Source: Caproicibacterium lactatifermentans
GTDB taxonomy: Bacteria > Bacillota > Clostridia > Oscillospirales > Acutalibacteraceae
Direction: 5' to 3'
NCBI RefSeq assembly: GCF_013315815.1
Contig: NZ_CP046051.1
Location: 124,001 to 188,000, forward strand
DNA length: 64,000 bases
Part shown: positions 1 to 64,000 of the stretch, one piece after another
Numbering within the stretch: the first letter of the stretch is position 1
Layout of the letters: every line of letters starts with the position of its first letter
Program-made: the position numbers and the translations under genes
The notes under the pieces: model-generated
The model's database searches: none
Seen by the model: the letters and a program-made list of their open reading frames with translations, nothing else
Told to the model about the DNA's origin: nothing

Positions 1-268
1 CGGAGGAAGCGGATTTTTTGGAAGAGGAAGCAGGCTTTTTGGAGGAGGAAGCGGGCGAGGAAAAAGAGGAAACGGCTTTTTCGGGCACTGATGCGGCCGG
101 TGCCTTGGAAGAAAGGCGCCGTTCCTGTACGGCGCCGACCGGCAAAATGAATTCGGCGGCCGCGAGAGCACCTTTCTGTGCGGAAAGAATGGGCAGCCGC
201 GTAACGGCACAGGCACAGGCCGCTGTCATCAGCGCAACAGCGCATACGGCCTTGCATTTTTCGTTCAT
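1..268 (-). CDS. Secreted Ser-rich protein, N-terminal part (runs off left edge)
   Basis: An open frame starts at ATG 268-266 and is still open at base 1. About eight bases upstream of the start is a GAGGGA ribosome site. The visible 89 residues begin MNEKCKAVCAVALMTAACAC, a short basic start followed by a hydrophobic Ala/Cys-rich segment, so it is exported or anchored; Cys near residue 17 could be a weak lipobox. A region rich in Ser, Pro, Ala and Lys with repeated SSSKK units follows. In many Clostridia spoIIP lies next to lepA and SpoIIP proteins have this kind of anchor plus Ser/Pro linker, so SpoIIP is a possible identity. The catalytic part is outside the window, so this is only a guess. 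Confidence 0.55.
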   Translation of the reverse strand, partial: MNEKCKAVCAVALMTAACACAVTRLPILSAQKGALAAAEFILPVGAVQERRLSSKAPAASVPEKAVSSFSSPASSSKKPASSSKKSASS

Positions 269-395
269 CAGTGAAATCCCTCGATTCTTTATGAATATTC
301 CCGTACAGGTAATATAGTATAAAGAATCTTATGGGAAAAAGATGGCGGATATGAACATGGGGCAGGCAAAAAACTTTGACAGGGGGCATAAACGA

Positions 396-641
396 GTGAA
401 ACAGGAGAAAAAGCGGATATTTTGGTCGGCTTGTCTGGGCACACTGGCGGCCTTGCTGTTGCTGACGGGATTTGGTACAGCAGATGTAGTCTGCCGCCAT
501 ACAGCCTTTGCGGACGGCAAAACCTTGTATCAAGCCGCACTGCGGCCGGCGCTGCTTCGACAGGGAACAGTTTGTAAATTTACGGATTTATGTTATAATC
601 AGTTCATAAAAATGATTTGCCCGGAAGCGCTGGAGGATTGA
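396..641 (+). CDS. Small single-pass membrane protein, unknown
   Basis: The start chosen is GTG 396, preceded by AGGGGG at good spacing; an upstream ATG at 342 lacks a ribosome site. The 81-residue product has a basic N terminus (VKQEKKR) and one hydrophobic helix at about residues 9-28, with little recognisable afterwards. Its 3' end contains a good promoter for the next gene, which weakens the case for the C-terminal part. It lies between two other exported-protein genes. No family recognised. It may be a real small membrane protein or a chance frame. Confidence 0.4.
   Translation: MKQEKKRIFWSACLGTLAALLLLTGFGTADVVCRHTAFADGKTLYQAALRPALLRQGTVCKFTDLCYNQFIKMICPEALED
572..599 (+). promoter_or_regulatory. 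Sigma-A type promoter for the 645 gene
   Basis: TTGTAA at 572-577, 16-base spacer, perfect TATAAT at 594-599. It lies 45 bases before the GTG start at 645. Confidence 0.6.
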
Positions 642-644
642 ACT

Positions 645-1364
645 GTGACTTGTCGCAAAAAGAAACGAAATCACCTTCTTTATCTGGCTGCGGTACTGTT
701 GTGTACAGCGGCCCTGTTTTATGCTGTCGGTATGCCAGTGCAGGCGGTCTCCGGCGCGGGCGGAAAAAGCAGTTCGACCGCGGCAGTTTCAAAAGGAACG
801 GTGTCAGCGGTGTCGTCAAAGCCGACGGTATCTTCCCAGGAATCGACTCCTAAGGCGGCCTCTTCCAAACGGACGGTGGTTTCTTCCCGACAGAAAACGC
901 ATTCACGGACATACACACAGCGGACCTCGTCCCGAACAGTGACCTCTTCCCGGAGAGCTTCTTCCCAAACACGAACATCACGGAGGAGCACCGCTTCCAC
1001 TGCGTTGTCCAAAAGTTCAGCTTCTGCTTCCAAAACATTATCAGCCTCCTCTAAAAAAGCAGATGCTGCTGCCGGTATTGCACTGCCAAGTGTGGGGGCT
1101 GTATCAGAGGAAAACCCATTTGCCAATCCAGTCAGTGATGCAAGCCGCAATACCGCGGTTAACGGTGTGGGCATTGCGCTGTGGGTCGCTGTCGTGACGG
1201 CCAGTGTGCTGATTATTCTGTTGCTGCGCCGCAACCGCAGACGGAAAAAAGGACAGACCATTGAGTTCCTGCAGCACCGGCCGGGACGGGGCGGTAAAAA
1301 GAAACATCTGCTGGCTGATAAGTATTATCAGAATGACTTCAGCCATTTACATTTGGATTCGTAA
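645..1364 (+). CDS. Ser/Thr-rich exported protein with C-terminal membrane anchor
   Basis: The GTG start at 645 has GGAGG nine bases upstream. The 239-residue product has a signal-like N terminus (basic MTCRKKKR, then hydrophobic LLYLAAVLLCTAALFYAVG). A low-complexity stretch at about residues 38-150, dominated by Ser, Thr, Lys and Arg, follows. A second hydrophobic helix lies at about 175-195, then a basic tail (RRNRRRKK). The expected arrangement is an extracytoplasmic disordered linker anchored at both ends. No catalytic domain is visible and I recognise no family. It ends at the terminator shared with lepA. Confidence 0.75.
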   Translation: MTCRKKKRNHLLYLAAVLLCTAALFYAVGMPVQAVSGAGGKSSSTAAVSKGTVSAVSSKPTVSSQESTPKAASSKRTVVSSRQKTHSRTYTQRTSSRTVTSSRRASSQTRTSRRSTASTALSKSSASASKTLSASSKKADAAAGIALPSVGAVSEENPFANPVSDASRNTAVNGVGIALWVAVVTASVLIILLLRRNRRRKKGQTIEFLQHRPGRGGKKKHLLADKYYQNDFSHLHLDS

Positions 1365-1370
1365 ATAAGG

Positions 1371-1409
1371 AACTGCCGCAGTGCAAAATACAGCACTGCG
1401 GCAGTTTTT
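1371..1409. terminator. Bidirectional terminator between the 645 gene and lepA
   Basis: Fourteen-base arms (1371-1384 and 1393-1406) with an 8-base loop and a T run on the plus side. The converging lepA stop codon overlaps its edge. Confidence 0.85.
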
Positions 1410-3216
1410 ATTCGTCCAGTTTAAGCACAGAAAGGAATGCGTCCTGCGGCAGCTCCACGGAGCCGACTTTGCGCATTCGCCTTTTGCCTTCCTTTTGCTT
1501 TTCCAGCAGCTTCTTTTTACGGGAAATATCGCCGCCGTAGCACTTGGCAAGCACATCCTTGCGCAGGGCTTTCACTGTTTCCCGCGCGATGATGCGTCCA
1601 CCGATGCACGCCTGAATGGGAATTTCAAAAAGCTGACGCGGAATTTTATCCCGCAGCTTTTCTACCATTTTGCGGGCACGGGCATAGGCCTTGTCCTCAT
1701 GGATAATAAAGCTCAGAGCATCCACCGGTTCACCGTTGATAAGAATATCCAATTTTACGAGGCGGCTTTTTTCATAGCCGGCCAGTTCATAGTCGAAGCT
1801 GGCATAGCCGCGGGTATGACTTTTTAGTGCGTCAAAGAAGTCATACACAATTTCGTTCAGTGGCAGCCGGTAGTGAATATCTACACGGTCGGTGTCGATA
1901 TACTGCATGTTCTGGAATACACCGCGTCGGTCCTGGCACAGTTCCATAATATTGCCAACGTACTCACTGGGCGCATAGATGTGCGCGTCGGCGATAGGTT
2001 CCTTTGCTTCCGCAATGGTGGAAGGGTCCGGATAGTTAGTCGGGTTGTCAATGTGTTTGGCGGTGCCGTCCGTCAGTGTGATTTCGTACACAACGCTGGG
2101 CGCGGTTGTAATAAGGTCCAAGTGATATTCCCGCTCCAGCCGTTCCTGCACCACTTCCAGGTGCAGCAGACCAAGAAAGCCGCAGCGGAAACCGAAGCCC
2201 AGTGCCACACTGGTTTCCGGTTCAAAGGAGAGGGCTGCGTCATTTAGCTGCAGCTTTTCCAGTGCGTCGCGCAGGTCGGGGTATTTTGCACCGTCCGCCG
2301 GATAAATACCGCAAAAAACCATCGGCTGGGCGGCGCGGTAGCCGGGCAGGGACTTTTCCGCCGGCCGGTCCCGCAGGGTAATGGTATCACCAACGCGGGC
2401 GTCCTTTACTTCTTTAATGGAAGCAGTAATGTAGCCGACGTCACCCGCCTGCAATACACCGGTTGGTTCAAAAGAAGTGGCGCGCATATAACCGCACTCC
2501 ACAACCGTGAAGTCACAGCCGGTTGCCATCATGTGAATGACATCGCCGGTGTGTACAGTTCCGTTCTTCAGCCGGACATGAGCGACAGCACCGCGGTAAG
2601 AGTCATAATAGGAATCAAAGATAAGCGCCTGCAGGGGGGCACCTGCATCGCCCTGCGGCGGTGGAACAAGGTGGACAATCTGCTCCATAACGTCGCGGAT
2701 ATTCAGGCCGGTTTTGGCACTGACGCAGGGGGCATCCTGCGCGGGGATGCCAATGACGTCTTCAATTTCTTTTTTCACCCGATCGGGGTTGGCACTGGGC
2801 AGGTCTATTTTATTGATGACCGGAAGAATTTCCAACCCGGCATCGGCGGCAAGATAGGTGTTTGCCAGCGTTTGGGCCTCAATGCCCTGTGTTGCATCGA
2901 CCACAAGCACAGCGCCCTCACAGGCGGCCAGCGAGCGGCTTACTTCATAGTTGAAGTCCACATGCCCGGGGGTATCAATCAGGTTAAAAATATAATCCAG
3001 CCCATCTTTGGCGGTGTACACCAAAGTAACCGCGCGAGCTTTAATAGTAATGCCGTGCTCACGTTCCAAGTCCATGTCGTCAAGAATCTGATTTTCCATT
3101 TCACGCAGGGGAACAGACTTGGTTTGTTCCAGAATACGGTCGGCAAGTGTGGATTTGCCGTGGTCGATATGTGCAATAATGCTGAAGTTGCGGATACGTT
3201 CACGCGGAATACGCAA
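1408..3216 (-). CDS. lepA: Translation elongation factor 4 (LepA)
   Basis: LepA is a ribosome-bound GTPase, able to back-translocate and involved in ribosome function under stress. The 602-residue product has the normal family length. G1 is AHIDHGKS at residues 15-22, G3 is DTPGH at 81-85, and an NKID motif follows. The C terminus carries the LepA-specific domain ([22 protein letters not shown]). I chose the TTG start at 3216, which has an AAGGGGGAG ribosome site six bases upstream; the frame is open further upstream but that stretch lacks family-like sequence. It is divergent from hemW, with overlapping promoters between. spoIIP/lepA/hemW/hrcA clustering is common in Firmicutes; here lepA is inverted. 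Confidence 0.97.
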
Positions 3217-3263
3217 GGCAACTCCCCCTTTCCCGGGAAACTCGGCCGCTGGTGCAGCCTGTT

Positions 3264-3314
3264 TTGAATCCTCTTTATAATGTAGTATTATAACATAAAG
3301 CACTGCTTTGCAAA
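3264..3314. promoter_or_regulatory. Overlapping divergent promoters lepA/hemW
   Basis: Plus strand: TTGAAT 3264-3269, 16-base spacer, TATTAT 3286-3291. Minus strand: TTTGCA (3314-3309), 16-base spacer, TATAAT (3292-3287). The two -10 boxes overlap, so the transcription directions probably compete. Confidence 0.55.
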
Positions 3315-3330
3315 AGAGGAGGAACACACC

Positions 3331-4452
3331 ATGCAACCTGTTGGTCTGTATATTCATGTGCCGTTTTGCAGCGGAAAATGTCCGTACTGCGACTTTTTTT
3401 CCCTGCGAGGGGACGACCGCACGATGAATTTATATACGAATCGTATTATTGAAGAAATAAAAAAATACAAGTTGGAATATCCGGACATGACAGCGGACAC
3501 TCTTTATTTTGGCGGCGGTACACCGAGCCTGCTGGGGGCGGAGCGGCTGTGCCGTATTTTGACGGCGGCTCGACAGGCTTTCGGGTTGGAAAATGCGGAA
3601 ATCACGCTGGAAGCGAATCCGGACGGCGAGCTGCAGCCGCTGTTTGAGCAGGTACATGCTGCCGGAGTAAATCGTGTATCGCTGGGCTTACAGAGCGCGG
3701 ATGAACGGGAACTGCGGCTGCTGGGCAGACAGCATACGGCGCAGGATGCGGCACGGGCCGTAGAAGACGCACACCGGGCGGGCATTGCGAATGTTTCGCT
3801 GGACCTGATGCTGGCGGTGCCGGGACAGACGGCAGAAACCCTGCAAAAAAGCGTGCAGTTTTGTTTGCAGGCAGGCGTGACGCACCTATCCATGTACCTT
3901 CTGCGGATAGAGCCGCACACAGCTTACTGGCAGCGGCGGGAGCAGATGGACCTGCCGGACGATGACAAGGCCGCGGAACTGTATGAAAAAGCATGCAGTC
4001 TAGCGGAGAAAGGCGGCCTGCGGCAGTATGAAATCAGCAACTTTGCGCGGCCCGGACAAGAGAGCCGCCACAACCTAAAATATTGGGACCTTGCACCATA
4101 CCTGGGGCTTGGTCCGGCGGCACATTCCTATTTCGGCGGAAAACGCTTTTACTGGCCACGCTCACTGCGGGGCTTTTTGGCAGGGGAGGCACCGCTGCCG
4201 GAAGAAGATGCAGAAATACCGGCGGGCTCGTTTGCGGAATACGCCATGCTGCGCCTGCGGCTGACGGCTGGCCTGCGGGAAGCTGACTGTCGGAAGCGCT
4301 TTGGGCATGGTATTCCGGATGCCATGCGGCGGACAGCACAGCGATATGTGCCGGCCGGCCTGACACAGGTATCACCGGAGAGCCTGCGGCTGACACGGCG
4401 GGGATTTCTGGTTTCAAATCCGCTGCTGGCGGATTTGTTGGAGGAACTGTGA
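3331..4452 (+). CDS. hemW: Radical SAM heme chaperone HemW
   Basis: HemW binds heme and a [4Fe-4S] cluster and is thought to deliver heme; it was formerly annotated as oxygen-independent coproporphyrinogen oxidase. The radical SAM cluster is C13-xxx-C17-xx-C20, followed by the SAM-binding GGGTPS motif near residue 63. Length is 373 residues, normal for HemW. HemN is longer, around 450 residues, so HemW is preferred. The ATG start follows AGAGGAGG at good spacing. It is the first plus-strand gene before the heat-shock operon, as in Bacillus, but separated from hrcA by a terminator and a new promoter. Confidence 0.93.
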
Positions 4453-4464
4453 ACGGTAAAAACC

Positions 4465-4488
4465 GCGCCCCAAATGGGCGCTTTTTTT
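4465..4488 (+). terminator. Terminator after hemW
   Basis: Six-base GC stem (GCGCCC / GGGCGC), 5-base loop, seven T. Confidence 0.9.
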
Positions 4489-4529
4489 ATGAAAGTCTAC
4501 AAATTCATAATGTATTTACAATTAACCTA

Positions 4530-4558
4530 TTGACACAGGGGCAAAGTAATGATACATT
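4530..4558 (+). promoter_or_regulatory. Promoter of the hrcA heat-shock operon
   Basis: Perfect TTGACA at 4530-4535, 17-base spacer, TACATT at 4553-4558. The CIRCE operator starts 11 bases further on, so HrcA binding would cover the transcription start. Confidence 0.85.
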
Positions 4559-4569
4559 AAGTAATGCAG

Positions 4570-4596
4570 TTAGCACTCATAAGCATAGAGTGCTAA
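4570..4596 (+). promoter_or_regulatory. CIRCE operator (HrcA binding site)
   Basis: Perfect inverted repeat TTAGCACTC - 9 bases - GAGTGCTAA. It is the consensus CIRCE element at the expected place, between promoter and hrcA start. Confidence 0.98.
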
Positions 4597-4616
4597 CTAC
4601 AAAAGAGGGTGAGGAT

Positions 4617-5642
4617 ATGGAATTGACACCGCGCAAGCAGAAAATCCTGTCGGCAATTATTGAGCTGTATATGGTTTCGGGCGAACCGGTGGGCAGCAAG
4701 GTCCTGTGTGACAATTTGGACTTTTCCGTGTCCAGCGCAACAGTGCGCAACGAGATGAGTGACTTGGCGGCGATGGGCCTGTTGGACCAGCCGCACACCT
4801 CCGCCGGGCGGGTGCCCAGCGAGCAGGGATATCGGCTGTACCTGGATGAGCTGATGAAGCCGGCCAGTGTTACACCGGAAGAACGCCACTTTATTGATGC
4901 GCTGCTGCTGCCCAGTGCCTACGACCCGGAAAAACTGCTGGACGGCGTGGCCCGCACGTTGGCGGGCATCAGCCACATGGCAGCGATTACAACTACACCG
5001 AGCGGCAGTGCCGCGGCAGTGGCCGGCATTCAGTTCGTACAGACCAGCCGTCATACGGCCATGCTGATTTTGATGACGACTTCCGGCACGATGCACAGCC
5101 GTGTGTTCCACTGCGGCTTTGAGCTTTCGCCGGAAATTCTGCGTGTGTTTTTCCGTGTGTTTAATGAAAGCCTTGCCGGACGGCCGGTGCGCAGCATTAC
5201 ACCAGCGTATATCCAGACAATGGGTGCGTCCATGGGCGATACGGCGCTGCTGATGAGCAGTGCGCTGATGGCCCTGCAGGATGCGGCCAGGGAAGCAATG
5301 GGCAGTGACGTGTGCATGGACGGCCAGACAAACCTGCTGTTTTTTCCGGAACTGGGTGCGGATGACCTGCGGCGCATGATGCGCTATCTGTCGCAGCCGC
5401 AGCAAGTATATGGTTTGCTGCGCAGGTCCGGTTCCCGTGTGTATTTGGGAAATGAGAGCGGCGTGTCCGCACTGCGCGGAACCGGGCTGATTGTGGCGCA
5501 TTATGCGGTGCACCAACAGGATGCCGGTGCAATCGCCGTGCTGGGGCCGATGCGCATGGATTACCCGAAACTGATTGGCAGCATTGATTATGTTGCCCGC
5601 AATGTTGGCCGTATGCTGACAGAGCTGATAGACTGGCAGTAA
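4617..5642 (+). CDS. hrcA: Heat-inducible transcription repressor HrcA
   Basis: HrcA represses the dnaK operon by binding CIRCE and needs GroEL for activity. The 341-residue product has the family's usual length. It starts with MELTPRKQKILSAIIELYM, the winged-helix DNA-binding domain, continuing through SSATVRNEMSDL and HTSAGRVPSEQGYR. The C-terminal GAF-like domain ends MDYPKLIGSIDYVARNVGRM. The ATG at 4617 follows AGGGTGAGG. The frame is open upstream to 4449 but that part crosses the terminator, promoter and CIRCE, so it is not coding. First gene of hrcA-grpE-dnaK-dnaJ. Confidence 0.97.
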   Translation: MELTPRKQKILSAIIELYMVSGEPVGSKVLCDNLDFSVSSATVRNEMSDLAAMGLLDQPHTSAGRVPSEQGYRLYLDELMKPASVTPEERHFIDALLLPSAYDPEKLLDGVARTLAGISHMAAITTTPSGSAAAVAGIQFVQTSRHTAMLILMTTSGTMHSRVFHCGFELSPEILRVFFRVFNESLAGRPVRSITPAYIQTMGASMGDTALLMSSALMALQDAAREAMGSDVCMDGQTNLLFFPELGADDLRRMMRYLSQPQQVYGLLRRSGSRVYLGNESGVSALRGTGLIVAHYAVHQQDAGAIAVLGPMRMDYPKLIGSIDYVARNVGRMLTELIDWQ

Positions 5643-5678
5643 AAGGAAGACAATTCCCAGAAATTTTGGATTGCATAG

Positions 5679-6338
5679 ATGAAGGGGGTAGATGGGACTT
5701 TGAGTACCGAAGAAAAAAAGGAAACACAAGGCGCCGAAGAAAACGAGCCACAGCAGAAAACAGCGCCGGAAACCGAACAGCCCCAGAAAGAGGAACCGAA
5801 GCCGTCTGAGCCCGCTGAGGACCAGAAAGACAAACCGGCTGGAAAGGCCAGCAAAAAAGAAAACAAGGAACTGAAAGAAAAGCTGGAAAAACTGCAGAAT
5901 GACTTGGCTGCTTTCAAAATGGAAGCGGACCAGCAGAAAGACCGGCTGATGCGCACCGCGGCCGAGTATGACAACTACCGCAAACGCACAGAGCGCGAGA
6001 AAAACGCACTGTATGCCAGCGCTACAGCGGACACCGTAAAGGAGTTCCTGCCGGTGGCTGACAATCTGGAGCGTGCGCTGGGACAGGCCGAGTGTTCCAC
6101 AGAGGATCTGCGCAAAGGCATTGAAATGGTGCAGAAACAAATGCTTTCCACCCTTGAAAAACTCGGTGTAGAGCCGATGGGCAAGGCAGGGGAAAAATTT
6201 GATGCACAGCTGCACAACGCGGTTTCCCATACGGAGGACGACACTCTTGGCGAAAATGTGATTGCGGAAGTTTACCAGCAGGGCTATATGCTGGGGGACA
6301 AAGTGGTCCGCCACGCGATGGTCAAAGTCGCGAACTAG
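5679..6338 (+). CDS. grpE: Nucleotide exchange factor GrpE
   Basis: GrpE exchanges ADP for ATP on DnaK. The N-terminal 60 residues are a Glu/Lys/Gln-rich disordered tail. A long helix (about 60-110) follows, with AAEYDNYRKRTEREK, typical of GrpE. The C-terminal beta domain ends with the family-like YMLGDKVVRHAMVKVAN. The start is uncertain: ATG 5679 has no clear ribosome site, whereas in-frame TTG 5700 follows AAGGGGGTAG. Using TTG would shorten the protein from 219 to 212 residues without touching the fold. Confidence 0.95.
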   Translation: MKGVDGTLSTEEKKETQGAEENEPQQKTAPETEQPQKEEPKPSEPAEDQKDKPAGKASKKENKELKEKLEKLQNDLAAFKMEADQQKDRLMRTAAEYDNYRKRTEREKNALYASATADTVKEFLPVADNLERALGQAECSTEDLRKGIEMVQKQMLSTLEKLGVEPMGKAGEKFDAQLHNAVSHTEDDTLGENVIAEVYQQGYMLGDKVVRHAMVKVAN

Positions 6339-6437
6339 TTCCAGAGACCGGTGAAAGCCGGAAGATATACATTTTATCATCATTAAAAAAATATTTTACC
6401 GAATCCCGTAAGTGTGGTTAAACTGGAGGTATTCATT

Positions 6438-8318
6438 ATGAGTAAGACCATTGGTATTGACTTAGGCACGACCAACTCCTGCGTTGCTGTTATTGAAGGC
6501 GGTAAGCCGGTTGTTATCCCCAATGCTGAGGGTGCCCGCACAACCCCTTCCATTGTTGCTTTTAAAAAAGACGGCGAGCGCATTGTCGGCCAGGCCGCAA
6601 AGCGGCAGGCCATTGCAAACCCGGACCGCACCGTAAGTTCCATTAAGCGTGAGATGGGCTCTGACTATAAAGTAACCATTGATGACAAGCAGTACACTCC
6701 GCAGGAAATCAGCGCGATGATTCTGCAGAAGCTGAAGGCGGATGCAGAAGCTTATTTGGGTTCTTCGGTCAGCAATGCAGTTATCACCGTACCGGCATAC
6801 TTTACGGATTCTCAGCGCCAGGCAACCAAGGATGCCGGCAAGATTGCAGGCCTGGATGTTAAGCGTATTATCAACGAACCGACGGCCGCGGCTTTGTCCT
6901 ATGGCATTGACAAGGGCGACGAACAGAAGATTATGGTGTATGACCTTGGCGGCGGCACCTTCGATGTTTCCATTATTGAAATGGGCGATGGTGTGCAGGA
7001 GGTTTTGGCTACCGCAGGCAATAACCGTCTGGGCGGCGATGACTTTGATAAGCGCATCATGGACTGGATGATTGGCGAGTTCAAGAAGGAAAACGGTATT
7101 GACCTTTCCAATGACAAGATGGCTATTCAGCGCCTGAAAGAAGCGGCAGAAAAGGCAAAGATTGAACTTTCCGGCATGACCAGCACACAGATTAACCTGC
7201 CATTCATCACGGCCGATGCAACTGGCCCGAAACATTTGGATATGACATTGTCGCGCGCAAAGTTCGACGAACTGACCGCAGACCTGGTCGAAAAGACCAT
7301 GGGCCCGGTGCAGCAGGCGATGAAAGATGCCGGCCTGTCCTTCGGTGACCTGAACAAGGTCCTGCTGGTCGGCGGTTCTTCCCGTGTTCCTGCTGTACAG
7401 GAAGCTGTTAAGAAGGCTACCGGCAAGGAGCCTTTCAAGGGCATTAACCCGGATGAATGTGTTGCTATCGGCGCCGCTCTGCAGGCAGGCGTTCTGGGCG
7501 GCGAGGTTGAAGGATTGCTGCTGCTGGATGTCACACCGCTGTCTTTGGGCGTTGAAACCATGGGCGGTGTTATGACTAAGGTCATTGACCGTAATACAAC
7601 AATCCCGACCAAGAAGAGCCAGGTTTTCTCCACTGCTGCGGACGGCCAGACACAGGTCGAAATCAATGTCCTGCAGGGTGAACGTGAATTTGCCCGTGAC
7701 AACAAACAGCTGGGTATTTTTAAGCTGGACGGCATTGCTCCGGCACCGCGCGGCATTCCTCAGATTGAAGTCACCTTTGATATTGATGCCAACGGCATTG
7801 TCAATGTTTCCGCAAAGGATATGGGCACCGGTAAAGAGCAGCACATCACAATTTCTTCTTCCTCCAACATGAGCAAGGACGACATTGACAAGGCTGTGAA
7901 AGATGCTGAAAAGTATGCGGCAGAGGACAAGAAGCACCGTGAAGAAGTCGATACCAAGAACAGCGCGGAGCAGATGGTCTATACAGCAGAAAAACTTATC
8001 TCCGATAGCGGCAGCAAGATTGATGCCGCCGATAAGAGCGAGCTGGAGACAAAGATTAATGCCCTGAAGGAAGCCAACAAGGGCACCGATACAGCTGACA
8101 TTAAGGCAAAGTCCGACGAACTGCAGAAGGCAATGTTCTCCGTCAGCGAAAAGCTGTATAAGAACAACCCGCAGGCGGCGCAGGCCGCAGCACAGGCTGC
8201 CCAGCAGGCCGCACAGCAGCAGGGCGGCGCACAGGCTGGCCAGCAGACAACGGACGCAAACGGCAACACCGTTTACAATGCGGAGTATAAGGACGTAGAC
8301 GACAACGATAAAAAATAA
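6438..8318 (+). CDS. dnaK: Chaperone DnaK (Hsp70)
   Basis: ATP-driven Hsp70 chaperone acting with DnaJ and GrpE. It begins [20 protein letters not shown], the phosphate-1 motif. [15 protein letters not shown] and [13 protein letters not shown] motifs follow, then the substrate-binding domain and helical lid. The C terminus is a Gln/Ala-rich linker followed by an acidic tail (DVDDNDKK) in place of the EEVD-like end seen in other groups. Length is 626 residues. ATG 6438 is preceded by TGGAGGT; the frame extends to 6414 but that start lacks a ribosome site. dnaJ follows after an unusually structured 191-base gap. Confidence 0.98.
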
Positions 8319-8333
8319 TCGCTGAAATCTCAT

Positions 8334-8476
8334 TTTATACTGCTGCTTTTTGAGCGGCAGTATAAAATAAACATGGCGCGGCAACAGGGGCTCCCCAAAC
8401 GAAGCCCCTGTTGCCCTGCCGGCACCCAGGACAGTATCCTGAAAAGGACTGTTCTTCCGCGGCCCGCAGGGGCCGC
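8334..8476 (+). promoter_or_regulatory. Three consecutive hairpins in the dnaK-dnaJ gap
   Basis: Hairpin 1 (8334-8367) pairs TTTATACTGC with GCAGTATAAA. Hairpin 2 (8380-8415) has 13-base perfect arms. Hairpin 3 (8459-8476) pairs GCGGCCC with GGGCCGC. None has a good T tract, so RNA processing or stability control of dnaK against dnaJ is more likely than full termination. Confidence 0.6.
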
Positions 8477-8509
8477 ACAGCAGACCAATTCCTGTGAGGA
8501 GGGATTTTT

Positions 8510-9670
8510 GTGGCTGAAAAAAAGGATTACTATGAAGTAATGGGCGTGCCGAAGAATGCCTCTGAGGAAGAAATCAAAAAGGCATACCATAAACTTGCAA
8601 AAAAATATCATCCGGATCTACATCCGGGCGACAAAATTGCTGAGGCCAAATTCAAGGAACTGAATGAGGCGTACGAAGTACTGTCAAGCAAAGAAAAGCG
8701 TGCCCGGTACGACCAGTTTGGCCATGCGGGTGTGGACCCGAACTTTGGCGGGGCGGCTGGCGGCAGTCCGTTCTCCGGAGATGTGGACTTTGGCGATATT
8801 TTTGACACATTCTTTGGCGGCGGCAGCCCCTTTGGTGGAAGTCCCTTTGGCGGTGGGCGCCGGTCTAATCCAAATGCACCCCGCCGCGGCAGTGACGTAG
8901 AAGTGCGGCTGTCCATAGAATTTGAGGAAGCTGCCAAAGGATGCCACAAAGAGGTTTCCTACGATAAAGTGGAAAGCTGCCCTGATTGTCATGGCACCGG
9001 AGCCAAAGCCGGTACCAGTGCCTCTACCTGCCCGGCGTGCGGGGGCTCCGGCCAAGTGCGCATCACGCAGAAGACCTTTATGGGCGTTGTACAGACAACC
9101 CGTACCTGTGACCGCTGCGGCGGCACCGGTCGTGTGATTAACACACCGTGTCCCAGCTGCCGCGGTACCGGTCAGGTGCGCAAGCACAAGACGGTGGAAA
9201 TCAACATTCCCGCCGGAATTGACAATCAGCAGGTATTGAATGTGCCGGGACAGGGTAATGCCGGTGCAAATGGCGGTCCGGACGGTGACCTGCATCTGCT
9301 GATAACTGTACGTCCGCACGCGCTGTTTGAACGGCGTGGCAATGATATTTGGTGCGATATGCCGATTACGTTTGCACAGGCTGCACTGGGTGACGAAGTG
9401 GTTGTACCCACGCTGGACAGCAAGGTCAGCTATCAGGTGCGCGAAGGAACTCAGCCCGGCGATGTCTTTAAGCTGAAGGGCAAGGGTGTGCAGAAACTGG
9501 GCGGCCGCGGCCGCGGTGACCAGTATGTACGCATGGTATTGGAAGTGCCAAAGAACCTGACAACAAAGCAGAAAGAACTGCTGCGTAAATTTGAAGAAAG
9601 TACCAGCGACCATAACTATCAGCGGCGCAAGGGCTTTTTTGATAAACTAAAGAAAAAGTTTGGCGAATAA
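8510..9670 (+). CDS. dnaJ: Co-chaperone DnaJ (Hsp40)
   Basis: DnaJ delivers substrates to DnaK and stimulates its ATPase. The J domain covers residues 5-70 with HPD at 34-36. A Gly/Phe-rich linker with [14 protein letters not shown] repeats follows. Four zinc motifs of the CxxCxGxG type come next ([32 protein letters not shown]), then the C-terminal substrate domains. Length is 386 residues, a normal type I DnaJ. The GTG start follows GAGGAGGGA. Confidence 0.98.
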
Positions 9671-9684
9671 AGACGAACCTGCAC

Positions 9685-9729
9685 AAAAGGCTGCAGAACG
9701 GTGTTTTCCCACTGTTCCTGCGGCCTTTT
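9685..9729 (+). terminator. Terminator of the hrcA-dnaJ operon
   Basis: Long imperfect hairpin pairing AAAAGGCTGCAGAAC with GTTCCTGCGGCCTTTT and ending in T4. Confidence 0.8.
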
Positions 9730-9739
9730 GCGGTTAGGA

Positions 9740-9768
9740 TTGACAGCGCAAATACAATTTATTATAAT
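9740..9768 (+). promoter_or_regulatory. Consensus promoter of greA-lysS
   Basis: TTGACA 9740-9745, exactly 17 bases, TATAAT 9763-9768. It is a near-perfect vegetative promoter. Confidence 0.9.
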
Positions 9769-9820
9769 AAAGAAGTATATCTCAATGCGGGAGCCTGCTC
9801 CCTGAAAAGGTGGTTTTACC

Positions 9821-10309
9821 ATGCAGAAACAGACCGTTATGACCCAGGAAGGCTATAACAAGCTGGAAAAAGAGCTGGAAGAATTAAAAGGCGTCAAACG
9901 TAAAGAAGTAGCGGAAAAAATTAAAGTGGCTTTGGGCTACGGTGACCTTTCCGAAAACAGTGAATATGATGAAGCAAAAAACGAACAGGCGATTTTGGAA
10001 GCACGCATCGCTGATGTGGAAGTAACCCTAAAAAATGCACGTATCCTGACCGAAAGTGAAATGAATGCGGAGCAGATTCATGTTGGTTCCAGCATGAAGG
10101 TGCGTGTGTCCGATGCAGGCAGCACAGAGGGCGGCCGCGAAATGAAGCTGACCATTGTCGGCAGCAGCGAAGCGGACCCTATTTCCGGCCGTATCAGCGA
10201 CGAAAGTGCCGTAGGCGGTGCGCTGATGGGACATTCCATTGGCGACAAAGTGGAGATAGAGGTGCCTGCTGGAAAGAAGGTCTATGAGATTCTGGAAGTC
10301 ATTAAGTAA
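9821..10309 (+). CDS. greA: Transcription elongation factor GreA
   Basis: GreA rescues backtracked RNA polymerase by stimulating transcript cleavage. The 162-residue product has the normal length. The N-terminal coiled coil spans about residues 8-75 and contains the tip acidic pair in YGDLSENSEYDEAKNEQ. The C-terminal FKBP-like domain has ISDESAVGGALMGHSIGD. ATG 9821 follows AAAGGTGG. It is promoter-proximal to lysS, a common clostridial pairing. Confidence 0.97.
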   Translation: MQKQTVMTQEGYNKLEKELEELKGVKRKEVAEKIKVALGYGDLSENSEYDEAKNEQAILEARIADVEVTLKNARILTESEMNAEQIHVGSSMKVRVSDAGSTEGGREMKLTIVGSSEADPISGRISDESAVGGALMGHSIGDKVEIEVPAGKKVYEILEVIK

Positions 10310-10390
10310 ACAAGGCAAAGTTTTATATTCGGATTTGTAAAAACAGGTACACCGGCATACCGGTGCAGCCCTTAGGAAGGAATTGGATTC

Positions 10391-11893
10391 ATGGCAAACA
10401 AGGAAAATCAGGCCAAGCCGGCCGCAGAACAGGACCTTGGTGAACAGCAGCGTATTCGCCGCGAAAAACTAGCAGCCCTGCAGGAAGCCGGCAAAGACCC
10501 CTTCGTCATTACCACATGGCCGCGTGACAGCTATGCTGCTGACATTAAAGCGGATTTTGAAACGATAGAGGGCAAGCCCGTGTGCATTGCCGGCCGAATG
10601 ATGAGCCGCCGTGTCATGGGCAAAGCCACTTTTGCGGATGTAGTGGACACAACTGACCGCATTCAGATTTATCTGCGTATCAACGAGGTAGGGGAAGAAC
10701 CCTATAAAGAGATGAAAGCCTACTGGGATGTGGGTGACATCATCGGCGTAAAGGGTATTGTTTTCCGCACAAAACGCGGTGAAATCAGTGTGCGTGCCAC
10801 AGAAATCAAACTGCTGAGCAAGAGTCTTCTGCCGCTGCCGGAAAAGTTCCATGGCCTGACCAACACGGATATGCGCTATCGTCAGCGCTATCTGGATTTG
10901 ATTATGAATCCGGAAGTAAAGGACACATTTGTCAAGCGCAGCCGCATTATTACGGAGATTCGCAGCTTCCTGGACAACCAGCGGTTTCTGGAAGTTGAAA
11001 CGCCAGTTCTGCACACGATTGCAGGCGGTGCCGCGGCACGTCCGTTCATTACGCATCATAATACCCTGAATATGGACCTGTATCTGCGCATTGCGCTGGA
11101 ACTGTACCTGAAGCGTCTGATTGTCGGCGGCTTTGACCGTGTTTATGAGATTGGCCGTGTCTTCCGCAACGAAGGCATGGACGCTCGTCATAATCCAGAA
11201 TTCACTATGCTGGAACTGTACCAGGCCTACACGGATTTCCATGGCATGATGGACCTGACGGAAAATTTGATTCGCACAGTCGCAACGAAGGTACTGGGAA
11301 CGACAAAGGTTGTTACCCATGGTGTGGAAGTCGATTTTGCACAGCCGTTTGCACGCATCAGCATGAAGGACGCTGTGAAGAAGTATGCCGGTGTGGACTT
11401 CGACAAGGTGCAGACACTGGACGAAGCACGGAAACTGGCGGATGAACATCATTTGAAGTACGAACAGCGTCACAAGATTGGCGACATTATGAACCTGTTC
11501 TTTGACGAATACTGTGAGGACAAACTGGTTCAGCCGACTTTCCTGACTTATCACCCGACCGACATTTCTCCGCTGGCCAAAAAGAGCCCGGAGGACCCGC
11601 GCTATACGGAACGCTTTGAACTGTATATTGTGGGAACTGAGCATGCCAACGCATTCTCTGAGTTGAACGACCCAATCGACCAGCGTCAGCGCTTTGAGGC
11701 ACAGGCCGCGGCAAAGGCAGCCGGTGATGAGGAAGCCTGTGACATTGATGAGGACTTCCTGACTGCTTTGGAGTATGGTATGCCACCGACCGGCGGTTTG
11801 GGCATCGGCATTGACCGTTTGATCATGACGCTGACCGGCTCTGACGCAATCCGTGATGTGCTGCTCTTCCCAACTATGAAACCAAAGGAGTAA
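10391..11893 (+). CDS. lysS: Lysyl-tRNA synthetase, class II
   Basis: Charges tRNA-Lys. An N-terminal OB-fold anticodon-binding domain occupies about residues 60-160. The class II catalytic core contains motif 2 ([19 protein letters not shown]) and motif 3 ([11 protein letters not shown]). The 500-residue length is normal. ATG 10391 follows GGAAGGAA. It sits 81 bases after greA; a small CACCGG/CCGGTG hairpin at 10350-10365 lies between, but I see no T-box leader. Confidence 0.98.
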
Positions 11894-11896
11894 GCG

Positions 11897-12535
11897 ATGG
11901 CACGTGAGCGTTATCTGCTGCATGCGGATGAAGAAACAATCCACAGTGGTGAGCTGAAGCGGGCCCCAAAAACACCGAAGGAAAAACGGGAGAATTTTTG
12001 GTATTACCATAAGTGGCATGTGCTGATTGCGATTGGCATTGCGATTGTGGCGGCCCTTTTCCTGCATGATGTTTTTGGCAAGGTGCGCCCTGACTATCAG
12101 GTGGGGCTGATTACACAGTATCAGGTCAGCCAGGATGTCATCGACGATTATCAGGCGAAGCTTGAAAAGTGCGCGAATGACCGCAACGGTGACGGACATA
12201 TTACCGTAGAAATCAGTAATTATGCGGTTGGTTTAAGCAATATGGACCCACAGCGGGCACAAATAAACGAAACACGGCTGCTGGGCGACCTCAGCGATTA
12301 CAGTGATATGTTTTTTTTATGTGATGAAATAGGGTATACCTATATTCAGCAACAGGGTGCGTGGGATACCTCCCACGCAAAAATGGCGCTGCCAAAGGCA
12401 ATGCAGCACGAAGGTTTGACGTTAACGGCCAATATGCGTGTACTGTACCCGGATAACGATAAAAAATATACGGTGCACAAGGAATACTGGGATGCCAGCT
12501 ACCGCGTGTATCAGAAACTGATAGGCAAGAAATAG
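11897..12535 (+). CDS. Membrane-anchored protein of unknown function
   Basis: It starts 3 bases after the lysS stop, so it is probably cotranscribed. The 212-residue product has a basic cytoplasmic N terminus (about 43 residues), one membrane helix at about 44-62 (VLIAIGIAIVAALFLHDVF), and an extracytoplasmic domain of about 145 residues. That domain contains a DRNGDGH stretch resembling a calcium loop. No signature enzyme motif is visible. The position after lysS suggests a housekeeping gene of this lineage, but I recognise no family. Confidence 0.8.
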   Translation: MARERYLLHADEETIHSGELKRAPKTPKEKRENFWYYHKWHVLIAIGIAIVAALFLHDVFGKVRPDYQVGLITQYQVSQDVIDDYQAKLEKCANDRNGDGHITVEISNYAVGLSNMDPQRAQINETRLLGDLSDYSDMFFLCDEIGYTYIQQQGAWDTSHAKMALPKAMQHEGLTLTANMRVLYPDNDKKYTVHKEYWDASYRVYQKLIGKK

Positions 12536-12544
12536 CTGTTAGAG

Positions 12545-12588
12545 AACCGAGACCGCTGTGAAACGAAACTTTCACAGCGGTCTCGGTT
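12545..12588. terminator. Strong bidirectional terminator
   Basis: Nineteen-base perfect arms (12545-12563 and 12570-12588) with a 6-base loop and T4 on the plus side. It serves the lysS operon and the converging CRP-family gene. Confidence 0.92.
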
Positions 12589-12592
12589 TTGT

Positions 12593-13231
12593 CTATCCGG
12601 CGGCAAAAGCTGCCAATGCGGGGCGGTTTGTCAGGGTAATGCTGCGATAACGCAGCGCAACCCAGCCTTTTTGTACAAATGTGTGCAGTATGCGGTTGAC
12701 GGTGATGCGTGTAACACCGGCCAGTGCACCCAAATCTTCCTGAGAACGACAAATGGTACCATCTGCCGCAGCAAGGGAAAAGAGAATATTTGCCAGCCGC
12801 CGGTCCGCCGACAAAAAAGAAACGGTATCCAGCTGTTCAGAAAGCATTCGCACCGTTTTGGCAAGTGTCTGCAGCATTTGCAGCGCAAAAGAAGGGTCCC
12901 GCCGAAACAGAGCAGTTAGCTGTTCGCGGCCGATAACGGCGATTTCACAGTCTGTCAGGGTGCGGGCACAGGTGGTACGCGGTTCACCGTCCAAAAAAGA
13001 GGCCTCGCCAAAAATGGAGCCGGGTTCCCGCTCGGTCACCGTTTTTTCCGTCCCTTCGTTGGAAATAAGGAAAATGCGGACACGGCCTTTTTTCAGATAA
13101 TAGAAACAGTGCCCTGCCTCCCCTTGCAGATACAGAATGTGGCCGTGCGGTACTGTATGCAGGGATTGCCCTTGCGCCAAAACAGACCATCCGGCGGCGG
13201 GAGCAGTGAAATGAAAACTGTTAGGTTCCAT
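12593..13231 (-). CDS. CRP/FNR-family transcription regulator
   Basis: The 212-residue product has an N-terminal cyclic-nucleotide-binding-like beta barrel (about residues 15-120) with FGEASFLDGEPRTTCART in the phosphate-binding cassette position. A dimerisation helix follows, then a C-terminal winged helix (SQEDLGALAGVTRITVNRIL). The FNR-type N-terminal cysteine cluster is absent, so an oxygen-sensing cluster is unlikely. ATG 13231 follows AAAGAGGTG. It is divergent from leuCD with a TGTAA-N6-TTACA palindrome between, so it probably regulates itself, leuCD, or both. The ligand is unknown. Confidence 0.9.
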   Translation of the reverse strand: MEPNSFHFTAPAAGWSVLAQGQSLHTVPHGHILYLQGEAGHCFYYLKKGRVRIFLISNEGTEKTVTEREPGSIFGEASFLDGEPRTTCARTLTDCEIAVIGREQLTALFRRDPSFALQMLQTLAKTVRMLSEQLDTVSFLSADRRLANILFSLAAADGTICRSQEDLGALAGVTRITVNRILHTFVQKGWVALRYRSITLTNRPALAAFAAG

Positions 13232-13316
13232 GAAAGCACCTCTTTTTCCTATCTTTCCGTACGGACAGGGACACAACGTGCCCACAGCCCTTATCTTTAT
13301 GGATTATTGCAAAAAG

Positions 13317-13343
13317 TGTAACATACTTTACATTCTTTGTAAA
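13317..13343. promoter_or_regulatory. CRP-type operator between the regulator and leuC
   Basis: TGTAACATACTTTACA at 13317-13332 is TGTAA-N6-TTACA, the 5-6-5 spacing of CRP-family sites. It overlaps a second inverted repeat, TTTACA-N5-TGTAAA, at 13327-13343. A GATAAT -10 candidate for leuC lies at 13354-13359. Confidence 0.6.
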
Positions 13344-13392
13344 TGAATTGTGCGATAATCAGGAAAAGAGTTTTGGAAAGGAGGCATTTGGT

Positions 13393-14652
13393 ATGGGAAT
13401 GACCATGACACAGAAAATTCTGGCGGCGCATGCGGGACTGGACAGCGTAAAACCTGGCCAGCTGATTGAGGCAAAGCTGGACCTCGTATTGGGCAACGAT
13501 ATTACCAGCCCGGTGGCAATCCACGCATTTGAAGGCTGCGGCGCAGACAGTGTGTTTGATAATCAGCGTATTGCGCTGGTGCTGGACCATTTTGTGCCGA
13601 ATAAAGACATTAAGGCGGCCGAGCAGTGCCGCTGTACACGTACTTTTGCCGGCAAATATAATATTCAGAATTTTTTTGATGTCGGCAAAATGGGCATTGA
13701 GCATGCCCTGCTGCCGGAGCAGGGACTGGTTGGACCGGGCGACTGCATTATCGGCGCGGACAGCCACACCTGTACCTATGGCGCGCTGGGTGCGTTTTCC
13801 ACCGGTGTGGGCAGTACGGATATGGCTGCCGGCATGATTTCCGGGAAAGCATGGTTTAAGGTTCCCACAGCGATAAAAGTGGTGCTGAAAGGCAAGCCGA
13901 GCGGCTATGTCTGCGGCAAAGACGTGATTCTGCATCTCATTGGGGAAATCGGTGTAGACGGTGCCCTGTACAAATCGCTGGAGTTTACCGGGGAAGGTGT
14001 GGGGGCGCTGTCCGTGGAGGACCGCCTGTGCATGGCGAATATGGCCATTGAGGCCGGCGCAAAGAACGGCATTTTCCCAGTAGACGAGAAAACGCTGGCC
14101 TACGAAAAAGGCCGTTTTCAACGGGAAGTGAAGATTTATAAAGCGGACCCGGACGCCGAATATGAGCGTACCGTGGAAATTGACCTTTCCACTCTGCGCC
14201 CGACCGTCAGTTTCCCACATCTGCCGGACAACACCCGCACCATTGCCGAAGCGGTGGGTGTTAAAATCGACCAGGCAGTCATCGGCTCCTGCACAAACGG
14301 CCGTATGGAAGATATGCGCGCGGCGGCGTCTATTTTAAAGGGCCGCAAAGTCGCGGACGGCGTGCGCTGTATTGTCATTCCGGCAACACAGAAAATCTAT
14401 CTGCAGTGTATCCGTGAGGGATTGATAGAAACCTTTATTGAAGCGGGTGCGGTTGTCAGCACACCGACCTGTGGGCCGTGTTTGGGAGGCTATATGGGCA
14501 TCCTGGGAAAGGGAGAGCGCGCGGTTTCTACAACGAACCGCAACTTTGTCGGCCGTATGGGCCATGTGGAAAGTGAAGTCTATCTGGCAAGCCCGGCGGT
14601 TGCGGCGGCAAGTGCTGTGACCGGTGTGCTGACAGACCCGGCCAAGCTGTAA
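13393..14652 (+). CDS. leuC: 3-isopropylmalate dehydratase large subunit
   Basis: Aconitase-family [4Fe-4S] enzyme that isomerises 2- to 3-isopropylmalate in leucine synthesis, acting with LeuD. Cluster cysteines are in GSCTNGR (near residue 302) and TCGPCLGG (near 360-363). [13 protein letters not shown] is also present. Length is 419 residues, the shorter archaeal/clostridial LeuC type; homoaconitase-like specificity cannot be excluded by eye. ATG 13393 follows AAAGGAGG. leuD follows 16 bases downstream. Confidence 0.94.
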
Positions 14653-14668
14653 AAGGAGGATGCAGAGC

Positions 14669-15163
14669 ATGGTTGTAAAAGGAAAAGTACATAAATATGG
14701 GGATAACGTTGACACCGACGTCATTATTCCGGCACGGTACCTGAACACGTCCTCCCGGGAGGAACTGGCACAGCACTGCATGGAAGACATTGACAAGAGC
14801 TTCATTGAAAATGTCAAACCCGGGGACATTATTGTTGCCGATAAAAACTTTGGCTGCGGTTCTTCGCGGGAACACGCACCGATTGCCATACAGGCAAGCG
14901 GCATTTCCTGTGTGATTGCCAGCACCTTTGCACGTATTTTTTACCGCAATTCCATTAACATCGGTCTGCCGATTCTGGAATGTGAGGCGGCAGCAAAAGC
15001 GGTTCGGAATGGTGATGAGGTGCAGGTGGATTTTGCCACAGGAAAGATTCAGGACCTGACGACTGGCGCATCCTTTCAGGCGGAGCCGTTTCCGCCGTTC
15101 ATTCAGAATATCATTGACCAAGGCGGGCTTTTAAATAGTCTGAAAAACAAGAAGAAACCGTAA
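14669..15163 (+). CDS. leuD: 3-isopropylmalate dehydratase small subunit
   Basis: Swivel-domain partner of LeuC. The 164-residue product shows [15 protein letters not shown] at the start and [11 protein letters not shown], the substrate-recognition loop. I chose ATG 14669 because AAAAGGAGG lies eight bases before it; ATG 14660 overlaps that site. No leuA or leuB is in this window. A terminator follows immediately. Confidence 0.94.
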
Positions 15164-15193
15164 AAAAAGGGACTGCTTCGGCAGTCCCTTTTT
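15164..15193 (+). terminator. Terminator after leuD
   Basis: GGGACTGC / GCAGTCCC stem with a UUCG-type tetraloop, A run before and T5 after. Confidence 0.93.
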
Positions 15194-15211
15194 ACTGCCA
15201 CTATTTTGGCG

Positions 15212-15228
15212 TTCATAAAAAATTCATC
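15212..15228 (+). promoter_or_regulatory. Possible OmpR-type direct repeat before the two-component genes
   Basis: TTCATA at 15212 and TTCATC at 15223 are in direct repeat with 11-base periodicity, as expected for PhoP/OmpR-family dimers. A TATAAT lies at 15249-15254 without a well-spaced -35, consistent with activation. This suggests autoregulation; the motif is short. Confidence 0.35.
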
Positions 15229-15293
15229 ATTTGCAAAGCCAATCCTTTTATAATAAAATACGTATATCTACAGGCTAAAGGAGGGCCCCTGAC

Positions 15294-16004
15294 ATGACAA
15301 AAGGAAAAATACTGGTCGTGGACGATGACCAGAATATCTGTGAGCTGCTGCGGCTCTATATTGAAAAAGAAAACTTTGAGGTGGTTATTGCAAATGACGG
15401 CCGCCAGGCCTTGAAACTGTTTGATGAACAGAATCCGGACCTTGTTCTGCTGGACATTATGCTGCCGGAGTTGGACGGCTGGCAGGTTTGCCGGGAAATC
15501 CGGAGAAAGAGCCAGTGCCCGATTATTATGCTGACGGCCAAGGGTGAAACTTTTGATAAGGTGCTGGGTCTGGAACTGGGCGCCGATGACTACGTGGTTA
15601 AGCCCTTTGAAACCAAAGAGGTGGTGGCGCGGATTAAAGCGGTACTGCGCCGTACGGGCAAAAACAACAACCAAACGGTCAAGGAAGTACACTACGACAA
15701 GCTTTCCATTAACCTGACCAACTATGAACTGAAAGTCAACGGAAAGGTTATTGATACACCGCCAAAGGAAATGGAACTGATTTATCATTTAGCCAGCAAC
15801 CCGAACCGCGTTTTCACCCGCGACCAACTTCTGGATGAAGTATGGGGATTTGACTACTACGGTGACAGCCGTACCGTGGATGTACATGTGAAGCGTTTGC
15901 GTGAAAAGCTGGAAGGTGTTTCTGACCAGTGGTGCCTGAAAACGGTATGGGGCGTTGGGTATAAATTTGAAGTCAAGGATGATACAGACCAAAACGGCCA
16001 GTAA
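15294..16004 (+). CDS. OmpR/PhoB-family response regulator
   Basis: The 236-residue product has a receiver domain (1-118) with acidic pocket D10-D12, phospho-acceptor D54 in LLDIMLPE, and conserved K103 in VVKPFE. The C-terminal winged helix (about 135-230) contains RVFTRDQLLDEVWG and SRTVDVHVKRLREKL. The kinase gene starts 72 bases downstream and htrA follows. The layout resembles the CssRS-HtrA secretion-stress system of Bacillus, but orthology cannot be decided by eye. Confidence 0.93.
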   Translation: MTKGKILVVDDDQNICELLRLYIEKENFEVVIANDGRQALKLFDEQNPDLVLLDIMLPELDGWQVCREIRRKSQCPIIMLTAKGETFDKVLGLELGADDYVVKPFETKEVVARIKAVLRRTGKNNNQTVKEVHYDKLSINLTNYELKVNGKVIDTPPKEMELIYHLASNPNRVFTRDQLLDEVWGFDYYGDSRTVDVHVKRLREKLEGVSDQWCLKTVWGVGYKFEVKDDTDQNGQ

Positions 16005-16076
16005 ATTGGCCGGAAAGCGCTGGTATCCCGCATCCCTGCGGCAGAGGCGGGATAAACATTTTGCAGGGAAAGATGA

Positions 16077-17720
16077 GTGGTCATAGTGAGCAAACAAGGA
16101 AAACCAAAGTCGCTGTTTAAAAAATATCTGCGAATGACGCTGCTGACTATTTTGGTCAGCTTTACGATTCTGGGACTGGTTATGCTGCTGTTTTTCAACA
16201 GCAACTGGAAGCATGAAAAACGTGCGGCCCTGACCAAAAATGCCACCAGTGTGGCGGACATGGTCACCCACGGCACAGCGCCGGACAGCTCCGGCGGCAC
16301 AAAAATTGACAGGGAAGCACTGGAACAGTTCCTGCCGGCTTTGTGCCGCATCAATTCCAGCGATATTCTGATTACAGACAATAAGGGAAATATTATGGTA
16401 TCCGGACAAGGCGTAGACGGAACGATTAATGTCAGCAGACAGGTACCAAAAGACATCATGAAACGGGCACTGGCGGGCAGTTATGATGACGAAACGCTGC
16501 TGGGCGGTATTTACGCAATGCCGTACTATGTGATAGGCATGCCGGTAAAAGCGAATGCTTCCAGCGGCGGACAGACGATTGGCGCGGTTTTCGCCAGTGT
16601 GGCGGTGCACAGCCTGACGGAATACCGCAAGGATATTTTCCGGATGTTTCTGTTTGCAGCGTGCGCGGCTTTTGCCGTGGGATTCTGTATGGTCTGGGTA
16701 TTTTCCTACAATATGGTGCGCCCGCTTCGGATGATGGCGGACGCGGCCAGAAGCTTTGGGGAAGGAAACTTTTCCAAACGGGTGCCGGTTACCAGCCGCG
16801 ACGAAATAGGCGAATTGGCAGTTGCCTTTAACCACATGGCAGAGTCACTGGCAACCAGCGAGTATACCCGCCGAAACTTTATCGCCAATGTTTCCCACGA
16901 ACTAAAGACGCCGATGACAACCATTGCCGGCTTTATTGACGGCATTCTGGACGGAACTATTCCGCCGGAAAAGCAGAAGCATTATCTGCGGATTGTTTCA
17001 CAGGAAGTAAAGCGCCTATCCCGGCTGGTACATACCATGCTGGACCTTTCCCACATCGACAACGGTGAACTGAAGCTGCACCCAGCACGTTTTGACATTA
17101 CCAATACCGTGCTGACGACAATGCTCAACTTTGAAAAACAGATTGAATCAAAAAGAATTGAAGTACAGGGACTGGACGAAACGCACCCGGCTTTTGTGGA
17201 TGGCGACCCGGACCTGCTGCACCAAGTTATTTACAATCTGGTAGAAAACGCAGTTAAATTTACAAATCCCGGTGGCTATATTCGCGTCAATGTTCGGGAA
17301 GAGTCCGCACGCACAACCGTGACGATTCGCAACAGCGGCGAAGGAATTGCGTCGGAGGAATTGGGGCAGATTTTTGGCCGCTTCTATAAAACAGACAAAT
17401 CCCGCAGCAAGGACCGCGCTGGAATGGGATTGGGGCTTTACATTGTGCGTACCATTGTACAGCAGCACGGCGGTGAGATTACCGCTCGCTCTGAATTAGG
17501 CAAGTACAGTGAGTTTTCCTTCTGGCTGCCAAGAGAAATTCCGCAGCAGGGGGAGAAGCTGCCGACGACAACTGTATGTGCGCAGGTAGTAGAGCCGTCC
17601 CGACAAGCTTACCAGAAAGGGAAGAACGCCAAGCCCGCGCCGGAAAATAAGAAAAAAGAAAACAGCGATTCTGCTTCTGATGCTCCAAAAGAAAAGGACG
17701 GTAAAGATGGAACAAAATAA
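16077..17720 (+). CDS. Membrane sensor histidine kinase
   Basis: The 547-residue product has membrane helices at about 20-43 and 189-211 enclosing an extracytoplasmic sensor of about 145 residues. HAMP follows (about 212-262), then HisKA with the phospho-accepting H274 in FIANVSHELKTP, then the ATPase domain with N box (VIYNLVENAVKFTN) and GMGLGLYIV. A charged low-complexity tail of about 65 residues follows the kinase core, rich in Lys, Pro and Glu. The GTG start follows AGGGAAAG. Its last 14 bases overlap the htrA start, so the two are translationally coupled. The signal is unknown; misfolded exported protein is a reasonable guess. Confidence 0.92.
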   Translation: MVIVSKQGKPKSLFKKYLRMTLLTILVSFTILGLVMLLFFNSNWKHEKRAALTKNATSVADMVTHGTAPDSSGGTKIDREALEQFLPALCRINSSDILITDNKGNIMVSGQGVDGTINVSRQVPKDIMKRALAGSYDDETLLGGIYAMPYYVIGMPVKANASSGGQTIGAVFASVAVHSLTEYRKDIFRMFLFAACAAFAVGFCMVWVFSYNMVRPLRMMADAARSFGEGNFSKRVPVTSRDEIGELAVAFNHMAESLATSEYTRRNFIANVSHELKTPMTTIAGFIDGILDGTIPPEKQKHYLRIVSQEVKRLSRLVHTMLDLSHIDNGELKLHPARFDITNTVLTTMLNFEKQIESKRIEVQGLDETHPAFVDGDPDLLHQVIYNLVENAVKFTNPGGYIRVNVREESARTTVTIRNSGEGIASEELGQIFGRFYKTDKSRSKDRAGMGLGLYIVRTIVQQHGGEITARSELGKYSEFSFWLPREIPQQGEKLPTTTVCAQVVEPSRQAYQKGKNAKPAPENKKKENSDSASDAPKEKDGKDGTK

Positions 17721-19152
17721 ACAGCCGCAGTCCGAAAACAACGGACAGCAGCCATATCGTCCGGAAATTTGGTATCCTGCCGGCTGTCCGCAAAAGGAGA
17801 AGCCTGATGCAGGAAAGACACAGGAGGACGCTCCAGTGCCACCGCAGGGAAACGGCCCTGCCTATCGAAATCCGGCAACAGGCGCCCCACAGCAGGGCGG
17901 CTTTGTGCCGCCCTGCCCGCCGCCGTATCTGCCGGTCGGCGGCGGTTACCGCCCGCACCGGCCGATGAACAACGGCACGCGGGTGCTTATCGCCATTCTT
18001 TCGGTACTGCTGGCGATATTTGTCACGCTGTTTGCTGTGACTTTTTCAAACCAAAAGACTTCCGAAGCGGGGCAGGACAGTTCTTCCTCTTCTTCTCAGC
18101 CGAAGGAAACCGAAAGCAGTTCCCGCGCTTTCAATACCGTTCCTAATGACGGAAAGGGCACAGGCAGCAGTATCATTATCCAGGAAAAAAGCGGTGCGGT
18201 AATGTCTGCACAGAACGTTTTCAGCAAGATTAGCCCTAGCGTTGTGGGCGTGCTGACAAAGCTGCCTGATGAGGACGGCAATGAAAGCGACAGCCAGGGA
18301 ACCGGCATCATCGCCAGCAGCGACGGCGTTATCCTAACCAACGCGCATGTCATAGGATACAGTCCCAGCGCGGACGTGAATGTAGTACTGCCGGGCAAAA
18401 AAGTTGAATATAAGGCTCGCATTCTGGGCTTTGACAAGACGAGTGACCTTGCCGTCCTGAAGATTAGCGCAACCGGACTGATGCCTGCCCAGTTTGGCAG
18501 CGAAAACGAACTGCAGGTTGGTGAGCAAGTCATTGCCATTGGCAACCCGAGCGGAATGGACTACAGCAACAGCCTGACCGGCGGCTATGTTTCTGCACTG
18601 GACCGCACCATCGCCGGCCACAGCGGAAACGGCATGACATATATCCAGACGGACGCGGCAATTAACCCCGGGAATTCCGGTGGACCGCTGTGCAACCTGT
18701 ATGGGCAGGTTGTGGGAATTAACTCCTGCAAAATAGTAAGCACCGGCTACGAGGGCATGGGGTTTGCCATTCCGGTCAGCAAAGCCAGCACGATTATTAA
18801 CCAGCTGATTCATACCGGTTATGTGCCGGGCCGTACGCGTATCGGCATTACCTGCGCCCCAGTGTCCCAGCTGGAGATGCAGATGAAAGGCATACCAAAC
18901 GGCCTGCAGATTTTTTCAATCGACAAAGACAGTCCACTGTATCATAATGGAGTAGAAAAGGGCGATATCCTGTGTGAGTTTGACGGCAAAGATGTGACGA
19001 CTACGGATGAGCTGCTAGGGCAGATGACCAGTTACAAGCCGGGAGACAAAGTACGGGTAAAAATTTATTCGGTCAGTCAGCGGAAAATGCTGACGAAGAC
19101 CGTTGCACTGCTGGAGGATAAGGGCGAAAGTTCGTCCTCCGCGGCAAAATAA
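17707..19152 (+). CDS. HtrA/DegP-like membrane-anchored serine protease with PDZ domain
   Basis: Surface quality-control protease. The 481-residue product has a cytoplasmic Pro/Gln-rich N terminus (1-90), one membrane helix (92-113) and a Ser-rich linker. The trypsin-like domain has triad H214 (TNAHV), D248 (SDLAVLK) and S324 (GNSGGP). One C-terminal PDZ domain covers about 380-475. ATG 17707 lies inside the end of the kinase gene and is preceded by AAAGGACGG; upstream in-frame starts are less supported. It is the third gene of the two-component operon, suggesting the kinase controls its own protease effector. Confidence 0.93.
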   Translation: MEQNKQPQSENNGQQPYRPEIWYPAGCPQKEKPDAGKTQEDAPVPPQGNGPAYRNPATGAPQQGGFVPPCPPPYLPVGGGYRPHRPMNNGTRVLIAILSVLLAIFVTLFAVTFSNQKTSEAGQDSSSSSSQPKETESSSRAFNTVPNDGKGTGSSIIIQEKSGAVMSAQNVFSKISPSVVGVLTKLPDEDGNESDSQGTGIIASSDGVILTNAHVIGYSPSADVNVVLPGKKVEYKARILGFDKTSDLAVLKISATGLMPAQFGSENELQVGEQVIAIGNPSGMDYSNSLTGGYVSALDRTIAGHSGNGMTYIQTDAAINPGNSGGPLCNLYGQVVGINSCKIVSTGYEGMGFAIPVSKASTIINQLIHTGYVPGRTRIGITCAPVSQLEMQMKGIPNGLQIFSIDKDSPLYHNGVEKGDILCEFDGKDVTTTDELLGQMTSYKPGDKVRVKIYSVSQRKMLTKTVALLEDKGESSSSAAK

Positions 19153-19153
19153 C

Positions 19154-19193
19154 AAAAAGCACTGTCTGCTTGTTAAACAGACAGTGCTTTTTT
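19154..19193 (+). terminator. Terminator after htrA
   Basis: Fifteen-base arms around CACTGTCTG / CAGACAGTG, 9-base loop, T6. Confidence 0.92.
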
Positions 19194-19200
19194 AATGGAA

Positions 19201-19285
19201 CGGTTCTCTGCATTTATTTGCGGAGAGCCGCTTTTTTATCCTTTTTTAAAAAGTTCTATAAAAAATTCGCCTAAAACGGCGAATT
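19201..19285 (+). terminator. Second terminator-like hairpin and a short palindrome ahead of locus A
   Basis: A second stem (19201-19211 with 19220-19230, two G-U pairs) is followed by T6. Then AATTCGCC / GGCGAATT forms a hairpin at 19264-19285. The only promoter-like string is TATAAA at 19257 with no -35 at proper distance. Locus A is therefore insulated from htrA and has no obvious vegetative promoter. Confidence 0.6.
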
Positions 19286-19350
19286 CCATCTGCGTTTGGC
19301 CGGAGGGGTGCAGGGACAACCTGCAAAACCAAAAAGAGAGGAGCAAACAC

Positions 19351-19665
19351 ATGGATACACAAAAAGAAGCACTGCGTGTCTGCCGAAAGCTGGCCCGCGG
19401 GAAGGTGAATGACGCGGTACGGCTGTTGTTTTTTCCACCGGAGGCCAGCGACCTGCAAAATTTGGATTTGTCGTGTGTGGAAGAAATAAAACGCAGCGAC
19501 AAAGGCAGTGTGGAAATCAAATTTGCCGACCGGCTGAAAGCCGCGCAAATGATGGCGGAACTGGGCGGTGGCGAAAACATGCAGCCTTTGTACAGCGCAC
19601 TGAACCAGTCAGCACAGGCAGTGCGGGAGGAGGGCGGACCGAGCGGAAGGGATGCGCTTCAGTAA
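19351..19665 (+). CDS. Phage terminase small subunit-like protein
   Basis: The 104-residue product contains CRKLARGKVNDAVRLLF, then VEEIKRSDKGSVEIKFADRLKAAQMMAEL. This resembles small terminase proteins found beside PBSX-type large terminases in clostridial prophages, which bind DNA at the packaging start. I chose ATG 19351 for its GAGAGGAG site; the frame is open upstream through hairpins that cannot be coding. Its stop overlaps the large terminase start by 14 bases. The assignment rests on position and motif, not a clear DNA-binding fold. Confidence 0.7.
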   Translation: MDTQKEALRVCRKLARGKVNDAVRLLFFPPEASDLQNLDLSCVEEIKRSDKGSVEIKFADRLKAAQMMAELGGGENMQPLYSALNQSAQAVREEGGPSGRDALQ

Positions 19666-20899
19666 ACAGCAGCTGCGGGCCATGAGCTGGTGGTGTCCCG
19701 GCAGCGGTGACGAACAGAAGGACGCCGTTATTTGTGACGGAGCAGTGCGCAGCGGCAAAACGCTGTGCATGGGGCTGGGCTTTGTGTGCTGGGCAATGGC
19801 ATGCTTTTCAGACAAGAGCTTTGCACTGTGCGGAAAAACCGTGCGTTCTTTAAAACGGAACCTTGTTACGACACTGCTTCCGGCACTGTCGGCTGCCGGT
19901 TTCGAATACACCGTAAAAGGGAGCGAAAACCTGCTGATGGTTTCCGCCGGACAGCTGAAGAATCGTTTCTATCTGTTCGGCGGACGGGACAGCAGCAGCG
20001 CCGCGCTGATACAAGGAATTACTTTGGCGGGTGTGCTGTTTGACGAGGCGGCGCTGCTGCCGCGGGAGTTTGTCCAGCAGGCACTGGCACGGTGCAGTGT
20101 TGAGGGTAGCCGCTTTTGGTTTAACTGCAATCCAGAGGGACCGCAGCACTGGTTTTACACGGAATGGATACAGAAGGCGGCGGAAAAGAATGCGCTGTAC
20201 CTGCACTTTACCATGGAGGACAACCCCTCTCTTTCCCCGCGGATGCGTGCCCGCTACCGGAATTTGTATACCGGAACTTTTTACGAACGGTACATTTTGG
20301 GCCGCTGGGCCGCGGCGGAAGGACTCATCTATCCATTTATGACGGACAAAATGGCTGCGGACAATCCCAAAACCTGTACGGAGTATGTAGTGAGTTGTGA
20401 TTATGGCACAAAAAACCCCAGTTCCTTTGGATTATGGGGCAAAAACGGTGGCTGTTGGTATCGACTGTCAGAATATTACTATGACGGGCGGCAGCACAGC
20501 CCGCGGACAGACGAAGAACATTACTGCGCGCTGGAAAAGATTTGCCGCGGATACAGAATTCGCTGTGTAGTTGTGGACCCCTCGGCGGCAAGTTTTATGG
20601 AGACCATCCGCAGGCATGGCAGGTTTCCGGTACTGCCGGCAAAAAATGAGGTGCTGCAGGGAATTCGCCGCACGGGATTGGCACTAAAAGAGGGCCGCAT
20701 TCGCATCTGCCACGGCTGCCGGGACACTTGGCGGGAATTTTCGCTGTACCGCTGGCAGGACGGTAAAGAAGAACCGCTGAAGGAGAATGACCATGCCATG
20801 GACGACATTCGGTACTTCGTTTCTACGGTTCTGCGGCAGGAGAGCGGTGGCTTTGCGGCGGCGGCCGTTCCGCGGAAAGAGAGGAAAGAAAAAAGTTGA
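19652..20899 (+). CDS. Phage terminase large subunit (PBSX family)
   Basis: DNA-packaging ATPase and nuclease. Walker A GAVRSGKT lies at residues 30-37 and Walker B with catalytic Glu (VLFDEAALLP) near 128-136. The C-terminal RNase H-like nuclease retains acidic motifs VSCDYGTKNPS and VVVDPSAAS. The 415-residue length is normal for the PBSX family. Both ATPase and nuclease motifs look intact, so the protein could still package DNA. The stop overlaps the TTG start of the portal gene (TTGA). Confidence 0.92.
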   Translation: MRFSKQQLRAMSWWCPGSGDEQKDAVICDGAVRSGKTLCMGLGFVCWAMACFSDKSFALCGKTVRSLKRNLVTTLLPALSAAGFEYTVKGSENLLMVSAGQLKNRFYLFGGRDSSSAALIQGITLAGVLFDEAALLPREFVQQALARCSVEGSRFWFNCNPEGPQHWFYTEWIQKAAEKNALYLHFTMEDNPSLSPRMRARYRNLYTGTFYERYILGRWAAAEGLIYPFMTDKMAADNPKTCTEYVVSCDYGTKNPSSFGLWGKNGGCWYRLSEYYYDGRQHSPRTDEEHYCALEKICRGYRIRCVVVDPSAASFMETIRRHGRFPVLPAKNEVLQGIRRTGLALKEGRIRICHGCRDTWREFSLYRWQDGKEEPLKENDHAMDDIRYFVSTVLRQESGGFAAAAVPRKERKEKS

Positions 20900-22053
20900 T
20901 ACGAAAAAAGAGAGGGAAAAAGGTATCGGCAGGTACGCTGGCTATACAGACTGGCGGACAGGATCTGCCGTTTTCAGCGGTACAGCGGTATGTGCCGCTG
21001 TCCAGCGGAGAATTGGGATTGTATTGGAAGCTGCGGCAGGCGGTGCCGGTTATTGACGCAGCCATTGATAAGCTGGTGAGGCTGGTGGGAAAGTTCCGCA
21101 TTGTCTGTGCCGGAGAGGATACACGGCTGGAATTGGAACAGTTCCTCAGAACCGTGCCGGTGGGGACCGGCGGGGCCGGTATTACAGCCTTTTTGGACTG
21201 CTATTTGGACCAGCTGCTGACCTGCGGCAATGCGGTAGGGGAGGCCGTGGTGCAGGGCGGAGAGCTTCGGGCACTGTACAATGCTTCTTTGCAGGACGTA
21301 GAGCTGCGGGCAAAGTCACCGGTGGAAATAGAAGTGCGTCGCCGGTGTGTCGGCGGCAGCCGGCCGGTGCCGTACCCGGAGCTTGTCTTTCATACAGCGC
21401 TGAACCCACTGCCGGGAAGCGCCAAAGGCAGGAGCATTCTGCAGGGGCTTCCTTTTGTAACCAACATTTTAGTTACGATTTTCCACACCATCGGTGTCAA
21501 CTGGGAACGCGTAGGGAACGTACGGTTTGCCGTTACCTGCACCCCAAATGAGGACGACCGCGCCTTTGCTGCGGAACACGCGGAGCAAATGGCACAGGAG
21601 TGGAGCCGTGCCATGCGGCCGGACAGCAGAAGCGACTTTGTTGCGGTCGGTGATGTACATATTCAGGCAATCGGTGCGGACAACCAGGTGCTGGACAGTG
21701 CGGTACCGGTGCGGCAGATGTTGGAGCAGATTGTGGCGAAATTAGGGCTGCCGCCGTTTCTGCTGGGGCTAACGTGGTCGAGCACTGAGCGCATGAGCGG
21801 CCAGCAGGCGGATATTTTGACCAGTGAACTGGAAGCGTACCGCCGTCTGCTGAATCCAATTATCCGCCGCATTTGTACGCTGTGGCTGCAGCTTTCCGGC
21901 AGGGGAAATGTGCCGTTCCAGATTGAGTGGAACGATGTAACGCTGCAGGACGCAACCGAACTTGCCACAGCGGCCCTGACACGCGCCCAGACAGAACTGA
22001 CCAAGATGCAGACAAGAAAACTGCGGCGGGAGCTGCAGGGAAAGGGAGAATGA
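20896..22053 (+). CDS. Phage portal protein
   Basis: Twelve-subunit ring at one capsid vertex through which DNA passes. The 385-residue product begins at TTG 20896, coupled to the terminase stop and preceded by a GAGAGGAAAG purine stretch. Recognisable portal features are the N-terminal YWKLRQAVPVIDAAIDKLV segment and LPPFLLGLTWSSTERMSGQQADILTSELEAYRR, typical of the wing/stem region of clostridial portals. A basic C-terminal tail ends it. It lies between terminase and protease, as in tailed phages. Confidence 0.87.
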   Translation: MIRKKRGKKVSAGTLAIQTGGQDLPFSAVQRYVPLSSGELGLYWKLRQAVPVIDAAIDKLVRLVGKFRIVCAGEDTRLELEQFLRTVPVGTGGAGITAFLDCYLDQLLTCGNAVGEAVVQGGELRALYNASLQDVELRAKSPVEIEVRRRCVGGSRPVPYPELVFHTALNPLPGSAKGRSILQGLPFVTNILVTIFHTIGVNWERVGNVRFAVTCTPNEDDRAFAAEHAEQMAQEWSRAMRPDSRSDFVAVGDVHIQAIGADNQVLDSAVPVRQMLEQIVAKLGLPPFLLGLTWSSTERMSGQQADILTSELEAYRRLLNPIIRRICTLWLQLSGRGNVPFQIEWNDVTLQDATELATAALTRAQTELTKMQTRKLRRELQGKGE

Positions 22054-22056
22054 TAA

Positions 22057-22929
22057 ATGCAGAACGGATATGTGCTGAAAAGTGTGCAGGCACCGGAAAA
22101 AGAGGATCTGCAGAAAATTAACCAGTACACACGAAGGCCGTTTTCTAAGGAGGAAGTGTACACCTTTGGGCTGGTGCTGTGCGACAACGAAATCGACCGT
22201 GACGGCGAACGCTTTTCCGTATCGGCCTTGTATGGGCTTGCTGGCCTTTTCCTGGGGAAAAGCGGGCTGTTTAACCACAGCATGGATGCACGAACACAAA
22301 GCGCACGCATTTACGACACCAGTGTGGAAACAGACACCAGCCGAAAAACAGCGGCGGGGGAACCGTACAGCCGCCTGACCGCAAAGGCGTATATGCCGCG
22401 CACCAAAGGCAACGAGGACTTGATTTTGGAAATAGACAGCGGCATTAAAAAAGAAGTGAGCGTTGGCTGTGCCATGGGCAGTGCAGTGTGCTCCGTATGT
22501 GGGGCAGACCGCCGAAAACACCCCTGTGGGCATCAAAAAGGCGGAAAATATCAGGGAAAGGTTTGCTGTACCATTTTGAGCGACCCGAAAGACGCTTATG
22601 AATGGAGCTTTGTCGCAGTACCGGCACAGCGGGCTGCCGGTGTTACCAAAAGCTATCCGCCAGCGGCGGAAGAAAGCGAGGACGCCGCCGAATGGGGACG
22701 GCGCTGGAAAGAACACCTGACAGAGGAAACGACCCGTTATTTTTCACTGGCGTGCCCGGGCGTGCCGGCCGCATCGGCTAAGAAGATGACGGAGAGCCTG
22801 TCGCCGGAGGAACTGGAACAGGTGGAAAAGGTCCTGTCCCATGCGGCAAACCGGCGCCTGCCGCTGCAGGTACAGCTGGCCCCGGAACGGACAGCCGCAC
22901 CGGATGAGAACAACGATTTCCGCATTTAA
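22057..22929 (+). CDS. Putative capsid maturation protease with zinc-knuckle insertion
   Basis: It lies in the prohead protease slot between portal and decoration/capsid genes. The 290-residue product has candidate catalytic H74 (FNHSMDA) and S135 (EVSVGCAMG), the spacing and context of herpesvirus-type S78-like proteases. Directly after the Ser is a C145-xx-C148-x6-H155-x-C157-x-H159 cluster, which looks like a small zinc site and is unusual in this family. A helical charged C terminus (about 205-290) could act as an internal scaffold. The family assignment is inferred from position and the two motifs. Confidence 0.65.
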   Translation: MQNGYVLKSVQAPEKEDLQKINQYTRRPFSKEEVYTFGLVLCDNEIDRDGERFSVSALYGLAGLFLGKSGLFNHSMDARTQSARIYDTSVETDTSRKTAAGEPYSRLTAKAYMPRTKGNEDLILEIDSGIKKEVSVGCAMGSAVCSVCGADRRKHPCGHQKGGKYQGKVCCTILSDPKDAYEWSFVAVPAQRAAGVTKSYPPAAEESEDAAEWGRRWKEHLTEETTRYFSLACPGVPAASAKKMTESLSPEELEQVEKVLSHAANRRLPLQVQLAPERTAAPDENNDFRI

Positions 22930-22954
22930 GGAACAAGATATTTAGGAGGAAAAA

Positions 22955-23287
22955 ATGGAAACTTCAATGAATGGATATGGAGAAAACGCAGCGACTTTTC
23001 TTTGCAAGACACAGCTGACGCCGGGTACACCGGTGATGGTGACGGCAAACGGCACCGTGTCCGCGGCAAGTGGAAATTTCTGTGGCGTGGTGCTGTCGTG
23101 GCGCGACGGTGTGGCGGCCGTGCAGATGGAGGGCTATGTACAGCTGCCCTACAGCGGGGCAAAACCTGCGCTGGGGTATCAGACTCTGACCGCGGCAAAT
23201 GGAAAAGTGGCGGTTTCCACAGCGGACGGCGGCGTTCAGCGGCTGGTCGTGGACACTGACAGTACAACAATCGGTCTGCTTCTGTAA
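22955..23287 (+). CDS. Capsid decoration-like protein
   Basis: The 110-residue product is Ala/Gly/Val/Thr-rich and all beta in character. It contains TPGTPVMVTANGTVSAASG and GYVQLPYSG, similar to small head-stabilising or DUF2190-like proteins coded just before the major capsid gene. ATG 22955 follows TAGGAGG. No signal peptide or membrane segment is present. The call rests on position, size and composition. Confidence 0.6.
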   Translation: METSMNGYGENAATFLCKTQLTPGTPVMVTANGTVSAASGNFCGVVLSWRDGVAAVQMEGYVQLPYSGAKPALGYQTLTAANGKVAVSTADGGVQRLVVDTDSTTIGLLL

Positions 23288-23300
23288 GGAGGGCATTTAT

Positions 23301-24305
23301 ATGGCATTTTATGAAAATTTACATTTGGACAAGGGCATGTACGGCACCGGAAAATCCTTTACACAGGTGCTGGAGGGACTGGATAGTTCTGAAAATTACC
23401 GTGGAACACCGCTGGAGGACCTAGACGCGTATCAGCGGCAGCTGAAGCGCTTTGACATTCATGTAAGTGGCGCGGGCAGTGACCGTGTGGAAAAGTTCTT
23501 CCAGACGGGAGACAGCGCTGCCCTGTTCCCAGAGTATATCTGCCGTGCGGTACGGCAGGGCATGGAGCAGGAGAATCTGCTGCCCCGGCTGGTGGCTACG
23601 GTGACAAACGTAGAAGGAATGGACTACCGCACCATTGTCAGTGCGCCGCTGGAAGAGGAAAAGAAACTGAAAACGGTAGCCGAAGGCGCCGCGATTCCAC
23701 AGACAGTCGTGCGCACACAGGACCATTTGGTGCAGCTGCATAAGCGCGGCCGCATGCTGGTGGCAAGCTACGAAGCACTGCGCTTTCAGCATTTGGACTT
23801 GTTTACCGTTACGCTGCGGCAGATTGGTGCGTATATTGTGCGCGCACAGATGGGCGACGCGGTGCAGGTCCTGCTGAACGGCGACGACGGAACCGATAAA
23901 GCCGAAGAGATTTCCGGTGAAGCGCTTTCTTATGACAGCCTTTTAAAGCTGTGGGGCAAACTTTCACCTTATCGTATGAATGTGCTGCTGGGCGGTACGG
24001 CCGCTGTACAGAAAGTGCTGGGCCTTGCGGAAATGCGTGACGCACAGGCGGGCCTAAACTTCCAGGGGACAGGCAAGATGGTTTCGCCCATGGGTGCGGA
24101 ACTGCTGCATGTGCCGGATGTACCGGACGGCAAACTGCTGGGACTGGACCACACCTGTGCATTGGAAATGGTGCAAGCAGGCGGTGTACAGACCGAGTAT
24201 GACAAGCTGATAGACCGTCAGCTGGAACGTGCGACCATCAGCACGATTGCAGGATTTACAAAAATTTTCAACGGTGCTGTCAAAATGCTGGATTATACGG
24301 ACTAA
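23301..24305 (+). CDS. Major capsid protein (HK97-like)
   Basis: The 334-residue product starts at ATG 23301 with AAGGAGGG upstream; an upstream in-frame ATG at 23199 lies inside the decoration gene. The sequence resembles HK97-fold capsid proteins: a short N-terminal arm, a LFPEYICRAVRQGM helix, an E-loop-like region (EEEKKLKTVAEGAAIP), and a C-terminal P/A-domain (LLGGTAAVQKVLG, AGFTKIFNGAVKMLDY). It lacks a long cleavable scaffold at its own N terminus. Assembly into a real shell seems possible since the frame is intact. Confidence 0.82.
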   Translation: MAFYENLHLDKGMYGTGKSFTQVLEGLDSSENYRGTPLEDLDAYQRQLKRFDIHVSGAGSDRVEKFFQTGDSAALFPEYICRAVRQGMEQENLLPRLVATVTNVEGMDYRTIVSAPLEEEKKLKTVAEGAAIPQTVVRTQDHLVQLHKRGRMLVASYEALRFQHLDLFTVTLRQIGAYIVRAQMGDAVQVLLNGDDGTDKAEEISGEALSYDSLLKLWGKLSPYRMNVLLGGTAAVQKVLGLAEMRDAQAGLNFQGTGKMVSPMGAELLHVPDVPDGKLLGLDHTCALEMVQAGGVQTEYDKLIDRQLERATISTIAGFTKIFNGAVKMLDYTD

Positions 24306-24371
24306 AGCAGGAACAGAACTGGGCGGGTGGGTTTGGAAAGTCTGTTTTTGCAGATGGAAAAGGAGAGAAAC

Positions 24372-24707
24372 ATGGAAACAGACAATATCTTAAATAAGCT
24401 GCAGCTTCTGCACGGCTTGCAGGCGGACGAAGCAGAGAAATACCGGCCGCTGGCACAGGAAGCGGTGGACCGGCTGGAGAACTGCCGCCGAAAAGATGGG
24501 GGCGATTCCCTGCTGGAAACTGCCGCTGCCGCACTGGTGCATTTGCAGCTTACCCTGACGGAACCGGCAGGCAGCTTCACGGCCGGAGATGTGCACGGCG
24601 ACAACACACAGGAACGTGCAGCGGCAAAAGAACTTTGGAAGGAGTCACTGGCGGCCGCCGCGCCGTACCTGCGTGATGAGCGTTTCATTTTCAGGAGCGT
24701 GCCATGA
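24372..24707 (+). CDS. Head-tail connector-like protein
   Basis: The 111-residue product is mostly helical (METDNILNKLQLLHGLQADE; YRPLAQEAVDRLENCRR) and sits directly after the capsid gene, where gp6-type connectors are coded. ATG 24372 follows AAAAGGAGAG. Its stop overlaps the next start (ATGA). In related phages this protein forms a ring under the portal. Assigned by position and helical character. Confidence 0.6.
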   Translation: METDNILNKLQLLHGLQADEAEKYRPLAQEAVDRLENCRRKDGGDSLLETAAAALVHLQLTLTEPAGSFTAGDVHGDNTQERAAAKELWKESLAAAAPYLRDERFIFRSVP

Positions 24708-24991
24708 CGCGGGCCGCGTTTGTTGCGCAGATGCTGGAACGATACGGTGAGGAGGCCGTGTGCGGTGGTCAGAAAGCGCCAGTCGTTCTGCGGTCGCTGC
24801 GTCCGAACGATTTGCAGGACAGCCGCAGCATCTGTACAGCTCCGGCGGAATTTTGCCCGCGGGAGGGCACAAAACTGTCTTGTGGGGGCCGGCTGTATAC
24901 CGTACTGCGCTGCGGTGGTCGGTACCTGAAAAACCGGCGGCTGTACACATGGGCCGTGCTGCAGCAGGAAGGAGAGGAAGACTGTGAATGA
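24704..24991 (+). CDS. Head completion or joining-like protein
   Basis: The 95-residue product overlaps the previous gene by four bases (ATGA). It has a helical start (MTRAAFVAQMLERYGEE) followed by a beta-rich part with four Cys. The size and place match a second connector or head-closure protein. In PBSX-type phages three or four neck genes and then sheath and tube follow here; in this locus the neck stops and the baseplate genes begin. Confidence 0.5.
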   Translation: MTRAAFVAQMLERYGEEAVCGGQKAPVVLRSLRPNDLQDSRSICTAPAEFCPREGTKLSCGGRLYTVLRCGGRYLKNRRLYTWAVLQQEGEEDCE

Positions 24992-25085
24992 GGAACTTCT
25001 GACACCGCAGGAAAAACTGAGCGAGGAACTGGAAATGCAGTATCTGCGCTATCCGCGGCCCCCACAGGAGGAGAGCGGAACATGA
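24984..25085 (+). CDS. 33-residue protein at the head/baseplate junction
   Basis: GTG 24984 to TGA 25085, with GGAAGGAGAGGAAG upstream. It overlaps the preceding stop and the following ATG (ATGA). The product begins VNEELLTPQEKLSEELEMQY and ends with a Pro/Arg segment. It is short, charged and probably helical. Overlaps on both sides argue that it is translated. It stands exactly where sheath, tube and tape-measure genes would normally be. Confidence 0.55.
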   Translation: MNEELLTPQEKLSEELEMQYLRYPRPPQEESGT

Positions 25086-25594
25086 AACAGCTTTTTATGG
25101 CGTACAAGGATTTTACATGGCCGCGTCTGCCGGACAGCCTGCAGATGCAGAACCAGAAATATGTGGATGTCCTGCCACAGCCGGAAAGCGGGGAAACCCT
25201 GCAGGAACTGGGGCAGCATGGACGCGTGGTGTCCGGCAGCGGCGTATTTGTTGGCGAGGAGGCAGAGCAGGAGTGGGAAGCGCTGTGTGCCTGCTATGCT
25301 GGGGGAGGTTCCGGAACACTGTATTTGCCGGGCAGAAAGCCGGTGCAGGCGATTTTTGCGGAACTTTCGCTGCAGCAGCCGCTGCGCCGGACTTACATTG
25401 TGTATCGATTCCTTTTTCAGGAACTGCTGCCGCAGGCAAAACAGCCGGGAGTGTACACAGCCAAAACAGGTGACTGCCTGTGGAGCGCGGCCACGGCAGC
25501 CGGTACAACGCCGGAAGAACTGCTGCAGGCGAACCCTGGGCACATTCGATGGGCCAATGAGCTGACGGCTGGACAAAAGCTGGTGGTGCCGTGA
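25082..25594 (+). CDS. LysM-containing baseplate protein (XkdP-like)
   Basis: The 170-residue product has an N-terminal part resembling gpU/XkdP-type proteins (YKDFTWPRLPDSLQMQNQ, VVSGSGVFVGEEAEQEW). The C-terminal LysM motif at about 123-169 reads VYTAKTGDCLWSAATAAGTT, ending LTAGQKLVV. LysM domains bind peptidoglycan; in contractile phages this protein bridges the tape-measure end and the hub. A four-base overlap follows the 33-residue gene, and the next gene overlaps its stop (GTGA). Confidence 0.78.
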   Translation: MKQLFMAYKDFTWPRLPDSLQMQNQKYVDVLPQPESGETLQELGQHGRVVSGSGVFVGEEAEQEWEALCACYAGGGSGTLYLPGRKPVQAIFAELSLQQPLRRTYIVYRFLFQELLPQAKQPGVYTAKTGDCLWSAATAAGTTPEELLQANPGHIRWANELTAGQKLVVP

Positions 25595-26463
25595 ACGGCA
25601 TTCTGTATGATGCGGACGGCGGACAGCAGATACTGGCATCGCCTGTGAAAGTAACCCTGCAAAGAAGTGTGAGCGCACCGGCCGATGTTTTGGAGGCGGT
25701 CTTTCCGCTGACGGGGCCCGTGCGGCCGGCTGCCTTTTTCCGGATGGCGGCGGCGGGCAAGGTCCTGTTTGACGGGCCGGTGGACACCATGCGGGAAACA
25801 GACGGCAGGCTTTTGCACCTTTCGGTGCGCAGCAGGGCGGCGCTGCTGCTGGACAGCCAGGCACTACCGGGAACATGGCTGCACCCGGGGCTGCGGAATT
25901 TGTTCCAAACCTGCGCTGTACCATACGGATTCACACAAATCGTGGGCGATATGCGTGTATTTGACACACCGTATACCATTGATTCCAACAAAAGCGAATG
26001 GCAGGCACTGGACACGTTCTGTCAGTCATTTTTGGGGACAGCTCTGTGGGAGGAAAACGGCGTTCTACGCGCGGAACAGCCCACTTTTTCAGAACCGGCG
26101 GTGTTGGGAAAATCGGGTATTCCGTATCTAAAAGTGTGCCGCACTTGGCAGATGTATCGGCAGCTTTCGGAGGTGTGGGGCATCCGCAGCGGCGAACTGG
26201 AGAATTGTATACAGGATTCGGCAGTTCGGCAGACGGGTATTCTGCGCAGGCGCATCAGTGCTGCACCTGAGGCAGCACTGCAGGAAGCATGTGGACAGGT
26301 GCAGACAACATCGGTCTTGTGCGTGGGCTGGCAGCCGGTGAAGCTGTGGCAGCCAGCGGTACTTTGGCTGCCGCAGGAGACACTGCAGCTGCAGGTTAAA
26401 CAAATTTTGTACCAGCTGAGTACAGAAGGCAAAACAACGCGCCTGTTGCTGCAAAACGGATAA
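25591..26463 (+). CDS. Baseplate hub protein (XkdQ/gpD-like)
   Basis: The 290-residue product fits the hub slot between the LysM protein and the spike. Its N-terminal beta domain (VKVTLQRSVSAPADVLEAVFPL) and the middle YTIDSNKSEWQALDTFCQSF segment resemble gpD/gp27-type hubs that trimerise around the spike. The GTG start overlaps the previous stop. It is somewhat shorter than the roughly 320-350 residues of PBSX XkdQ. No catalytic motif is evident. Confidence 0.7.
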   Translation: MNGILYDADGGQQILASPVKVTLQRSVSAPADVLEAVFPLTGPVRPAAFFRMAAAGKVLFDGPVDTMRETDGRLLHLSVRSRAALLLDSQALPGTWLHPGLRNLFQTCAVPYGFTQIVGDMRVFDTPYTIDSNKSEWQALDTFCQSFLGTALWEENGVLRAEQPTFSEPAVLGKSGIPYLKVCRTWQMYRQLSEVWGIRSGELENCIQDSAVRQTGILRRRISAAPEAALQEACGQVQTTSVLCVGWQPVKLWQPAVLWLPQETLQLQVKQILYQLSTEGKTTRLLLQNG

Positions 26464-26484
26464 AAACGGGAGGCAGCGAAATAG

Positions 26485-26820
26485 ATGTGGATTGTAGACC
26501 GGCTGCTGCAGGAAAACCGCGGCAGCAGCACCAAGACAGGCATGATTACCGGAGAAAGCAGTGCCCAAACAGCGGTTTCCGATGAAAAGGTGCAGATGTG
26601 CGGGCCGTGGGGAGTTCAGTGGTGCGCACCCGCGGGCAGCAAAGCAGTGCTGCTGAAAACAGACAGCGGCACCATGTGTTTGGGAACCGCCGGAAATACA
26701 GATGATTTAAAGCCGGGAGAACTGCGGCTGGTGTCGCAGGGTGGAGCGGAGGTTTACCTGACAGCGAGCGGAGAGGTTGTGATTAACGGCCAGACCTTTG
26801 CGGCGAAGGAGGAGAAGTAA
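26485..26820 (+). CDS. Baseplate spike-like protein (gpV/gp45-like)
   Basis: The 111-residue product is beta-rich, with an OB-fold-like core (VQMCGPWGVQWCAPAGSKAV) and a C-terminal repetitive beta part (LVSQGGAEVYLTASGEVVIN). This matches the short Mu gp45/P2 gpV type of membrane-piercing spike. It lacks an apical HxH iron-binding tip that I can see. It is downstream of the hub and upstream of gp25-like, as in contractile baseplates. Confidence 0.65.
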   Translation: MWIVDRLLQENRGSSTKTGMITGESSAQTAVSDEKVQMCGPWGVQWCAPAGSKAVLLKTDSGTMCLGTAGNTDDLKPGELRLVSQGGAEVYLTASGEVVINGQTFAAKEEK

Positions 26821-27159
26821 GTGGAAAATCGGCTGGAAAACGGGGATTATGTTCTTTCACCGGGCGGTGTGCTGGAAACTGTGGACAAAGAGGAGGCACA
26901 GCTGCAGGGTGCCGCAAGACGGCTGCTGATACAGCGGGGAAGCTTTGTGTATGCACCGGACTTTGGCTGCCGGACATTTTCTGCGGAACAGGCGGCGGCG
27001 CCCGGCGCTGAACAGAAGGCGGTGCTGCTTGTCCAAGAGGCACTGGCACCGCTGGCGGGGAAGGTCCTGCTGCAGAGGGTACATTTGGAGGAAACAGGAA
27101 CGTCAGTTCAGCTGCGCGCAGGCAGTATGGAAAAAACAGTTTTGGTGCCATATGCGTAA
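26821..27159 (+). CDS. Baseplate wedge protein, gp25/XkdS-like
   Basis: The 112-residue product starts at GTG 26821, one base after the previous stop, with GGAGGAGAAG upstream. The sequence DKEEAQLQGAARRLLIQRGSFVYAPDFGC matches the gp25/GPW lysozyme-like wedge family. The family's conserved Arg-rich helix and the Y/F-x-P-xFG turn are visible. In contractile tails gp25 nucleates the sheath; no sheath gene is present here. Confidence 0.75.
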   Translation: MENRLENGDYVLSPGGVLETVDKEEAQLQGAARRLLIQRGSFVYAPDFGCRTFSAEQAAAPGAEQKAVLLVQEALAPLAGKVLLQRVHLEETGTSVQLRAGSMEKTVLVPYA

Positions 27160-27170
27160 GGGGTGAAAGA

Positions 27171-28238
27171 ATGATTTCGTATGAAGAATTGGTACAGAAG
27201 ATGGAGAACACATATCAGGAGAAGACCGGTATTCAGCCGACGGCAGACAGTGACACGGGGGTGTGCTTTCGGGTATTGGCGGGCGAATTGTACAGCTTGT
27301 CGGCCAATGTTGAGTGGCTGAAGGCATCTCTTCTGCCGCAGACTGCTGCGGGTGAACAGCTGGACAAACTGGCACAGCAGGCGGGACTTTCCCGTACGCC
27401 TGCGGCAAAGGCACAGGGAACGCTTCGCTTTACCAAAACGGCGAAAAGCACGATTTTCACAGTAATTCTTTCAGCGGGAACACGCTGTACGACCGGCGGA
27501 AGCCATCCCGTCGTTTTTGAAACACTGGAACAAGTGGAGCTGGACTGTGGCCCAAGCTCGGTGGCGGAGGTCCCTGTCCGCGCGGTCAAAGACGGGGAAG
27601 AAGGGAACGTCTTAGCTGGGACGGTAACACAGCTGGAGAAAAGCAATGCTTATATTGAGGCTGTCACCAATCCAGCGGCCTTTTCCGGCGGGCGGACGGA
27701 AGAAACCGATGACCAGCTGCGGAAACGTCTGATGGAAGAAGAAAAGCAGACGGATAACGGCGCAAATTCCGCTTTTTACAGGAAGACAGCACTGCAGCAG
27801 CCAGGAGTCAGCAGCGTTTTTGTACAGACAGCTGTTCCGGAAAAAGGCGGGGTGACGATTTGGCTTGCCAGCCGGGGTGCATCCGTGACAAATGACACAG
27901 CGGCAAAGGTGAAAGCTGCGCTGGAACAGATGCGTGGACTGAATGTGCAGATAAAAGTTTATCCGGCAAAAACTACGCCGGTTCAGCTGACAGTACAAGT
28001 GAAAAAGAAAGAAGGACAGACGGACGAAGACACCAAAACGGCTGTCCAGCAGGCAATGAAGGACAGTTTTGACGAACTGAAAATCGGACAGACCATGACG
28101 GCGGCTCGGCTGATGGCGGCTATTATGCAGACCGGATGCGCGGAAGATGTTCTGCTGCCAACGAATTTGGTGTTTCCGACTGCGGCTCCGGATACACTGG
28201 TGACGCTGAACGCCGCATCGGAGGTGGTGTTGCTGTGA
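27171..28238 (+). CDS. Baseplate J-like protein (XkdT)
   Basis: The 355-residue product begins MISYEELVQKM and contains the J-family core: PQTAAGEQLDKLAQQAGLSR, EVPVRAVKDGEEGNVLAGTV, and GGRTEETDDQLRKRLMEEE. Gp6/J proteins form the inner baseplate iris that closes on the hub. Length agrees with XkdT. The stop overlaps the next GTG (GTGA). It is the clearest baseplate assignment in the locus. Confidence 0.9.
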   Translation: MISYEELVQKMENTYQEKTGIQPTADSDTGVCFRVLAGELYSLSANVEWLKASLLPQTAAGEQLDKLAQQAGLSRTPAAKAQGTLRFTKTAKSTIFTVILSAGTRCTTGGSHPVVFETLEQVELDCGPSSVAEVPVRAVKDGEEGNVLAGTVTQLEKSNAYIEAVTNPAAFSGGRTEETDDQLRKRLMEEEKQTDNGANSAFYRKTALQQPGVSSVFVQTAVPEKGGVTIWLASRGASVTNDTAAKVKAALEQMRGLNVQIKVYPAKTTPVQLTVQVKKKEGQTDEDTKTAVQQAMKDSFDELKIGQTMTAARLMAAIMQTGCAEDVLLPTNLVFPTAAPDTLVTLNAASEVVLL

Positions 28239-28801
28239 AACCGCTTGACAGTATGCGCCGCCGTCTGCAGCCAATGGGTGCCTATGACCTGCAGAAGGAA
28301 AACAGCTTTGCGGCGGCAAAGCTGGAGGCTTTTGCCGCCGGGCTGGATTCCGTTTATGATATGTTGAACGAAATAGAACAAGAGGCCTTTCTTGTCAGTG
28401 CACAGAGCTGGGGATTTTCCGGTGTTTGTTCCCTGCTGGGAATTGTGGACGGAGGAGATCTGCGTCGGGCAGTTGGTCTGTTTCTGTGCAGCCCAGCGGC
28501 GAAAACTTGTACACGGGCGTCTTTTCAGCGTTTGCAGCAGGCACTGGGAATTGCCGGTCCACTGTATGAATGCCCAGCGGACGAGAAAGTGATTTTTTGT
28601 CCGGAAACGCTGCCGGAAGACCGCGCGTTTGTTGTACGTGTGCTGCGCCGAATGCTGCCGGCACAGCTGCAGGGGGAACTGGACCTGAGCGGTGCAGATG
28701 CCACATGGAAGGCACTGGACAGCGGCGGTGCTTCCTGGAAGCAGCAGGATGCCAAAAACCGTACGTGGAAAACATGGGACGGGGAGAGAGTAATATTTTA
28801 G
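28235..28801 (+). CDS. Baseplate/tail protein I-like (XkdU)
   Basis: The 188-residue product starts at GTG 28235, overlapping the J stop. DUF2313-like proteins follow J in PBSX and P2 and contribute to the baseplate periphery. Here residues 20-60 (ENSFAAAKLEAFAAGLDSVYDMLNEIEQEAF) and the C-terminal RAFVVRVLRRMLPAQLQGEL segment are consistent with that. A Trp-rich tail ends it. An upstream in-frame ATG at 28136 lies inside the J gene. Confidence 0.75.
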   Translation: MKPLDSMRRRLQPMGAYDLQKENSFAAAKLEAFAAGLDSVYDMLNEIEQEAFLVSAQSWGFSGVCSLLGIVDGGDLRRAVGLFLCSPAAKTCTRASFQRLQQALGIAGPLYECPADEKVIFCPETLPEDRAFVVRVLRRMLPAQLQGELDLSGADATWKALDSGGASWKQQDAKNRTWKTWDGERVIF

Positions 28802-28871
28802 AGTGCTTTTATAAGCAGATATTAACAGATTAGTTTTTTAAGCACAGGTAAAACTAGAGGAGGAGAATAGA

Positions 28872-29315
28872 ATGCCATCCAGCAGCAAAACAGCCCACGG
28901 GCTTAATCTTTGGAGTGCGGAAGACCATCCGCAGCGAACGGATTTTGTAAGTGATAACCAAAAAATTGATGACCTTTTTTCACAGCATATCGCGGATACG
29001 GCCCTGCACAAGACGGCCAGCGACAAAACGTCGCTGACCATGGGGACCTATAAAGGAAACAACGAGGATATGCAGCTTGTTTCGCTGCCCTTTGCCCCGC
29101 AGGTGCTCTTGATTTATCCGCAGAACCAAAGTCCGATTCAGAAGGACGCGGCTGGAAATTTGGTTCTATACACGGGAGCAGTCGGCGGGTTTGTGTACGG
29201 TGACGGTGTATATCTGCAGGGCAGCGGCTTTGCCGTGCAGAACGACGATACGGACAGTGTGTATACCAAACTAAACGAGAAGGGAAAAACGTACCGCTAT
29301 ATTGCGTTCCGCTGA
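28872..29315 (+). CDS. Fibre-like terminal protein of locus A
   Basis: The 147-residue product has an N-terminal NLWSAEDHPQRTDFVSDNQKI segment, similar to the start of phage fibre proteins that attach to the baseplate. A short beta-rich C terminus follows (VGGFVYGDGVYLQGSGFAV). A receptor-binding domain of usual size is absent; typical fibres are several hundred residues. ATG 28872 follows GGAGGAG. It is the last gene before hflX; no holin, amidase or tail assembly chaperone follows. Confidence 0.6.
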   Translation: MPSSSKTAHGLNLWSAEDHPQRTDFVSDNQKIDDLFSQHIADTALHKTASDKTSLTMGTYKGNNEDMQLVSLPFAPQVLLIYPQNQSPIQKDAAGNLVLYTGAVGGFVYGDGVYLQGSGFAVQNDDTDSVYTKLNEKGKTYRYIAFR

Positions 29316-29316
29316 T

Positions 29317-29345
29317 TTGCAAATAAAGGGCGCAGGGCGTACAAT
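29317..29345 (+). promoter_or_regulatory. Promoter of hflX
   Basis: TTGCAA 29317-29322, 17-base spacer, TACAAT 29340-29345. It starts directly after the locus A stop codon. Confidence 0.65.
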
Positions 29346-29396
29346 AAAGCAAAACCTGACGAACTTTGTGAAAATGGCCAAGCGGGAGGAAACAGT

Positions 29397-30656
29397 ATGT
29401 ATGAAAATAAGCGGGAGCTGCCACGGGCCCTGCTGGTGGAGTGTGACACCGGAGAGGATGACGCAGAGTCTTCGCTGGCAGAGCTGTACGAACTGGTGCG
29501 CAGCGCGGGTGCTGTCCCTTTTGGGGCAATGACGCAGAAACGCCCGTCCGCGGACGCTGCGACCTGTGTAGGAAAAGGCATGGTGCAGCAGATTGCGGAT
29601 TTTTGCGAAAAACACCACATAGAACTGCTCATTTTTGACCGAGAGCTAACGCCTACCCAGATACGAAATCTAGAGGAAGACACAAGCGTGCGGGTAGTGG
29701 ACCGTACCATGTTGATAATGGACATTTTTGCCTGCAGTGCCCGCAGCAGAGAGGGTAAGCTGCAGGTGGAGCTTGCACAGCTGGAATACCTGCTGCCGAG
29801 GCTTTCTGGAAGAGGAACGGCACTGTCACGTTTGGGCGGCGGCATTGGTACACGAGGCCCCGGTGAAACCAAACTGGAAACCGACCGCCGTCATATCCGT
29901 GGCCGTATCCGTTCCCTGCAGGTACAGCTGGAAGAAGTGGAGAAACACCGGCAGCAGATAGAACGCCGCCGGCGAAAAGACGGTGTAGTCACAGCGGCAC
30001 TGGTGGGATATACCAACGCCGGGAAAAGCACACTGATGAATGCGCTGACAGACGCGGGTGTGCTGGCGGAGGACCGCCTTTTCGCTACGCTGGACCCAAC
30101 AGCCCGGGCGCTGCGCCTGCCAAATGGATTTTCTGTTATGCTGATAGACACCGTCGGGCTGGTGCGCCGACTGCCGCATCAGTTGGTAAAGGCGTTTCGG
30201 TCTACGCTGGAGCAGGCCGCGCAGGCGGATATCCTTTTAAACGTCTGTGATGCTTCCAGCCCAGAAGCACAGACACACCTGAAGGTGACCAGCGACCTGC
30301 TGACAGGACTGGGCTGTACAGGGAAAATGCTGCCGGTGCTTAACAAATGTGACCAAGTGCCGGGGCTGACAGGCCTGCCGCAGATAGGGCAGGGCATACG
30401 CATCAGTGCCAAAACAGGGGAGGGCATTCCGAATCTGCTGCAGGCAATACAGGATGCGCTGCCGGTACAGGTGCGCCGTGTGCAGCTGCTGCTGCCATTT
30501 TCACAGAGCGGACTTGCCGCTCGTGTGCGGGAGCAGGGAACAGTGCTGCAGGAGAAATATACATCGGAGGGACTGGCGCTGGAAGCTTTTGTCGGGCCGG
30601 CACTTTTCCCCGCGGTACAGCCATTCCTGCAAACGAACAGCATCACAAAAGCCTAA
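29397..30656 (+). CDS. hflX: GTPase HflX
   Basis: Ribosome-splitting GTPase active in heat and antibiotic stress. The N-terminal HflX domain (about 1-190) includes VGKGMVQQI and RLGGGIGTRGPGETKLETDRR. The G domain has G1 GYTNAGKS, G3 DTVGLV and G4 NKCD. The 419-residue length is normal. ATG 29397 follows GCGGGAGG. It stands alone, between locus A and a poorly coding interval. Confidence 0.95.
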   Translation: MYENKRELPRALLVECDTGEDDAESSLAELYELVRSAGAVPFGAMTQKRPSADAATCVGKGMVQQIADFCEKHHIELLIFDRELTPTQIRNLEEDTSVRVVDRTMLIMDIFACSARSREGKLQVELAQLEYLLPRLSGRGTALSRLGGGIGTRGPGETKLETDRRHIRGRIRSLQVQLEEVEKHRQQIERRRRKDGVVTAALVGYTNAGKSTLMNALTDAGVLAEDRLFATLDPTARALRLPNGFSVMLIDTVGLVRRLPHQLVKAFRSTLEQAAQADILLNVCDASSPEAQTHLKVTSDLLTGLGCTGKMLPVLNKCDQVPGLTGLPQIGQGIRISAKTGEGIPNLLQAIQDALPVQVRRVQLLLPFSQSGLAARVREQGTVLQEKYTSEGLALEAFVGPALFPAVQPFLQTNSITKA

Positions 30657-30716
30657 ACTTTAATCACTCGGTAAAAACCGTTTTTATATAAAATAGAGAT
30701 CCACTGCGGAAACGGC

Positions 30717-30926
30717 TTGTTCGCACGATATGGTGCGGTGCACGCTGATGTGGCTATTCTGTATGACCGCGAAAACCGCTGGGCGATTGATGATGCCTGT
30801 GACCCGCGGAACAACGGCACCAGGAAGGTTTGCTGCAAAAGCTGTACAAAATATTTGGAAGATGAAATAAAACAGAATCGTTCTTTTATTATACTGTGCT
30901 CAATAAACATTTGTTGCCGGTGCTGA
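30717..30926 (+). CDS. Possible small Cys-containing protein or gene remnant
   Basis: The first 50 codons use host-like codons and encode FARYGAVHADVAILYDREN, then CDPRNNG and CCKSC, which reads like real protein. The open frame continues upstream of TTG 30717 without a usual start codon or ribosome site, and the last 15 codons turn AT-rich. It may be the surviving piece of a larger gene. Low confidence. Confidence 0.25.
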   Translation: MFARYGAVHADVAILYDRENRWAIDDACDPRNNGTRKVCCKSCTKYLEDEIKQNRSFIILCSINICCRC

Positions 30927-31010
30927 TTTTCTTCCTGCTGTTTCAGAAGAACTTTATCCAAGGAATACTCAGCGGTGCCGTCAAAGGCTGAACCTTGTTT
31001 TTCCGAAAAG

Positions 31011-31051
31011 AATGCCCTCTGTACAAGCTTTATTGCTGCACAGAGGGCATT
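31011..31051. terminator. Hairpin terminator
   Basis: Twelve-base perfect arms (31011-31022 and 31040-31051). T4 follows on the plus side, so it probably terminates transcripts entering from hflX and may also serve the flavin reductase gene. Confidence 0.7.
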
Positions 31052-31109
31052 TTGCTGTCGTTCTGCGGAAAAACAGCTTTGTATACCTTTACTGTATTTT
31101 CTTGCAGAA

Positions 31110-31607
31110 TTACGGCTGCAAAGCCTTTTCAATTTCTCCAACGAACAGAATATGGTAGTCTTTGTTTGGATACCAGCGAGTATCCAAAGAGGAATCCACC
31201 AGGCCGTGCGGGTCCATTGGTTGGCGGTACAGTTTCCGGCATACCAGCGTCAGCTTTGCCTGCTGAAATACCGGTACCTTCGTGCCGGGCACCAGTGTCA
31301 GACCGGCCGCGGCGATTTTTTCGTTTTCACCGCCGGAGTGACTGCCGCAGTAGTTAAGGGCGGGGCGGTATTTTTCATCAAAGAAGCTGAGTGTCCAGTG
31401 GTCGGCCTTCTCCAAAAAGGTGAGCGTATGGCGCTGTGGGCGGATAACAATGGCGGCAACATTCTTGCCCCACATAACACCCAGTCCGCCCCAGGAGGCG
31501 GTCATGGTGCTGCACTTTTCGGGCGAACCGGCACTTACCAGCATCCAGCCCTTTCCGATTTGGTCAAATGGGGCAAACGGCAGTTTTTCTGCGGCAATTT
31601 CTTTCAT
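31110..31607 (-). CDS. Flavin reductase-like FMN-binding split-barrel protein
   Basis: The 165-residue product matches the flavin reductase-like family, which binds FMN and reduces flavins with NAD(P)H. It contains GKGWMLVSAGSPEKCSTMTASWGGLGVMWGK, the FMN-contacting loop, and FEKADHWTLSFF-like sequence (TFLEKADHWTLSFFDE). ATG 31607 follows TGGAGG; an upstream ATG at 31667 lacks one. It is a single gene converging on hflX and divergent from argG. The physiological acceptor is unknown. Confidence 0.85.
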   Translation of the reverse strand: MKEIAAEKLPFAPFDQIGKGWMLVSAGSPEKCSTMTASWGGLGVMWGKNVAAIVIRPQRHTLTFLEKADHWTLSFFDEKYRPALNYCGSHSGGENEKIAAAGLTLVPGTKVPVFQQAKLTLVCRKLYRQPMDPHGLVDSSLDTRWYPNKDYHILFVGEIEKALQP

Positions 31608-31722
31608 AGGTAAAAAACCTCCATTATGCAGTATTTGGTATCTTTTCAGTATAGCACAAATGGGCATGAAAAAAAACGAAAGCCGCCGCCTTCTGAAAAA
31701 AGACGGAAACCGAATATTTATG

Positions 31723-31802
31723 TGAATAATTCTTATTCAAAATTTATAAATATGAATAAATATGCAAAAAAGACTTGTATTTTTTCATTTTAGCGCTATA
31801 AT
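31723..31802 (+). promoter_or_regulatory. argG promoter with ARG-box-like palindrome
   Basis: TTGTAT 31775-31780, 16-base spacer, TATAAT 31797-31802. Upstream, TGAATAA-ttc-TTATTCA (31723-31739) is a perfect 7-3-7 inverted repeat, and another TGAATAA is at 31753-31759. TGAAT/ATTCA halves are typical of ArgR/AhrC boxes, though the spacing differs from the E. coli consensus. Confidence 0.6.
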
Positions 31803-31840
31803 ATTGCCAACAACAAAAAAACAAGCGGAGGCTACCTATT

Positions 31841-33082
31841 ATGGATAAAACAGCGATTAAAAAGGTTGTACTGGCATATTCCGGCGGGCTGGACACATCT
31901 ATTATCATTCCGTGGCTGAAAGAGAACTACAATAACTGTGAAGTCATTGCTGTGGCGGCCGACGTTGGCCAAGGCGCGGGCGAACTGGACGGACTGGAGC
32001 AGAAGGCAAAGGAAACCGGTGCCAGCAAGCTGTACATTGCAGACCTGAAAAAGCAGTTTGTGGAGGACTACATCTGGCAGACCGTAAAGGCAGATGCGGT
32101 TTATGAGAACAAATACCTGCTGGGCACCAGCTTTGCGCGTCCGCTGATTGCCAAACGTCTGGTCGAAATTGCCAAAGCAGAGGGCGCTGACGCCATCTGC
32201 CACGGCTGCACCGGCAAGGGCAACGACCAGGTCCGTTTTGAGCTGAGCATTAAGGCTTTTGCACCGAATATGCCGATTATTGCCCCATGGCGTGAGTGGA
32301 CGCTGAAGTCCCGTGACGAAGAGATTGATTATGCGGAGGCACACAATATTCCGCTGAAGATTACACGCAAAACCAATTACAGCAAAGATAAAAACCTCTG
32401 GCACCTTTCCCATGAGGGCCTTGACCTCGAGAACCCCGCGAATGAGCCGCAGTACAATAAACCCGGCTTCCTGGAGCTGGGTGTATCCCCGGAACAGGCA
32501 CCGGATAAACCGACTTATGTGACCATTCACTTTGAAAAGGGCGAAGCTACTGCACTGAATGGCCAGAAGATGTGCGCGGTGGACCTTTTGAGCCGGCTGA
32601 ACAAAGTGGGCGGCGAAAACGGCATTGGCATTGCCGATATTGTGGAAAACCGTTTGGTCGGCATGAAGAGCCGCGGCGTTTATGAAACCCCCGGCGGCAC
32701 CATTCTGTACCATGCACATAATAAGCTTGAAGAAATCTGCTTGGACAAAGATACCTATCACTACAAGCAGGGCATTGGCGACAAGTTCGCGGAACTGGTA
32801 TACGATGGAAAATGGTTTACTCCTCTGCGGGAAGCACTCTCTGCTTTTGTGGACAGCACCCAGCAGACCGTGACCGGCGATGTAAAACTGAAGCTGTATA
32901 AAGGCAACGTCATTGATGCGGGTGTGACCAGCCCTTACAGCCTGTACGATGAAGAGGTTGCTACATTCAGTGTAGACGAAGTTTACAACCAGAGCGATGC
33001 AAACGGCTTCATTAACCTGTTCGGTCTGCCCATTAAAGTACAGGCAGTTAAAAAAGAACAGTGGACCAAAAACAAGAAATAA
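31841..33082 (+). CDS. argG: Argininosuccinate synthase
   Basis: Joins citrulline and aspartate using ATP. The P-loop-like [15 protein letters not shown] is at the N terminus, and [16 protein letters not shown] and [13 protein letters not shown] are visible. The 413-residue length is normal. ATG 31841 follows GCGGAGG. It has its own promoter and a terminator, so it is a separate unit from argCJBDF. No argH is in the window. Confidence 0.97.
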
Positions 33083-33111
33083 GCGAATTCATTTATAACA
33101 ACAGCAAAAGA

Positions 33112-33135
33112 GGCGGACACAAGTCCGCCCTTTTT
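33112..33135 (+). terminator. Terminator/attenuator between argG and argC
   Basis: GGCGGAC / GTCCGCC stem with 4-base loop and T5. Confidence 0.88.
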
Positions 33136-33163
33136 GTAATCACCGGGAAAGAGGGAATCAGCA

Positions 33164-34201
33164 ATGACTGTCAAGGCTGGCATTATTGGAGCTACCGGCT
33201 ATGCCGGTGCAGAACTGGTGCGCATTTTGTCGGGCCACCCACAGGTGCAGCTTGCCGCAGTAAGTTCGGTCAGCTTTCAGGGAAAACCGCTCAGCGCGGT
33301 TTATCCGGCTTATTATGGCCTGTGCGATATGGTCTGCGGTACACAGGAAGAGGTCGTACAGAAAAGCGACGCCGTGTTTGCGGCACTGCCGCATGGCCTT
33401 TCTCAGCCGCTGGCAAAGGAATGCCATGATGCTGGCAAAGTCTTTATTGACCTTGGCGCCGATTTCCGTCTGGAGCGGTTGGACGAGTACGAACACTGGT
33501 ACGGCGTGAAGGCGGTGTATCCGGACCTGCACGCCGAAGCAGTGTACGGCCTGCCGGAATTTTTCCGGGAGCAGATACGTGGCAAAAAGCTAATTGCCAA
33601 CCCCGGATGCTACACCACCGCGGTGCCGCTGGCACTGGTGCCTGCGCTGAAGGCTGGACTTATCAGCAACGACGGAATCATTGCTGACTGCAAATCCGGT
33701 GTAACCGGTGCGGGCCGCAAAATGACGCAGGACACACATTATCCGGAGCTGAACGAGGGAATGCATGCTTATAAGGTAGGCGGGCACCGCCATACACCCG
33801 AAATCGAACAGACACTGCGGCGTGTCTGCGGCGAAGAAGTGACCGTGACGTTTACCCCCCACCTGCTGCCGGTGAACCGCGGCATTCTGGCCACTTGCTA
33901 TGCACACTTAACACCCGGTACGACACTGGAACAACTCCAGAAAGTGTACGAGGAATTTTATAAGAATGAATTTTTCGTCCGTGTTCTGCCGCAGGGAATG
34001 CGTGCCGATATTCACCATGTGCGGTACAGCAATTTTTGTGAAATAGAGCTGCATATTGACCCGCGTACACAAATGCTGGTCGCTGTTTCTGCACTGGACA
34101 ATATGGTAAAGGGTGCTGCTGGGCAGGCAGTGCAGAACATGAATCTTTCGCTTGGCCTGCCGGAAAAAACAGGCCTGACGATGTTCCCACCGGCGTTTTA
34201 A
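33164..34201 (+). CDS. argC: N-acetyl-gamma-glutamyl-phosphate reductase
   Basis: NADPH-dependent step 3 of ornithine synthesis. The Rossmann start is AGIIGATGYAGAELVRIL. The catalytic Cys is in ANPGCYTT (near residue 148). The 345-residue length is normal. ATG 33164 follows a weak GAGGGAA site. First gene of argC-J-B-D-F. Confidence 0.97.
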   Translation: MTVKAGIIGATGYAGAELVRILSGHPQVQLAAVSSVSFQGKPLSAVYPAYYGLCDMVCGTQEEVVQKSDAVFAALPHGLSQPLAKECHDAGKVFIDLGADFRLERLDEYEHWYGVKAVYPDLHAEAVYGLPEFFREQIRGKKLIANPGCYTTAVPLALVPALKAGLISNDGIIADCKSGVTGAGRKMTQDTHYPELNEGMHAYKVGGHRHTPEIEQTLRRVCGEEVTVTFTPHLLPVNRGILATCYAHLTPGTTLEQLQKVYEEFYKNEFFVRVLPQGMRADIHHVRYSNFCEIELHIDPRTQMLVAVSALDNMVKGAAGQAVQNMNLSLGLPEKTGLTMFPPAF

Positions 34202-34252
34202 TCATACGGCGGACCGGTCATCTTTGGAAAATACCGAATGGGGGAGATACAG

Positions 34253-35533
34253 ATGAAGTGGATAGACGGCGGCGTTACCGCACCACAGGGATTCCGTGCG
34301 GCGGGCGTCTATGCGGGCATACACGCCTGCTCACAGCTTTCCGAAAAAGAATCAGCGGCTTTTATACAGAACCTGAGGGACTGTTACGGAAAACAAGGCC
34401 ATAAAAATGACCTTGCCCTGCTGTGCGCGGACGTGCCATGCACGGCGGCAGGCATTTTTACCAGCAACCTGGTGAAGGGCGCTCCCATTGCGGTCTGTAA
34501 GGAACATTTGAAAAACGGCTGGGCACAGGCAGTTGTCGCCAACAGCGCCAACGCCAACACCTGCAATGCGGATGGCTTGCAGAAAGCCGAAGCAATGGCG
34601 GAGGCTGCAGCCGCCGCACTGCATATTCCGGAAGAAGACGTGCTGGTTGCCAGCACGGGTGTTATTGGTCAGCCGCTTCCGCTTCCGCCTATCCTTGCCG
34701 GCATTCCGCGGATTGCGGAAAGACTTTCGGCGGACGGCAGCTTGGAGGCGGCAACGGCGATTATGACCACCGACCGTGTGCCGAAAAATATGGCAGTGGA
34801 GTTTTCTTTGGGTGGAAAAACCGTGCGTATCGGCGGCATTTCCAAAGGCTCCGGCATGATTCACCCCAATATGTGCACTATGCTTTGCTTTTTGACCACG
34901 GACGCGGCTGTTTCTGCGGCGGCACTGGATAAAGCGCTGCGTCTGGCGGCAAAAGACAGCTTTAATATGCTTAGTGTAGATGAGGATATGAGTACCAACG
35001 ATACCTGCCTGCTGCTGGCGGATGGTGCCGCCGGCAATGAAGAATTGACAAGTGACAGCCCGGATTTTCCGGTCTTTGTCACAGCGCTGCGGAAACTGTG
35101 CATTCAGCTGGCACGTGCGATGGCCAAAGACGGAGAAGGCGCCAAACACCTGCTGGTGTGTGAAGTGGCGGGGGCTGTCAGTGACGCGGACGCCCGCAAA
35201 GTGGCGAAGGCGATTGTTTGTTCCTCCCTTGTAAAGGCGGCTATTTTTGGTGCGGACGCCAACTGGGGGCGTGTGCTGTGCGCGGTGGGTTACTGCGGCG
35301 CAAATGTCGATGTACACAAAGTAGATGTGGACTTTTCCTCCCCGGCAGGCACCATTCCTGTCTGCCGCAGCGGGGCGGGTGTTCCGTTTGATGAAGACCG
35401 CGCCAAAGAAATTTTGCTGCAGGACGAAATTACAGTTATGGTTACGCTGCATGACGGCACGGCCACGGCAACAGCTTATGGCTGTGATCTGACTTATGAC
35501 TATGTAAAGATAAACGGTGACTACCGAACATAA
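34253..35533 (+). CDS. argJ: Glutamate N-acetyltransferase / N-acetylglutamate synthase
   Basis: Recycles the acetyl group from acetylornithine to glutamate. The precursor self-cleaves before a Thr that becomes the nucleophile. The motif here is KGSGMIHPNMCTML: Cys occupies the position normally held by Ala just before the cleavage Thr. The rest, including the C-terminal ANWGRVLCAVGY, is typical. I chose ATG 34253 for its GGGGGAG site; ATG 34238 lies upstream of that site. Length is 426 residues, slightly above the usual 400-410. Confidence 0.96.
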   Translation: MKWIDGGVTAPQGFRAAGVYAGIHACSQLSEKESAAFIQNLRDCYGKQGHKNDLALLCADVPCTAAGIFTSNLVKGAPIAVCKEHLKNGWAQAVVANSANANTCNADGLQKAEAMAEAAAAALHIPEEDVLVASTGVIGQPLPLPPILAGIPRIAERLSADGSLEAATAIMTTDRVPKNMAVEFSLGGKTVRIGGISKGSGMIHPNMCTMLCFLTTDAAVSAAALDKALRLAAKDSFNMLSVDEDMSTNDTCLLLADGAAGNEELTSDSPDFPVFVTALRKLCIQLARAMAKDGEGAKHLLVCEVAGAVSDADARKVAKAIVCSSLVKAAIFGADANWGRVLCAVGYCGANVDVHKVDVDFSSPAGTIPVCRSGAGVPFDEDRAKEILLQDEITVMVTLHDGTATATAYGCDLTYDYVKINGDYRT

Positions 35534-35587
35534 GCTTCGGTTCGGCAGTTTGGTATATTGCAAAGATAGTTCACAGGGGGGAGTACC

Positions 35588-36445
35588 GTGGAAATTTCAA
35601 ATGCAGGCCGTGCACAGGTATTGGTGCAGGCACTGCCATATATCCAAAAGCTTGCCGGAAAGACCATTGTGGTAAAATACGGTGGCAATGCAATGATTGA
35701 CCAAGCACTGAAGGATGCTGTCATGCGCGATATTGTACTGATGCAGCTGGTTGGCATTCATGTGGTACTGGTGCACGGCGGCGGGCCGGAAATTTCCACC
35801 ATGCTGCAGAAGGTCGGCAAAGAAAGCCGATTTATCGGCGGTATGCGTGTAACGGACGCCGAAACCATGGATATTGTACAGATGGTATTGGCCGGAAAAG
35901 TGAATAAGGCGCTGGTGCAGCTGCTACAGGAAAACGGCGGAAGGGCGGTCGGCCTGTGCGGACTGGACGGCGCCCTGCTGGGCGCGGAAAAACTGCAGGG
36001 GGAGGCGGACCTCGGTTATGTCGGCGAGATTACCTGTGTCAATCCAGCGGTGATTGAGGACGCCGAGAACGCCGGCTATATTCCGGTCGTTTCCACGATA
36101 GCGGGCGGTGAAAACAGCGAGGTATACAATATCAACGCTGACGTGGCGGCTGCCCGCATTGCAGCCTGCCTGCACGCGGAGAAACTGATTCTGATGACCG
36201 ATGTGCGCGGGCTTCTGCGTGACCCGTCCGATGACAGCAGCATTATTCCGGTGGTACAGGTTTCCTCTGTGCCGAAACTGCGCAAGCAGGGAATCCTTTC
36301 CGGCGGCATGGTGCCGAAAGTGGACTGCTGTGTGGAGGCGGTCCGCCGCGGCGTAAAGCGTGCACATATCATTGACGGACGTATTCCACACTCCATTTTA
36401 GTGGAACTCTTTACCGATGAAGGCATTGGTACCATGTTCTATTAA
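35588..36445 (+). CDS. argB: Acetylglutamate kinase
   Basis: Phosphorylates N-acetylglutamate. KYGGNAM near the N terminus, HGGGPEIS and the C-terminal GGMVPKVDCCVEAV are family motifs. The 285-residue length is normal. The N-terminal helix seen in arginine-inhibited hexameric kinases is present (VLVQALPYIQKL), so feedback inhibition is plausible. GTG 35588 follows AGGGGGGAG. Confidence 0.96.
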   Translation: MEISNAGRAQVLVQALPYIQKLAGKTIVVKYGGNAMIDQALKDAVMRDIVLMQLVGIHVVLVHGGGPEISTMLQKVGKESRFIGGMRVTDAETMDIVQMVLAGKVNKALVQLLQENGGRAVGLCGLDGALLGAEKLQGEADLGYVGEITCVNPAVIEDAENAGYIPVVSTIAGGENSEVYNINADVAAARIAACLHAEKLILMTDVRGLLRDPSDDSSIIPVVQVSSVPKLRKQGILSGGMVPKVDCCVEAVRRGVKRAHIIDGRIPHSILVELFTDEGIGTMFY

Positions 36446-36510
36446 AAGAAACAGAAAATTTAAATTATACAGAATGCATATTCCTATAAGTAGAAAAAGG
36501 AGGCACCATT

Positions 36511-37686
36511 ATGCAGTTTCCTGCAATACAGGAGGGCGACAGCCAGTACCTGATACACAGCTACGCCCGGTTCCCAGCTGCACTGGTAAAAGGGAAGAAC
36601 GCCACGGCATGGGACGCTGACGGTAAAAGGTATATCGACTTTACGGCGGGTATCGGCGTAAACAGCCTGGGCTACAGCGACCCGCAGTGGGTGCAGGCTG
36701 TCAGTGGACAGGCAGCCCAGATTCAGCATCTTTCCAACCTTTACTACAGCCCTGTCACTATCCGCGCGGCAGAACTGCTGTGCCATGCCGCGGGTATGGA
36801 GTGCGTCTTTTTCGGTAACAGCGGTGCGGAAGCAAATGAGTGTGCCATTAAGGTAGCCCGAAAGTATGGCACCGATAAGTACGGTGACCAGCACTGCCAG
36901 ATTGTAACACTCAATAATTCTTTTCATGGGCGCACGGTCACGACATTGGCAGCAACCGGCCAACCGGGATTTCACCAGCATTTTCTGCCGTTTACCGGCG
37001 GCTTTGTCTATGCCGATGCCAATATGAAAAGTGTGGGAAAAACGGTTACGGAAAATACCTGTGCTGTCCTTGTGGAACTGGTACAGGGCGAGGGCGGTGT
37101 GGTGCCGCTGGATAAAGACTTTGTACAGCAGCTGGCGCAGTTCTGCGAAAAGAAAGATATTTTGCTGATGGTTGATGAGGTGCAGACTGGTATCGGGCGT
37201 ACAGGCAGCTTCTTCTGTTACCAGCAGTACGGCATTCATCCGGATGTGGTTAGCGCAGCCAAAGGGCTGGGCGGTGGCCTGCCAGTAGGTGCCTGTTTGG
37301 TGGACCGCCGGTGCGCGGATGTTTTGGGACCGGGCGACCACGGCAGTACCTTTGGCGGCAATCCGGTGGTATGCGCGGGTGTGGCGGCCGTGGTGTCGCG
37401 TGTGGAAAAACAGCCTTTCCTGCTGGAAGTGCAGAAAAAGGGCGCTTATCTGCGCAGCCGGCTGCAAAAAATGGACAATATTCAAAGTGTGCGCGGCCTT
37501 GGAATGATGCTGGGAGCCAAACCAGTCAAAGGGCAGCCGGGTGCCATTGCGGCGGCCTGTGTACAGGCGGGCCTGCTGGTGCTGACTGCCAAAGATGTAC
37601 TGCGCTTTCTGCCGCCGCTGACCATTACAAAAGAAGAACTCGACGAGGGTCTTGCCATTTTGGAAAAGGTCCTGCAGCAGCAGTAA
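36511..37686 (+). CDS. argD: Acetylornithine aminotransferase
   Basis: PLP enzyme making N-acetylornithine. FGNSGAEANECAIK, LVDEVQTG-like (MVDEVQTGIGRTG) and the PLP Lys in SAAKGLGGGLPVG are visible. The 391-residue length is normal. ATG 36511 follows AAAGGAGG. It is followed by 139 bases before argF that contain a TATAAT at 37730 and a GCTCC/GGAGC hairpin at 37772-37789, so argF may also have its own transcript. Confidence 0.95.
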   Translation: MQFPAIQEGDSQYLIHSYARFPAALVKGKNATAWDADGKRYIDFTAGIGVNSLGYSDPQWVQAVSGQAAQIQHLSNLYYSPVTIRAAELLCHAAGMECVFFGNSGAEANECAIKVARKYGTDKYGDQHCQIVTLNNSFHGRTVTTLAATGQPGFHQHFLPFTGGFVYADANMKSVGKTVTENTCAVLVELVQGEGGVVPLDKDFVQQLAQFCEKKDILLMVDEVQTGIGRTGSFFCYQQYGIHPDVVSAAKGLGGGLPVGACLVDRRCADVLGPGDHGSTFGGNPVVCAGVAAVVSRVEKQPFLLEVQKKGAYLRSRLQKMDNIQSVRGLGMMLGAKPVKGQPGAIAAACVQAGLLVLTAKDVLRFLPPLTITKEELDEGLAILEKVLQQQ

Positions 37687-37825
37687 AACAGTCTTGCACT
37701 TTCGCCTTTCTATCAGCGGCATAAAATGCTATAATTGTAACGATTAAAATAATACGGCCGTTAAACAGGAGGCTCCGCCGCGGTGGAGCAAAATCAATCT
37801 GGACAGGGAAAGAGGCTATTTTAAA

Positions 37826-38728
37826 ATGAAGCATTTACTGAAATTGATGGACCTTTCCGGCAACGAGATTTCCGGAATTTTGGACCTTGCGGACCAGCTG
37901 AAATATGAGCTGAAGCACAATATTGAGCACCGCTGCCTGGAGGGCAAAACACTGGGCATGATTTTTGAAAAGGCCAGCACCCGTACCCGTATTTCCTTTG
38001 AAGTGGGTATGTATCAGCTGGGCGGTCTGCCTATTTTCCTTTCTGCACGCGATATGCAGATTGGCCGCGGCGAGCCGGTACAGGATACAGCACGCGTGCT
38101 GTCCCGCTACTTAAATGGCATTATGATTCGTACCTTTAAGCAGAGCGAGGTCGAGGCCCTTGCGCGTGACGGTTCTATCCCTGTTATCAACGGTTTGACC
38201 GACTTTGCCCACCCCTGTCAGGTGCTGGCGGACCTGATGACCATTCGGGAGCACCGCGGTGCACTGGACGGCCTGAAAATGTGCTTTATCGGTGACGGAA
38301 ACAACATGATGAACTCCCTGATTGTCGGCGGCCTAAAGATGAAGATGGAAGTTGCGGTTGCCTGCCCGAAGGACTATCGTCCCGCGGCGGAAGTGCTGGA
38401 CTTTGCACAGGCTTATCCAGCCTTCAGCATGACCACGGACCCGCTGGAAGCTGCCGTAGGCGCCGATGTCGTTATCACGGATGTATGGGCATCTATGGGT
38501 GAAGAAGAGGAAGCCTCCAAGCGCCGCATTGCTTTTAATGGCTATCAGATTAACGACAAGGTTATGGCCGCCGCTAAACCGGACGCTATGGTTCTGCATT
38601 GCCTGCCTGCCCATCGCGGCGAAGAAATCACAGCGGATGTGTTTGAACAGCATTCCAGTGAAATCTTTGAAGAGGCGGAAAACCGTCTGCATGCACAGAA
38701 GGCAGTTTTGGTCAAGCTCCTTGGATAA
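37826..38728 (+). CDS. argF: Ornithine carbamoyltransferase
   Basis: Makes citrulline from ornithine and carbamoyl phosphate. The carbamoyl-phosphate motif is STRTRISFEVG, with HPCQ and the ornithine loop HCLPAHRG. The 300-residue length is normal for anabolic enzymes. ATG 37826 has a GAAAGAGG site. Last gene of the arginine cluster, followed by a terminator. Confidence 0.95.
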   Translation: MKHLLKLMDLSGNEISGILDLADQLKYELKHNIEHRCLEGKTLGMIFEKASTRTRISFEVGMYQLGGLPIFLSARDMQIGRGEPVQDTARVLSRYLNGIMIRTFKQSEVEALARDGSIPVINGLTDFAHPCQVLADLMTIREHRGALDGLKMCFIGDGNNMMNSLIVGGLKMKMEVAVACPKDYRPAAEVLDFAQAYPAFSMTTDPLEAAVGADVVITDVWASMGEEEEASKRRIAFNGYQINDKVMAAAKPDAMVLHCLPAHRGEEITADVFEQHSSEIFEEAENRLHAQKAVLVKLLG

Positions 38729-38790
38729 AAGGCTGCATTTTATTTGATTATATGTACAGCAAGATAAGATAAAAGATTTTATCCAATCCC

Positions 38791-38836
38791 AAAAAAGCCA
38801 CTGTCCCGGTTTACCTGCCGGGCAGCGGCTTTTTTC
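38791..38836. terminator. Terminator between argF and ypeB
   Basis: Imperfect long stem from AAAAAAGCC to GGCTTTTTT. It can serve both converging genes. Confidence 0.88.
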
Positions 38837-38868
38837 TGTCTATCTATGCGGTCATTGTTATAGAATTT

Positions 38869-40149
38869 TTATTGAACCAGTATGCCGGCATCCGTGGACT
38901 GCAGAATGAGAATCTGCTGTTCCATACCACTGGCACAGTTGATATAGACCAGTACGCGGTCACCGTTGCTTCCGATACAGGAGAACTCCCAGCACAGCAC
39001 TTCATTCAGGCCGGAAGTTGGCACCAGTACTTTCCGAGAGTTGTTCACTTTTAGGCGGCTGCTGACCTTTTTCTGTGCAGCTTCTTTGGTGTATTTCGGT
39101 GACGGAAAGCTGCGGGACATGTGGTTCATCAGGTAGCCCGTAGCGCCCAGCTCCACCACGTCGCCGTTGTCCAGCGCAATGCCTACCTTGACAAGATCCG
39201 GGTAACAGCGCACACCGTTTTCCTCATATGCAAAGTTAAATAGAATGCGGCCATCGGTCTTAATCCAGTAGGTAAGCTGCATATCTTTATAGCCGCACTT
39301 TGCCAGAAAAGCGGTGGCCTTTTCTTTGGCGGCGTCCATGGTGATTTTTTCCGCTGTAATTTCCCGGCTGCTGCGCATGGAACAGAGAACACCTCCTTTT
39401 TTGGTAACGGAGGCGGTTGTAGTACCGGACGTGAAGTTCCACAGGGGCAGGTTACCGGCCGTGTCTGCGGCGGAGGTAAGCTTGCTGGGGGAAAGGTTCA
39501 GTGCTTTGGCGGCAATGGAGCACGCGTCCGCTTTGCTTACATCGCTTTTCCCCTGCAGGGCGCGGGGATTTTTCCGCTGAATATTATCCGAAAACGGCCC
39601 ATCGTAAATCAGCGAAGGGAAGTTCGTAAAGTCGGTTGCGGTTTGTTTCAGCTGAGAGGACAGGTTGTCGGAAGTATAGTCCAGTTTCAGCGACGACAAA
39701 TTGCTGGAAAGCTTTTGGGCATAGGTATGCAGCTTCTCAATGGTTTTGTACTCCGCTTCCGTAATATGCCCGCCGCCGCTGATGCGGTTGGACAGGCTCA
39801 TGGCAAAATCACCGACTTGGGTAATATATTTCGAAACGTTGTTCATGGTACTGTCGTGTACCGGCAGTGTAGCCAAAGCCTCCTTGGCAAGGCCAGATTC
39901 ATGCATCAGCCGGGCCGCGAGTCCGTTCTGTTGGGTAGGGGTGTTGGCGTAAATGCTTTTGTCCAGTGTCAGGGAAATGGTGTTTACGCAGTCGCGCAGG
40001 TCACCGTACGCGCGGTCATAGGTATAGGTCAGGTCACGCTTGGCAGCCTTTTCAGCGGCCTGGCTGCGCATGGTCAGGGCTCCCGCCGTGACCACAGCGC
40101 CAACCGCGATAATACCCATTACCACAGCAACGGCTTTTCTGTTTTTCAT
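38869..40149 (-). CDS. ypeB: Spore germination protein YpeB-like
   Basis: YpeB stabilises the spore cortex-lytic enzyme SleB. The 426-residue product has an N-terminal membrane anchor (about 5-25, AVAVVMGIIAVGAVVTAGAL). A helical region with SNRISGGGHITEAEYKTIEKLH follows, then three PepSY-like repeats in the C-terminal half (for example ITAEKITMDAAKEKATAFLAKCGY). ATG 40149 follows AAGGTGATG; the frame extends upstream to 40371 without support. sleB, usually its neighbour, is not here. Presence of ypeB supports an endospore-forming host. Confidence 0.87.
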   Translation of the reverse strand: MKNRKAVAVVMGIIAVGAVVTAGALTMRSQAAEKAAKRDLTYTYDRAYGDLRDCVNTISLTLDKSIYANTPTQQNGLAARLMHESGLAKEALATLPVHDSTMNNVSKYITQVGDFAMSLSNRISGGGHITEAEYKTIEKLHTYAQKLSSNLSSLKLDYTSDNLSSQLKQTATDFTNFPSLIYDGPFSDNIQRKNPRALQGKSDVSKADACSIAAKALNLSPSKLTSAADTAGNLPLWNFTSGTTTASVTKKGGVLCSMRSSREITAEKITMDAAKEKATAFLAKCGYKDMQLTYWIKTDGRILFNFAYEENGVRCYPDLVKVGIALDNGDVVELGATGYLMNHMSRSFPSPKYTKEAAQKKVSSRLKVNNSRKVLVPTSGLNEVLCWEFSCIGSNGDRVLVYINCASGMEQQILILQSTDAGILVQ

Positions 40150-40279
40150 AAAATACATCACCTTGCCCGTACCCGAAATTTTCTGTACATACCGTACAAA
40201 AGAAAGGCAAAGCGGGCCAATGGTAGCTTTCACCACACACAGCAGGATTATACACAATGTTCTGCCCGAGAAGACGTCT

Positions 40280-40307
40280 TTGAAAAGCGGCAAAGATGTT
40301 GTATAAT
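40280..40307 (+). promoter_or_regulatory. murD promoter
   Basis: TTGAAA 40280-40285, 16-base spacer, TATAAT 40302-40307, 130 bases before the murD ATG. Confidence 0.7.
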
Positions 40308-40437
40308 AAAAAAGTATGACATGACGGCCGGTGCCTGCTGTGCCGGCGGCTGTATCTTTTTTAGAAAACACAATGACAGGTATATATTTTTACTGAACTG
40401 CGGCCGACAGCTGCAGAAAACCGGAGGATATCATTCC

Positions 40438-41823
40438 ATGACGATAACAGACTTTTACAGGGAAATGAAAGGCAAAACCGTTGCATTCTGTGGCTTGGGC
40501 GGCAGCAACCTGCCCCTGATTGACCGCTTTCTGGCGGCTGGCGCGAAAGTGACCGCCCGTGACCGGCGCACCCGCGAAAAACTGGGGGATTTGGCGGACC
40601 AGCTGGAGAAAAAAAGCGTGCAGCTGGTGTTGGGCGAAAACTATCTGGAAGACCTGAATGAAGAGGTCATTTTCCGTACGCCCGGTATGCCCTATCATCT
40701 GCCGCAGCTGGATGCTGCCCGCGCCCGCGGCAGTGTCGTGACCAGTGAAATGGAAGTTTTCCTGGAGTACTGCCCGTGCCGCGTCTTTGGCGTAACCGGC
40801 TCGGACGGTAAAACAACTACGACAACCATTCTGTCCAAAATTCTGCAGCACGCGGGAAAAACCGTACACGTCGGCGGCAACATTGGCAAAGCGCTGCTGC
40901 CGGATATCGACAGCATTCGGCCTACCGATGTGGTCGTTGCGGAGCTGTCCAGCTTTCAGCTTATCTCCGTAGGACGCAGCCCACAGGTAGCCGTTGTTAC
41001 CAATATGAGCCCGAATCATCTGGATATTCATAAAGATATGCAGGAATATATAGATGCCAAGAAAAATATTTTCCTCCACCAGGACGGATTCGGCCGTGCC
41101 GTCTTTAACCTTGACAATCCCATTACCACGGGGTTTGTCAGTCAGGCCCGCGGCGAGTGTTTGACTTTCAGCCGAAAGCAGCGTGTACGGAACGGCTGCT
41201 TTGTGAACCCAGACGGAACCATCGTTTTTGCCAAAAACGGTGTGGAAACACCGATTATGAATTGCAGCGAGATTCGCATTCCCGGTGCGCATAATGTGGA
41301 AAATTATCTGGCAGCCATTTGTGCGGTGTGGGGTTATGCTTCACCAGAGGATATCCGTGCGGTAGCAGAAGAATTTTCCGGTGTGGAGCATCGCGCGGAA
41401 CTGGTGCGGGAACTGGATGGCGTGCGCTGGTACAATGACAGCATTGCTACTACACCAAGCCGCACTGTGCGGGGAATGCTTTCCCTGTTTCCGCAGAAAC
41501 TAATTTTGATTGCGGGCGGATACGATAAAAAGATTCCATTTGAGCCGATGGGAGAACCGGTGTGTGAGCACGTCAAAACGTTGGTCCTGATGGGCGTTAC
41601 CGCACCGAAAATTGAGGCGGCGGTTAAGGAAGCAAAAAATTATCGGCCAGGTGCACCCAAAATTCTGCACGCGGCAAGCTTAGAGGAAGCGGTAAACCTG
41701 TGCCGTCAGGAAGCAAAATCCGGCGATATTGTGGCACTCAGCCCGGCGTGCGCAAGCTTTGATATGTTCCCCAACTTTGAAACACGCGGTGACCGCTTCC
41801 GTGAACTGGTAAAGCAGCTGTAA
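40438..41823 (+). CDS. murD: UDP-N-acetylmuramoyl-alanine--D-glutamate ligase
   Basis: Adds D-Glu to the peptidoglycan precursor. The ATP P-loop is GVTGSDGKTTTTT (residues 118-130). MSPNHLDIHKDMQEYIDAKKNIF and the Mur-ligase motif WYNDSIATTPSRT are present. The 461-residue length is normal. ATG 40438 follows CCGGAGG. An open frame extends 265 codons upstream, but it is antisense to ypeB and not family-like. It is outside a dcw cluster, as in some Clostridia. Confidence 0.95.
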   Translation: MTITDFYREMKGKTVAFCGLGGSNLPLIDRFLAAGAKVTARDRRTREKLGDLADQLEKKSVQLVLGENYLEDLNEEVIFRTPGMPYHLPQLDAARARGSVVTSEMEVFLEYCPCRVFGVTGSDGKTTTTTILSKILQHAGKTVHVGGNIGKALLPDIDSIRPTDVVVAELSSFQLISVGRSPQVAVVTNMSPNHLDIHKDMQEYIDAKKNIFLHQDGFGRAVFNLDNPITTGFVSQARGECLTFSRKQRVRNGCFVNPDGTIVFAKNGVETPIMNCSEIRIPGAHNVENYLAAICAVWGYASPEDIRAVAEEFSGVEHRAELVRELDGVRWYNDSIATTPSRTVRGMLSLFPQKLILIAGGYDKKIPFEPMGEPVCEHVKTLVLMGVTAPKIEAAVKEAKNYRPGAPKILHAASLEEAVNLCRQEAKSGDIVALSPACASFDMFPNFETRGDRFRELVKQL

Positions 41824-41885
41824 GCGGAAGCGGCATCTGCCGATATGTTCGGTTCTATATTTTTCGAGTAAAAGAGGGTTTCCTT

Positions 41886-44039
41886 ATGAAGATGGAAAAA
41901 ATACTCAAAACACTGTGCGGCGCTATTGGCACTAGTGGAGATGAAACAGCGCCGGTGAAGGCGGCGCTGGAACTGACCGGTCTGCCCAACGGGAAAGTAC
42001 TGCCGCTCGGCAGCGGCTGTGTGTCACTGGGGAAGGCAGATGCGGAAAAGGTCATTTTGCTGGAAGCGCATATGGACCAGATTGGCCTGGTGGTTACATC
42101 GGTAGATGAGCACGGATTCCTGCACTTTGCGAACTGCGGTGGTTCGGACCAGCGTGTCATGCCCGGCTGTCCGGTGCGTGTCTTTGCCACAGGTGCGGAT
42201 AAACCGCTTCTCGGCGTTGTTGGTAGTGTGCCGCCGCACCTGGACCGGGCGAACACAGACAAAGTGCCGGACGTGGAGGATATGACGGTGGACCTCGGCC
42301 TGCCCGCCGTGAAAGCCAAAACCGTTGTTTGCCCCGGTGACCGTGTGGTCCCGGTGTATGAACCGAAAAAATTGATGGGAACCCGCTTTTCCTCCGCTGC
42401 GCTGGACAACCGTGCCGGTGCAGCTGCGGTGGTTCGCGCCGCTCGTCTGCTGCAGCAGGTTGACCTGGGCAGCTGGCGGGTGCTGCTTCTGTTCAGCACG
42501 ATGGAAGAAATCGGCGGACAGGGGGCGCATACGGCTGCCTATACGGCGGCCGTAGATGAAGCAATTTGTGTAGACGTTGGTTTTGGCATACAGCCCGGCG
42601 TTAAGCCGGAAGTCAGTCACCCGGTGGGGGGCGGCGTAATGATTGGCAGCGCGCCGATTTTGGACCGTGGCATGACGCGGCGTTTGGGACAGCTTGCTGA
42701 CGAAAACCATATTTCGTATAAATGGGACGTCATGGGAGGCTTTACCGGAACCAACAGCGATGATATCGCGGTGACGCGCGGCGGTGTCCGTACAGCTTTG
42801 TTAAGTGTGCCGCAGCGTTCTATGCACACACCGGCGGAAGTGGTGGATATGCAGGATATTGAGGACACAGCCCTTCTGATGGCGCTGTATGTCTGTGACC
42901 GGTGCGGTGCCAGCCTGCCTCAGCCGGCACAGTCCGCTGAGGAGCCGGCGGCAGATACGGCTGCGAGTGCCGGTGCCGAGTCGGACGGGGAAGTGTGGAG
43001 TGCCTGCCTGCCCCAGCTGTGCCGGGAGCGCGGTGTTTCCGGCAGTGAAGAGGGTGTGCGGGAACTGATCCTTTCCCAGATAAGCAATTTCGCGGAAAAA
43101 ATAGAGATTACGCCGCTTGGCAGTATTCTTGCATATAAAAAGGGAAAAAACCGTGCCAAAACACGGCTGCTCCTCAACGCGCACATGGACGAAGTCGGCC
43201 TTATCATAACGCATATTACCGATGAAGGTTTTCTGCGCTTTGCGCCGGTTGGCAGGATAGACCCACGTGTCCTGCCCGGCCGCAGCGTGACTGTTGGGTA
43301 TGGCAAAAATACGGTGCCCGGTGTGATTGGCCTGAAGCCCATTCACCTGTTGGAAAAAGGCGAACGCGGCAAAGCCATTCCGGTCGAAGAACTGTATATT
43401 GATATCGGGGCCAAGGACAAACAGGAGGCAGCCAAAGTGGCTGTGCCCGGGGACATGGTCACGTTTAACAGTGTGTACGAGGAGAATGGCTTTTCGGTTA
43501 AGAGCCGTGCGCTGGACGACCGTGCGGGCTGTGCCCTTCTGGTCCACCTGATGCAGCAGCCGGACTGGGCGTATGACACGATTTTTGAATTTGCCGTACA
43601 GGGTGAAGTGGGCTGCAATGGTTCCTGCACGGGTGCCTATTTGGCACAGCCGGAGGCTGCTGTCGTTGTGGAATGCACGGCTGCTTCCGATGTGCCCGGC
43701 ACGGAAACGGATCAGCAGGTGTGCCGTTTGGGTCAGGGACCGGTCATCACGTTTATGGACCATAAAACCATTTACGACAAGGAATATACCAAATGGGCCT
43801 TTGAAGAAGCGCGCAAAGCCGGCGTGCCCTGCCAGTGGCAGGAGGGCGTGGACGGCGACAATGATGCCGGCGCTATTTATATCAGCCGCGGCGGTGTCCG
43901 CACAGCGGCGGTATCGCTGCCGTGCCGCTACCCGCACGCGCCGATGGGAATCGTCAGCCGCAGTGACTATGAAGCGGCGGGTGCGCTGCTGCAGTGCCTT
44001 GCACAGCGGATTGCGGGGACACCATGCTCTGGGCAGTAA
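41886..44039 (+). CDS. Tandem M42 metallopeptidase fusion
   Basis: Two M42 aminopeptidase modules in one 717-residue chain; the usual M42 protein is about 340-360 residues. Module 1 (1-345) keeps H62, D64, D174, E207-E208, D230 and H314. Module 2 (about 372-717) keeps H433, D435 and D544, but the catalytic Glu-Glu pair reads Gly573-Glu574 (VQGEVG), so the base is missing while the metal ligand remains. An Ala/Glu-rich linker joins them. A GNAT-like gene overlaps the stop. Module 2 is therefore probably regulatory or structural within the dodecameric assemblies typical of M42. Confidence 0.88.
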   Translation: MKMEKILKTLCGAIGTSGDETAPVKAALELTGLPNGKVLPLGSGCVSLGKADAEKVILLEAHMDQIGLVVTSVDEHGFLHFANCGGSDQRVMPGCPVRVFATGADKPLLGVVGSVPPHLDRANTDKVPDVEDMTVDLGLPAVKAKTVVCPGDRVVPVYEPKKLMGTRFSSAALDNRAGAAAVVRAARLLQQVDLGSWRVLLLFSTMEEIGGQGAHTAAYTAAVDEAICVDVGFGIQPGVKPEVSHPVGGGVMIGSAPILDRGMTRRLGQLADENHISYKWDVMGGFTGTNSDDIAVTRGGVRTALLSVPQRSMHTPAEVVDMQDIEDTALLMALYVCDRCGASLPQPAQSAEEPAADTAASAGAESDGEVWSACLPQLCRERGVSGSEEGVRELILSQISNFAEKIEITPLGSILAYKKGKNRAKTRLLLNAHMDEVGLIITHITDEGFLRFAPVGRIDPRVLPGRSVTVGYGKNTVPGVIGLKPIHLLEKGERGKAIPVEELYIDIGAKDKQEAAKVAVPGDMVTFNSVYEENGFSVKSRALDDRAGCALLVHLMQQPDWAYDTIFEFAVQGEVGCNGSCTGAYLAQPEAAVVVECTAASDVPGTETDQQVCRLGQGPVITFMDHKTIYDKEYTKWAFEEARKAGVPCQWQEGVDGDNDAGAIYISRGGVRTAAVSLPCRYPHAPMGIVSRSDYEAAGALLQCLAQRIAGTPCSGQ

Positions 44040-44788
44040 CGGAGCCTGCCCGCCTGCTTGCCTATGACCATGGCGCGCTGGGGTGCAGTGTTATTTCCAG
44101 CGTGACGGCCTATGGTACAGGTACGGCGGCGGCTCGCTTTTGGGAAGGGGACGGGTTCCTGCTGCGTCGGCAGGACGAAACAGCGACTTTGTGCGGTACG
44201 GTGCTGCCGGAAAGTGCGGAGGAGCTGCGTGAGTTTTTGTTTTATATCGGCGTACAAAATTTGCTGGCGGAGCCGGATAACCTGAAACGGTTGGGATTTT
44301 CTCCTGCCTCCGAGGGTGTGGAGATGGAGCTGTGCCGTCCCATTCCCTGCCCGCCGCTGCCCGCCGGTTTTCGGATGCGGCTGGCCGGACCAGTTGCGTC
44401 ACCAGCTGCCATGCGGCTGGCAGATATGTATGCACTGCTGTGTGCGTGTACGCGACCGGGATTTTCTATACCGGCCTTTGAGCCGTTTTATTTGGATATG
44501 AGTCATCGTGTGCGGCACGGTGCCGTCCTGGCAGCGGGCCTGTACCAGAATGTGCGCTTGTATTCCTGTGCGGCAGAGGCGCTGTCGCCGAAACAGGCAT
44601 TGCTTTTCGCCGGTGCCGCGGCGCCGGAAGTGCGCGGCCGCGGTGCCTTTGCGGCGGTGCTGGCGGCGCTGGTGAAACAGGCAGATGTCCGTCGGGTACT
44701 GCTGCTGTGCGGTTCACAGCTGCAGCCGCACTATGAGCAAATGGGCTTTTCTGCCTGCGGAATGTGCCAAAAAGCCTGCCTTAAATAA
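44024..44788 (+). CDS. GNAT-fold acetyltransferase-like protein
   Basis: It starts at ATG 44024 inside the end of the M42 gene (16-base overlap). The 254-residue product has a C-terminal half with VRGRGAFAAVLAALVKQADVR and LLLCGSQLQPHYEQMGF, which fits the acetyl-CoA-binding R/Q-x-x-G-x-G/A loop and the last strand of GNAT proteins. The N-terminal half is divergent, possibly a second degenerate GNAT unit. The substrate is unknown. Coupling to the M42 gene suggests a link to peptide or amino-acid handling. Confidence 0.7.
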   Translation: MLWAVTEPARLLAYDHGALGCSVISSVTAYGTGTAAARFWEGDGFLLRRQDETATLCGTVLPESAEELREFLFYIGVQNLLAEPDNLKRLGFSPASEGVEMELCRPIPCPPLPAGFRMRLAGPVASPAAMRLADMYALLCACTRPGFSIPAFEPFYLDMSHRVRHGAVLAAGLYQNVRLYSCAAEALSPKQALLFAGAAAPEVRGRGAFAAVLAALVKQADVRRVLLLCGSQLQPHYEQMGFSACGMCQKACLK

Positions 44789-44840
44789 AAAATACATATT
44801 GTAATTTATATGTTTTAGTATACAAAAAGGAGAACATAAA

Positions 44841-46112
44841 GTGCAGATTTATCCTGCTTTTCATATCGACAAAAAAATAACCGATGCGGCCGATGAGGCA
44901 CTGCGGAAAGCACAGCCGGCTCTGAAGCGCATTGATGAAGTGACCGACTACAACCAGCAGAAAATGCTGGCGGCCTTTATTCACTGCGGTGTCAGTGAAA
45001 GCCACTTTGCGGCCAGTACCGGCTATGGCTACGGTGACCGCGGACGGGAAGTGCTGGACCAGGTGTATGCGCAGGCACTGGGTGCTGAGGATGCACTGGT
45101 GCGGTATAATTTTGTGTCCGGTACACACGCACTGACCGTGGCGCTGTTTGGTGTGCTGCGCCCGGGAGACACCATGCTGTGTGTGACCGGTCTGCCGTAT
45201 GACACGCTGCAGAGCGTTATCGGACTGACTGGTGATGGCAACGGTTCCTTAAAAGAGTATGGCATTCATTATCGGCAGGTCGACCTTAAAAAAGACGGTA
45301 CACCGGATTATGAAGCCATTGAGCATGCGGTGCAGCCGGACACAAAGATGGTCTATATTCAGCGCAGCCGCGGCTACAGCCTTCGTCCGTCTCTGTTTGT
45401 GGAAGATATTGAGAAGATTGCGGCGATTGCAAAGCGCCGGGCACCGAACTGCATTGTTATGGTTGATAACTGCTACGGAGAATTTGTGCAGAAGGAGGAG
45501 CCGGTCGCACATGGTGCGGACCTCATGGCGGGTTCGCTCATTAAAAACCCGGGCGGCGGTGTTGCCCCGACCGGCGGCTACATTGCGGGCCGCAAAGATT
45601 TGGTGGAGAGCTGCTCCTATCGCTTGACAACACCGGGAACCGGTCGGGAGATTGGCTGTACACTGGGCAATAATCGAGAACTGTTCATGGGCGCTTTCCA
45701 CGCACCACATGTAACAGGGGAAGCGCTGAAGACAGCAGTCTTTACTTCTGCCCTTTTCGAGGAGCTTGGCTATGCGGTAACACCGCGCTGGGACGAACCG
45801 CGCGCGGATATTATTCAGGCAGTTCTGCTGCGCACCCGTGAAGCGCTGATTGCTTTCTGCCAGGGAATCCAGAAAGGTTCGCCGGTCGATTCCTTTGTTT
45901 TGCCGGAGCCGTGGGGTATGCCTGGGTATGACTGCCAAGTAATCATGGCGGCGGGCACTTTTACGCTGGGTGCCTCTGTGGAACTGAGCGCGGACGCTCC
46001 TTTGCGGGCACCGTGGGCCGTATGGATGCAGGGCGGCCTAAATTTCCACAGCGCACGTCTTGGCTCTATGCTGGCGGCGCAGTCCATGCTGGAAAAAGGA
46101 TTTTTAGGCTAA
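44841..46112 (+). CDS. PLP-dependent YnbB-type protein (methionine gamma-lyase related)
   Basis: Fold-type I PLP enzyme of the family often labelled 'aluminum resistance' or methionine gamma-lyase family. The 423-residue product has YGYGDRGREVLDQVYA, SGTHALTVALFGVLRPGD, D209 in MVDNCYGEF, and the PLP Lys235 in GSLIKNPGGG. GTG 44841 follows AAAAAGGAG. The biochemical role of this family is not firmly established. Single gene, upstream of the tRNA-Leu. Confidence 0.88.
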   Translation: MQIYPAFHIDKKITDAADEALRKAQPALKRIDEVTDYNQQKMLAAFIHCGVSESHFAASTGYGYGDRGREVLDQVYAQALGAEDALVRYNFVSGTHALTVALFGVLRPGDTMLCVTGLPYDTLQSVIGLTGDGNGSLKEYGIHYRQVDLKKDGTPDYEAIEHAVQPDTKMVYIQRSRGYSLRPSLFVEDIEKIAAIAKRRAPNCIVMVDNCYGEFVQKEEPVAHGADLMAGSLIKNPGGGVAPTGGYIAGRKDLVESCSYRLTTPGTGREIGCTLGNNRELFMGAFHAPHVTGEALKTAVFTSALFEELGYAVTPRWDEPRADIIQAVLLRTREALIAFCQGIQKGSPVDSFVLPEPWGMPGYDCQVIMAAGTFTLGASVELSADAPLRAPWAVWMQGGLNFHSARLGSMLAAQSMLEKGFLG

Positions 46113-46117
46113 AGGTA

Positions 46118-46176
46118 TTGCCAGTTCGATTTATTTACGGTATAATAAAAAACAGCACGGGTTCCGTGCTGTTTTT
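46118..46176 (+). promoter_or_regulatory. tRNA-Leu promoter followed directly by a terminator hairpin
   Basis: TTGCCA 46118-46123, 17 bases, TATAAT 46141-46146. A 10-base-pair stem (46151-46160 with 46164-46173) ending in T5 sits right before the tRNA. The hairpin probably terminates the upstream gene, but transcripts from this promoter would carry most of it as leader. Confidence 0.6.
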
Positions 46177-46260
<84 letters not shown>

Positions 46261-46268
46261 AAAGAAAT

Positions 46269-46298
46269 CGCTTAGGCATGCGGCCTAAGCGGTATTTT
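46269..46298. terminator. Hairpin just inside attL
   Basis: CGCTTAGGC / GCCTAAGCG stem with 5-base loop, then ATTTTT after two bases. It now acts as the terminator of tRNA-Leu. Confidence 0.75.
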
Positions 46299-46305
46299 TA
46301 TGCCA

Positions 46306-46327
46306 TTGTACCCCATTTTGTACCCCA
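46306..46327 (+). promoter_or_regulatory. Probable integrase arm sites, left
   Basis: TTGTACCCCA occurs twice with a 12-base period. The same GTACCCCA word recurs three times just inside attR, which suggests arm-type binding sites of the tyrosine integrase. Confidence 0.5.
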
Positions 46328-46409
46328 ACGGAAAAGTCACTCGGCGACGTTTTGTCATTGAGTGTTGAAAAACCACCACCCCAATTCAGGTTCTCCTCCT
46401 TGTTGGCAT

Positions 46410-46446
46410 AAAAAGGCTGCCCGTCAAATTTAACGAGCAGCTTTTT
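46410..46446 (-). terminator. Terminator of the minus-strand head operon
   Basis: Imperfect stem AAAAAGGCTGCCCGT / ACGAGCAGCTTTTT with T runs on both strands. Confidence 0.8.
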
Positions 46447-46539
46447 CTTTCGGGTCCTCCTGTGGATGTTACCCTCCAAGGGTGTCTATCTGGCGGACAC
46501 CCTTTTGCTTTTCTTTCGGGTCCTCCTGTGGATGTTACC
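46443..46539 (+). repeat. 33-bp palindromic unit between 31-bp direct repeats, copy 1
   Basis: Copies of a 31-bp sequence at 46443-46473 and 46509-46539 flank a unit at 46473-46505. The unit contains AAGGGTGTC and GACACCCTT arms around a 9-base loop. The identical 33-bp unit in reverse complement lies at 53526-53558. Here it sits between the adaptor stop codon and the terminator, so no gene is broken. Confidence 0.85.
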
Positions 46540-46894
46540 TGCCGTATGGTACTATCTCATCCGCCGGTGGAATCTCTGCCTGCGCCGCTTCCTTTGCGAA
46601 CAGTTTCAGGTCCTCTTTGTATCCCTCAAAGGTATCCACACGGTCTATGACGTACCACGTTTCCCGGTAGTAAATCAGCATTCCGGGCTTGATGTCTCTT
46701 CTCCAGTTGACGGTAAACTGCATATCCTCTTTATACCCGGCAGTCCCGGCTGCGAAATACTCTTTTTGGGAAAGCTGCCGCGCATAGGCCCACAGGCTGC
46801 CCGGGTGAATCGGCTGATAGGCGGTTACCCAGTTGCCGATGTCGTCCTGTACCTCGGTCTTATTGTAAATTATTATCTTCTTATCCTTTACCAT
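46535..46894 (-). CDS. Head-tail adaptor (head closure) protein
   Basis: The 119-residue product is of the small beta-barrel adaptor type that seals the head and receives the tail. It reads KKIIIYNKTEVQDDIGNWVTAY, LWAYARQLSQKEYFAAGTAGYKEDMQFTVNWRRDI and ETWYVIDRVDTFEGYKEDLKLFAKE, typical of phage head-closure proteins. It starts 4 bases after the large terminase stop. It is the last structural gene of locus B; no tail gene follows. In a satellite this would be the interface to helper tails. Confidence 0.82.
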   Translation of the reverse strand: MVKDKKIIIYNKTEVQDDIGNWVTAYQPIHPGSLWAYARQLSQKEYFAAGTAGYKEDMQFTVNWRRDIKPGMLIYYRETWYVIDRVDTFEGYKEDLKLFAKEAAQAEIPPADEIVPYGR

Positions 46895-46898
46895 TTCA

Positions 46899-48539
46899 TC
46901 ACGCCCTCAAAAATTCTTCGTAGTGGTCCATCAGGCCCACGTATGCGTCCAGCATGGAAGCCATGCCGTCTATCCTCATCTTCGGCTGCTGCGCCTTAAT
47001 CGGCACGATATTTCCGTTTCGGTCTGTCATAATCCCCGTGTTGGTCAGGCACCACTTCAGAATCGGGTTATTATTGTAATTGATTTTCTTTGCTTTCAGG
47101 TCGGCCCCCATCTGCTGCATGGGCAGGGAAAGCGTCTTTGCCCCCTGAATGCAGCGGACCATCGGAAAGCCGTACTGCTTCATCTCATCCACCCAGTACC
47201 GGGCGGAATAGCTGTCATAGTAAATCCACAGAGGAGTAATGCCGTAGTCATTCAGCATTTCGTTGAACCATGCCGTGACGTCGCTGTAGCGTATCGTGTT
47301 ACCCGCGCAGAGCCGCAGCAGGCCCTGTTCCATCCACAGGTCGTAGGGGATTTTGTCCTTGTGGACGCGCTCGTGGAAGCTTTCCTGCGGCAACCAGTAC
47401 ATCTGCGTCACATACCGCTTTTCGGTTTCCTTATCCACAAAAAGCAGGGTAGCGCAGGTCAGGTCGGTTGTGATGCTCAGGTCGGCCCCGCCGATAGCGT
47501 AGCAGTTCCGAAATTTCTCCAGGTCGAAGGTTTCCGGATTGTCGATGTCGTCGAAGGTCAGCCACGCCTGCGCCACGTTCTGCCGAATGTTGAAATCCTT
47601 GCAGAGGATTCCCGGCAGGTCGGTGGCGTTGCTCTTGGCCCGCTCAACCTTCCTTTGCAGGTCGTCCAGCTTCTTAATGGCCCCCAGTCCGGGATTCGCC
47701 TTTGCCCATGCCTCGGGGTCGCCCCATTCCTTCGCGCTGTCCAGCTCATAGAGGACCGGAAGAAAACTGTCGTCCTTTACCACGCCGTCAAGGACGTTGC
47801 AGGCGTAGGAATACATGTCGTCGTAAATACATTCCCTCACGGTCCCCGCCGTCGTAATCATCAGTAAAAGCGGCTGCCGCCGGGCACTCTGCGACTGCTT
47901 CATCACTTCGTAAAGGTTCCTGTCCCGCACGCCGTGCAGCTCGTCCATGACGACGAGCGAAGCGTTCAAGCCGTCCAGCGTGTCCGAATTGCGCCCCAGG
48001 GGCTGGAACTTCGCCATCAGCGCGTCGCAGTACATGTCCTGCTTCCGCTTCCTGATGTACCGCGAAAGCTCGGGAGACTGTTTCACCATGTTCCGCGCCT
48101 CGTCGAACAGGAGCTTGGCCTGCGCGTATTTCGTCGCGGTGGAGTATATCTCCGCCCCCGGCTCATTGTCCGCTATCATGCAGTACAGCGCGATGCCTGC
48201 GGCCATTGTGGACTTGCCGTTCTTCCTGCCCACAAGAAACAGACTTTCCCGGTACTTCCGCAGGCCGGTTTCAGCGTCCACAAAGCCAAACAGAGCCGCG
48301 ATAAACGCCTTCTGGAACAGCCCCAGCTTTACGGTCTGCCCGGCCCACTCGCCCTTTGAGTGCCGGCAGAACCGTTCGATAAACTCTATCGGCCGGTTTG
48401 CCTTCTCCTCATCGAAAATGTATCGCCCCGCCTGGTGCTCAATCTCATGGCCCAGCTTCTCATAGAGCCTCTGGACCTTCCGGGAGACGACGTATTTCCC
48501 GGCGCGGATGCCGTCGCGGTATTCCAGAATCGGATTCAT
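46899..48539 (-). CDS. Phage terminase large subunit (cos-type)
   Basis: The 546-residue product has Walker A GRKNGKST at 104-111 and Walker B VVMDE at 196-200. The nuclease domain contains GGADLSITTDLT, IYYDSYSARYWVDEM and a C-terminal D-rich MASMLDAYVGL. This is the HK97/P27-associated Terminase_1 type, which works with an HNH protein on cos sites. The start overlaps the small terminase stop (ATGA). All motifs look intact. Confidence 0.95.
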   Translation of the reverse strand: MNPILEYRDGIRAGKYVVSRKVQRLYEKLGHEIEHQAGRYIFDEEKANRPIEFIERFCRHSKGEWAGQTVKLGLFQKAFIAALFGFVDAETGLRKYRESLFLVGRKNGKSTMAAGIALYCMIADNEPGAEIYSTATKYAQAKLLFDEARNMVKQSPELSRYIRKRKQDMYCDALMAKFQPLGRNSDTLDGLNASLVVMDELHGVRDRNLYEVMKQSQSARRQPLLLMITTAGTVRECIYDDMYSYACNVLDGVVKDDSFLPVLYELDSAKEWGDPEAWAKANPGLGAIKKLDDLQRKVERAKSNATDLPGILCKDFNIRQNVAQAWLTFDDIDNPETFDLEKFRNCYAIGGADLSITTDLTCATLLFVDKETEKRYVTQMYWLPQESFHERVHKDKIPYDLWMEQGLLRLCAGNTIRYSDVTAWFNEMLNDYGITPLWIYYDSYSARYWVDEMKQYGFPMVRCIQGAKTLSLPMQQMGADLKAKKINYNNNPILKWCLTNTGIMTDRNGNIVPIKAQQPKMRIDGMASMLDAYVGLMDHYEEFLRA

Positions 48540-48853
48540 CAGGCGCTCTTGCCTTTCTTCAGAAACTCTGCCAGCTCATCCTTTGCTTCCGGTTTCGCCG
48601 CGGGCGGGAGAAGGTCAATCAGCTGTTTGTTCAGCAGTGCATAGCGCTGAATGGTCGTGTTATAGGCCTGCATCGCCGGATTCTGTTTCAGCCCGTCCCG
48701 GCCTTCCACCACGGCGCCGTCTTTCCGGATTCCCGCCTTCAGTTTGGAAAGCGTCGCGTCCATGAACGTCATTTCCTGCATCAGCTTTTCCGCGATAGGT
48801 TTTCGGTCATCATCGATAATGGTTATTAGTTTTCTGATTTTTGCCATTGCCAT
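48539..48853 (-). CDS. Phage terminase small subunit (P27-like)
   Basis: The 104-residue product is helical: IRKLITIIDDDRKPIAEKLMQEMTFMDATLSKLK, then a C-terminal LLNKQLIDLLPPAAKPEAKDELAEFLKKG. The size and pattern fit P27-family small terminases. I chose ATG 48853, preceded by TAGGAGTGA; the frame extends to 48946 without a ribosome site. Coupled to the large subunit. Confidence 0.82.
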   Translation of the reverse strand: MAMAKIRKLITIIDDDRKPIAEKLMQEMTFMDATLSKLKAGIRKDGAVVEGRDGLKQNPAMQAYNTTIQRYALLNKQLIDLLPPAAKPEAKDELAEFLKKGKSA

Positions 48854-48957
48854 AAAAATCACTCCTAAAATATTCCAGCGTTCTATAAATGCGAATGCTT
48901 CCCATTTGCATATAAAAAACTCATGGAGAGGAAATTTGAACTGCACCCACCGGTCTA

Positions 48958-49275
48958 TTAATGCGCTAAAGTGTTAATGCACCCGGGGGGTGTCTTGACA
49001 AGATTTCCGTTTGCGTCAAACTTCAGTCCGTCCGCACATGCGCCGCTTCCGAAATGTTCCCGGTTGTGGCAGACTTCACACAGTGCTTCCAGGTTATCCC
49101 AGTTCAGCGTCACGTTCGGGTCGTTGATGTTCTGTGGTGTAATGTACGTTTTGTGGTGCGCTATCACAGCCAGCCTGCCGCACCGCTCACATGTCCAGTT
49201 CTTGGAACAGAGGAATGCGTACCTGCACTTCTCCCATGTCCTGGACTTATAGAATCGTTCAGCATATGGTTTCAT
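48958..49275 (-). CDS. HNH endonuclease
   Basis: The 105-residue product has C29-xx-C32, H40-H41 in VIAHHKTYI, N61 in LNWDNLEALC, C66-xx-C69-H70 and H74. This is the zinc-bound HNH fold found next to cos-packaging terminases, where it is needed for DNA cleavage at cos. ATG 49275 overlaps the connector stop; GTG 49290 is an alternative start. Confidence 0.9.
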   Translation of the reverse strand: MKPYAERFYKSRTWEKCRYAFLCSKNWTCERCGRLAVIAHHKTYITPQNINDPNVTLNWDNLEALCEVCHNREHFGSGACADGLKFDANGNLVKTPPGCINTLAH

Positions 49276-49556
49276 TTCAGTGACGCCCACAGCTTCAGCG
49301 TACCCAGCATACTGTCAACAGCGTTCGACAGCCGCGCCGCTTCGCTCGCTCCCGGGTCGTACCACAGCTGAAGGATGAACTTTGCCGCCTGCTTGGCGAG
49401 CTGATAGCCAGGCGCTGTATCGTCTTCCCATCTGCTGCCTGTGGTTACTTCCAGATAATCCGGCAGACTGTCCAGCATGGACTGAATGATGGTATCGTTT
49501 TCCGTGCCGTCCAGCCTCAGCGCGTCCCGCGCCTCATCTATCGTAAGTAATGCCAT
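49272..49556 (-). CDS. gp6-like head-tail connector
   Basis: The 94-residue product begins MALLTIDEARDALRLDGTEND and contains MLDSLPDYLEVTTG and AAKFILQLWYDP, typical of HK97 gp6-type connectors that form a ring under the portal. ATG 49556 follows TTAGGAGTG. It lies between capsid and HNH genes. Confidence 0.85.
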   Translation of the reverse strand: MALLTIDEARDALRLDGTENDTIIQSMLDSLPDYLEVTTGSRWEDDTAPGYQLAKQAAKFILQLWYDPGASEAARLSNAVDSMLGTLKLWASLK

Positions 49557-49616
49557 GATAATCACTCCTAACAAAAAGGGGGCTGCGATAAGCGCAACCC
49601 CTCATCTGCATTATGT

Positions 49617-50837
49617 TCAGGCTTCCGCCGCGGCCAGTTTGGCAAATGCTTCGGGAATAATCGGCTTGCCGTCGCCCACTGCCATCGCCCGGTAGTCAAT
49701 CAGGCCCTGCTTGAAGCTGGATTCTCTGGAGACTTCCAGCAGAATATCCTGCGACAGGTTGACGCCGTAATACTGGAAGTTGCCGTACAGGATGGTGTCA
49801 GCGGGAATGTAGTCGTCCACTACTACCTGATGGCCCAGCATACGCCCGGCCCCGCCGTCAATGGGGTTCGTGAAGATAGGCCGGCCGGTCGTGTCTTCCA
49901 CAGCCATGAGGCGGTTGAACAGGGTCGCGTTGCTGCACGCGAACACCGCACCCGCGGAGTACCCGGCCTTCAGCAGGGAAGCCAGCTTCAGCACGTCGGC
50001 ATACTTCAGACCGCCCGCCGCATAGGTCGCGCTGTTGGTCGTGCCCCACGTCACGCCCGGCAGAATCCCCAGCGCCTGTCCGGAACCTGTGCCGGAGAAT
50101 ACTCCAGCGTTCAGCGCCGCGCCGATGGTCCTGGTAAGCTCGGTAGACAGGTAGGATTCAAATGCCGGGACGGAAATGGTGTTCGCTGCCACGCTCAGGG
50201 AGAACACCTTCAGCAGCTCGTAGGCGTTAAAGGTTACGCTGGTTGGCGTCTTGGCGGACGGCTCAACGGAAGCTCCCTCGGCGTGCCATTCCGCCGCGTC
50301 TTCCGGGGTCGCGACAGGCACGGACAGATTGGCGGGAACCCGGAATTGCCGGACGAAATTCAGGATGTTCCCCTGCGTCGCAGCCTTCTTCACGACTTCG
50401 TTCAGAGTCTGCGTCGGGATGACTGCCGTGTTGGTCCCGGTTGTCAGAGCCGCTCTGCGCTCGGTGACGGCCTGCTCCTGCGCGCGGCTGAATACGTTCC
50501 GGTCCGCGTCGGTCATGGGCTTGCCGAGCATCTTTTTGTAGAATGCCGTCCGGTATTCCGCAGAGGAGAAGATGTCGTCGTCGCGCTTCTCTTCCTTGTG
50601 GGAATAGTTCTTCCCGGTAATCGGGTTGAAGCCGGTCAGCTTCCCCTGTGCCGCGGAACGGGCTTCCAGATTGTCCCTCGCCATCTTCAATCCGTCCAGC
50701 TCAACGTTCAGAGCGGAAATATCGGCGTTCGGGTCGGTGTCAATGATTTTGCCGATTTCCGCCGCGCGGGTTTCAATATCTTCGGCGGATGCCGTGCGGT
50801 AATGGTTGAACGCTGCGTCTTTATCTTTAAAAGTCAT
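49617..50837 (-). CDS. Major capsid protein (HK97 family)
   Basis: The 406-residue product has an N-terminal helical scaffold-like domain (delta domain, about 1-110), probably removed by the protease. The HK97 fold follows: RRAALTTGTNTAVIPTQTLNEVV, an E-loop with AEWHAEGASVEPSAKTPT, and the C-terminal GHQVVVDDYIPADTILYGNFQYYGV. I chose ATG 50837 with AGGAG at good spacing; GTG 50843 is too close to it. It is unrelated in sequence to the capsid of locus A. Confidence 0.95.
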   Translation of the reverse strand: MTFKDKDAAFNHYRTASAEDIETRAAEIGKIIDTDPNADISALNVELDGLKMARDNLEARSAAQGKLTGFNPITGKNYSHKEEKRDDDIFSSAEYRTAFYKKMLGKPMTDADRNVFSRAQEQAVTERRAALTTGTNTAVIPTQTLNEVVKKAATQGNILNFVRQFRVPANLSVPVATPEDAAEWHAEGASVEPSAKTPTSVTFNAYELLKVFSLSVAANTISVPAFESYLSTELTRTIGAALNAGVFSGTGSGQALGILPGVTWGTTNSATYAAGGLKYADVLKLASLLKAGYSAGAVFACSNATLFNRLMAVEDTTGRPIFTNPIDGGAGRMLGHQVVVDDYIPADTILYGNFQYYGVNLSQDILLEVSRESSFKQGLIDYRAMAVGDGKPIIPEAFAKLAAAEA

Positions 50838-50839
50838 AA

Positions 50840-51388
50840 TCACATACTCCTTTTCAAAATCTGGTTGATTCTGATTTTTGCCGCCCGGCGGGCGTCTGCC
50901 GCGCTCCGGGCTTCGACTGATGTAGTAGGATACGCGGGGAAATTGACAAGGCTGATTTCCAGCACCTTTGAGATTTTGTTAATTGTCCGCGTATTCGTTG
51001 CCGGGTCGTATTCGTCGCCGCCTGCCGGCACGACAAAAGCGAATGAAACACCCGTCAAGTCGCCTCGCCTAACTGCCGTATAGGCGGAACGGCCTTCCTC
51101 GGTGTCCGGCAACTCTGCGGCAAAGTTTAGCCCTGCCGGGCTTATTGAAAGCTGTAGAGTTTTTGGCGTGCGTGCCAGAGGAAGGCGGCTTGCGTCGTGT
51201 CCCACCAGCAGGCGCGAATCGCTCAGGTCGGCTCCTGCCAGAGCCCCGGAGCGAATAATTTCAGTGTATCGGCCCTTCGGGTCGTTAATAACGGTCGGCG
51301 TATCAAAAACGATTGCCTTGCCGGTCAACCGCATTTTTCCGTTTTCGGGTTCGGCCGCCCGGATTTCGCAGATACGGGTTTCCTTCAT
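50840..51388 (-). CDS. HK97-type prohead protease
   Basis: S78-family capsid maturation protease. The 182-residue product has H64 in LLVGHDASR and S115 in TGVSFAFVV, the catalytic pair, plus VLEISLVNFPAYPTTSVEARS near the end. ATG 51388 follows GGGGGTG. Four-base overlap with the portal gene. Confidence 0.93.
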   Translation of the reverse strand: MKETRICEIRAAEPENGKMRLTGKAIVFDTPTVINDPKGRYTEIIRSGALAGADLSDSRLLVGHDASRLPLARTPKTLQLSISPAGLNFAAELPDTEEGRSAYTAVRRGDLTGVSFAFVVPAGGDEYDPATNTRTINKISKVLEISLVNFPAYPTTSVEARSAADARRAAKIRINQILKRSM

Positions 51389-52563
51389 TTCTTCTGCACC
51401 CCCTGATACTGGTTGGCCTTATCTGCCTGTACTACATTTAGTGTTTGAAGCCGCTTTTTGCCCTCTTCGCCGCCGATAGGCTTCATGTTGAGAATTTGCC
51501 TCGCTTCGTCCACAGTGAAGAGGCCGAACGGCACGCTCTCCTTGAGCGTCGTTACGCGGGTTCCGTAGCTCGCGTATTCCATCGAATCGCCTTCAAACAG
51601 AATCCGGTTCCCGGCCTGCTGCTCAATCGGCGTGAAGATCTTTGCCGTGAATTCCTGCGCCATCTGCGCCGCGAGTGGTTCAATGACAGATTCGTAAAAC
51701 GCCGTGCCTTCCTGCTCGGAATAGGTGGAATCCACAATCTTCTGCGAAATGCCCAGGTATTCGTAGATTTTCGATTTCGCCGCGTCCATCTGCGCCTTGT
51801 TTATCGAATAGGGCTTCTGGTCCAGCGGAACGAAGTCCAGCATACTGTCCGTCACGGCCACGCCGCCGTTGTTGGAGATGTTGAGGAAGTCCGCCGTGAA
51901 GGCGTCCCGCTCCTGCTTCATTTTTTCCGGAGCCAGAACCTGATTGTATTTCAGGATTCCGCGGAGCGAAGCGCCCTGCTTTATCCCGGAAACAATGCCG
52001 TCGCTCTGCGTCTGTGCCAGCCGGACGGCCGGAAGAATTGCGGAGTTGTCATCGCCCAGCAGGTCGTTCCGGTTGAAGTGCCGGCGAAGGTGGATGATGT
52101 CAGAATAGGGGAGAATGTACTGCTTTCCGTTCTGGAAGAAGAACTTGATGTACATGGTGTCGGTCGGGTCCGTCACGAATTGGGCGCCGCTCACGTCCAG
52201 CGGATACAGAGCCGCGATTCCCGCGTCCCCGCGCTGTATGTACCCGAACGAATCGTTATATGCGTAAAAATGTGTAATCAGCTTGTACAGCGCGTCGTAG
52301 GCGCTCATGTACGGGTTCGGTCTGGTACCCAGCAGATAATTGAGGTTGTCGTCGCCCGGCTGTCTGCCGTCCGCCGTGCGGATGATATGGGACCCGTGCA
52401 GCTTCGCCCCGTGCCGTGCTATCGCGTCCACAGCAGCGCGGAAAACGTCGCTTTCGTAGGCATTCCCGCTGAATGGCGTAAAGTACGCCGGCGACCCGGT
52501 CAGTACCGCGGGAGCCGTCTTGGGCGGCTGTCGGGAATGGAACAGCTTTGAAAAAATACTCAA
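51385..52563 (-). CDS. HK97-family portal protein
   Basis: The 392-residue product shows LLGTRPNPYMSAYDALYKLITHFYAYNDSFGYIQR and ILPYSDIIHLRRHFNRNDLLGDDNS, typical of HK97 portals. The stem region KSKIYEYLGISQKIVD and C-terminal FGLFTVDEARQILNMKPIGGEE follow. The TTG start at 52563 has AAGTGGTGAT upstream. Its stop overlaps the protease start. Confidence 0.94.
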   Translation of the reverse strand: MSIFSKLFHSRQPPKTAPAVLTGSPAYFTPFSGNAYESDVFRAAVDAIARHGAKLHGSHIIRTADGRQPGDDNLNYLLGTRPNPYMSAYDALYKLITHFYAYNDSFGYIQRGDAGIAALYPLDVSGAQFVTDPTDTMYIKFFFQNGKQYILPYSDIIHLRRHFNRNDLLGDDNSAILPAVRLAQTQSDGIVSGIKQGASLRGILKYNQVLAPEKMKQERDAFTADFLNISNNGGVAVTDSMLDFVPLDQKPYSINKAQMDAAKSKIYEYLGISQKIVDSTYSEQEGTAFYESVIEPLAAQMAQEFTAKIFTPIEQQAGNRILFEGDSMEYASYGTRVTTLKESVPFGLFTVDEARQILNMKPIGGEEGKKRLQTLNVVQADKANQYQGVQKK

Positions 52564-52607
52564 TGTAATATCACCACTTCTTATTATATACTATTTGTAT
52601 AATAATT

Positions 52608-52769
52608 TCAAATTAGTTCTTCAATTCGTACGATATAATCCCGGTTTATAAGCACTGTTGCCCCGTACAGTGTTTTAGCCTGGACGAACTGTTCATTCAT
52701 CGTATCTTTGTTGAAACTCTCAGCCTCGACAGCACCCTGATTAGAAAGATAAATAGCAAATTCTGTCAT
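52608..52769 (-). CDS. Small protein, 53 residues, unknown
   Basis: ATG 52769 overlaps the previous stop (ATGA) and follows GAAGAGGG. The product begins MTEFAIYLSNQGAVEAES and ends with TVLINRDYIVRIEELI. It is acidic and soluble. Coupled translation between the 52766 gene and the portal supports it. No family recognised. Confidence 0.6.
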   Translation of the reverse strand: MTEFAIYLSNQGAVEAESFNKDTMNEQFVQAKTLYGATVLINRDYIVRIEELI

Positions 52770-53137
52770 GCTTGTTTACCCTCTTCCGCCGCTGTCATGG
52801 GAACAATCAGCAGGTTTTTGGCTATGTAGGCATCCACCATATCCAGTTCAAAGTGCCCCGGCTCTACTTCGTGTTCGGCTTTCGGGTCAAGGCCACGCTG
52901 CACATGCGCCCAGTCGCCGGAATTCCCAACAACGATTGTCAGCCCGGAAATTGGCTTGTCCAGCTCATCATCTACTGGCTCAAGGTCAATTTCAAACATA
53001 TTGGCCCCATCCGGGGTTTCGTCATAGGTGCCGCTATCAGAGTCAAGCTGTGCCCCAATAATGTTGTAATAAGCGGCGGTTGCTTCCCCGGAAATGCGGT
53101 CGAATGTAATGGCAAGAATCTTTCTGAAATTAAACAT
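52766..53137 (-). CDS. Acidic protein of locus B, unknown
   Basis: The 123-residue product is strongly acidic in the middle (DLEPVDDELDKPI). It starts MFNFRKILAITFDRISGEATAAYY. ATG 53137 follows TTGGAGG. No membrane segment and no motif recognised. The position just upstream of the portal suggests an early or accessory satellite function rather than structure. Confidence 0.65.
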   Translation of the reverse strand: MFNFRKILAITFDRISGEATAAYYNIIGAQLDSDSGTYDETPDGANMFEIDLEPVDDELDKPISGLTIVVGNSGDWAHVQRGLDPKAEHEVEPGHFELDMVDAYIAKNLLIVPMTAAEEGKQA

Positions 53138-53156
53138 AAATAAATACCTCCAAAAA

Positions 53157-53315
53157 TTAGTGTAATGCTGCCGCCAGTTCGCGGCGGTTCTGGTTTATGC
53201 GTTCTGTGCGGCTCTGTGACGTCTTGTCCTGCTGATACTGGTAGTTTGCTTCCGTTGTGTAAATAAGCAGTCCTGCGGACGCACAGGCTAAAAGCAAGCC
53301 GATTGTTTCAGTCAT
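53157..53315 (-). CDS. Small membrane-anchored protein, 52 residues
   Basis: ATG 53315 overlaps the end of the preceding gene (ATGACTGA). The product is MTETIGLLLACASAGLLIYT followed by a hydrophilic Gln/Arg/Asn-rich tail: one membrane helix and a cytoplasmic helix. Holin-like size, but no lysis gene is nearby. Not recognised. Confidence 0.6.
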   Translation of the reverse strand: MTETIGLLLACASAGLLIYTTEANYQYQQDKTSQSRTERINQNRRELAAALH

Positions 53316-53845
53316 GGTCTGCACCTGCCTTTTTTATGCTCAGAAGTTCATCTTTGCCCACCTGCAATTCACCCAATGCATCTTGCAGCTTGCTTTGAAA
53401 CAGTGAAAAAGCAGAGAAATACATGTTCAACCGGTTTAGATAAGCTTCCTCGGCTGGATTATTCGGTTTAAATTCGAATTCGTCTTCCAATGCCTCGGAG
53501 AGTACCCCATATGCATCTGTTGCAGAAAGGGTGTCCGCCAGATAGACACCCTTGGAGGTCGGAGAGTACCCCATATGCATCTGTTGCAGCCTCAAGCATT
53601 GTAATGCCGTCCTCAATTTGCAAGGTCACGGATGTAAAGTCCCTTGTGGTTTCTGTACCTGCTTTCAAAAATTGCCGGTAAACGTAATCATAAATGCGGC
53701 TCAGAGCGTGAATGTCGGTAATCCGATTGAGTTTGTCCACAATTTTTGCTTGCAAACCGTCCACGGTATTGTTATAATAATTTTGAAGTTCGTTTGTTTT
53801 CCCCTGTGCAGTTGCTGCTGCCGGGGTGTTTTTTTGCCTTGTCAT
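53308..53845 (-). pseudogene. Helical protein gene frameshifted by a 64-bp insertion
   Basis: ATG 53845 (AAGGAGG upstream) reads MTRQKNTPAAATAQGKTNEL and continues to ATDAYGVLS, where the frame runs into the inserted repeat and stops at 53468. The other half resumes in another frame, again from ATDAYGVLS, and ends at 53308. Deleting the 33-bp unit plus one 31-bp duplicate restores one protein of about 157 residues, helical with charged segments. Its normal role is unknown; position suggests a satellite accessory protein. Confidence 0.8.
53495..53589 (-). repeat. 33-bp palindromic unit between 31-bp direct repeats, copy 2
   Basis: 31-bp identical copies at 53495-53525 and 53559-53589 flank the unit at 53526-53558. 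The unit is the exact reverse complement of 46473-46505. The 64-bp net gain is not a multiple of three and breaks the gene it hit. Confidence 0.9.
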
Positions 53846-53857
53846 AAGAAAGCCTCC

Positions 53858-54076
53858 TTAAACTGCATCATGAATTTTGTCAAGGCATGCGCATACGTTG
53901 TCAAGCTTGTCTGGTATATCTTCTATGTGACATTCCATACCGTCCGTACTCACTGCTATGCCATTTAAACTGTTTGCAATGGAGACAACGCTGCACTGTG
54001 TGTGGTGGGAATCAAAAAACCCGCACCGGTCACTGCAATCAGCGGCACGAAAAGGACAAAATTTTGAACGTTCCAT
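53858..54076 (-). CDS. Small Cys-rich protein, 72 residues
   Basis: ATG 54076 follows TTAGGAGG. The N-terminal part has Cys at CPFRAADCSDRCGFFDSHHTQC, a likely zinc site. The C-terminal half is acidic with a further CAC. No family known to me. First gene after the origin region in the minus-strand transcript. Confidence 0.65.
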   Translation of the reverse strand: MERSKFCPFRAADCSDRCGFFDSHHTQCSVVSIANSLNGIAVSTDGMECHIEDIPDKLDNVCACLDKIHDAV

Positions 54077-54161
54077 ATTAAAATACCTCCTAAATTTTGT
54101 GGTCAAGAAAATCAATCAGCTGACAACGATTTTTAATTCATTTGCATCAGCTCTTTTCAGT

Positions 54162-54370
54162 TTGGCACGCTTGGCACGCTTGGCACGCACGCACAGGGGG
54201 GTACACCTTTATATATAAAACAAAAAATAAAATATAAAATATCTATGTATTTGCATATTCTATTTTTTTATAATTGAAGTGTAAATTAAGCGTGCTATGC
54301 GTGCCAATGGCTTGTCTATACGATTTTTCGCGTGCGTCTATGCGTGCTTTAAGCGTGCGCTTATGCGTGC
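54162..54370. other. Probable replication origin: iterons flanking an AT-rich core
   Basis: GCACGC words lie at 54165, 54174, 54183 and 54187, within three tandem TTGGCACGC. An AT-rich stretch of about 85 bases (54205-54289) follows. The inverted word GCGTGC then lies at 54290, 54299, 54330, 54342, 54353 and 54365. A further one is at 54450 inside the primase gene. This mirrors the origin plan of staphylococcal islands: iterons on both sides of an AT-rich core at the 3' end of the replication gene. Confidence 0.65.
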
Positions 54371-55980
54371 TCACTCGAATCACGATTAACAGTTCCAACG
54401 ATTTCCACACCAAAGAAGCCCCGCGCACGGTGATTGTACTTGTGTATATGCGTGCTGTATCGAATCTTAAGCGTGTTCGCGTGTTGTTCCATGTAGTTAA
54501 TGAGCGTCTTCTGCGTTACCGGATATTCTGCGTTGTCAGTGCACCATAACTGGTACGCTGTATAAATGGCACTGCACTGTGCTGTTACACCCTCACCACC
54601 CAACTGAATGACGCTGTCATCTTCCAGAAAGGCAATAACATTGAAGCTGTCACGCTTTGACTGTTCAAGGTTTGCCTTTGCCTTTTCGCTGATTGAAAAC
54701 TCATAGCCACATAGTTGCAGCGTTCGCAGTCCGTCCAGCATCCAATTCAAAATGCCGGATCTTTCTTTTAGTAACTTCTCTTTCAGGTCCTTGTCGTCTA
54801 CTCTGTTCGGTGGTTTCGGCTTAACCGTCAAGATTATCCGGCGGCGATATGCGCCCTCTGAATGGTCGTGCAGGGTATTAATGGACTGGTTACCGAATGC
54901 TAAGAGTCGGCAGTACATATTTCCTTGATAGGATTGTTTGCCTTTCTGCTCCATGCTCATGGTGCCGTCACAGGTAACAATTTCTTTCACTACTGCTGAT
55001 TCTTCACAGGCCGCGGTGCACAAGTCATCATCAATAAAAAGCAGTTTGTTTTCAAGGTTGGCAACTTGAAAGCGGTTTTCCTCCAGACTGTTCAATTTGC
55101 CGGTGGCAATGTTAGACAGCCCGAAAAGTTCTTTCATAACTGCTCCTATAATGCTTTTTCCCTCACCACCATTGCCGATAATAATTAGCATCTTCTGTGC
55201 TTTAGTTGTCGGAAGTAAGCAATAACCTAAATATTCTTGCAATGTTACTTGGTCTTCTGGTTCTAGCAGGTCATCAAGAAATTGCAGCCACTTTTCGGGC
55301 TTTGGTGCTGTTGGCTCATAGCTTGCGTTAATTCGATTCAAGCAGAAACGAACCTCAGGCAAAAACAGTCGGCTATACTGTTTGTCAATTTCAATACAAC
55401 CATTTTTAACGTGAATCGTGTGTCGCTCCGGCTTTTGCGGCTGCATATAACAGGCATTTTCAATGAAGTCAGTAAGATTCTTTGCTTTTCGCGCGGTATT
55501 TTTCATGTAAAATGGTGCTATTTCTTCTTGCACTTCCGCTTCTATCGCCTTTCGCTCTATGCTGCCGCTGGTACCATAAAACTTGCCATGGATGCAGTGT
55601 ATTTCTTCATGCTCCTCGGCAAAATAATCATAGAAAAGCTTGTCCATGATCTCTTTGCCATCCATGTAAGGTGCTGCACCCATATTTATGTAGCTATCTT
55701 CTTTATCTCGCTTGGCCTTTTCTTTCAATGCGGCGGCTTTCTGATCTCTTTCAAAGGCTTTGCGAAATGAATCAAAAACTGTTGACTTTATGCCTAACTG
55801 TGCGGCCCGAATTTTCAACTTCTGCATCCGCTGTTCTTTTAAAAGTTCATTGTCTGTCATGCAGAGAACCGAAAAAGTTTCATTGCTTACTACATTTCTT
55901 ACAGTCAGTAAGCTAAGGATTTCATCTATTTTCGGTTCCGGCATTCCGATGATGTTGGAACCATCTTCTGCATTATCCAC
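54361..55980 (-). CDS. D5/P4-like primase-helicase (replication protein)
   Basis: The 539-residue product has an N-terminal region with a charged helix (AAALKEKAKRDKEDS). A D5-N-like domain follows (PEKWLQFLDDLLEPEDQVTLQEYLGYCLLPTT). The SF3 helicase has Walker A GNGGEGKSI (269-277), Walker B LLFIDDDL and sensor MYCRLLAFGNQ. The C terminus contains a winged-helix-like YPVTQKTLINYMEQHANTLK that could bind the iterons. The GTG start overlaps the stop of a 21-codon leader. This is the expected replication initiator of a satellite. Confidence 0.9.
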   Translation of the reverse strand: MDNAEDGSNIIGMPEPKIDEILSLLTVRNVVSNETFSVLCMTDNELLKEQRMQKLKIRAAQLGIKSTVFDSFRKAFERDQKAAALKEKAKRDKEDSYINMGAAPYMDGKEIMDKLFYDYFAEEHEEIHCIHGKFYGTSGSIERKAIEAEVQEEIAPFYMKNTARKAKNLTDFIENACYMQPQKPERHTIHVKNGCIEIDKQYSRLFLPEVRFCLNRINASYEPTAPKPEKWLQFLDDLLEPEDQVTLQEYLGYCLLPTTKAQKMLIIIGNGGEGKSIIGAVMKELFGLSNIATGKLNSLEENRFQVANLENKLLFIDDDLCTAACEESAVVKEIVTCDGTMSMEQKGKQSYQGNMYCRLLAFGNQSINTLHDHSEGAYRRRIILTVKPKPPNRVDDKDLKEKLLKERSGILNWMLDGLRTLQLCGYEFSISEKAKANLEQSKRDSFNVIAFLEDDSVIQLGGEGVTAQCSAIYTAYQLWCTDNAEYPVTQKTLINYMEQHANTLKIRYSTHIHKYNHRARGFFGVEIVGTVNRDSSEHA

Positions 55981-56038
55981 TGTCTGTTCCGTTATTTGTC
56001 ACCGTCCTAATTGAAAATTTTACAAGAGTATTTGTCAT
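55973..56038 (-). CDS. 21-codon leader peptide upstream of the primase
   Basis: ATG 56038 is preceded by GGAGGAAATG and its TAA overlaps the primase GTG. It reads MTNTLVKFSIRTVTNNGTDS plus Gly. The primase start itself has only a weak site, so translation of this leader may drive primase synthesis by coupling. Short, so uncertain. Confidence 0.35.
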   Translation of the reverse strand: MTNTLVKFSIRTVTNNGTDSG

Positions 56039-56068
56039 TTTTCATTTCCTCCTTCCATTTTCGGACAT

Positions 56069-56278
56069 TTAGTTCTTCTGCTGTTGAAACCACTCATAAG
56101 CGGCTTGAACTGGCACGAGCAACTTTTTACCAATGTGCAGGCAAGGGAAGCCCTCACGGTGGCAAAGGTCGTAAATGTTCGGCAGACTGATAGCACCGCC
56201 CAGCATTTTATACAGGTCTTTGGGAGGAACTAAGGGTTTGCCATTGTATGTTACAACTTGTATTGTTTCGTCTTGCAT
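56069..56278 (-). CDS. Excisionase/AlpA-like HTH protein
   Basis: The 69-residue product reads YNGKPLVPPKDLYKMLGG, then YDLCHREGFPCLHIGKKLLVPVQAAYEWFQQQ, the MerR-like winged helix of excisionases and AlpA activators. ATG 56278 follows AAGGAGGTG. It is the first gene of the minus-strand operon, under the operator-controlled promoter. In PICIs such proteins act in excision or activate the operon. Confidence 0.82.
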   Translation of the reverse strand: MQDETIQVVTYNGKPLVPPKDLYKMLGGAISLPNIYDLCHREGFPCLHIGKKLLVPVQAAYEWFQQQKN

Positions 56279-56298
56279 TGTGTTTCACCTCCTTGCAT

Positions 56299-56403
56299 TT
56301 AACCCAATTGGGTTAATGAATAAACACAGTATAATCCCATATAGGTTAATTGTCAACCACATTAAAAAAAAACATTTACCCAGATGGTTTAATGTGCTAT
56401 TCT
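56299..56403. promoter_or_regulatory. Divergent lysis-lysogeny-type switch with operators
   Basis: Minus promoter: TTGACA (56356-56351), 17 bases, TATACT. Plus promoter: TTTACC 56375-56380, 17 bases, TATTCT 56398-56403. Operators: TTAACCCAATTGGGTTAA (56299-56316, perfect), TTTACCCAGATGGTTTAA (56375-56392, on the plus -35), and GGTTAATTGTCAACC (56344-56358, on the minus -35). They fit a repressor that blocks the minus operon and tunes itself. Confidence 0.8.
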
Positions 56404-56426
56404 TAGTTTGAAAGGAAGTGTCAAAA

Positions 56427-57065
56427 ATGGACTTTGGAAAAGTTATAAGGGAAGCTAGAAAAAAAGTTGGGTTAACCCAATCAGAACTTGCAAAAGCTTC
56501 TAACATGTCATTAAACAGCATTTCAAGATATGAATCTGGGAAGAGAAGTCCTGATTTTGGTGCACTTCAAAAAATAGCCAACGCGCTGCATGTTTCTGTG
56601 GACTTGTTTATAGGTTCAGCTGCCAACCTTGAATTTGAAGCAGAGTATAACAATCTTCCAAAAGTAAAAGAAATTCACGAATGTACAGGACTTTCTATGG
56701 ACGCTTGTGATTTTATCCACAGTGCACATCATAACCCATTCGTAACACTTGCACTCTCGGACATTTTGGAAAACGAAACGTTAATGATGTTGTTGTGCCA
56801 ATATATAAATACTCAACCGCAAGATGGAGCCTTTATAGTCGGGGAAAACGGTACACTAGTTGTGAGTAAGCCAGGAAAAGACAAAGACAAGGGGCTTGGG
56901 CGAATTTATGCGCCAGATATGATTTTGAAAGCTATGCAGGAAAAAATAATTGCTGAATTAGAAAAAATGCGGTTGCATAATGTTGGTGAAAATCCTGGAA
57001 GAAAACTTGAAAAGGGTGAGCCCAAAAAGGCAGGTGGTTCCAATGCCAAAACGCCGGGCGAATAA
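56427..57065 (+). CDS. cI/XRE-family repressor
   Basis: The 212-residue product has an N-terminal HTH (residues 4-60: VIREARKKVGLTQSELAKASNMSLNSISRYESGKRSP). A C-terminal domain of about 150 residues without the Ser-Lys pair of LexA-type self-cleavage that I can see follows. Derepression may therefore need a helper-phage protein rather than SOS, as in PICIs. I chose ATG 56427; GTG 56418 sits too close to AGGAA. A perfect TTGGGTTAACCCAA lies inside its own coding start at 56467-56480. It overlaps the integrase start by 23 bases. Confidence 0.88.
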   Translation: MDFGKVIREARKKVGLTQSELAKASNMSLNSISRYESGKRSPDFGALQKIANALHVSVDLFIGSAANLEFEAEYNNLPKVKEIHECTGLSMDACDFIHSAHHNPFVTLALSDILENETLMMLLCQYINTQPQDGAFIVGENGTLVVSKPGKDKDKGLGRIYAPDMILKAMQEKIIAELEKMRLHNVGENPGRKLEKGEPKKAGGSNAKTPGE

Positions 57066-58275
57066 TGAGGGTTCTATACGGCAGAAGCGGCCGCACCTGT
57101 GGGAAGCGCGCTTCTGTGCAGGACGTGACCCGGGTACAGGCAAGCTGATCCGCAAATCTGTTTATGGAAGTACCCAGCAGGAAGTAAGGAAGAAACTTGC
57201 GGATGCCACGCGCGCCGTGGATGCCGGAACCTATCAGGAACCCTCTGAATTGACTGTCAGCCAATGGCTTGACCTGTGGGCGAATGATTACTGCCTAAAC
57301 GTAAAACCGCGCACACTAGAACTGTATAAGGCCACAATAGAGAACCGAATAAAGCCAAACCTCGGCGCGGTGAAGCTGAAAAAGTTGACCGCTCCCATGA
57401 TACAGAAGTTTTACAATAACGCTCTGAAAGGCCAACTGAAACCGCCGCCAGTAAAGCCGGGCAAGGTGGGGAATAGGAATGCCAGTAAAAAAGCCCTGTC
57501 ACCGAAAACCATTAAAAATATGCATGGAATTCTGCACAAAGCCTTGGCTGTGGCCGTGCGCATCGGTGCAATACCAACTAACCCCGCCGACTGTGCAGAA
57601 CTGCCGCGCATAGAGCGGGCAGAAATACAACCGCTGCCAGAAAGTACCGTCCCCGCCTTTCTGGACGCGATAAAGGGCAACCGGTATGAATTACTCATGC
57701 AGATAGATATGTTTACAGGGCTGCGCCTTGGTGAGATATTGGGGCTTCCTTGGTCTGCTGTGGACTTTAAAGCCGGAACTATCACAGTTAAACAGCAGTT
57801 ACAGAAGCAGAAAACAGGCTGGATAATTGCACCCACGAAAAACGGTAAATCGCGTGTAGTGGCTCCTGCGCCCTTTGTGTTCGACTCTTTACGGGAACAG
57901 CAAACTATCCAGAATAAATGGAAAGCAGTAGCAGGACGCTATTGGAGCAATGAGGACAACCTTGTATTTACCAATGAACTTGGCGGGCACCTCACACACT
58001 GCAATGTTTATCGGCACTTGAAAAAAGCTGCTGCTGCTGTCGGCCTGCCGGACTTCCGTTTCCATGATTTACGGCACACTTTCGCGGTGTACAGTCTGGA
58101 AAGTGGGGCAGATGTAAAGAGCGTACAGAGTGCCCTCGGCCACTACTCAGCGGCATTTACGCTGGACACCTATGTCCACAGCACAGAGCAGATGCAGCAA
58201 CGCAATGCCCAGCGAATGCAGCAGTTTGCGGAAAGCCTGATAAATAAAAAAACACCCAATCCAAAAAAGGATTGA
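57043..58275 (+). CDS. int: Tyrosine integrase
   Basis: The 410-residue product has an arm-binding N-terminal domain (NNEGSIRQKRPHLWEARF), a core-binding domain (about 65-170) and the catalytic domain. Catalytic residues are R in FTGLRLGEILGL, HDLRHTFA (H and R), H in SALGHYS, and the nucleophile Tyr in LDTYVHS. ATG 57043 follows AGGTGG. It is next to attR and directed toward it, as usual for elements in tRNA genes. Expected target: the tRNA-Leu 3' end. Confidence 0.96.
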   Translation: MPKRRANNEGSIRQKRPHLWEARFCAGRDPGTGKLIRKSVYGSTQQEVRKKLADATRAVDAGTYQEPSELTVSQWLDLWANDYCLNVKPRTLELYKATIENRIKPNLGAVKLKKLTAPMIQKFYNNALKGQLKPPPVKPGKVGNRNASKKALSPKTIKNMHGILHKALAVAVRIGAIPTNPADCAELPRIERAEIQPLPESTVPAFLDAIKGNRYELLMQIDMFTGLRLGEILGLPWSAVDFKAGTITVKQQLQKQKTGWIIAPTKNGKSRVVAPAPFVFDSLREQQTIQNKWKAVAGRYWSNEDNLVFTNELGGHLTHCNVYRHLKKAAAAVGLPDFRFHDLRHTFAVYSLESGADVKSVQSALGHYSAAFTLDTYVHSTEQMQQRNAQRMQQFAESLINKKTPNPKKD

Positions 58276-58279
58276 GCGC

Positions 58280-58392
58280 TTGACAAAGCCATAAGGTCGG
58301 GATATAATACAGAGTGAAAAAAGTGATAGCATAGTCATGCTTAGCACCAAAAGCGAACCCCCAGAAGTGACGGCTTCCGGGGGTTCATTTTA
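58280..58392 (+). ncRNA. Antitoxin RNA of an Fst-like type I system (with promoter)
   Basis: Perfect promoter TTGACA 58280-58285, 17 bases, TATAAT 58303-58308, start near 58315. The transcript runs about 75 bases into the hairpin at 58355-58386. It contains AAAAAAGTGATAGCA (about 58319-58333). The near-identical word AAAAAAGTGATAACA lies on the plus strand within the toxin gene, so this RNA can pair with the toxin mRNA just after its start codon. Confidence 0.7.
58355..58390. terminator. Shared terminator of toxin and antitoxin RNAs
   Basis: GAACCCCC / GGGGGTTC with inner GAAG / CTTC pairing. ATTTT follows on the plus side and GCTTTT on the minus side. Convergent transcripts overlapping here are the par/Fst arrangement. 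Confidence 0.8.
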
Positions 58393-58394
58393 GG

Positions 58395-58490
58395 CTAGCT
58401 GTTCTTGTGGTTTCGGTCTAACCATTTGCTGATAATATGTACGAGTACACCAGCCGTGACCGAAAGTAAAAAAGTGATAACAATATTCAC
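58395..58490 (-). CDS. Fst-like type I toxin, 31 residues
   Basis: GTG 58490 lies eight bases after GGGGAGG. The peptide starts VNIVITFLLSVTAGVLVHII and ends SKWLDRNHKNS: one membrane helix, then the W-L-D and charged tail typical of Fst/holin-like toxins of Gram-positive bacteria. An extended -10 (TGATATAAT, minus strand, 58546-58541 for the TATAAT) provides a long 5' leader. It probably damages the membrane when the antitoxin RNA is lost, and so stabilises the island. Confidence 0.8.
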   Translation of the reverse strand: MNIVITFLLSVTAGVLVHIISKWLDRNHKNS

Positions 58491-58577
58491 GCTCGACACC
58501 TCCCCTCTGCTGCTAGGCATAGAGGAAGAACAGCATTGCCATTATATCACACAATCCGACAAAAAGAAATGTAGCTT

Positions 58578-58618
58578 TTATACCCCAATTTGTACCCCAA
58601 TTAAAAATCTGTACCCCA
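58578..58618 (+). promoter_or_regulatory. Probable integrase arm sites, right
   Basis: TATACCCCA, TTGTACCCCA and CTGTACCCCA. The first two are 12 bases apart, as on the left side; the third is 19 bases further. They overlap the toxin promoter's upstream side. Confidence 0.5.
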
Positions 58619-58715
58619 AAAAAGTATTGACTATTGTTGTATATGGAAGTTGACGAACCGCATAGATAAGCCATTATTTAATTGGGCTGTATAGTCAAAA
58701 TGGTATGAGTTGCAA

Positions 58716-58738
58716 TTCAAGTCCTGTCATCCGCACCA
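58716..58738 (+). repeat. attR
   Basis: A 23-base perfect copy of the tRNA-Leu 3' end (T-arm half, acceptor strand and CCA). The rest of the tRNA is absent here. Confidence 0.92.
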
Positions 58739-58741
58739 TGC

Positions 58742-58790
58742 CGAGTGTTCTTATAGTATTTGAAAATGCTGTAAGGACACTCGCTTTTTT
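58742..58790. terminator. Displaced tRNA-Leu terminator
   Basis: CGAGTGTTCTTATAG pairs with CTGTAAGGACACTCG (two wobble pairs), then T6. It lies directly after attR, where the tRNA's own terminator would be before integration. Confidence 0.75.
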
Positions 58791-58796
58791 ATATGT

Positions 58797-60098
58797 TTAT
58801 CCTGCCATCTGCGCTGAGGAGTAGCTTACGGCTACTCCTTTTCTCGTTTGTATAAGAATATCCGGTTCCGGCAGGGATGAAACATCCGGTATTTCAATGG
58901 AGCCAATGCAGTTGTAGTGAATGGTCAGCTTCTGGACGTATACGCCGTTCACCTTTTCGGCCTGATGAACTTCAATGTGGTCAATCAGCTCATTCAGCAT
59001 GCACGGCGTTAGCTTTCTCGCTCTGGTATATTTGCGCACGGTAGAAACGAACATATCCGTGCCTACCGTCCGACGGCTTTCCTTGTCAAGCTCGGTTCTG
59101 AGCACTTTTATCTGCCCTGCTAATCCACTCTGTTCATCCTCATACTGCTTGGTCATCTTTGAAAACCGTTCGTCGGAAATTTTACCGGACACGTTATCCT
59201 CATACATTCGATCAAACAGTCGGTCGATCTCCTTGTCGCGGGCCAACAGAGAATTGTATTCCTTTTTCTTTCTTTGAAGCTCAAGTTCCATTGTCTGCTG
59301 GGAATGCCCCATAACCGCTTTGACAAATTCATCCTCATATTTGCTTGCGAATTTTGTGAGCCTGCGGATTTCTCCCAACACGACCTGTTCCAGAAAGTCA
59401 ACACGGATATAATGCGTAGAGGTGCAAGTACCCCGATTGCCCTTATAATTGGAACAATTGAAATATTTGATGTCCGGGTTGCCTTGATTGAAGTGGTAAT
59501 GCAGATTGTGTCCGCAGTCGGCACAGACAAGCAGACCGGAGAACATATTGGTTTCTCCTTCATTCGTTTTCCGCTTACGGATTTTACCCCGCTTCTGCTG
59601 CACCTTTTCCCAGATGGCACGGTCAACAACCGGATCATGCACGTCCTTAAAGATAACCCAATTGTCACGGTCGTTCTCAATTCGTTTCTTATTCTTATAG
59701 GATTTGCTGTACGTCTTGAAATTCAGGACATCTCCACAATACTCCTGCAAGGAAAGAATCTTTGTGACGGTAGAACTGTTCCACTTTGTGGGTGCGGCAT
59801 CTTTATGCTTGCCGGGGCGGTTGACACCTCGTGCTTGCCAATAAGACATTGGCGTCAGAATGCTGTCTTGTTCCAGCGCGGCGGCAATTTGTTCTGTTCC
59901 AAAGCCGTCTATCGTCATTCGATAGATACGGCGGACTACAGTAGCAGCTTCCTCATCTACTACCCAGCGCTTTGGATTTTCAGAATCTTTAATATAGCCA
60001 TAAGGCGGTTGGCCCATCGGCTCCCCGGCGTTTCCTTTGATCTTGTTGCTGATACGCCGTTTCTTGCTGATATCGCGGGCGTACCACTCGTTGAACAT
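58797..60098 (-). pseudogene. Large serine recombinase lacking its catalytic N terminus
   Basis: The 433-residue frame begins MFNEWYARDISKKRR, which in TnpX/TndX-type recombinases lies near residue 110-140. The recombinase domain (GEPMGQPPYGYIKD) follows, then the zinc ribbon (CADCGHNLHYH, FNCSNYKGNRGTC), the coiled coil (about 280-345) and the C-terminal part. The resolvase domain with the nucleophile Ser is missing; a stop lies two codons upstream and the DNA beyond has no recombinase-like coding. It is therefore a remnant that cannot recombine DNA alone. Confidence 0.85.
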
Positions 60099-60531
60099 GC
60101 GTTATTCGGGAAGGTGAAAACAAAAAGGAAGAAACTCAGTATTCATGCGGGTTTGCGGCGAAGTGGCTCTCGGCCAAACCCTCTCTCAAACCTGAAAAAA
60201 CCGGCTGAATGACGAATTGCATATCATTTAAGGACGTTCCTGCTTATGGAACGTCCTTAAAATATGATGAATTTATTCAATTTTAGGGGTAAATACTGCT
60301 TCTTAACTGCCCGTAAACCCTTGATATTACTGACTTTCTTGAATAAATGCCGTAAGAACACTAGCACCAAACACAAATAATCCGAACCTATTCTCCATTG
60401 GAGACGGGTTCGGATTTGTGCTTTATTTTGGGTATCCCAATTTTAATCAAAAGAATAAGAGTAAGCAGGGAGAATGAGGATTTCCTTGCTTGAAGTTTCG
60501 TAATGCCCCTAAAACAAATATCCTAATGCAA
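60099..60531. other. Non-coding junction with two strong inverted repeats
   Basis: About 430 bases with no supported gene. A 14-base perfect stem (60227-60240 with 60248-60261) extends imperfectly outward. A second hairpin, 60372-60420, pairs around TCCGAACC / GGTTCGGA. At 60343-60364 the sequence resembles 58764-58784 (word AATGC-GTAAG-ACACT), hinting at an old duplication. Confidence 0.5.
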
Positions 60532-60822
60532 TTACATTTCCATACACCTTTTACGCCAAAGCCGTTCATAGTCTTTGTGTGGAACAATACGTCCGGCGAG
60601 ATCGGCAGGGCAATGTATGTGTTCTTCGTCACACCAATTAATGTCTATCGCATAAGTGTGCATATCGAGCTCGTCAGCATCCCAATAGACCGGAACAGTA
60701 TCCCATCCGGCAAGATAAGCGGCAACGACGCGGGTATACCCGTCAGTCATCAAAATTTTGTTCCCCTGAAAACGCTTAACAGGAATCGGGTCGAAATTTC
60801 TTCTCGAATTTGGTTCGAATCA
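60532..60822 (-). pseudogene. ParB-like nuclease domain fragment
   Basis: The reading frame carries DPIPVKRFQGNKILMTDGYT and then RVVAAYLAGWDTVPVYWDAD and WCDEEHIHCPADLAGRI. This is the C-terminal part of a ParB/sulfiredoxin-like domain. The frame opens after a TGA without an N-terminal domain. The only start, ATG 60753, would give 73 residues beginning inside the domain. It follows directly on the GNAT remnant. Likely a 5'-truncated gene. Confidence 0.65.
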
Positions 60823-61336
60823 TTTTCCGGCGCCTTCAACTTTTTGCGTTCAATAAAGTCCTGCCTTGTCAGACGGTAATGATATTGCATTTTTCCTTTC
60901 CATGAGTCCGGTATCGATTCTTCCAATATCTTAGTAAATCCATACTTTTCCCACATACGACGGCTGCGGTTATTATAATCCTCACAGATGACATGTCGAT
61001 TCGACGGACATCCAGCGATTGGGGATACATTTTTAAGACATCCGGTAGATTCATCTTTCGCAGCCAGCAATCCCCGATAGGTATTCCGTCACATTCTATC
61101 AGAAAACAAAAAGCGTTTTGTGATACGCCACTGTAAATTTGATGAACAGTGTCCGGCCTATATGAAAGGTCTTTAGCTGCAGCTGCCGTACCGCCTTCCA
61201 TCTAGTACAACACCTCCGGGTCGGCATTCCATCTGCACAATAGAGGCAAGCACTCGTCCGACAACGGTTTCAGAACGATTTTATATTTATCGTTTCCGCC
61301 GTACAAAGTGACATCATGCGTTTTGATAATGCTTAT
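60750..61336 (-). pseudogene. GNAT acetyltransferase remnant
   Basis: Minus-strand reading: ATA 61336 (where ATG is expected) begins SIIKTHDVTLYGGNDKYKIV, reaches a TAG at 61204-61202, and continues MEGGTAAAAKDLSYRPDTVHQ to QSLDVRRIDMS. It then breaks, and another frame resumes with HVICEDYNNRSRRMWEKYGF. An internal segment of roughly 35-40 codons seems deleted between these. The intact family resembles aminoglycoside 6'-acetyltransferase-like GNATs. Start loss, stop codon and frameshift make it inactive. Confidence 0.8.
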
Positions 61337-62142
61337 ATGCCCATTCCTTTCTGTGCATGGAAGCCAATCCACTGGGGAAGTGCCGCCCAGGGATTTTTCT
61401 TCCAGTTGAATTTCATATTGTTATCCGCTTCGGCTTCCGTAAGCGTTTTGTACCACCAGCAGTCAAAGAAACCCGGTTGCGAATGAAATTCTTCCATATG
61501 CCGGATGACAAGCCCCGCATCCAGCATGGCGTTTACAAAATCCATGATACGCCAATCGTAGGTCGGTATTTCTCCGAACGGGCCGGTGCTCTCGTAGAGC
61601 TTTTCTACTGCAAACTGCATCCTGTCGGCAGCATCACTGTTAAACGGGCGGACAAAAGGATGGGTCTCAAACATGATGTAGCTCCCGCCCGGCTTAAGCA
61701 CCCGCAAAAAGCTGCCATACATCGATGCGAGATCGTTTATCCACACATGTACGCCGTTTGAGGTGTAAACGAGGTCGTATTCACTGTCTTTGATGTGCTC
61801 AAGCATCATGCTGTCATCGTGCATAAACTCGATATCCCAGCCCTGCGTGTCGGCAATCTTCTTTGCGTTGTAAAGCTGGCGCTCCGAAAGATCTGCTGAA
61901 GTGACTTTCGCGCCAAGCAGATAAAACGCGAACACTGCTCCGTTGTCACCGCTGGATGGTACAAGCACATGCTTACCGTGCAAATCGGGAAATACGGAAT
62001 TCAGCATTCCCCTGACTTCCGGCGGAAAAGCCCATAACGGGTCGGCGATAAGCCGGTTGATGGTGTCCTGCGAATAGATTCTGCTATAATACTTGTCTGA
62101 GTCTTTGTTTCAATCGTCCGCAATGATTTCAGTATGTTTCAT
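61333..62142 (-). pseudogene. Class I SAM-dependent methyltransferase with early nonsense codon
   Basis: ATG 62142 follows AAAGGGAAA and reads MKHTEIIADD, then TGA at codon 11 (62112-62110). In-frame coding continues NKDSDKYYSRIYSQDTINRL through the whole protein, which ends at 61333. The methyltransferase core has VLVPSSGDNGAVFAFYLLGAKVTSADLS (motif I region) and LVYTSNGVHVW. Re-initiation at ATG 62007 would yield 224 residues but has only a GGAAGTCAGGGGA site upstream. Trp is the likely ancestral residue at codon 11, an inference from family memory. Confidence 0.78.
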
Positions 62143-62222
62143 CATAATTTCCCTTTCATGTAGTCCATGTCCCAATGTGTATCATTTGCAGGAATAGAGT
62201 GCATTCTCTGTCGCGTTTTGTG

Positions 62223-63857
62223 TCAGGCGTTCATGAACCGCTCAATGTCATCGTCTGCTGTTCCCACGCCCGCAATGCCGAATTTTTCAACCAGCACTTT
62301 GGCTACGTTGGGCGATAGAAAGCCGGGCAGTGTGGGGCCGAGGTGAATGTTTTTTACGCCAAGGGACAGAAGTGCCAGCAGGACAATGACAGCCTTCTGC
62401 TCGTACCATGCGATATTGTAAACGATGGGCAGGTCATTGATGTCGTCCAACCCGAAAATTTCCTTGAGCTTAAGTGCGATGAGGACAAGAGAGTAGGAGT
62501 CGTTACATTGACCGGCGTCCAGAACCCTCGGAATTCCGCCAATATCGCCCAGCTGGAGCTTATTGTAGCGATACTTCGCGCAGCCGGCGGTGAGAATCAC
62601 CGTATCCTTCGGGAGCTTTTTGGCAAACTCAGTGTAATATTCCCGGGATTTCATACGTCCATCGCAGCCAGCCATGACAAAGAATTTTTTGATTGCGCCG
62701 GATTTGACAGCGTCTACGATTTTGTCCGCCAGCGCGAACACCTGATTGTGGGCGAAGCCGCCGACAATGCTGCCGGTTTCGATTTCGTCGGGGGCAGGGA
62801 GTGTTTTGGCAAGTGCAATAATTTCGGAAAAATCTTTTTTGCCGTTTTTATCCGCTTCAATATGTTTGCAGCCAGGGAATCCCGCGGAACCCGTGGTAAA
62901 GATTCTGTTCCGGACCTCTTCACTTCTGGGTGGGACGATGCAGTTGGTAGTAAAGAGAATGGGGCCATGGAAGGATACAAACTCATTCAGTTGTTTCCAC
63001 CACGCATTGCCATAATTCCCGGCAAAGTTTTCATATTTTTTGAAAGCAGGATAATAGTGGGCGGGAAGCATCTCGCTGTGGGTGTACACATCCACGCCGG
63101 TGCCTTTGGTCTGCTCCAAGAGCTGTTCCAAGTCGGTTAGGTCGTGGCCGGAAATCAGGATTGCGGGGTTTTTGCGGACGCCGATATTCACTTTGGTGAT
63201 TTCAGGATTGCCGAACCGTGAAGTGTTGGCTTCATCCAGAAGTGCCATAGCCTTCACGCCATATTCACCGGTTTTCAGCGTCAGCGCTACCAAATCGTCG
63301 ACAGAGAGGGAATCGTCCAGCGTTGCCGCCAGCGCCTCATAGAGAAAGGCATTGATAGACAGGTCTTCTTTCCCGATGTTTTTGGCGTGCTCGGTGTAAG
63401 CGGCCATACCTTTCAATCCGTACGTAATCATTTCGCGGAGGGAACGTACGTCCTCGTCCGCGGTTGACAGCACGCCGATGGAAGCGGCTTTTCCCAGCAT
63501 GGACACTCGGCAGCTGACCGTGAAGGTCGCCGCGTCATGCAAATCCGCACAGTCTGTGGAATTCCGGAGCTTATCCCTGACGGCAATCATTTTCACAATC
63601 TGCTTTTCAATCGAGTCAGCGTCGAAGTTTGCGTTGGTGATGGTCATGAACAAACTATTGAGGACTTCGTAGTTTGTCTGGCCAAGACTTTTAACATTGA
63701 TTTTCCCTTTGACCACAATTTCGGAAATGCCTTTCAGCGTGTAAATCAAAAGGTCTTGCAGCTTTGCGACCTCTTCGGACTTTCCACACACGCCGTGTAC
63801 GGTGCAGCCTTTGCCGCCCGCGGTTTCTTGACACTGATAACAAAACATACTCATCAT
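62223..63857 (-). CDS. hcp: Hydroxylamine reductase / hybrid-cluster protein
   Basis: Iron-sulfur protein that reduces hydroxylamine or NO and handles nitrosative stress. The N-terminal cluster motif is C6-xx-C9-x8-C18-x5-C24, the class I pattern of strict anaerobes. Hybrid-cluster ligands are visible in [38 protein letters not shown] and [11 protein letters not shown]. The 544-residue length is normal. ATG 63857 follows AAAGGAGG; in-frame ATGs at 63854 and 63848 are alternatives. It lies downstream of the decaying island, in the same orientation. Confidence 0.95.
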
Positions 63858-63945
63858 GTTTCCTCCTTTGATATGCAAATATTTTATATTTTCCATCCGT
63901 TTGCGTGTATTCTTATCCACAGTATTGTTTCTTGCGGTTTTCCCA

Positions 63946-64000
63946 TTAATCCAGGATATTTCCGTCGGTTGCAATCGTCACGACCTGCCAGGGAATCATT
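63946..64000 (-). CDS. C-terminal end of a gene running off the right edge
   Basis: The frame ends at TAA 63948-63946 and reads [17 protein letters not shown] at the window edge. It could be the tail of a protein coded beyond 64000. Too short to identify; chance is possible. Confidence 0.25.

Follow-up and report, generated by a model that had tools for sequence, protein, structure and literature searches.

A probable gene transfer agent-like locus with a reduced tail upstream of hflX in Caproicibacterium lactatifermentans

What function could preserve a phage-like locus that encodes a head and a baseplate and no recognisable tail? Such a locus occupies positions 19351-29315 of a 64,000-nucleotide stretch of the Caproicibacterium lactatifermentans genome (the whole stretch analysed, hereafter the window), where sixteen intact + strand open reading frames, separated by small gaps or overlapping, lie between htrA and hflX. 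They specify terminase, portal, protease, capsid, connectors, a 33-residue peptide, a LysM tube initiator, hub, a spike-like protein, gp25, gpJ, gpI and fibre; sheath, tube, tape measure, lysis, integration and replication genes were not recognised among them, as the original prediction had held. Upstream is a host gene for an htrA-like trypsin/PDZ protease (17680..19152, +; PF13365 2.3e-33, PDZ), a neighbour found in the window genus and in L058, L060-L062 and L079, and downstream the syntenic hflX GTPase gene (29397..30656, +; PF16360 2.4e-31). Two tandem hairpins resembling intrinsic terminators (19154-19192 and 19201-19230, +) separate htrA from terS, and the segment covering them (19140-19360) gave an RNA fold z of -6.2. 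A terminator scan of the locus barely exceeded the chance level, and the signal of a promoter scan across it equalled chance.

Judged by sequence, the head, packaging and neck gene sets are complete. The small terminase TerS (19351..19665, 104 aa) lacks an N-terminal domain that most relatives have and aligns only with positions 63-127 of the 141 in the PF03592 profile, below the cut-off. It is followed by the large terminase TerL (19652..20899; PF03237 7.6e-15, phrog_2 3.5e-47) and by the portal (20896..22053; phrog_30703 1.5e-119), which may begin at TTG 20896 or at an in-frame start further on. The terminase motifs had been predicted to be intact, and in an alignment of 145 TerL frames over 380 residues, the window member among them, Walker A, Walker B DE and Asp 250, 309 and 384 are conserved in 143-145/145 frames, while position 385 is Asp in 138/145 and Glu in 6. 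The product of 22057..22929, in which a Cys/His cluster is conserved, is a putative XkdF-like head maturation protease and matches a family of unknown function (phrog_16951 1e-93); its motifs EVSVGC and YEWSFVAVPAQ are conserved among homologues, of which 3/19, the window member not among them, weakly match PF14550 XkdF. Next come a capsid-associated, decoration-like protein (22955..23287; phrog_4588 virion structural 1.9e-18) and the major capsid protein (23301..24305; PF25209 2.4e-13, phrog_3922 2e-91, alignment A1). PDB sequences searched with the capsid (A1) and protease (A2) profiles yielded no useful match.

The neck comprises connector 1, adaptor-like by position (24327..24707; conservation, alignment A3), and connector 2, stopper-like by position (24704..24991; alignment A4). 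Beyond the 33-residue peptide (24984..25085) lies the LysM tube-initiator protein in the position of XkdP (25082..25594; LysM 3.7e-08, AlphaFold pLDDT 91.7), whose predicted structure matches baseplate chains of the contractile phage phiCD508, PVC and AFP over its full length; chains of RcGTA, the gene transfer agent (GTA) of Rhodobacter capsulatus, appear among tube-fold matches only. The baseplate consists of a hub resembling Mu gp44 and XkdQ (25591..26463; phrog_177 1.5e-06; profile matches to PDB 3d37, 3.9e-05, and 1wru, 4e-04), a putative spike assigned by its XkdR position alone (26485..26820; phrog_25991 5e-08, unknown function; alignment A7), a gp25-like wedge or sheath-initiator homologue (26821..27159; Sheath_initiator PF10934 3.6e-04, below the Pfam cut-off; phrog_120 7.1e-05), a Baseplate_J wedge protein (27171..28238; PF04865 9e-39), a gpI-like wedge protein recognised by its XkdU position and conservation (28235..28801) and a short fibre (28872..29315; alignment A8, fusion loci). 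Convincing matches in Pfam or PHROGs were absent for connector 1, connector 2, gpI and the fibre.

Sheath and tube genes did not appear elsewhere in the genome either. The sheath family PF04984 had 0 matches in the one-contig 1.99 Mb genome (controls matched in 3/14), and the tube family phrog_27038 had 0 matches in seven genomes of the genus, this one included (the same family matched G035, a genome of the sister genus, and 0/14 control genomes). For the locus itself, neither a dedicated lysis gene nor a regulatory one was identified. Two PF05105 holins outside the window (C1:211071 and C1:1471201) were considered as its lysis genes and rejected, as both adjoin what look by eye like serine recombinases and phage remnants, that is, apparent mobile-element remnants.

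The gap where a tail block would be expected recurs in 9/9 genus-level loci spanning the interval (L029-L034, L036-L038; L035 is cut and stands outside this count), and since all nine share it, the gap is, on this comparison, no accident of one strain and no recent deletion. The capsid gene was found in 11/11 genomes of the genus, 16/26 other genomes of the family and 1/23 genomes of other families. An even sample of the order placed it in 71/394 genomes, with a single match in 69/71; the family contributed 35/43 of its sampled genomes, and in the other 8/43 the gene was absent. Gene order is conserved among relatives, and the hflX-linked location is common to several genera. Core-gene and RpoB distances across 25 genomes were strongly correlated (Mantel r 0.875, 0/2000 permutations as high), and the corresponding trees were largely congruent.

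The host lineage maintains the fifteen tested genes by purifying selection, in single copy, upstream of hflX. In three close pairs, dN/dS ranged from 0.000 to 0.246 across 15/16 locus genes, the 33-residue peptide excepted, with the capsid at 0.005-0.014; in the sole pair with both flanks, htrA gave 0.081 and hflX 0.034 at similar dS. The very close pair L029/L137, with few substitutions, gave higher ratios (hub 0.57, fibre 0.55, LysM 0.37, portal 0.32, gpI 0.30), and its substitutions in spike and gp25 were exclusively non-synonymous. The original prediction had named three findings that would overturn it, namely a full tail block in close relatives, dN/dS near 1 and occurrence in a single strain. 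All three came out otherwise: what the nearest genera have of a tail block is no more than a tube domain fused to connector 2, dN/dS in the informative pairs is well under 1, and the locus occurs throughout the genus and in the majority of the family's sampled genomes.

As a refinement, the comparisons place the locus in a large family that spans the order and also contains full-tailed relatives. The survey covered 187 loci, 39/187 of them cut or unclassed, and its rows from viral_contigs and genomes overlap in part. Full-tailed members (e.g., L180, L198, L206, L214, L217, L302, L303, L306-L308) share homologous head, neck, LysM and hub proteins, mostly also gp25, gpJ and gpI, in mostly the same order; unlike the window locus they carry a sheath (340-355 aa in four; PF17482 6.7e-16, PF04984 8.7e-14) and a tube of 129-132 aa (phrog_27038 7e-63, plus contractile-tube fold matches). 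Their flanks resemble housekeeping genes by eye. From these, a reduction series leads through loci with a tube and no sheath, no tube (the window genus), no baseplate and a fibre fused to the neck, to head and neck only. In the nearest genera, Caproiciproducens and Caproicibacter, the sheath is absent and the fused tube domain is recognisable in the connector 2 protein of L039 (phrog_27038 3e-19). The baseplate is missing from 12/187 loci that retain head genes; Baseplate_J occurred nowhere in the genome for 3/4 tested cases, one of which, G024, is 89% complete. The C-terminal domain of the fibre is fused to a neck protein in baseplate-less relatives, and L051, L111, L112, L119 and L216 retain head and neck only, with L053 devoid of the neck protein too. 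The four tail states required 6 changes on an 80-row tree compared with 36.6 in shuffles; undetermined loci were omitted from this tree, which drew 18 of its rows from the separate-tube loci and no more than 2 from the cut group and carries long-branch warnings for L055 and for L043 with L184. L114 and L193 were scored as having no tube seen, and their neck proteins of 239 and 272 residues may conceal a diverged tube domain.

The 33-residue peptide, with its RYP motif, is similar to the C-terminal end of a protein of 160-292 residues that precedes LysM in 18/23 sheath loci, and takes that protein's place in the window lineage. Motif-bearing proteins in no-tube loci have 30-46 residues (7/16 loci, plus the window); the motif was also found in 20/96 tube-only loci, as 12 frames of 25-53 residues and 8 of 67-152, for which early start codons are possible. 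L036 and L038 have the 33-residue frame without RYP. One short motif and the position link the peptide to the longer protein, of which it is probably a remnant, the protein itself occupying the tape-measure position; its shrinking before LysM may be a molecular fossil.

Loss of the TerS N-terminal domain followed another pattern. A model search found the domain in 0/13 no-tube loci, the window included, and in 0/6 of the connector 2-fused group, compared with 40/43, 6/6, 4/4 and 9/9 in the other sheath-less groups. Because it is kept in most other sheath-less relatives and without a match in 2/3 testable sheath loci, its loss appears not to be tied to tail loss; the model was derived from ten sheath-less relatives, and a strongly divergent N-domain could escape it. 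L058, L061, L062 and L079 gave no N-domain match despite called frames of 137-207 residues.

Taken together, the locus is probably a domesticated, vertically inherited GTA-like element whose tail has shrunk to a baseplate set on the neck, and for which we infer packaging and transfer, in support of the GTA-like or tailless DNA-packaging particle first suggested for it. It shows three features by which GTAs are recognised: it is host-embedded, vertically inherited and without recognised replication or integration genes, its structural genes are under purifying selection (15/16), and TerS in the window and other no-tube loci, unlike most other sheath-less members, is without its N-terminal DNA-binding domain, a loss that the accessible text of PMC6854486 proposes to underlie random packaging in GTAs. 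TerL would package host DNA by the headful, in short pieces and without selection, the connectors would close the filled head, and the LysM ring, of tube fold, would attach straight to the neck, forming a "one-ring tail" that bears hub, spike, wedges and fibre. Release would depend on lysis genes located elsewhere or on spontaneous lysis, after which the particle would adsorb via its fibre, LysM would bind the wall and DNA would be handed to the recipient, perhaps through its competence machinery, as DNA of RcGTA enters (PMC10883770). That relatives dropped the baseplate and then the fibre suggests that the selected core function is DNA packaging in a capsid, not contractile injection.

The gene order of PBSX (xkd) of Bacillus subtilis resembles that of the locus, which has XkdF/XkdP/XkdQ/gp25/gpJ-type proteins. 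Unlike PBSX and phiCD508, it has no recognised sheath, tube, tape measure, lysis or regulatory genes, and unlike tailocins or extracellular contractile injection systems, which are tails without capsid or terminase, it has intact capsid, portal and TerL. A PBSX-like antibacterial device, whose DNA-carrying particles are selected for killing or wall damage by their LysM/hub/spike/fibre end, would account for this order and for the full baseplate under purifying selection in the window genus, and the accessible part of PMC12946183 voices the same doubt about the Faecalibacterium agent FpGTA; the absence of a puncturing sheath or tube, and the relatives that have discarded the baseplate and kept head genes, make this unlikely. 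The head and neck-only relatives keep TerS to capsid, so the tail seems dispensable for the selected function, which would also suit a host locus in which the head and terminase proteins have a role other than transfer, such as blocking the packaging of invading phages or packaging DNA in times of stress. That role is unlikely for the window genus, which keeps the full packaging machinery, connectors and baseplate. Capsid-forming satellites of the PICI type typically carry head-only gene sets, and a helper-dependent element of this kind would borrow its tails; here baseplate and fibre are the locus's own, integrase, primase and regulator were not recognised among the sixteen genes, and an hflX-linked site shared across genera, with RpoB congruence, led us to reject the satellite as very improbable. 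Decay of a prophage would explain the missing tail block and has next to no probability: the frames have stayed open through deep time, dN/dS is low and vertical conservation extends across the family. It was rejected, as was a recent deletion, the gap being present in every spanning genus-level locus.

The GTA-like reading also calls for comparison with FpGTA, for which genus g144 was taken to be Faecalibacterium on the strength of a 16S probe and a recognisable 16S stretch; the probe matched 0/394 and 0/173 genomes, whereas in another family it matched 12/368, nine of them belonging to g144 and the remaining three spread singly over three further genera. According to the available portion of Borodovich et al. 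2026 (PMC12946183), FpGTA forms 40 nm particles without identifiable tails that hold ~8.4-8.9 kb of host DNA, comes from the same order as the window host and has a compact head and packaging operon (TerS, TerL, portal, capsid) with a TerS that is without a DNA-binding domain, and these likenesses would fit homology of the window locus to its operon FpGTA I. In that text, baseplate and lysis genes form a second operon, whereas the window locus has its baseplate in the same operon and no known lysis genes. Moreover, FpGTA I is reported there in 12/12 Faecalibacterium genomes, whereas in g144, the presumed Faecalibacterium and thus an indirect comparison, the TerL profile matched 1/18 genomes and the capsid profile 0/4. 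Window-family profiles had 0 matches at the published FpGTA I coordinates in eight g144 genomes, and one operon at those coordinates in g144 (L323) matched no phage family in Pfam or PHROGs. Homology to FpGTA I is thus quite improbable, and because 17/18 genomes of the inferred host genus are without a TerL relative, the window locus probably represents a separate lineage. RcGTA, likened here by function, shares a head-tail cluster and a TerS without the N-terminal DNA-binding domain, so far as the accessible text of PMC6854486 describes it, and has a tail, whereas the window locus is without sheath and tube. The claim that no described system has this exact gene set still holds in the literature searched, where none was found, and has to be qualified by the functionally similar, apparently unrelated tail-less GTA just discussed (PMC12946183, as far as accessible).

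If the locus is a GTA, it would be among very few GTA lineages outside the Alphaproteobacteria and would span several families of what named relatives indicate to be the order Oscillospirales, rumen and gut bacteria among them. It is possible, rather than likely, that the whole family is a GTA lineage spread across the order, with an origin separate from those of FpGTA and RcGTA, where heads were selected and the tail was dismantled in the order sheath, tube with tape measure, baseplate, fibre; bare capsids would then carry DNA between cells without an injection tail, delivery depending on the recipient's DNA uptake, and the natural series would show which phage parts a DNA carrier can spare. 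GTA-like packaging is also described, in the available text of PMC12946183, for Ruminococcaceae other than Faecalibacterium, e.g., Ruminococcus callidus (4.6 kb), with the operon unnamed in that text, and the window family may supply the loci behind it.

The sixteen consecutive frames of the locus occupy positions 19351–29315 on the forward strand, between an htrA-like protease gene and hflX, and either overlap or are separated by small gaps. They encode, in order, TerS, TerL, portal, an XkdF-like protease, a decoration-like protein, the major capsid protein, and two connectors, followed by a 33-residue peptide, a LysM protein, a Mu gp44-like hub, a protein in the spike position, a gp25-like wedge, Baseplate_J, a protein in the gpI position, and a short fibre. 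A tandem pair of strong hairpins, with T runs, separates the locus from htrA, and an inverted repeat (ATTCGCC, six bases, GGCGAAT; 19265–19284) between these terminators and terS may be either an operator or a further hairpin. The window’s own genome is a single contig of 1,989,979 bases in which neither the sheath family nor the tube family found a match; the tube family was matched in genome G035 and in none of 14 control genomes. With all sixteen frames in place and no sheath or tube match in its genome, the tail-less phage-like locus of the original prediction was confirmed.

Of 60 relatives examined, 28 gave a match to the capsid protein, one per genome: 11/11 in the genus, 16/26 elsewhere in the family, and 1/23 in other families. 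An even sample of the order contained it in 71 of 394 genomes (35 of 43 in the family), as one match in 69, two fragments in one, and two matches in one; the last of these, G341, is the sole genome of that sample with two nearly full-length matches, which lie on separate contigs. Matches in a class sample (11 of 391 genomes) comprised eight inside the order and three weaker ones outside it. A scan of GTDB contigs gave at least 557 relatives, the best 80 of which include Caproiciproducens, Caproicibacter, Anaeromassilibacillus, Faecalispora, and MAGs named Ruminococcus. All 27 relative loci have open frames for capsid (333–408 residues), portal (374–507), and TerL (406–491), lengths being counted from the first possible start. 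The genomic place of the locus is in part common to other genera. hflX also lies downstream in loci L039, L057–L062, L077, L079, L089, and L100, and htrA upstream in L058, L060–L062, and L079; for L077 and L089, no htrA was found in the 10 kb upstream. By eye, a DegV-like gene separates htrA from terS in L029, L031–L033, and L036, indicating that htrA and terS are not always adjacent. In other relatives the locus is found at different genomic positions.

The locus is almost certainly a host function that has been retained. In pairs among loci L036, L037, and L038, dN/dS over 15 locus genes (the 33-residue peptide left out) was 0.000–0.246 at dS of 0.13–0.50, with capsid at 0.005–0.014; some frames in these pairs were given early starts and hence overlap with their neighbours. 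The flanking genes gave 0.034 (hflX) and 0.081 (htrA) in the single pair having both. Between the window and L030, dN/dS was 0.06–0.40, with dS near-saturated. Pairs in other tail states ranged over 0.015–0.181 for every gene of the baseplate-less L127/L130, 0.045–0.295 for the full-tailed L180/L182, and 0.006–0.215 for the tube-only L070/L072 and L173/L178. The least favourable values are those of L029/L137 and L111/L112. The former, a very close pair with few changes, gave 0.57 for hub, 0.55 for fibre, 0.37 for LysM, 0.32 for portal, and 0.30 for gpI, and its changes in spike (three) and gp25 (one) are all non-synonymous; in the latter, the decoration-like gene stood at 0.32 and several genes were saturated. 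Core-gene distances correlated with those of RpoB over 25 genomes (r = 0.875; highest of 2000 permutations, 0.371), and the two trees are concordant at well-supported forks around the window.

The ATPase and nuclease positions of TerL are conserved in 143–145 of 145 frames, and one aspartate in 138. The N-terminal domain of TerS was found in none of 13 no-tube loci (the window counted) and none of six loci in which the tube is fused to connector 2. It is present in 40/43, 6/6, 4/4, and 9/9 loci of the remaining sheath-less groups, in one of three sheath loci having enough upstream sequence, and in 9/11 and 4/5 loci of two groups without a tail-state assignment. The locus likely makes DNA-packing particles, and it is plausible that these putative particles could transfer genes; the main idea of the original prediction is supported.

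In full-tailed loci a protein of 160–292 residues lies directly 5′ of LysM and ends in a motif resembling F[EQ]RDxRRYDxGF (18 of 23). The motif recurs in 20 of 96 tube-only loci, in frames of 25–53 residues in 12 and 67–152 in eight, and in seven of 16 no-tube loci, in frames of 30–46 residues, as well as in the window, where the frame has 33; L032 likewise has it, in a longer frame. The 33-residue frame that occupies this position in L036 and L038 keeps ELEM..LR and lacks RYP. Position, motif, and length trend suggest that the peptide may be a remnant of a tape measure. A long-branch relative, L055 (genome G031), has no tube, a short TerS, and LysM immediately after the neck protein; it apparently lost the tube independently.

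Genus g144 is presumably Faecalibacterium, from a 16S stretch that reads as that genus and from a Faecalibacterium 16S probe. The probe matches nine of 18 g144 genomes, at six copies in seven of these, and one genome in each of three other genera. The TerL profile of the locus family matched one of 18 g144 genomes, and its capsid profile none of the four within the order sample. Among the papers listed by a literature search for earlier descriptions of this family, one was relevant (PMC12946183), and the gene transfer agent of Faecalibacterium described there, FpGTA, is the nearest published system. Its head and packaging operon, FpGTA I, is reported in 12 of 12 genomes, in contrast to the few profile matches in g144; the window’s locus family and FpGTA I are thus probably separate domestications, a comparison made through the inferred identity of g144. 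For RcGTA, the agent of Rhodobacter capsulatus, recipients are reported to use ComEC and DprA (PMC10883770).

L299 and L300, from genus g71 in the family of g144, are very small versions of the locus (TerS, TerL, portal, protease, capsid, connector, a protein of ~110 aa, and hub), adjoining genes that by eye resemble host cobU and pilT; they are possible candidates for the GTA packaging of short fragments that has been described for Ruminococcus. The distant loci L297 and L298, outside the order, and L305 have in common with the family no more than the genes for capsid, decoration-like protein, and protease, a set that may mark the ancestral phage module. The GenBank entry behind L216 (MT835508.1), labelled ‘Bacteriophage sp.’ and obtained from human faeces, is a piece of a bacterial chromosome carrying a head-and-neck-only form next to rnf-like and ribosomal protein genes. 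Elsewhere in the window’s own genome, L290 (C1:206000–217000) combines a holin and a capsid-like frame with serine recombinases; with near copies in other species (L292 and L294), it looks by eye like a mobile element common to several species of the genus.
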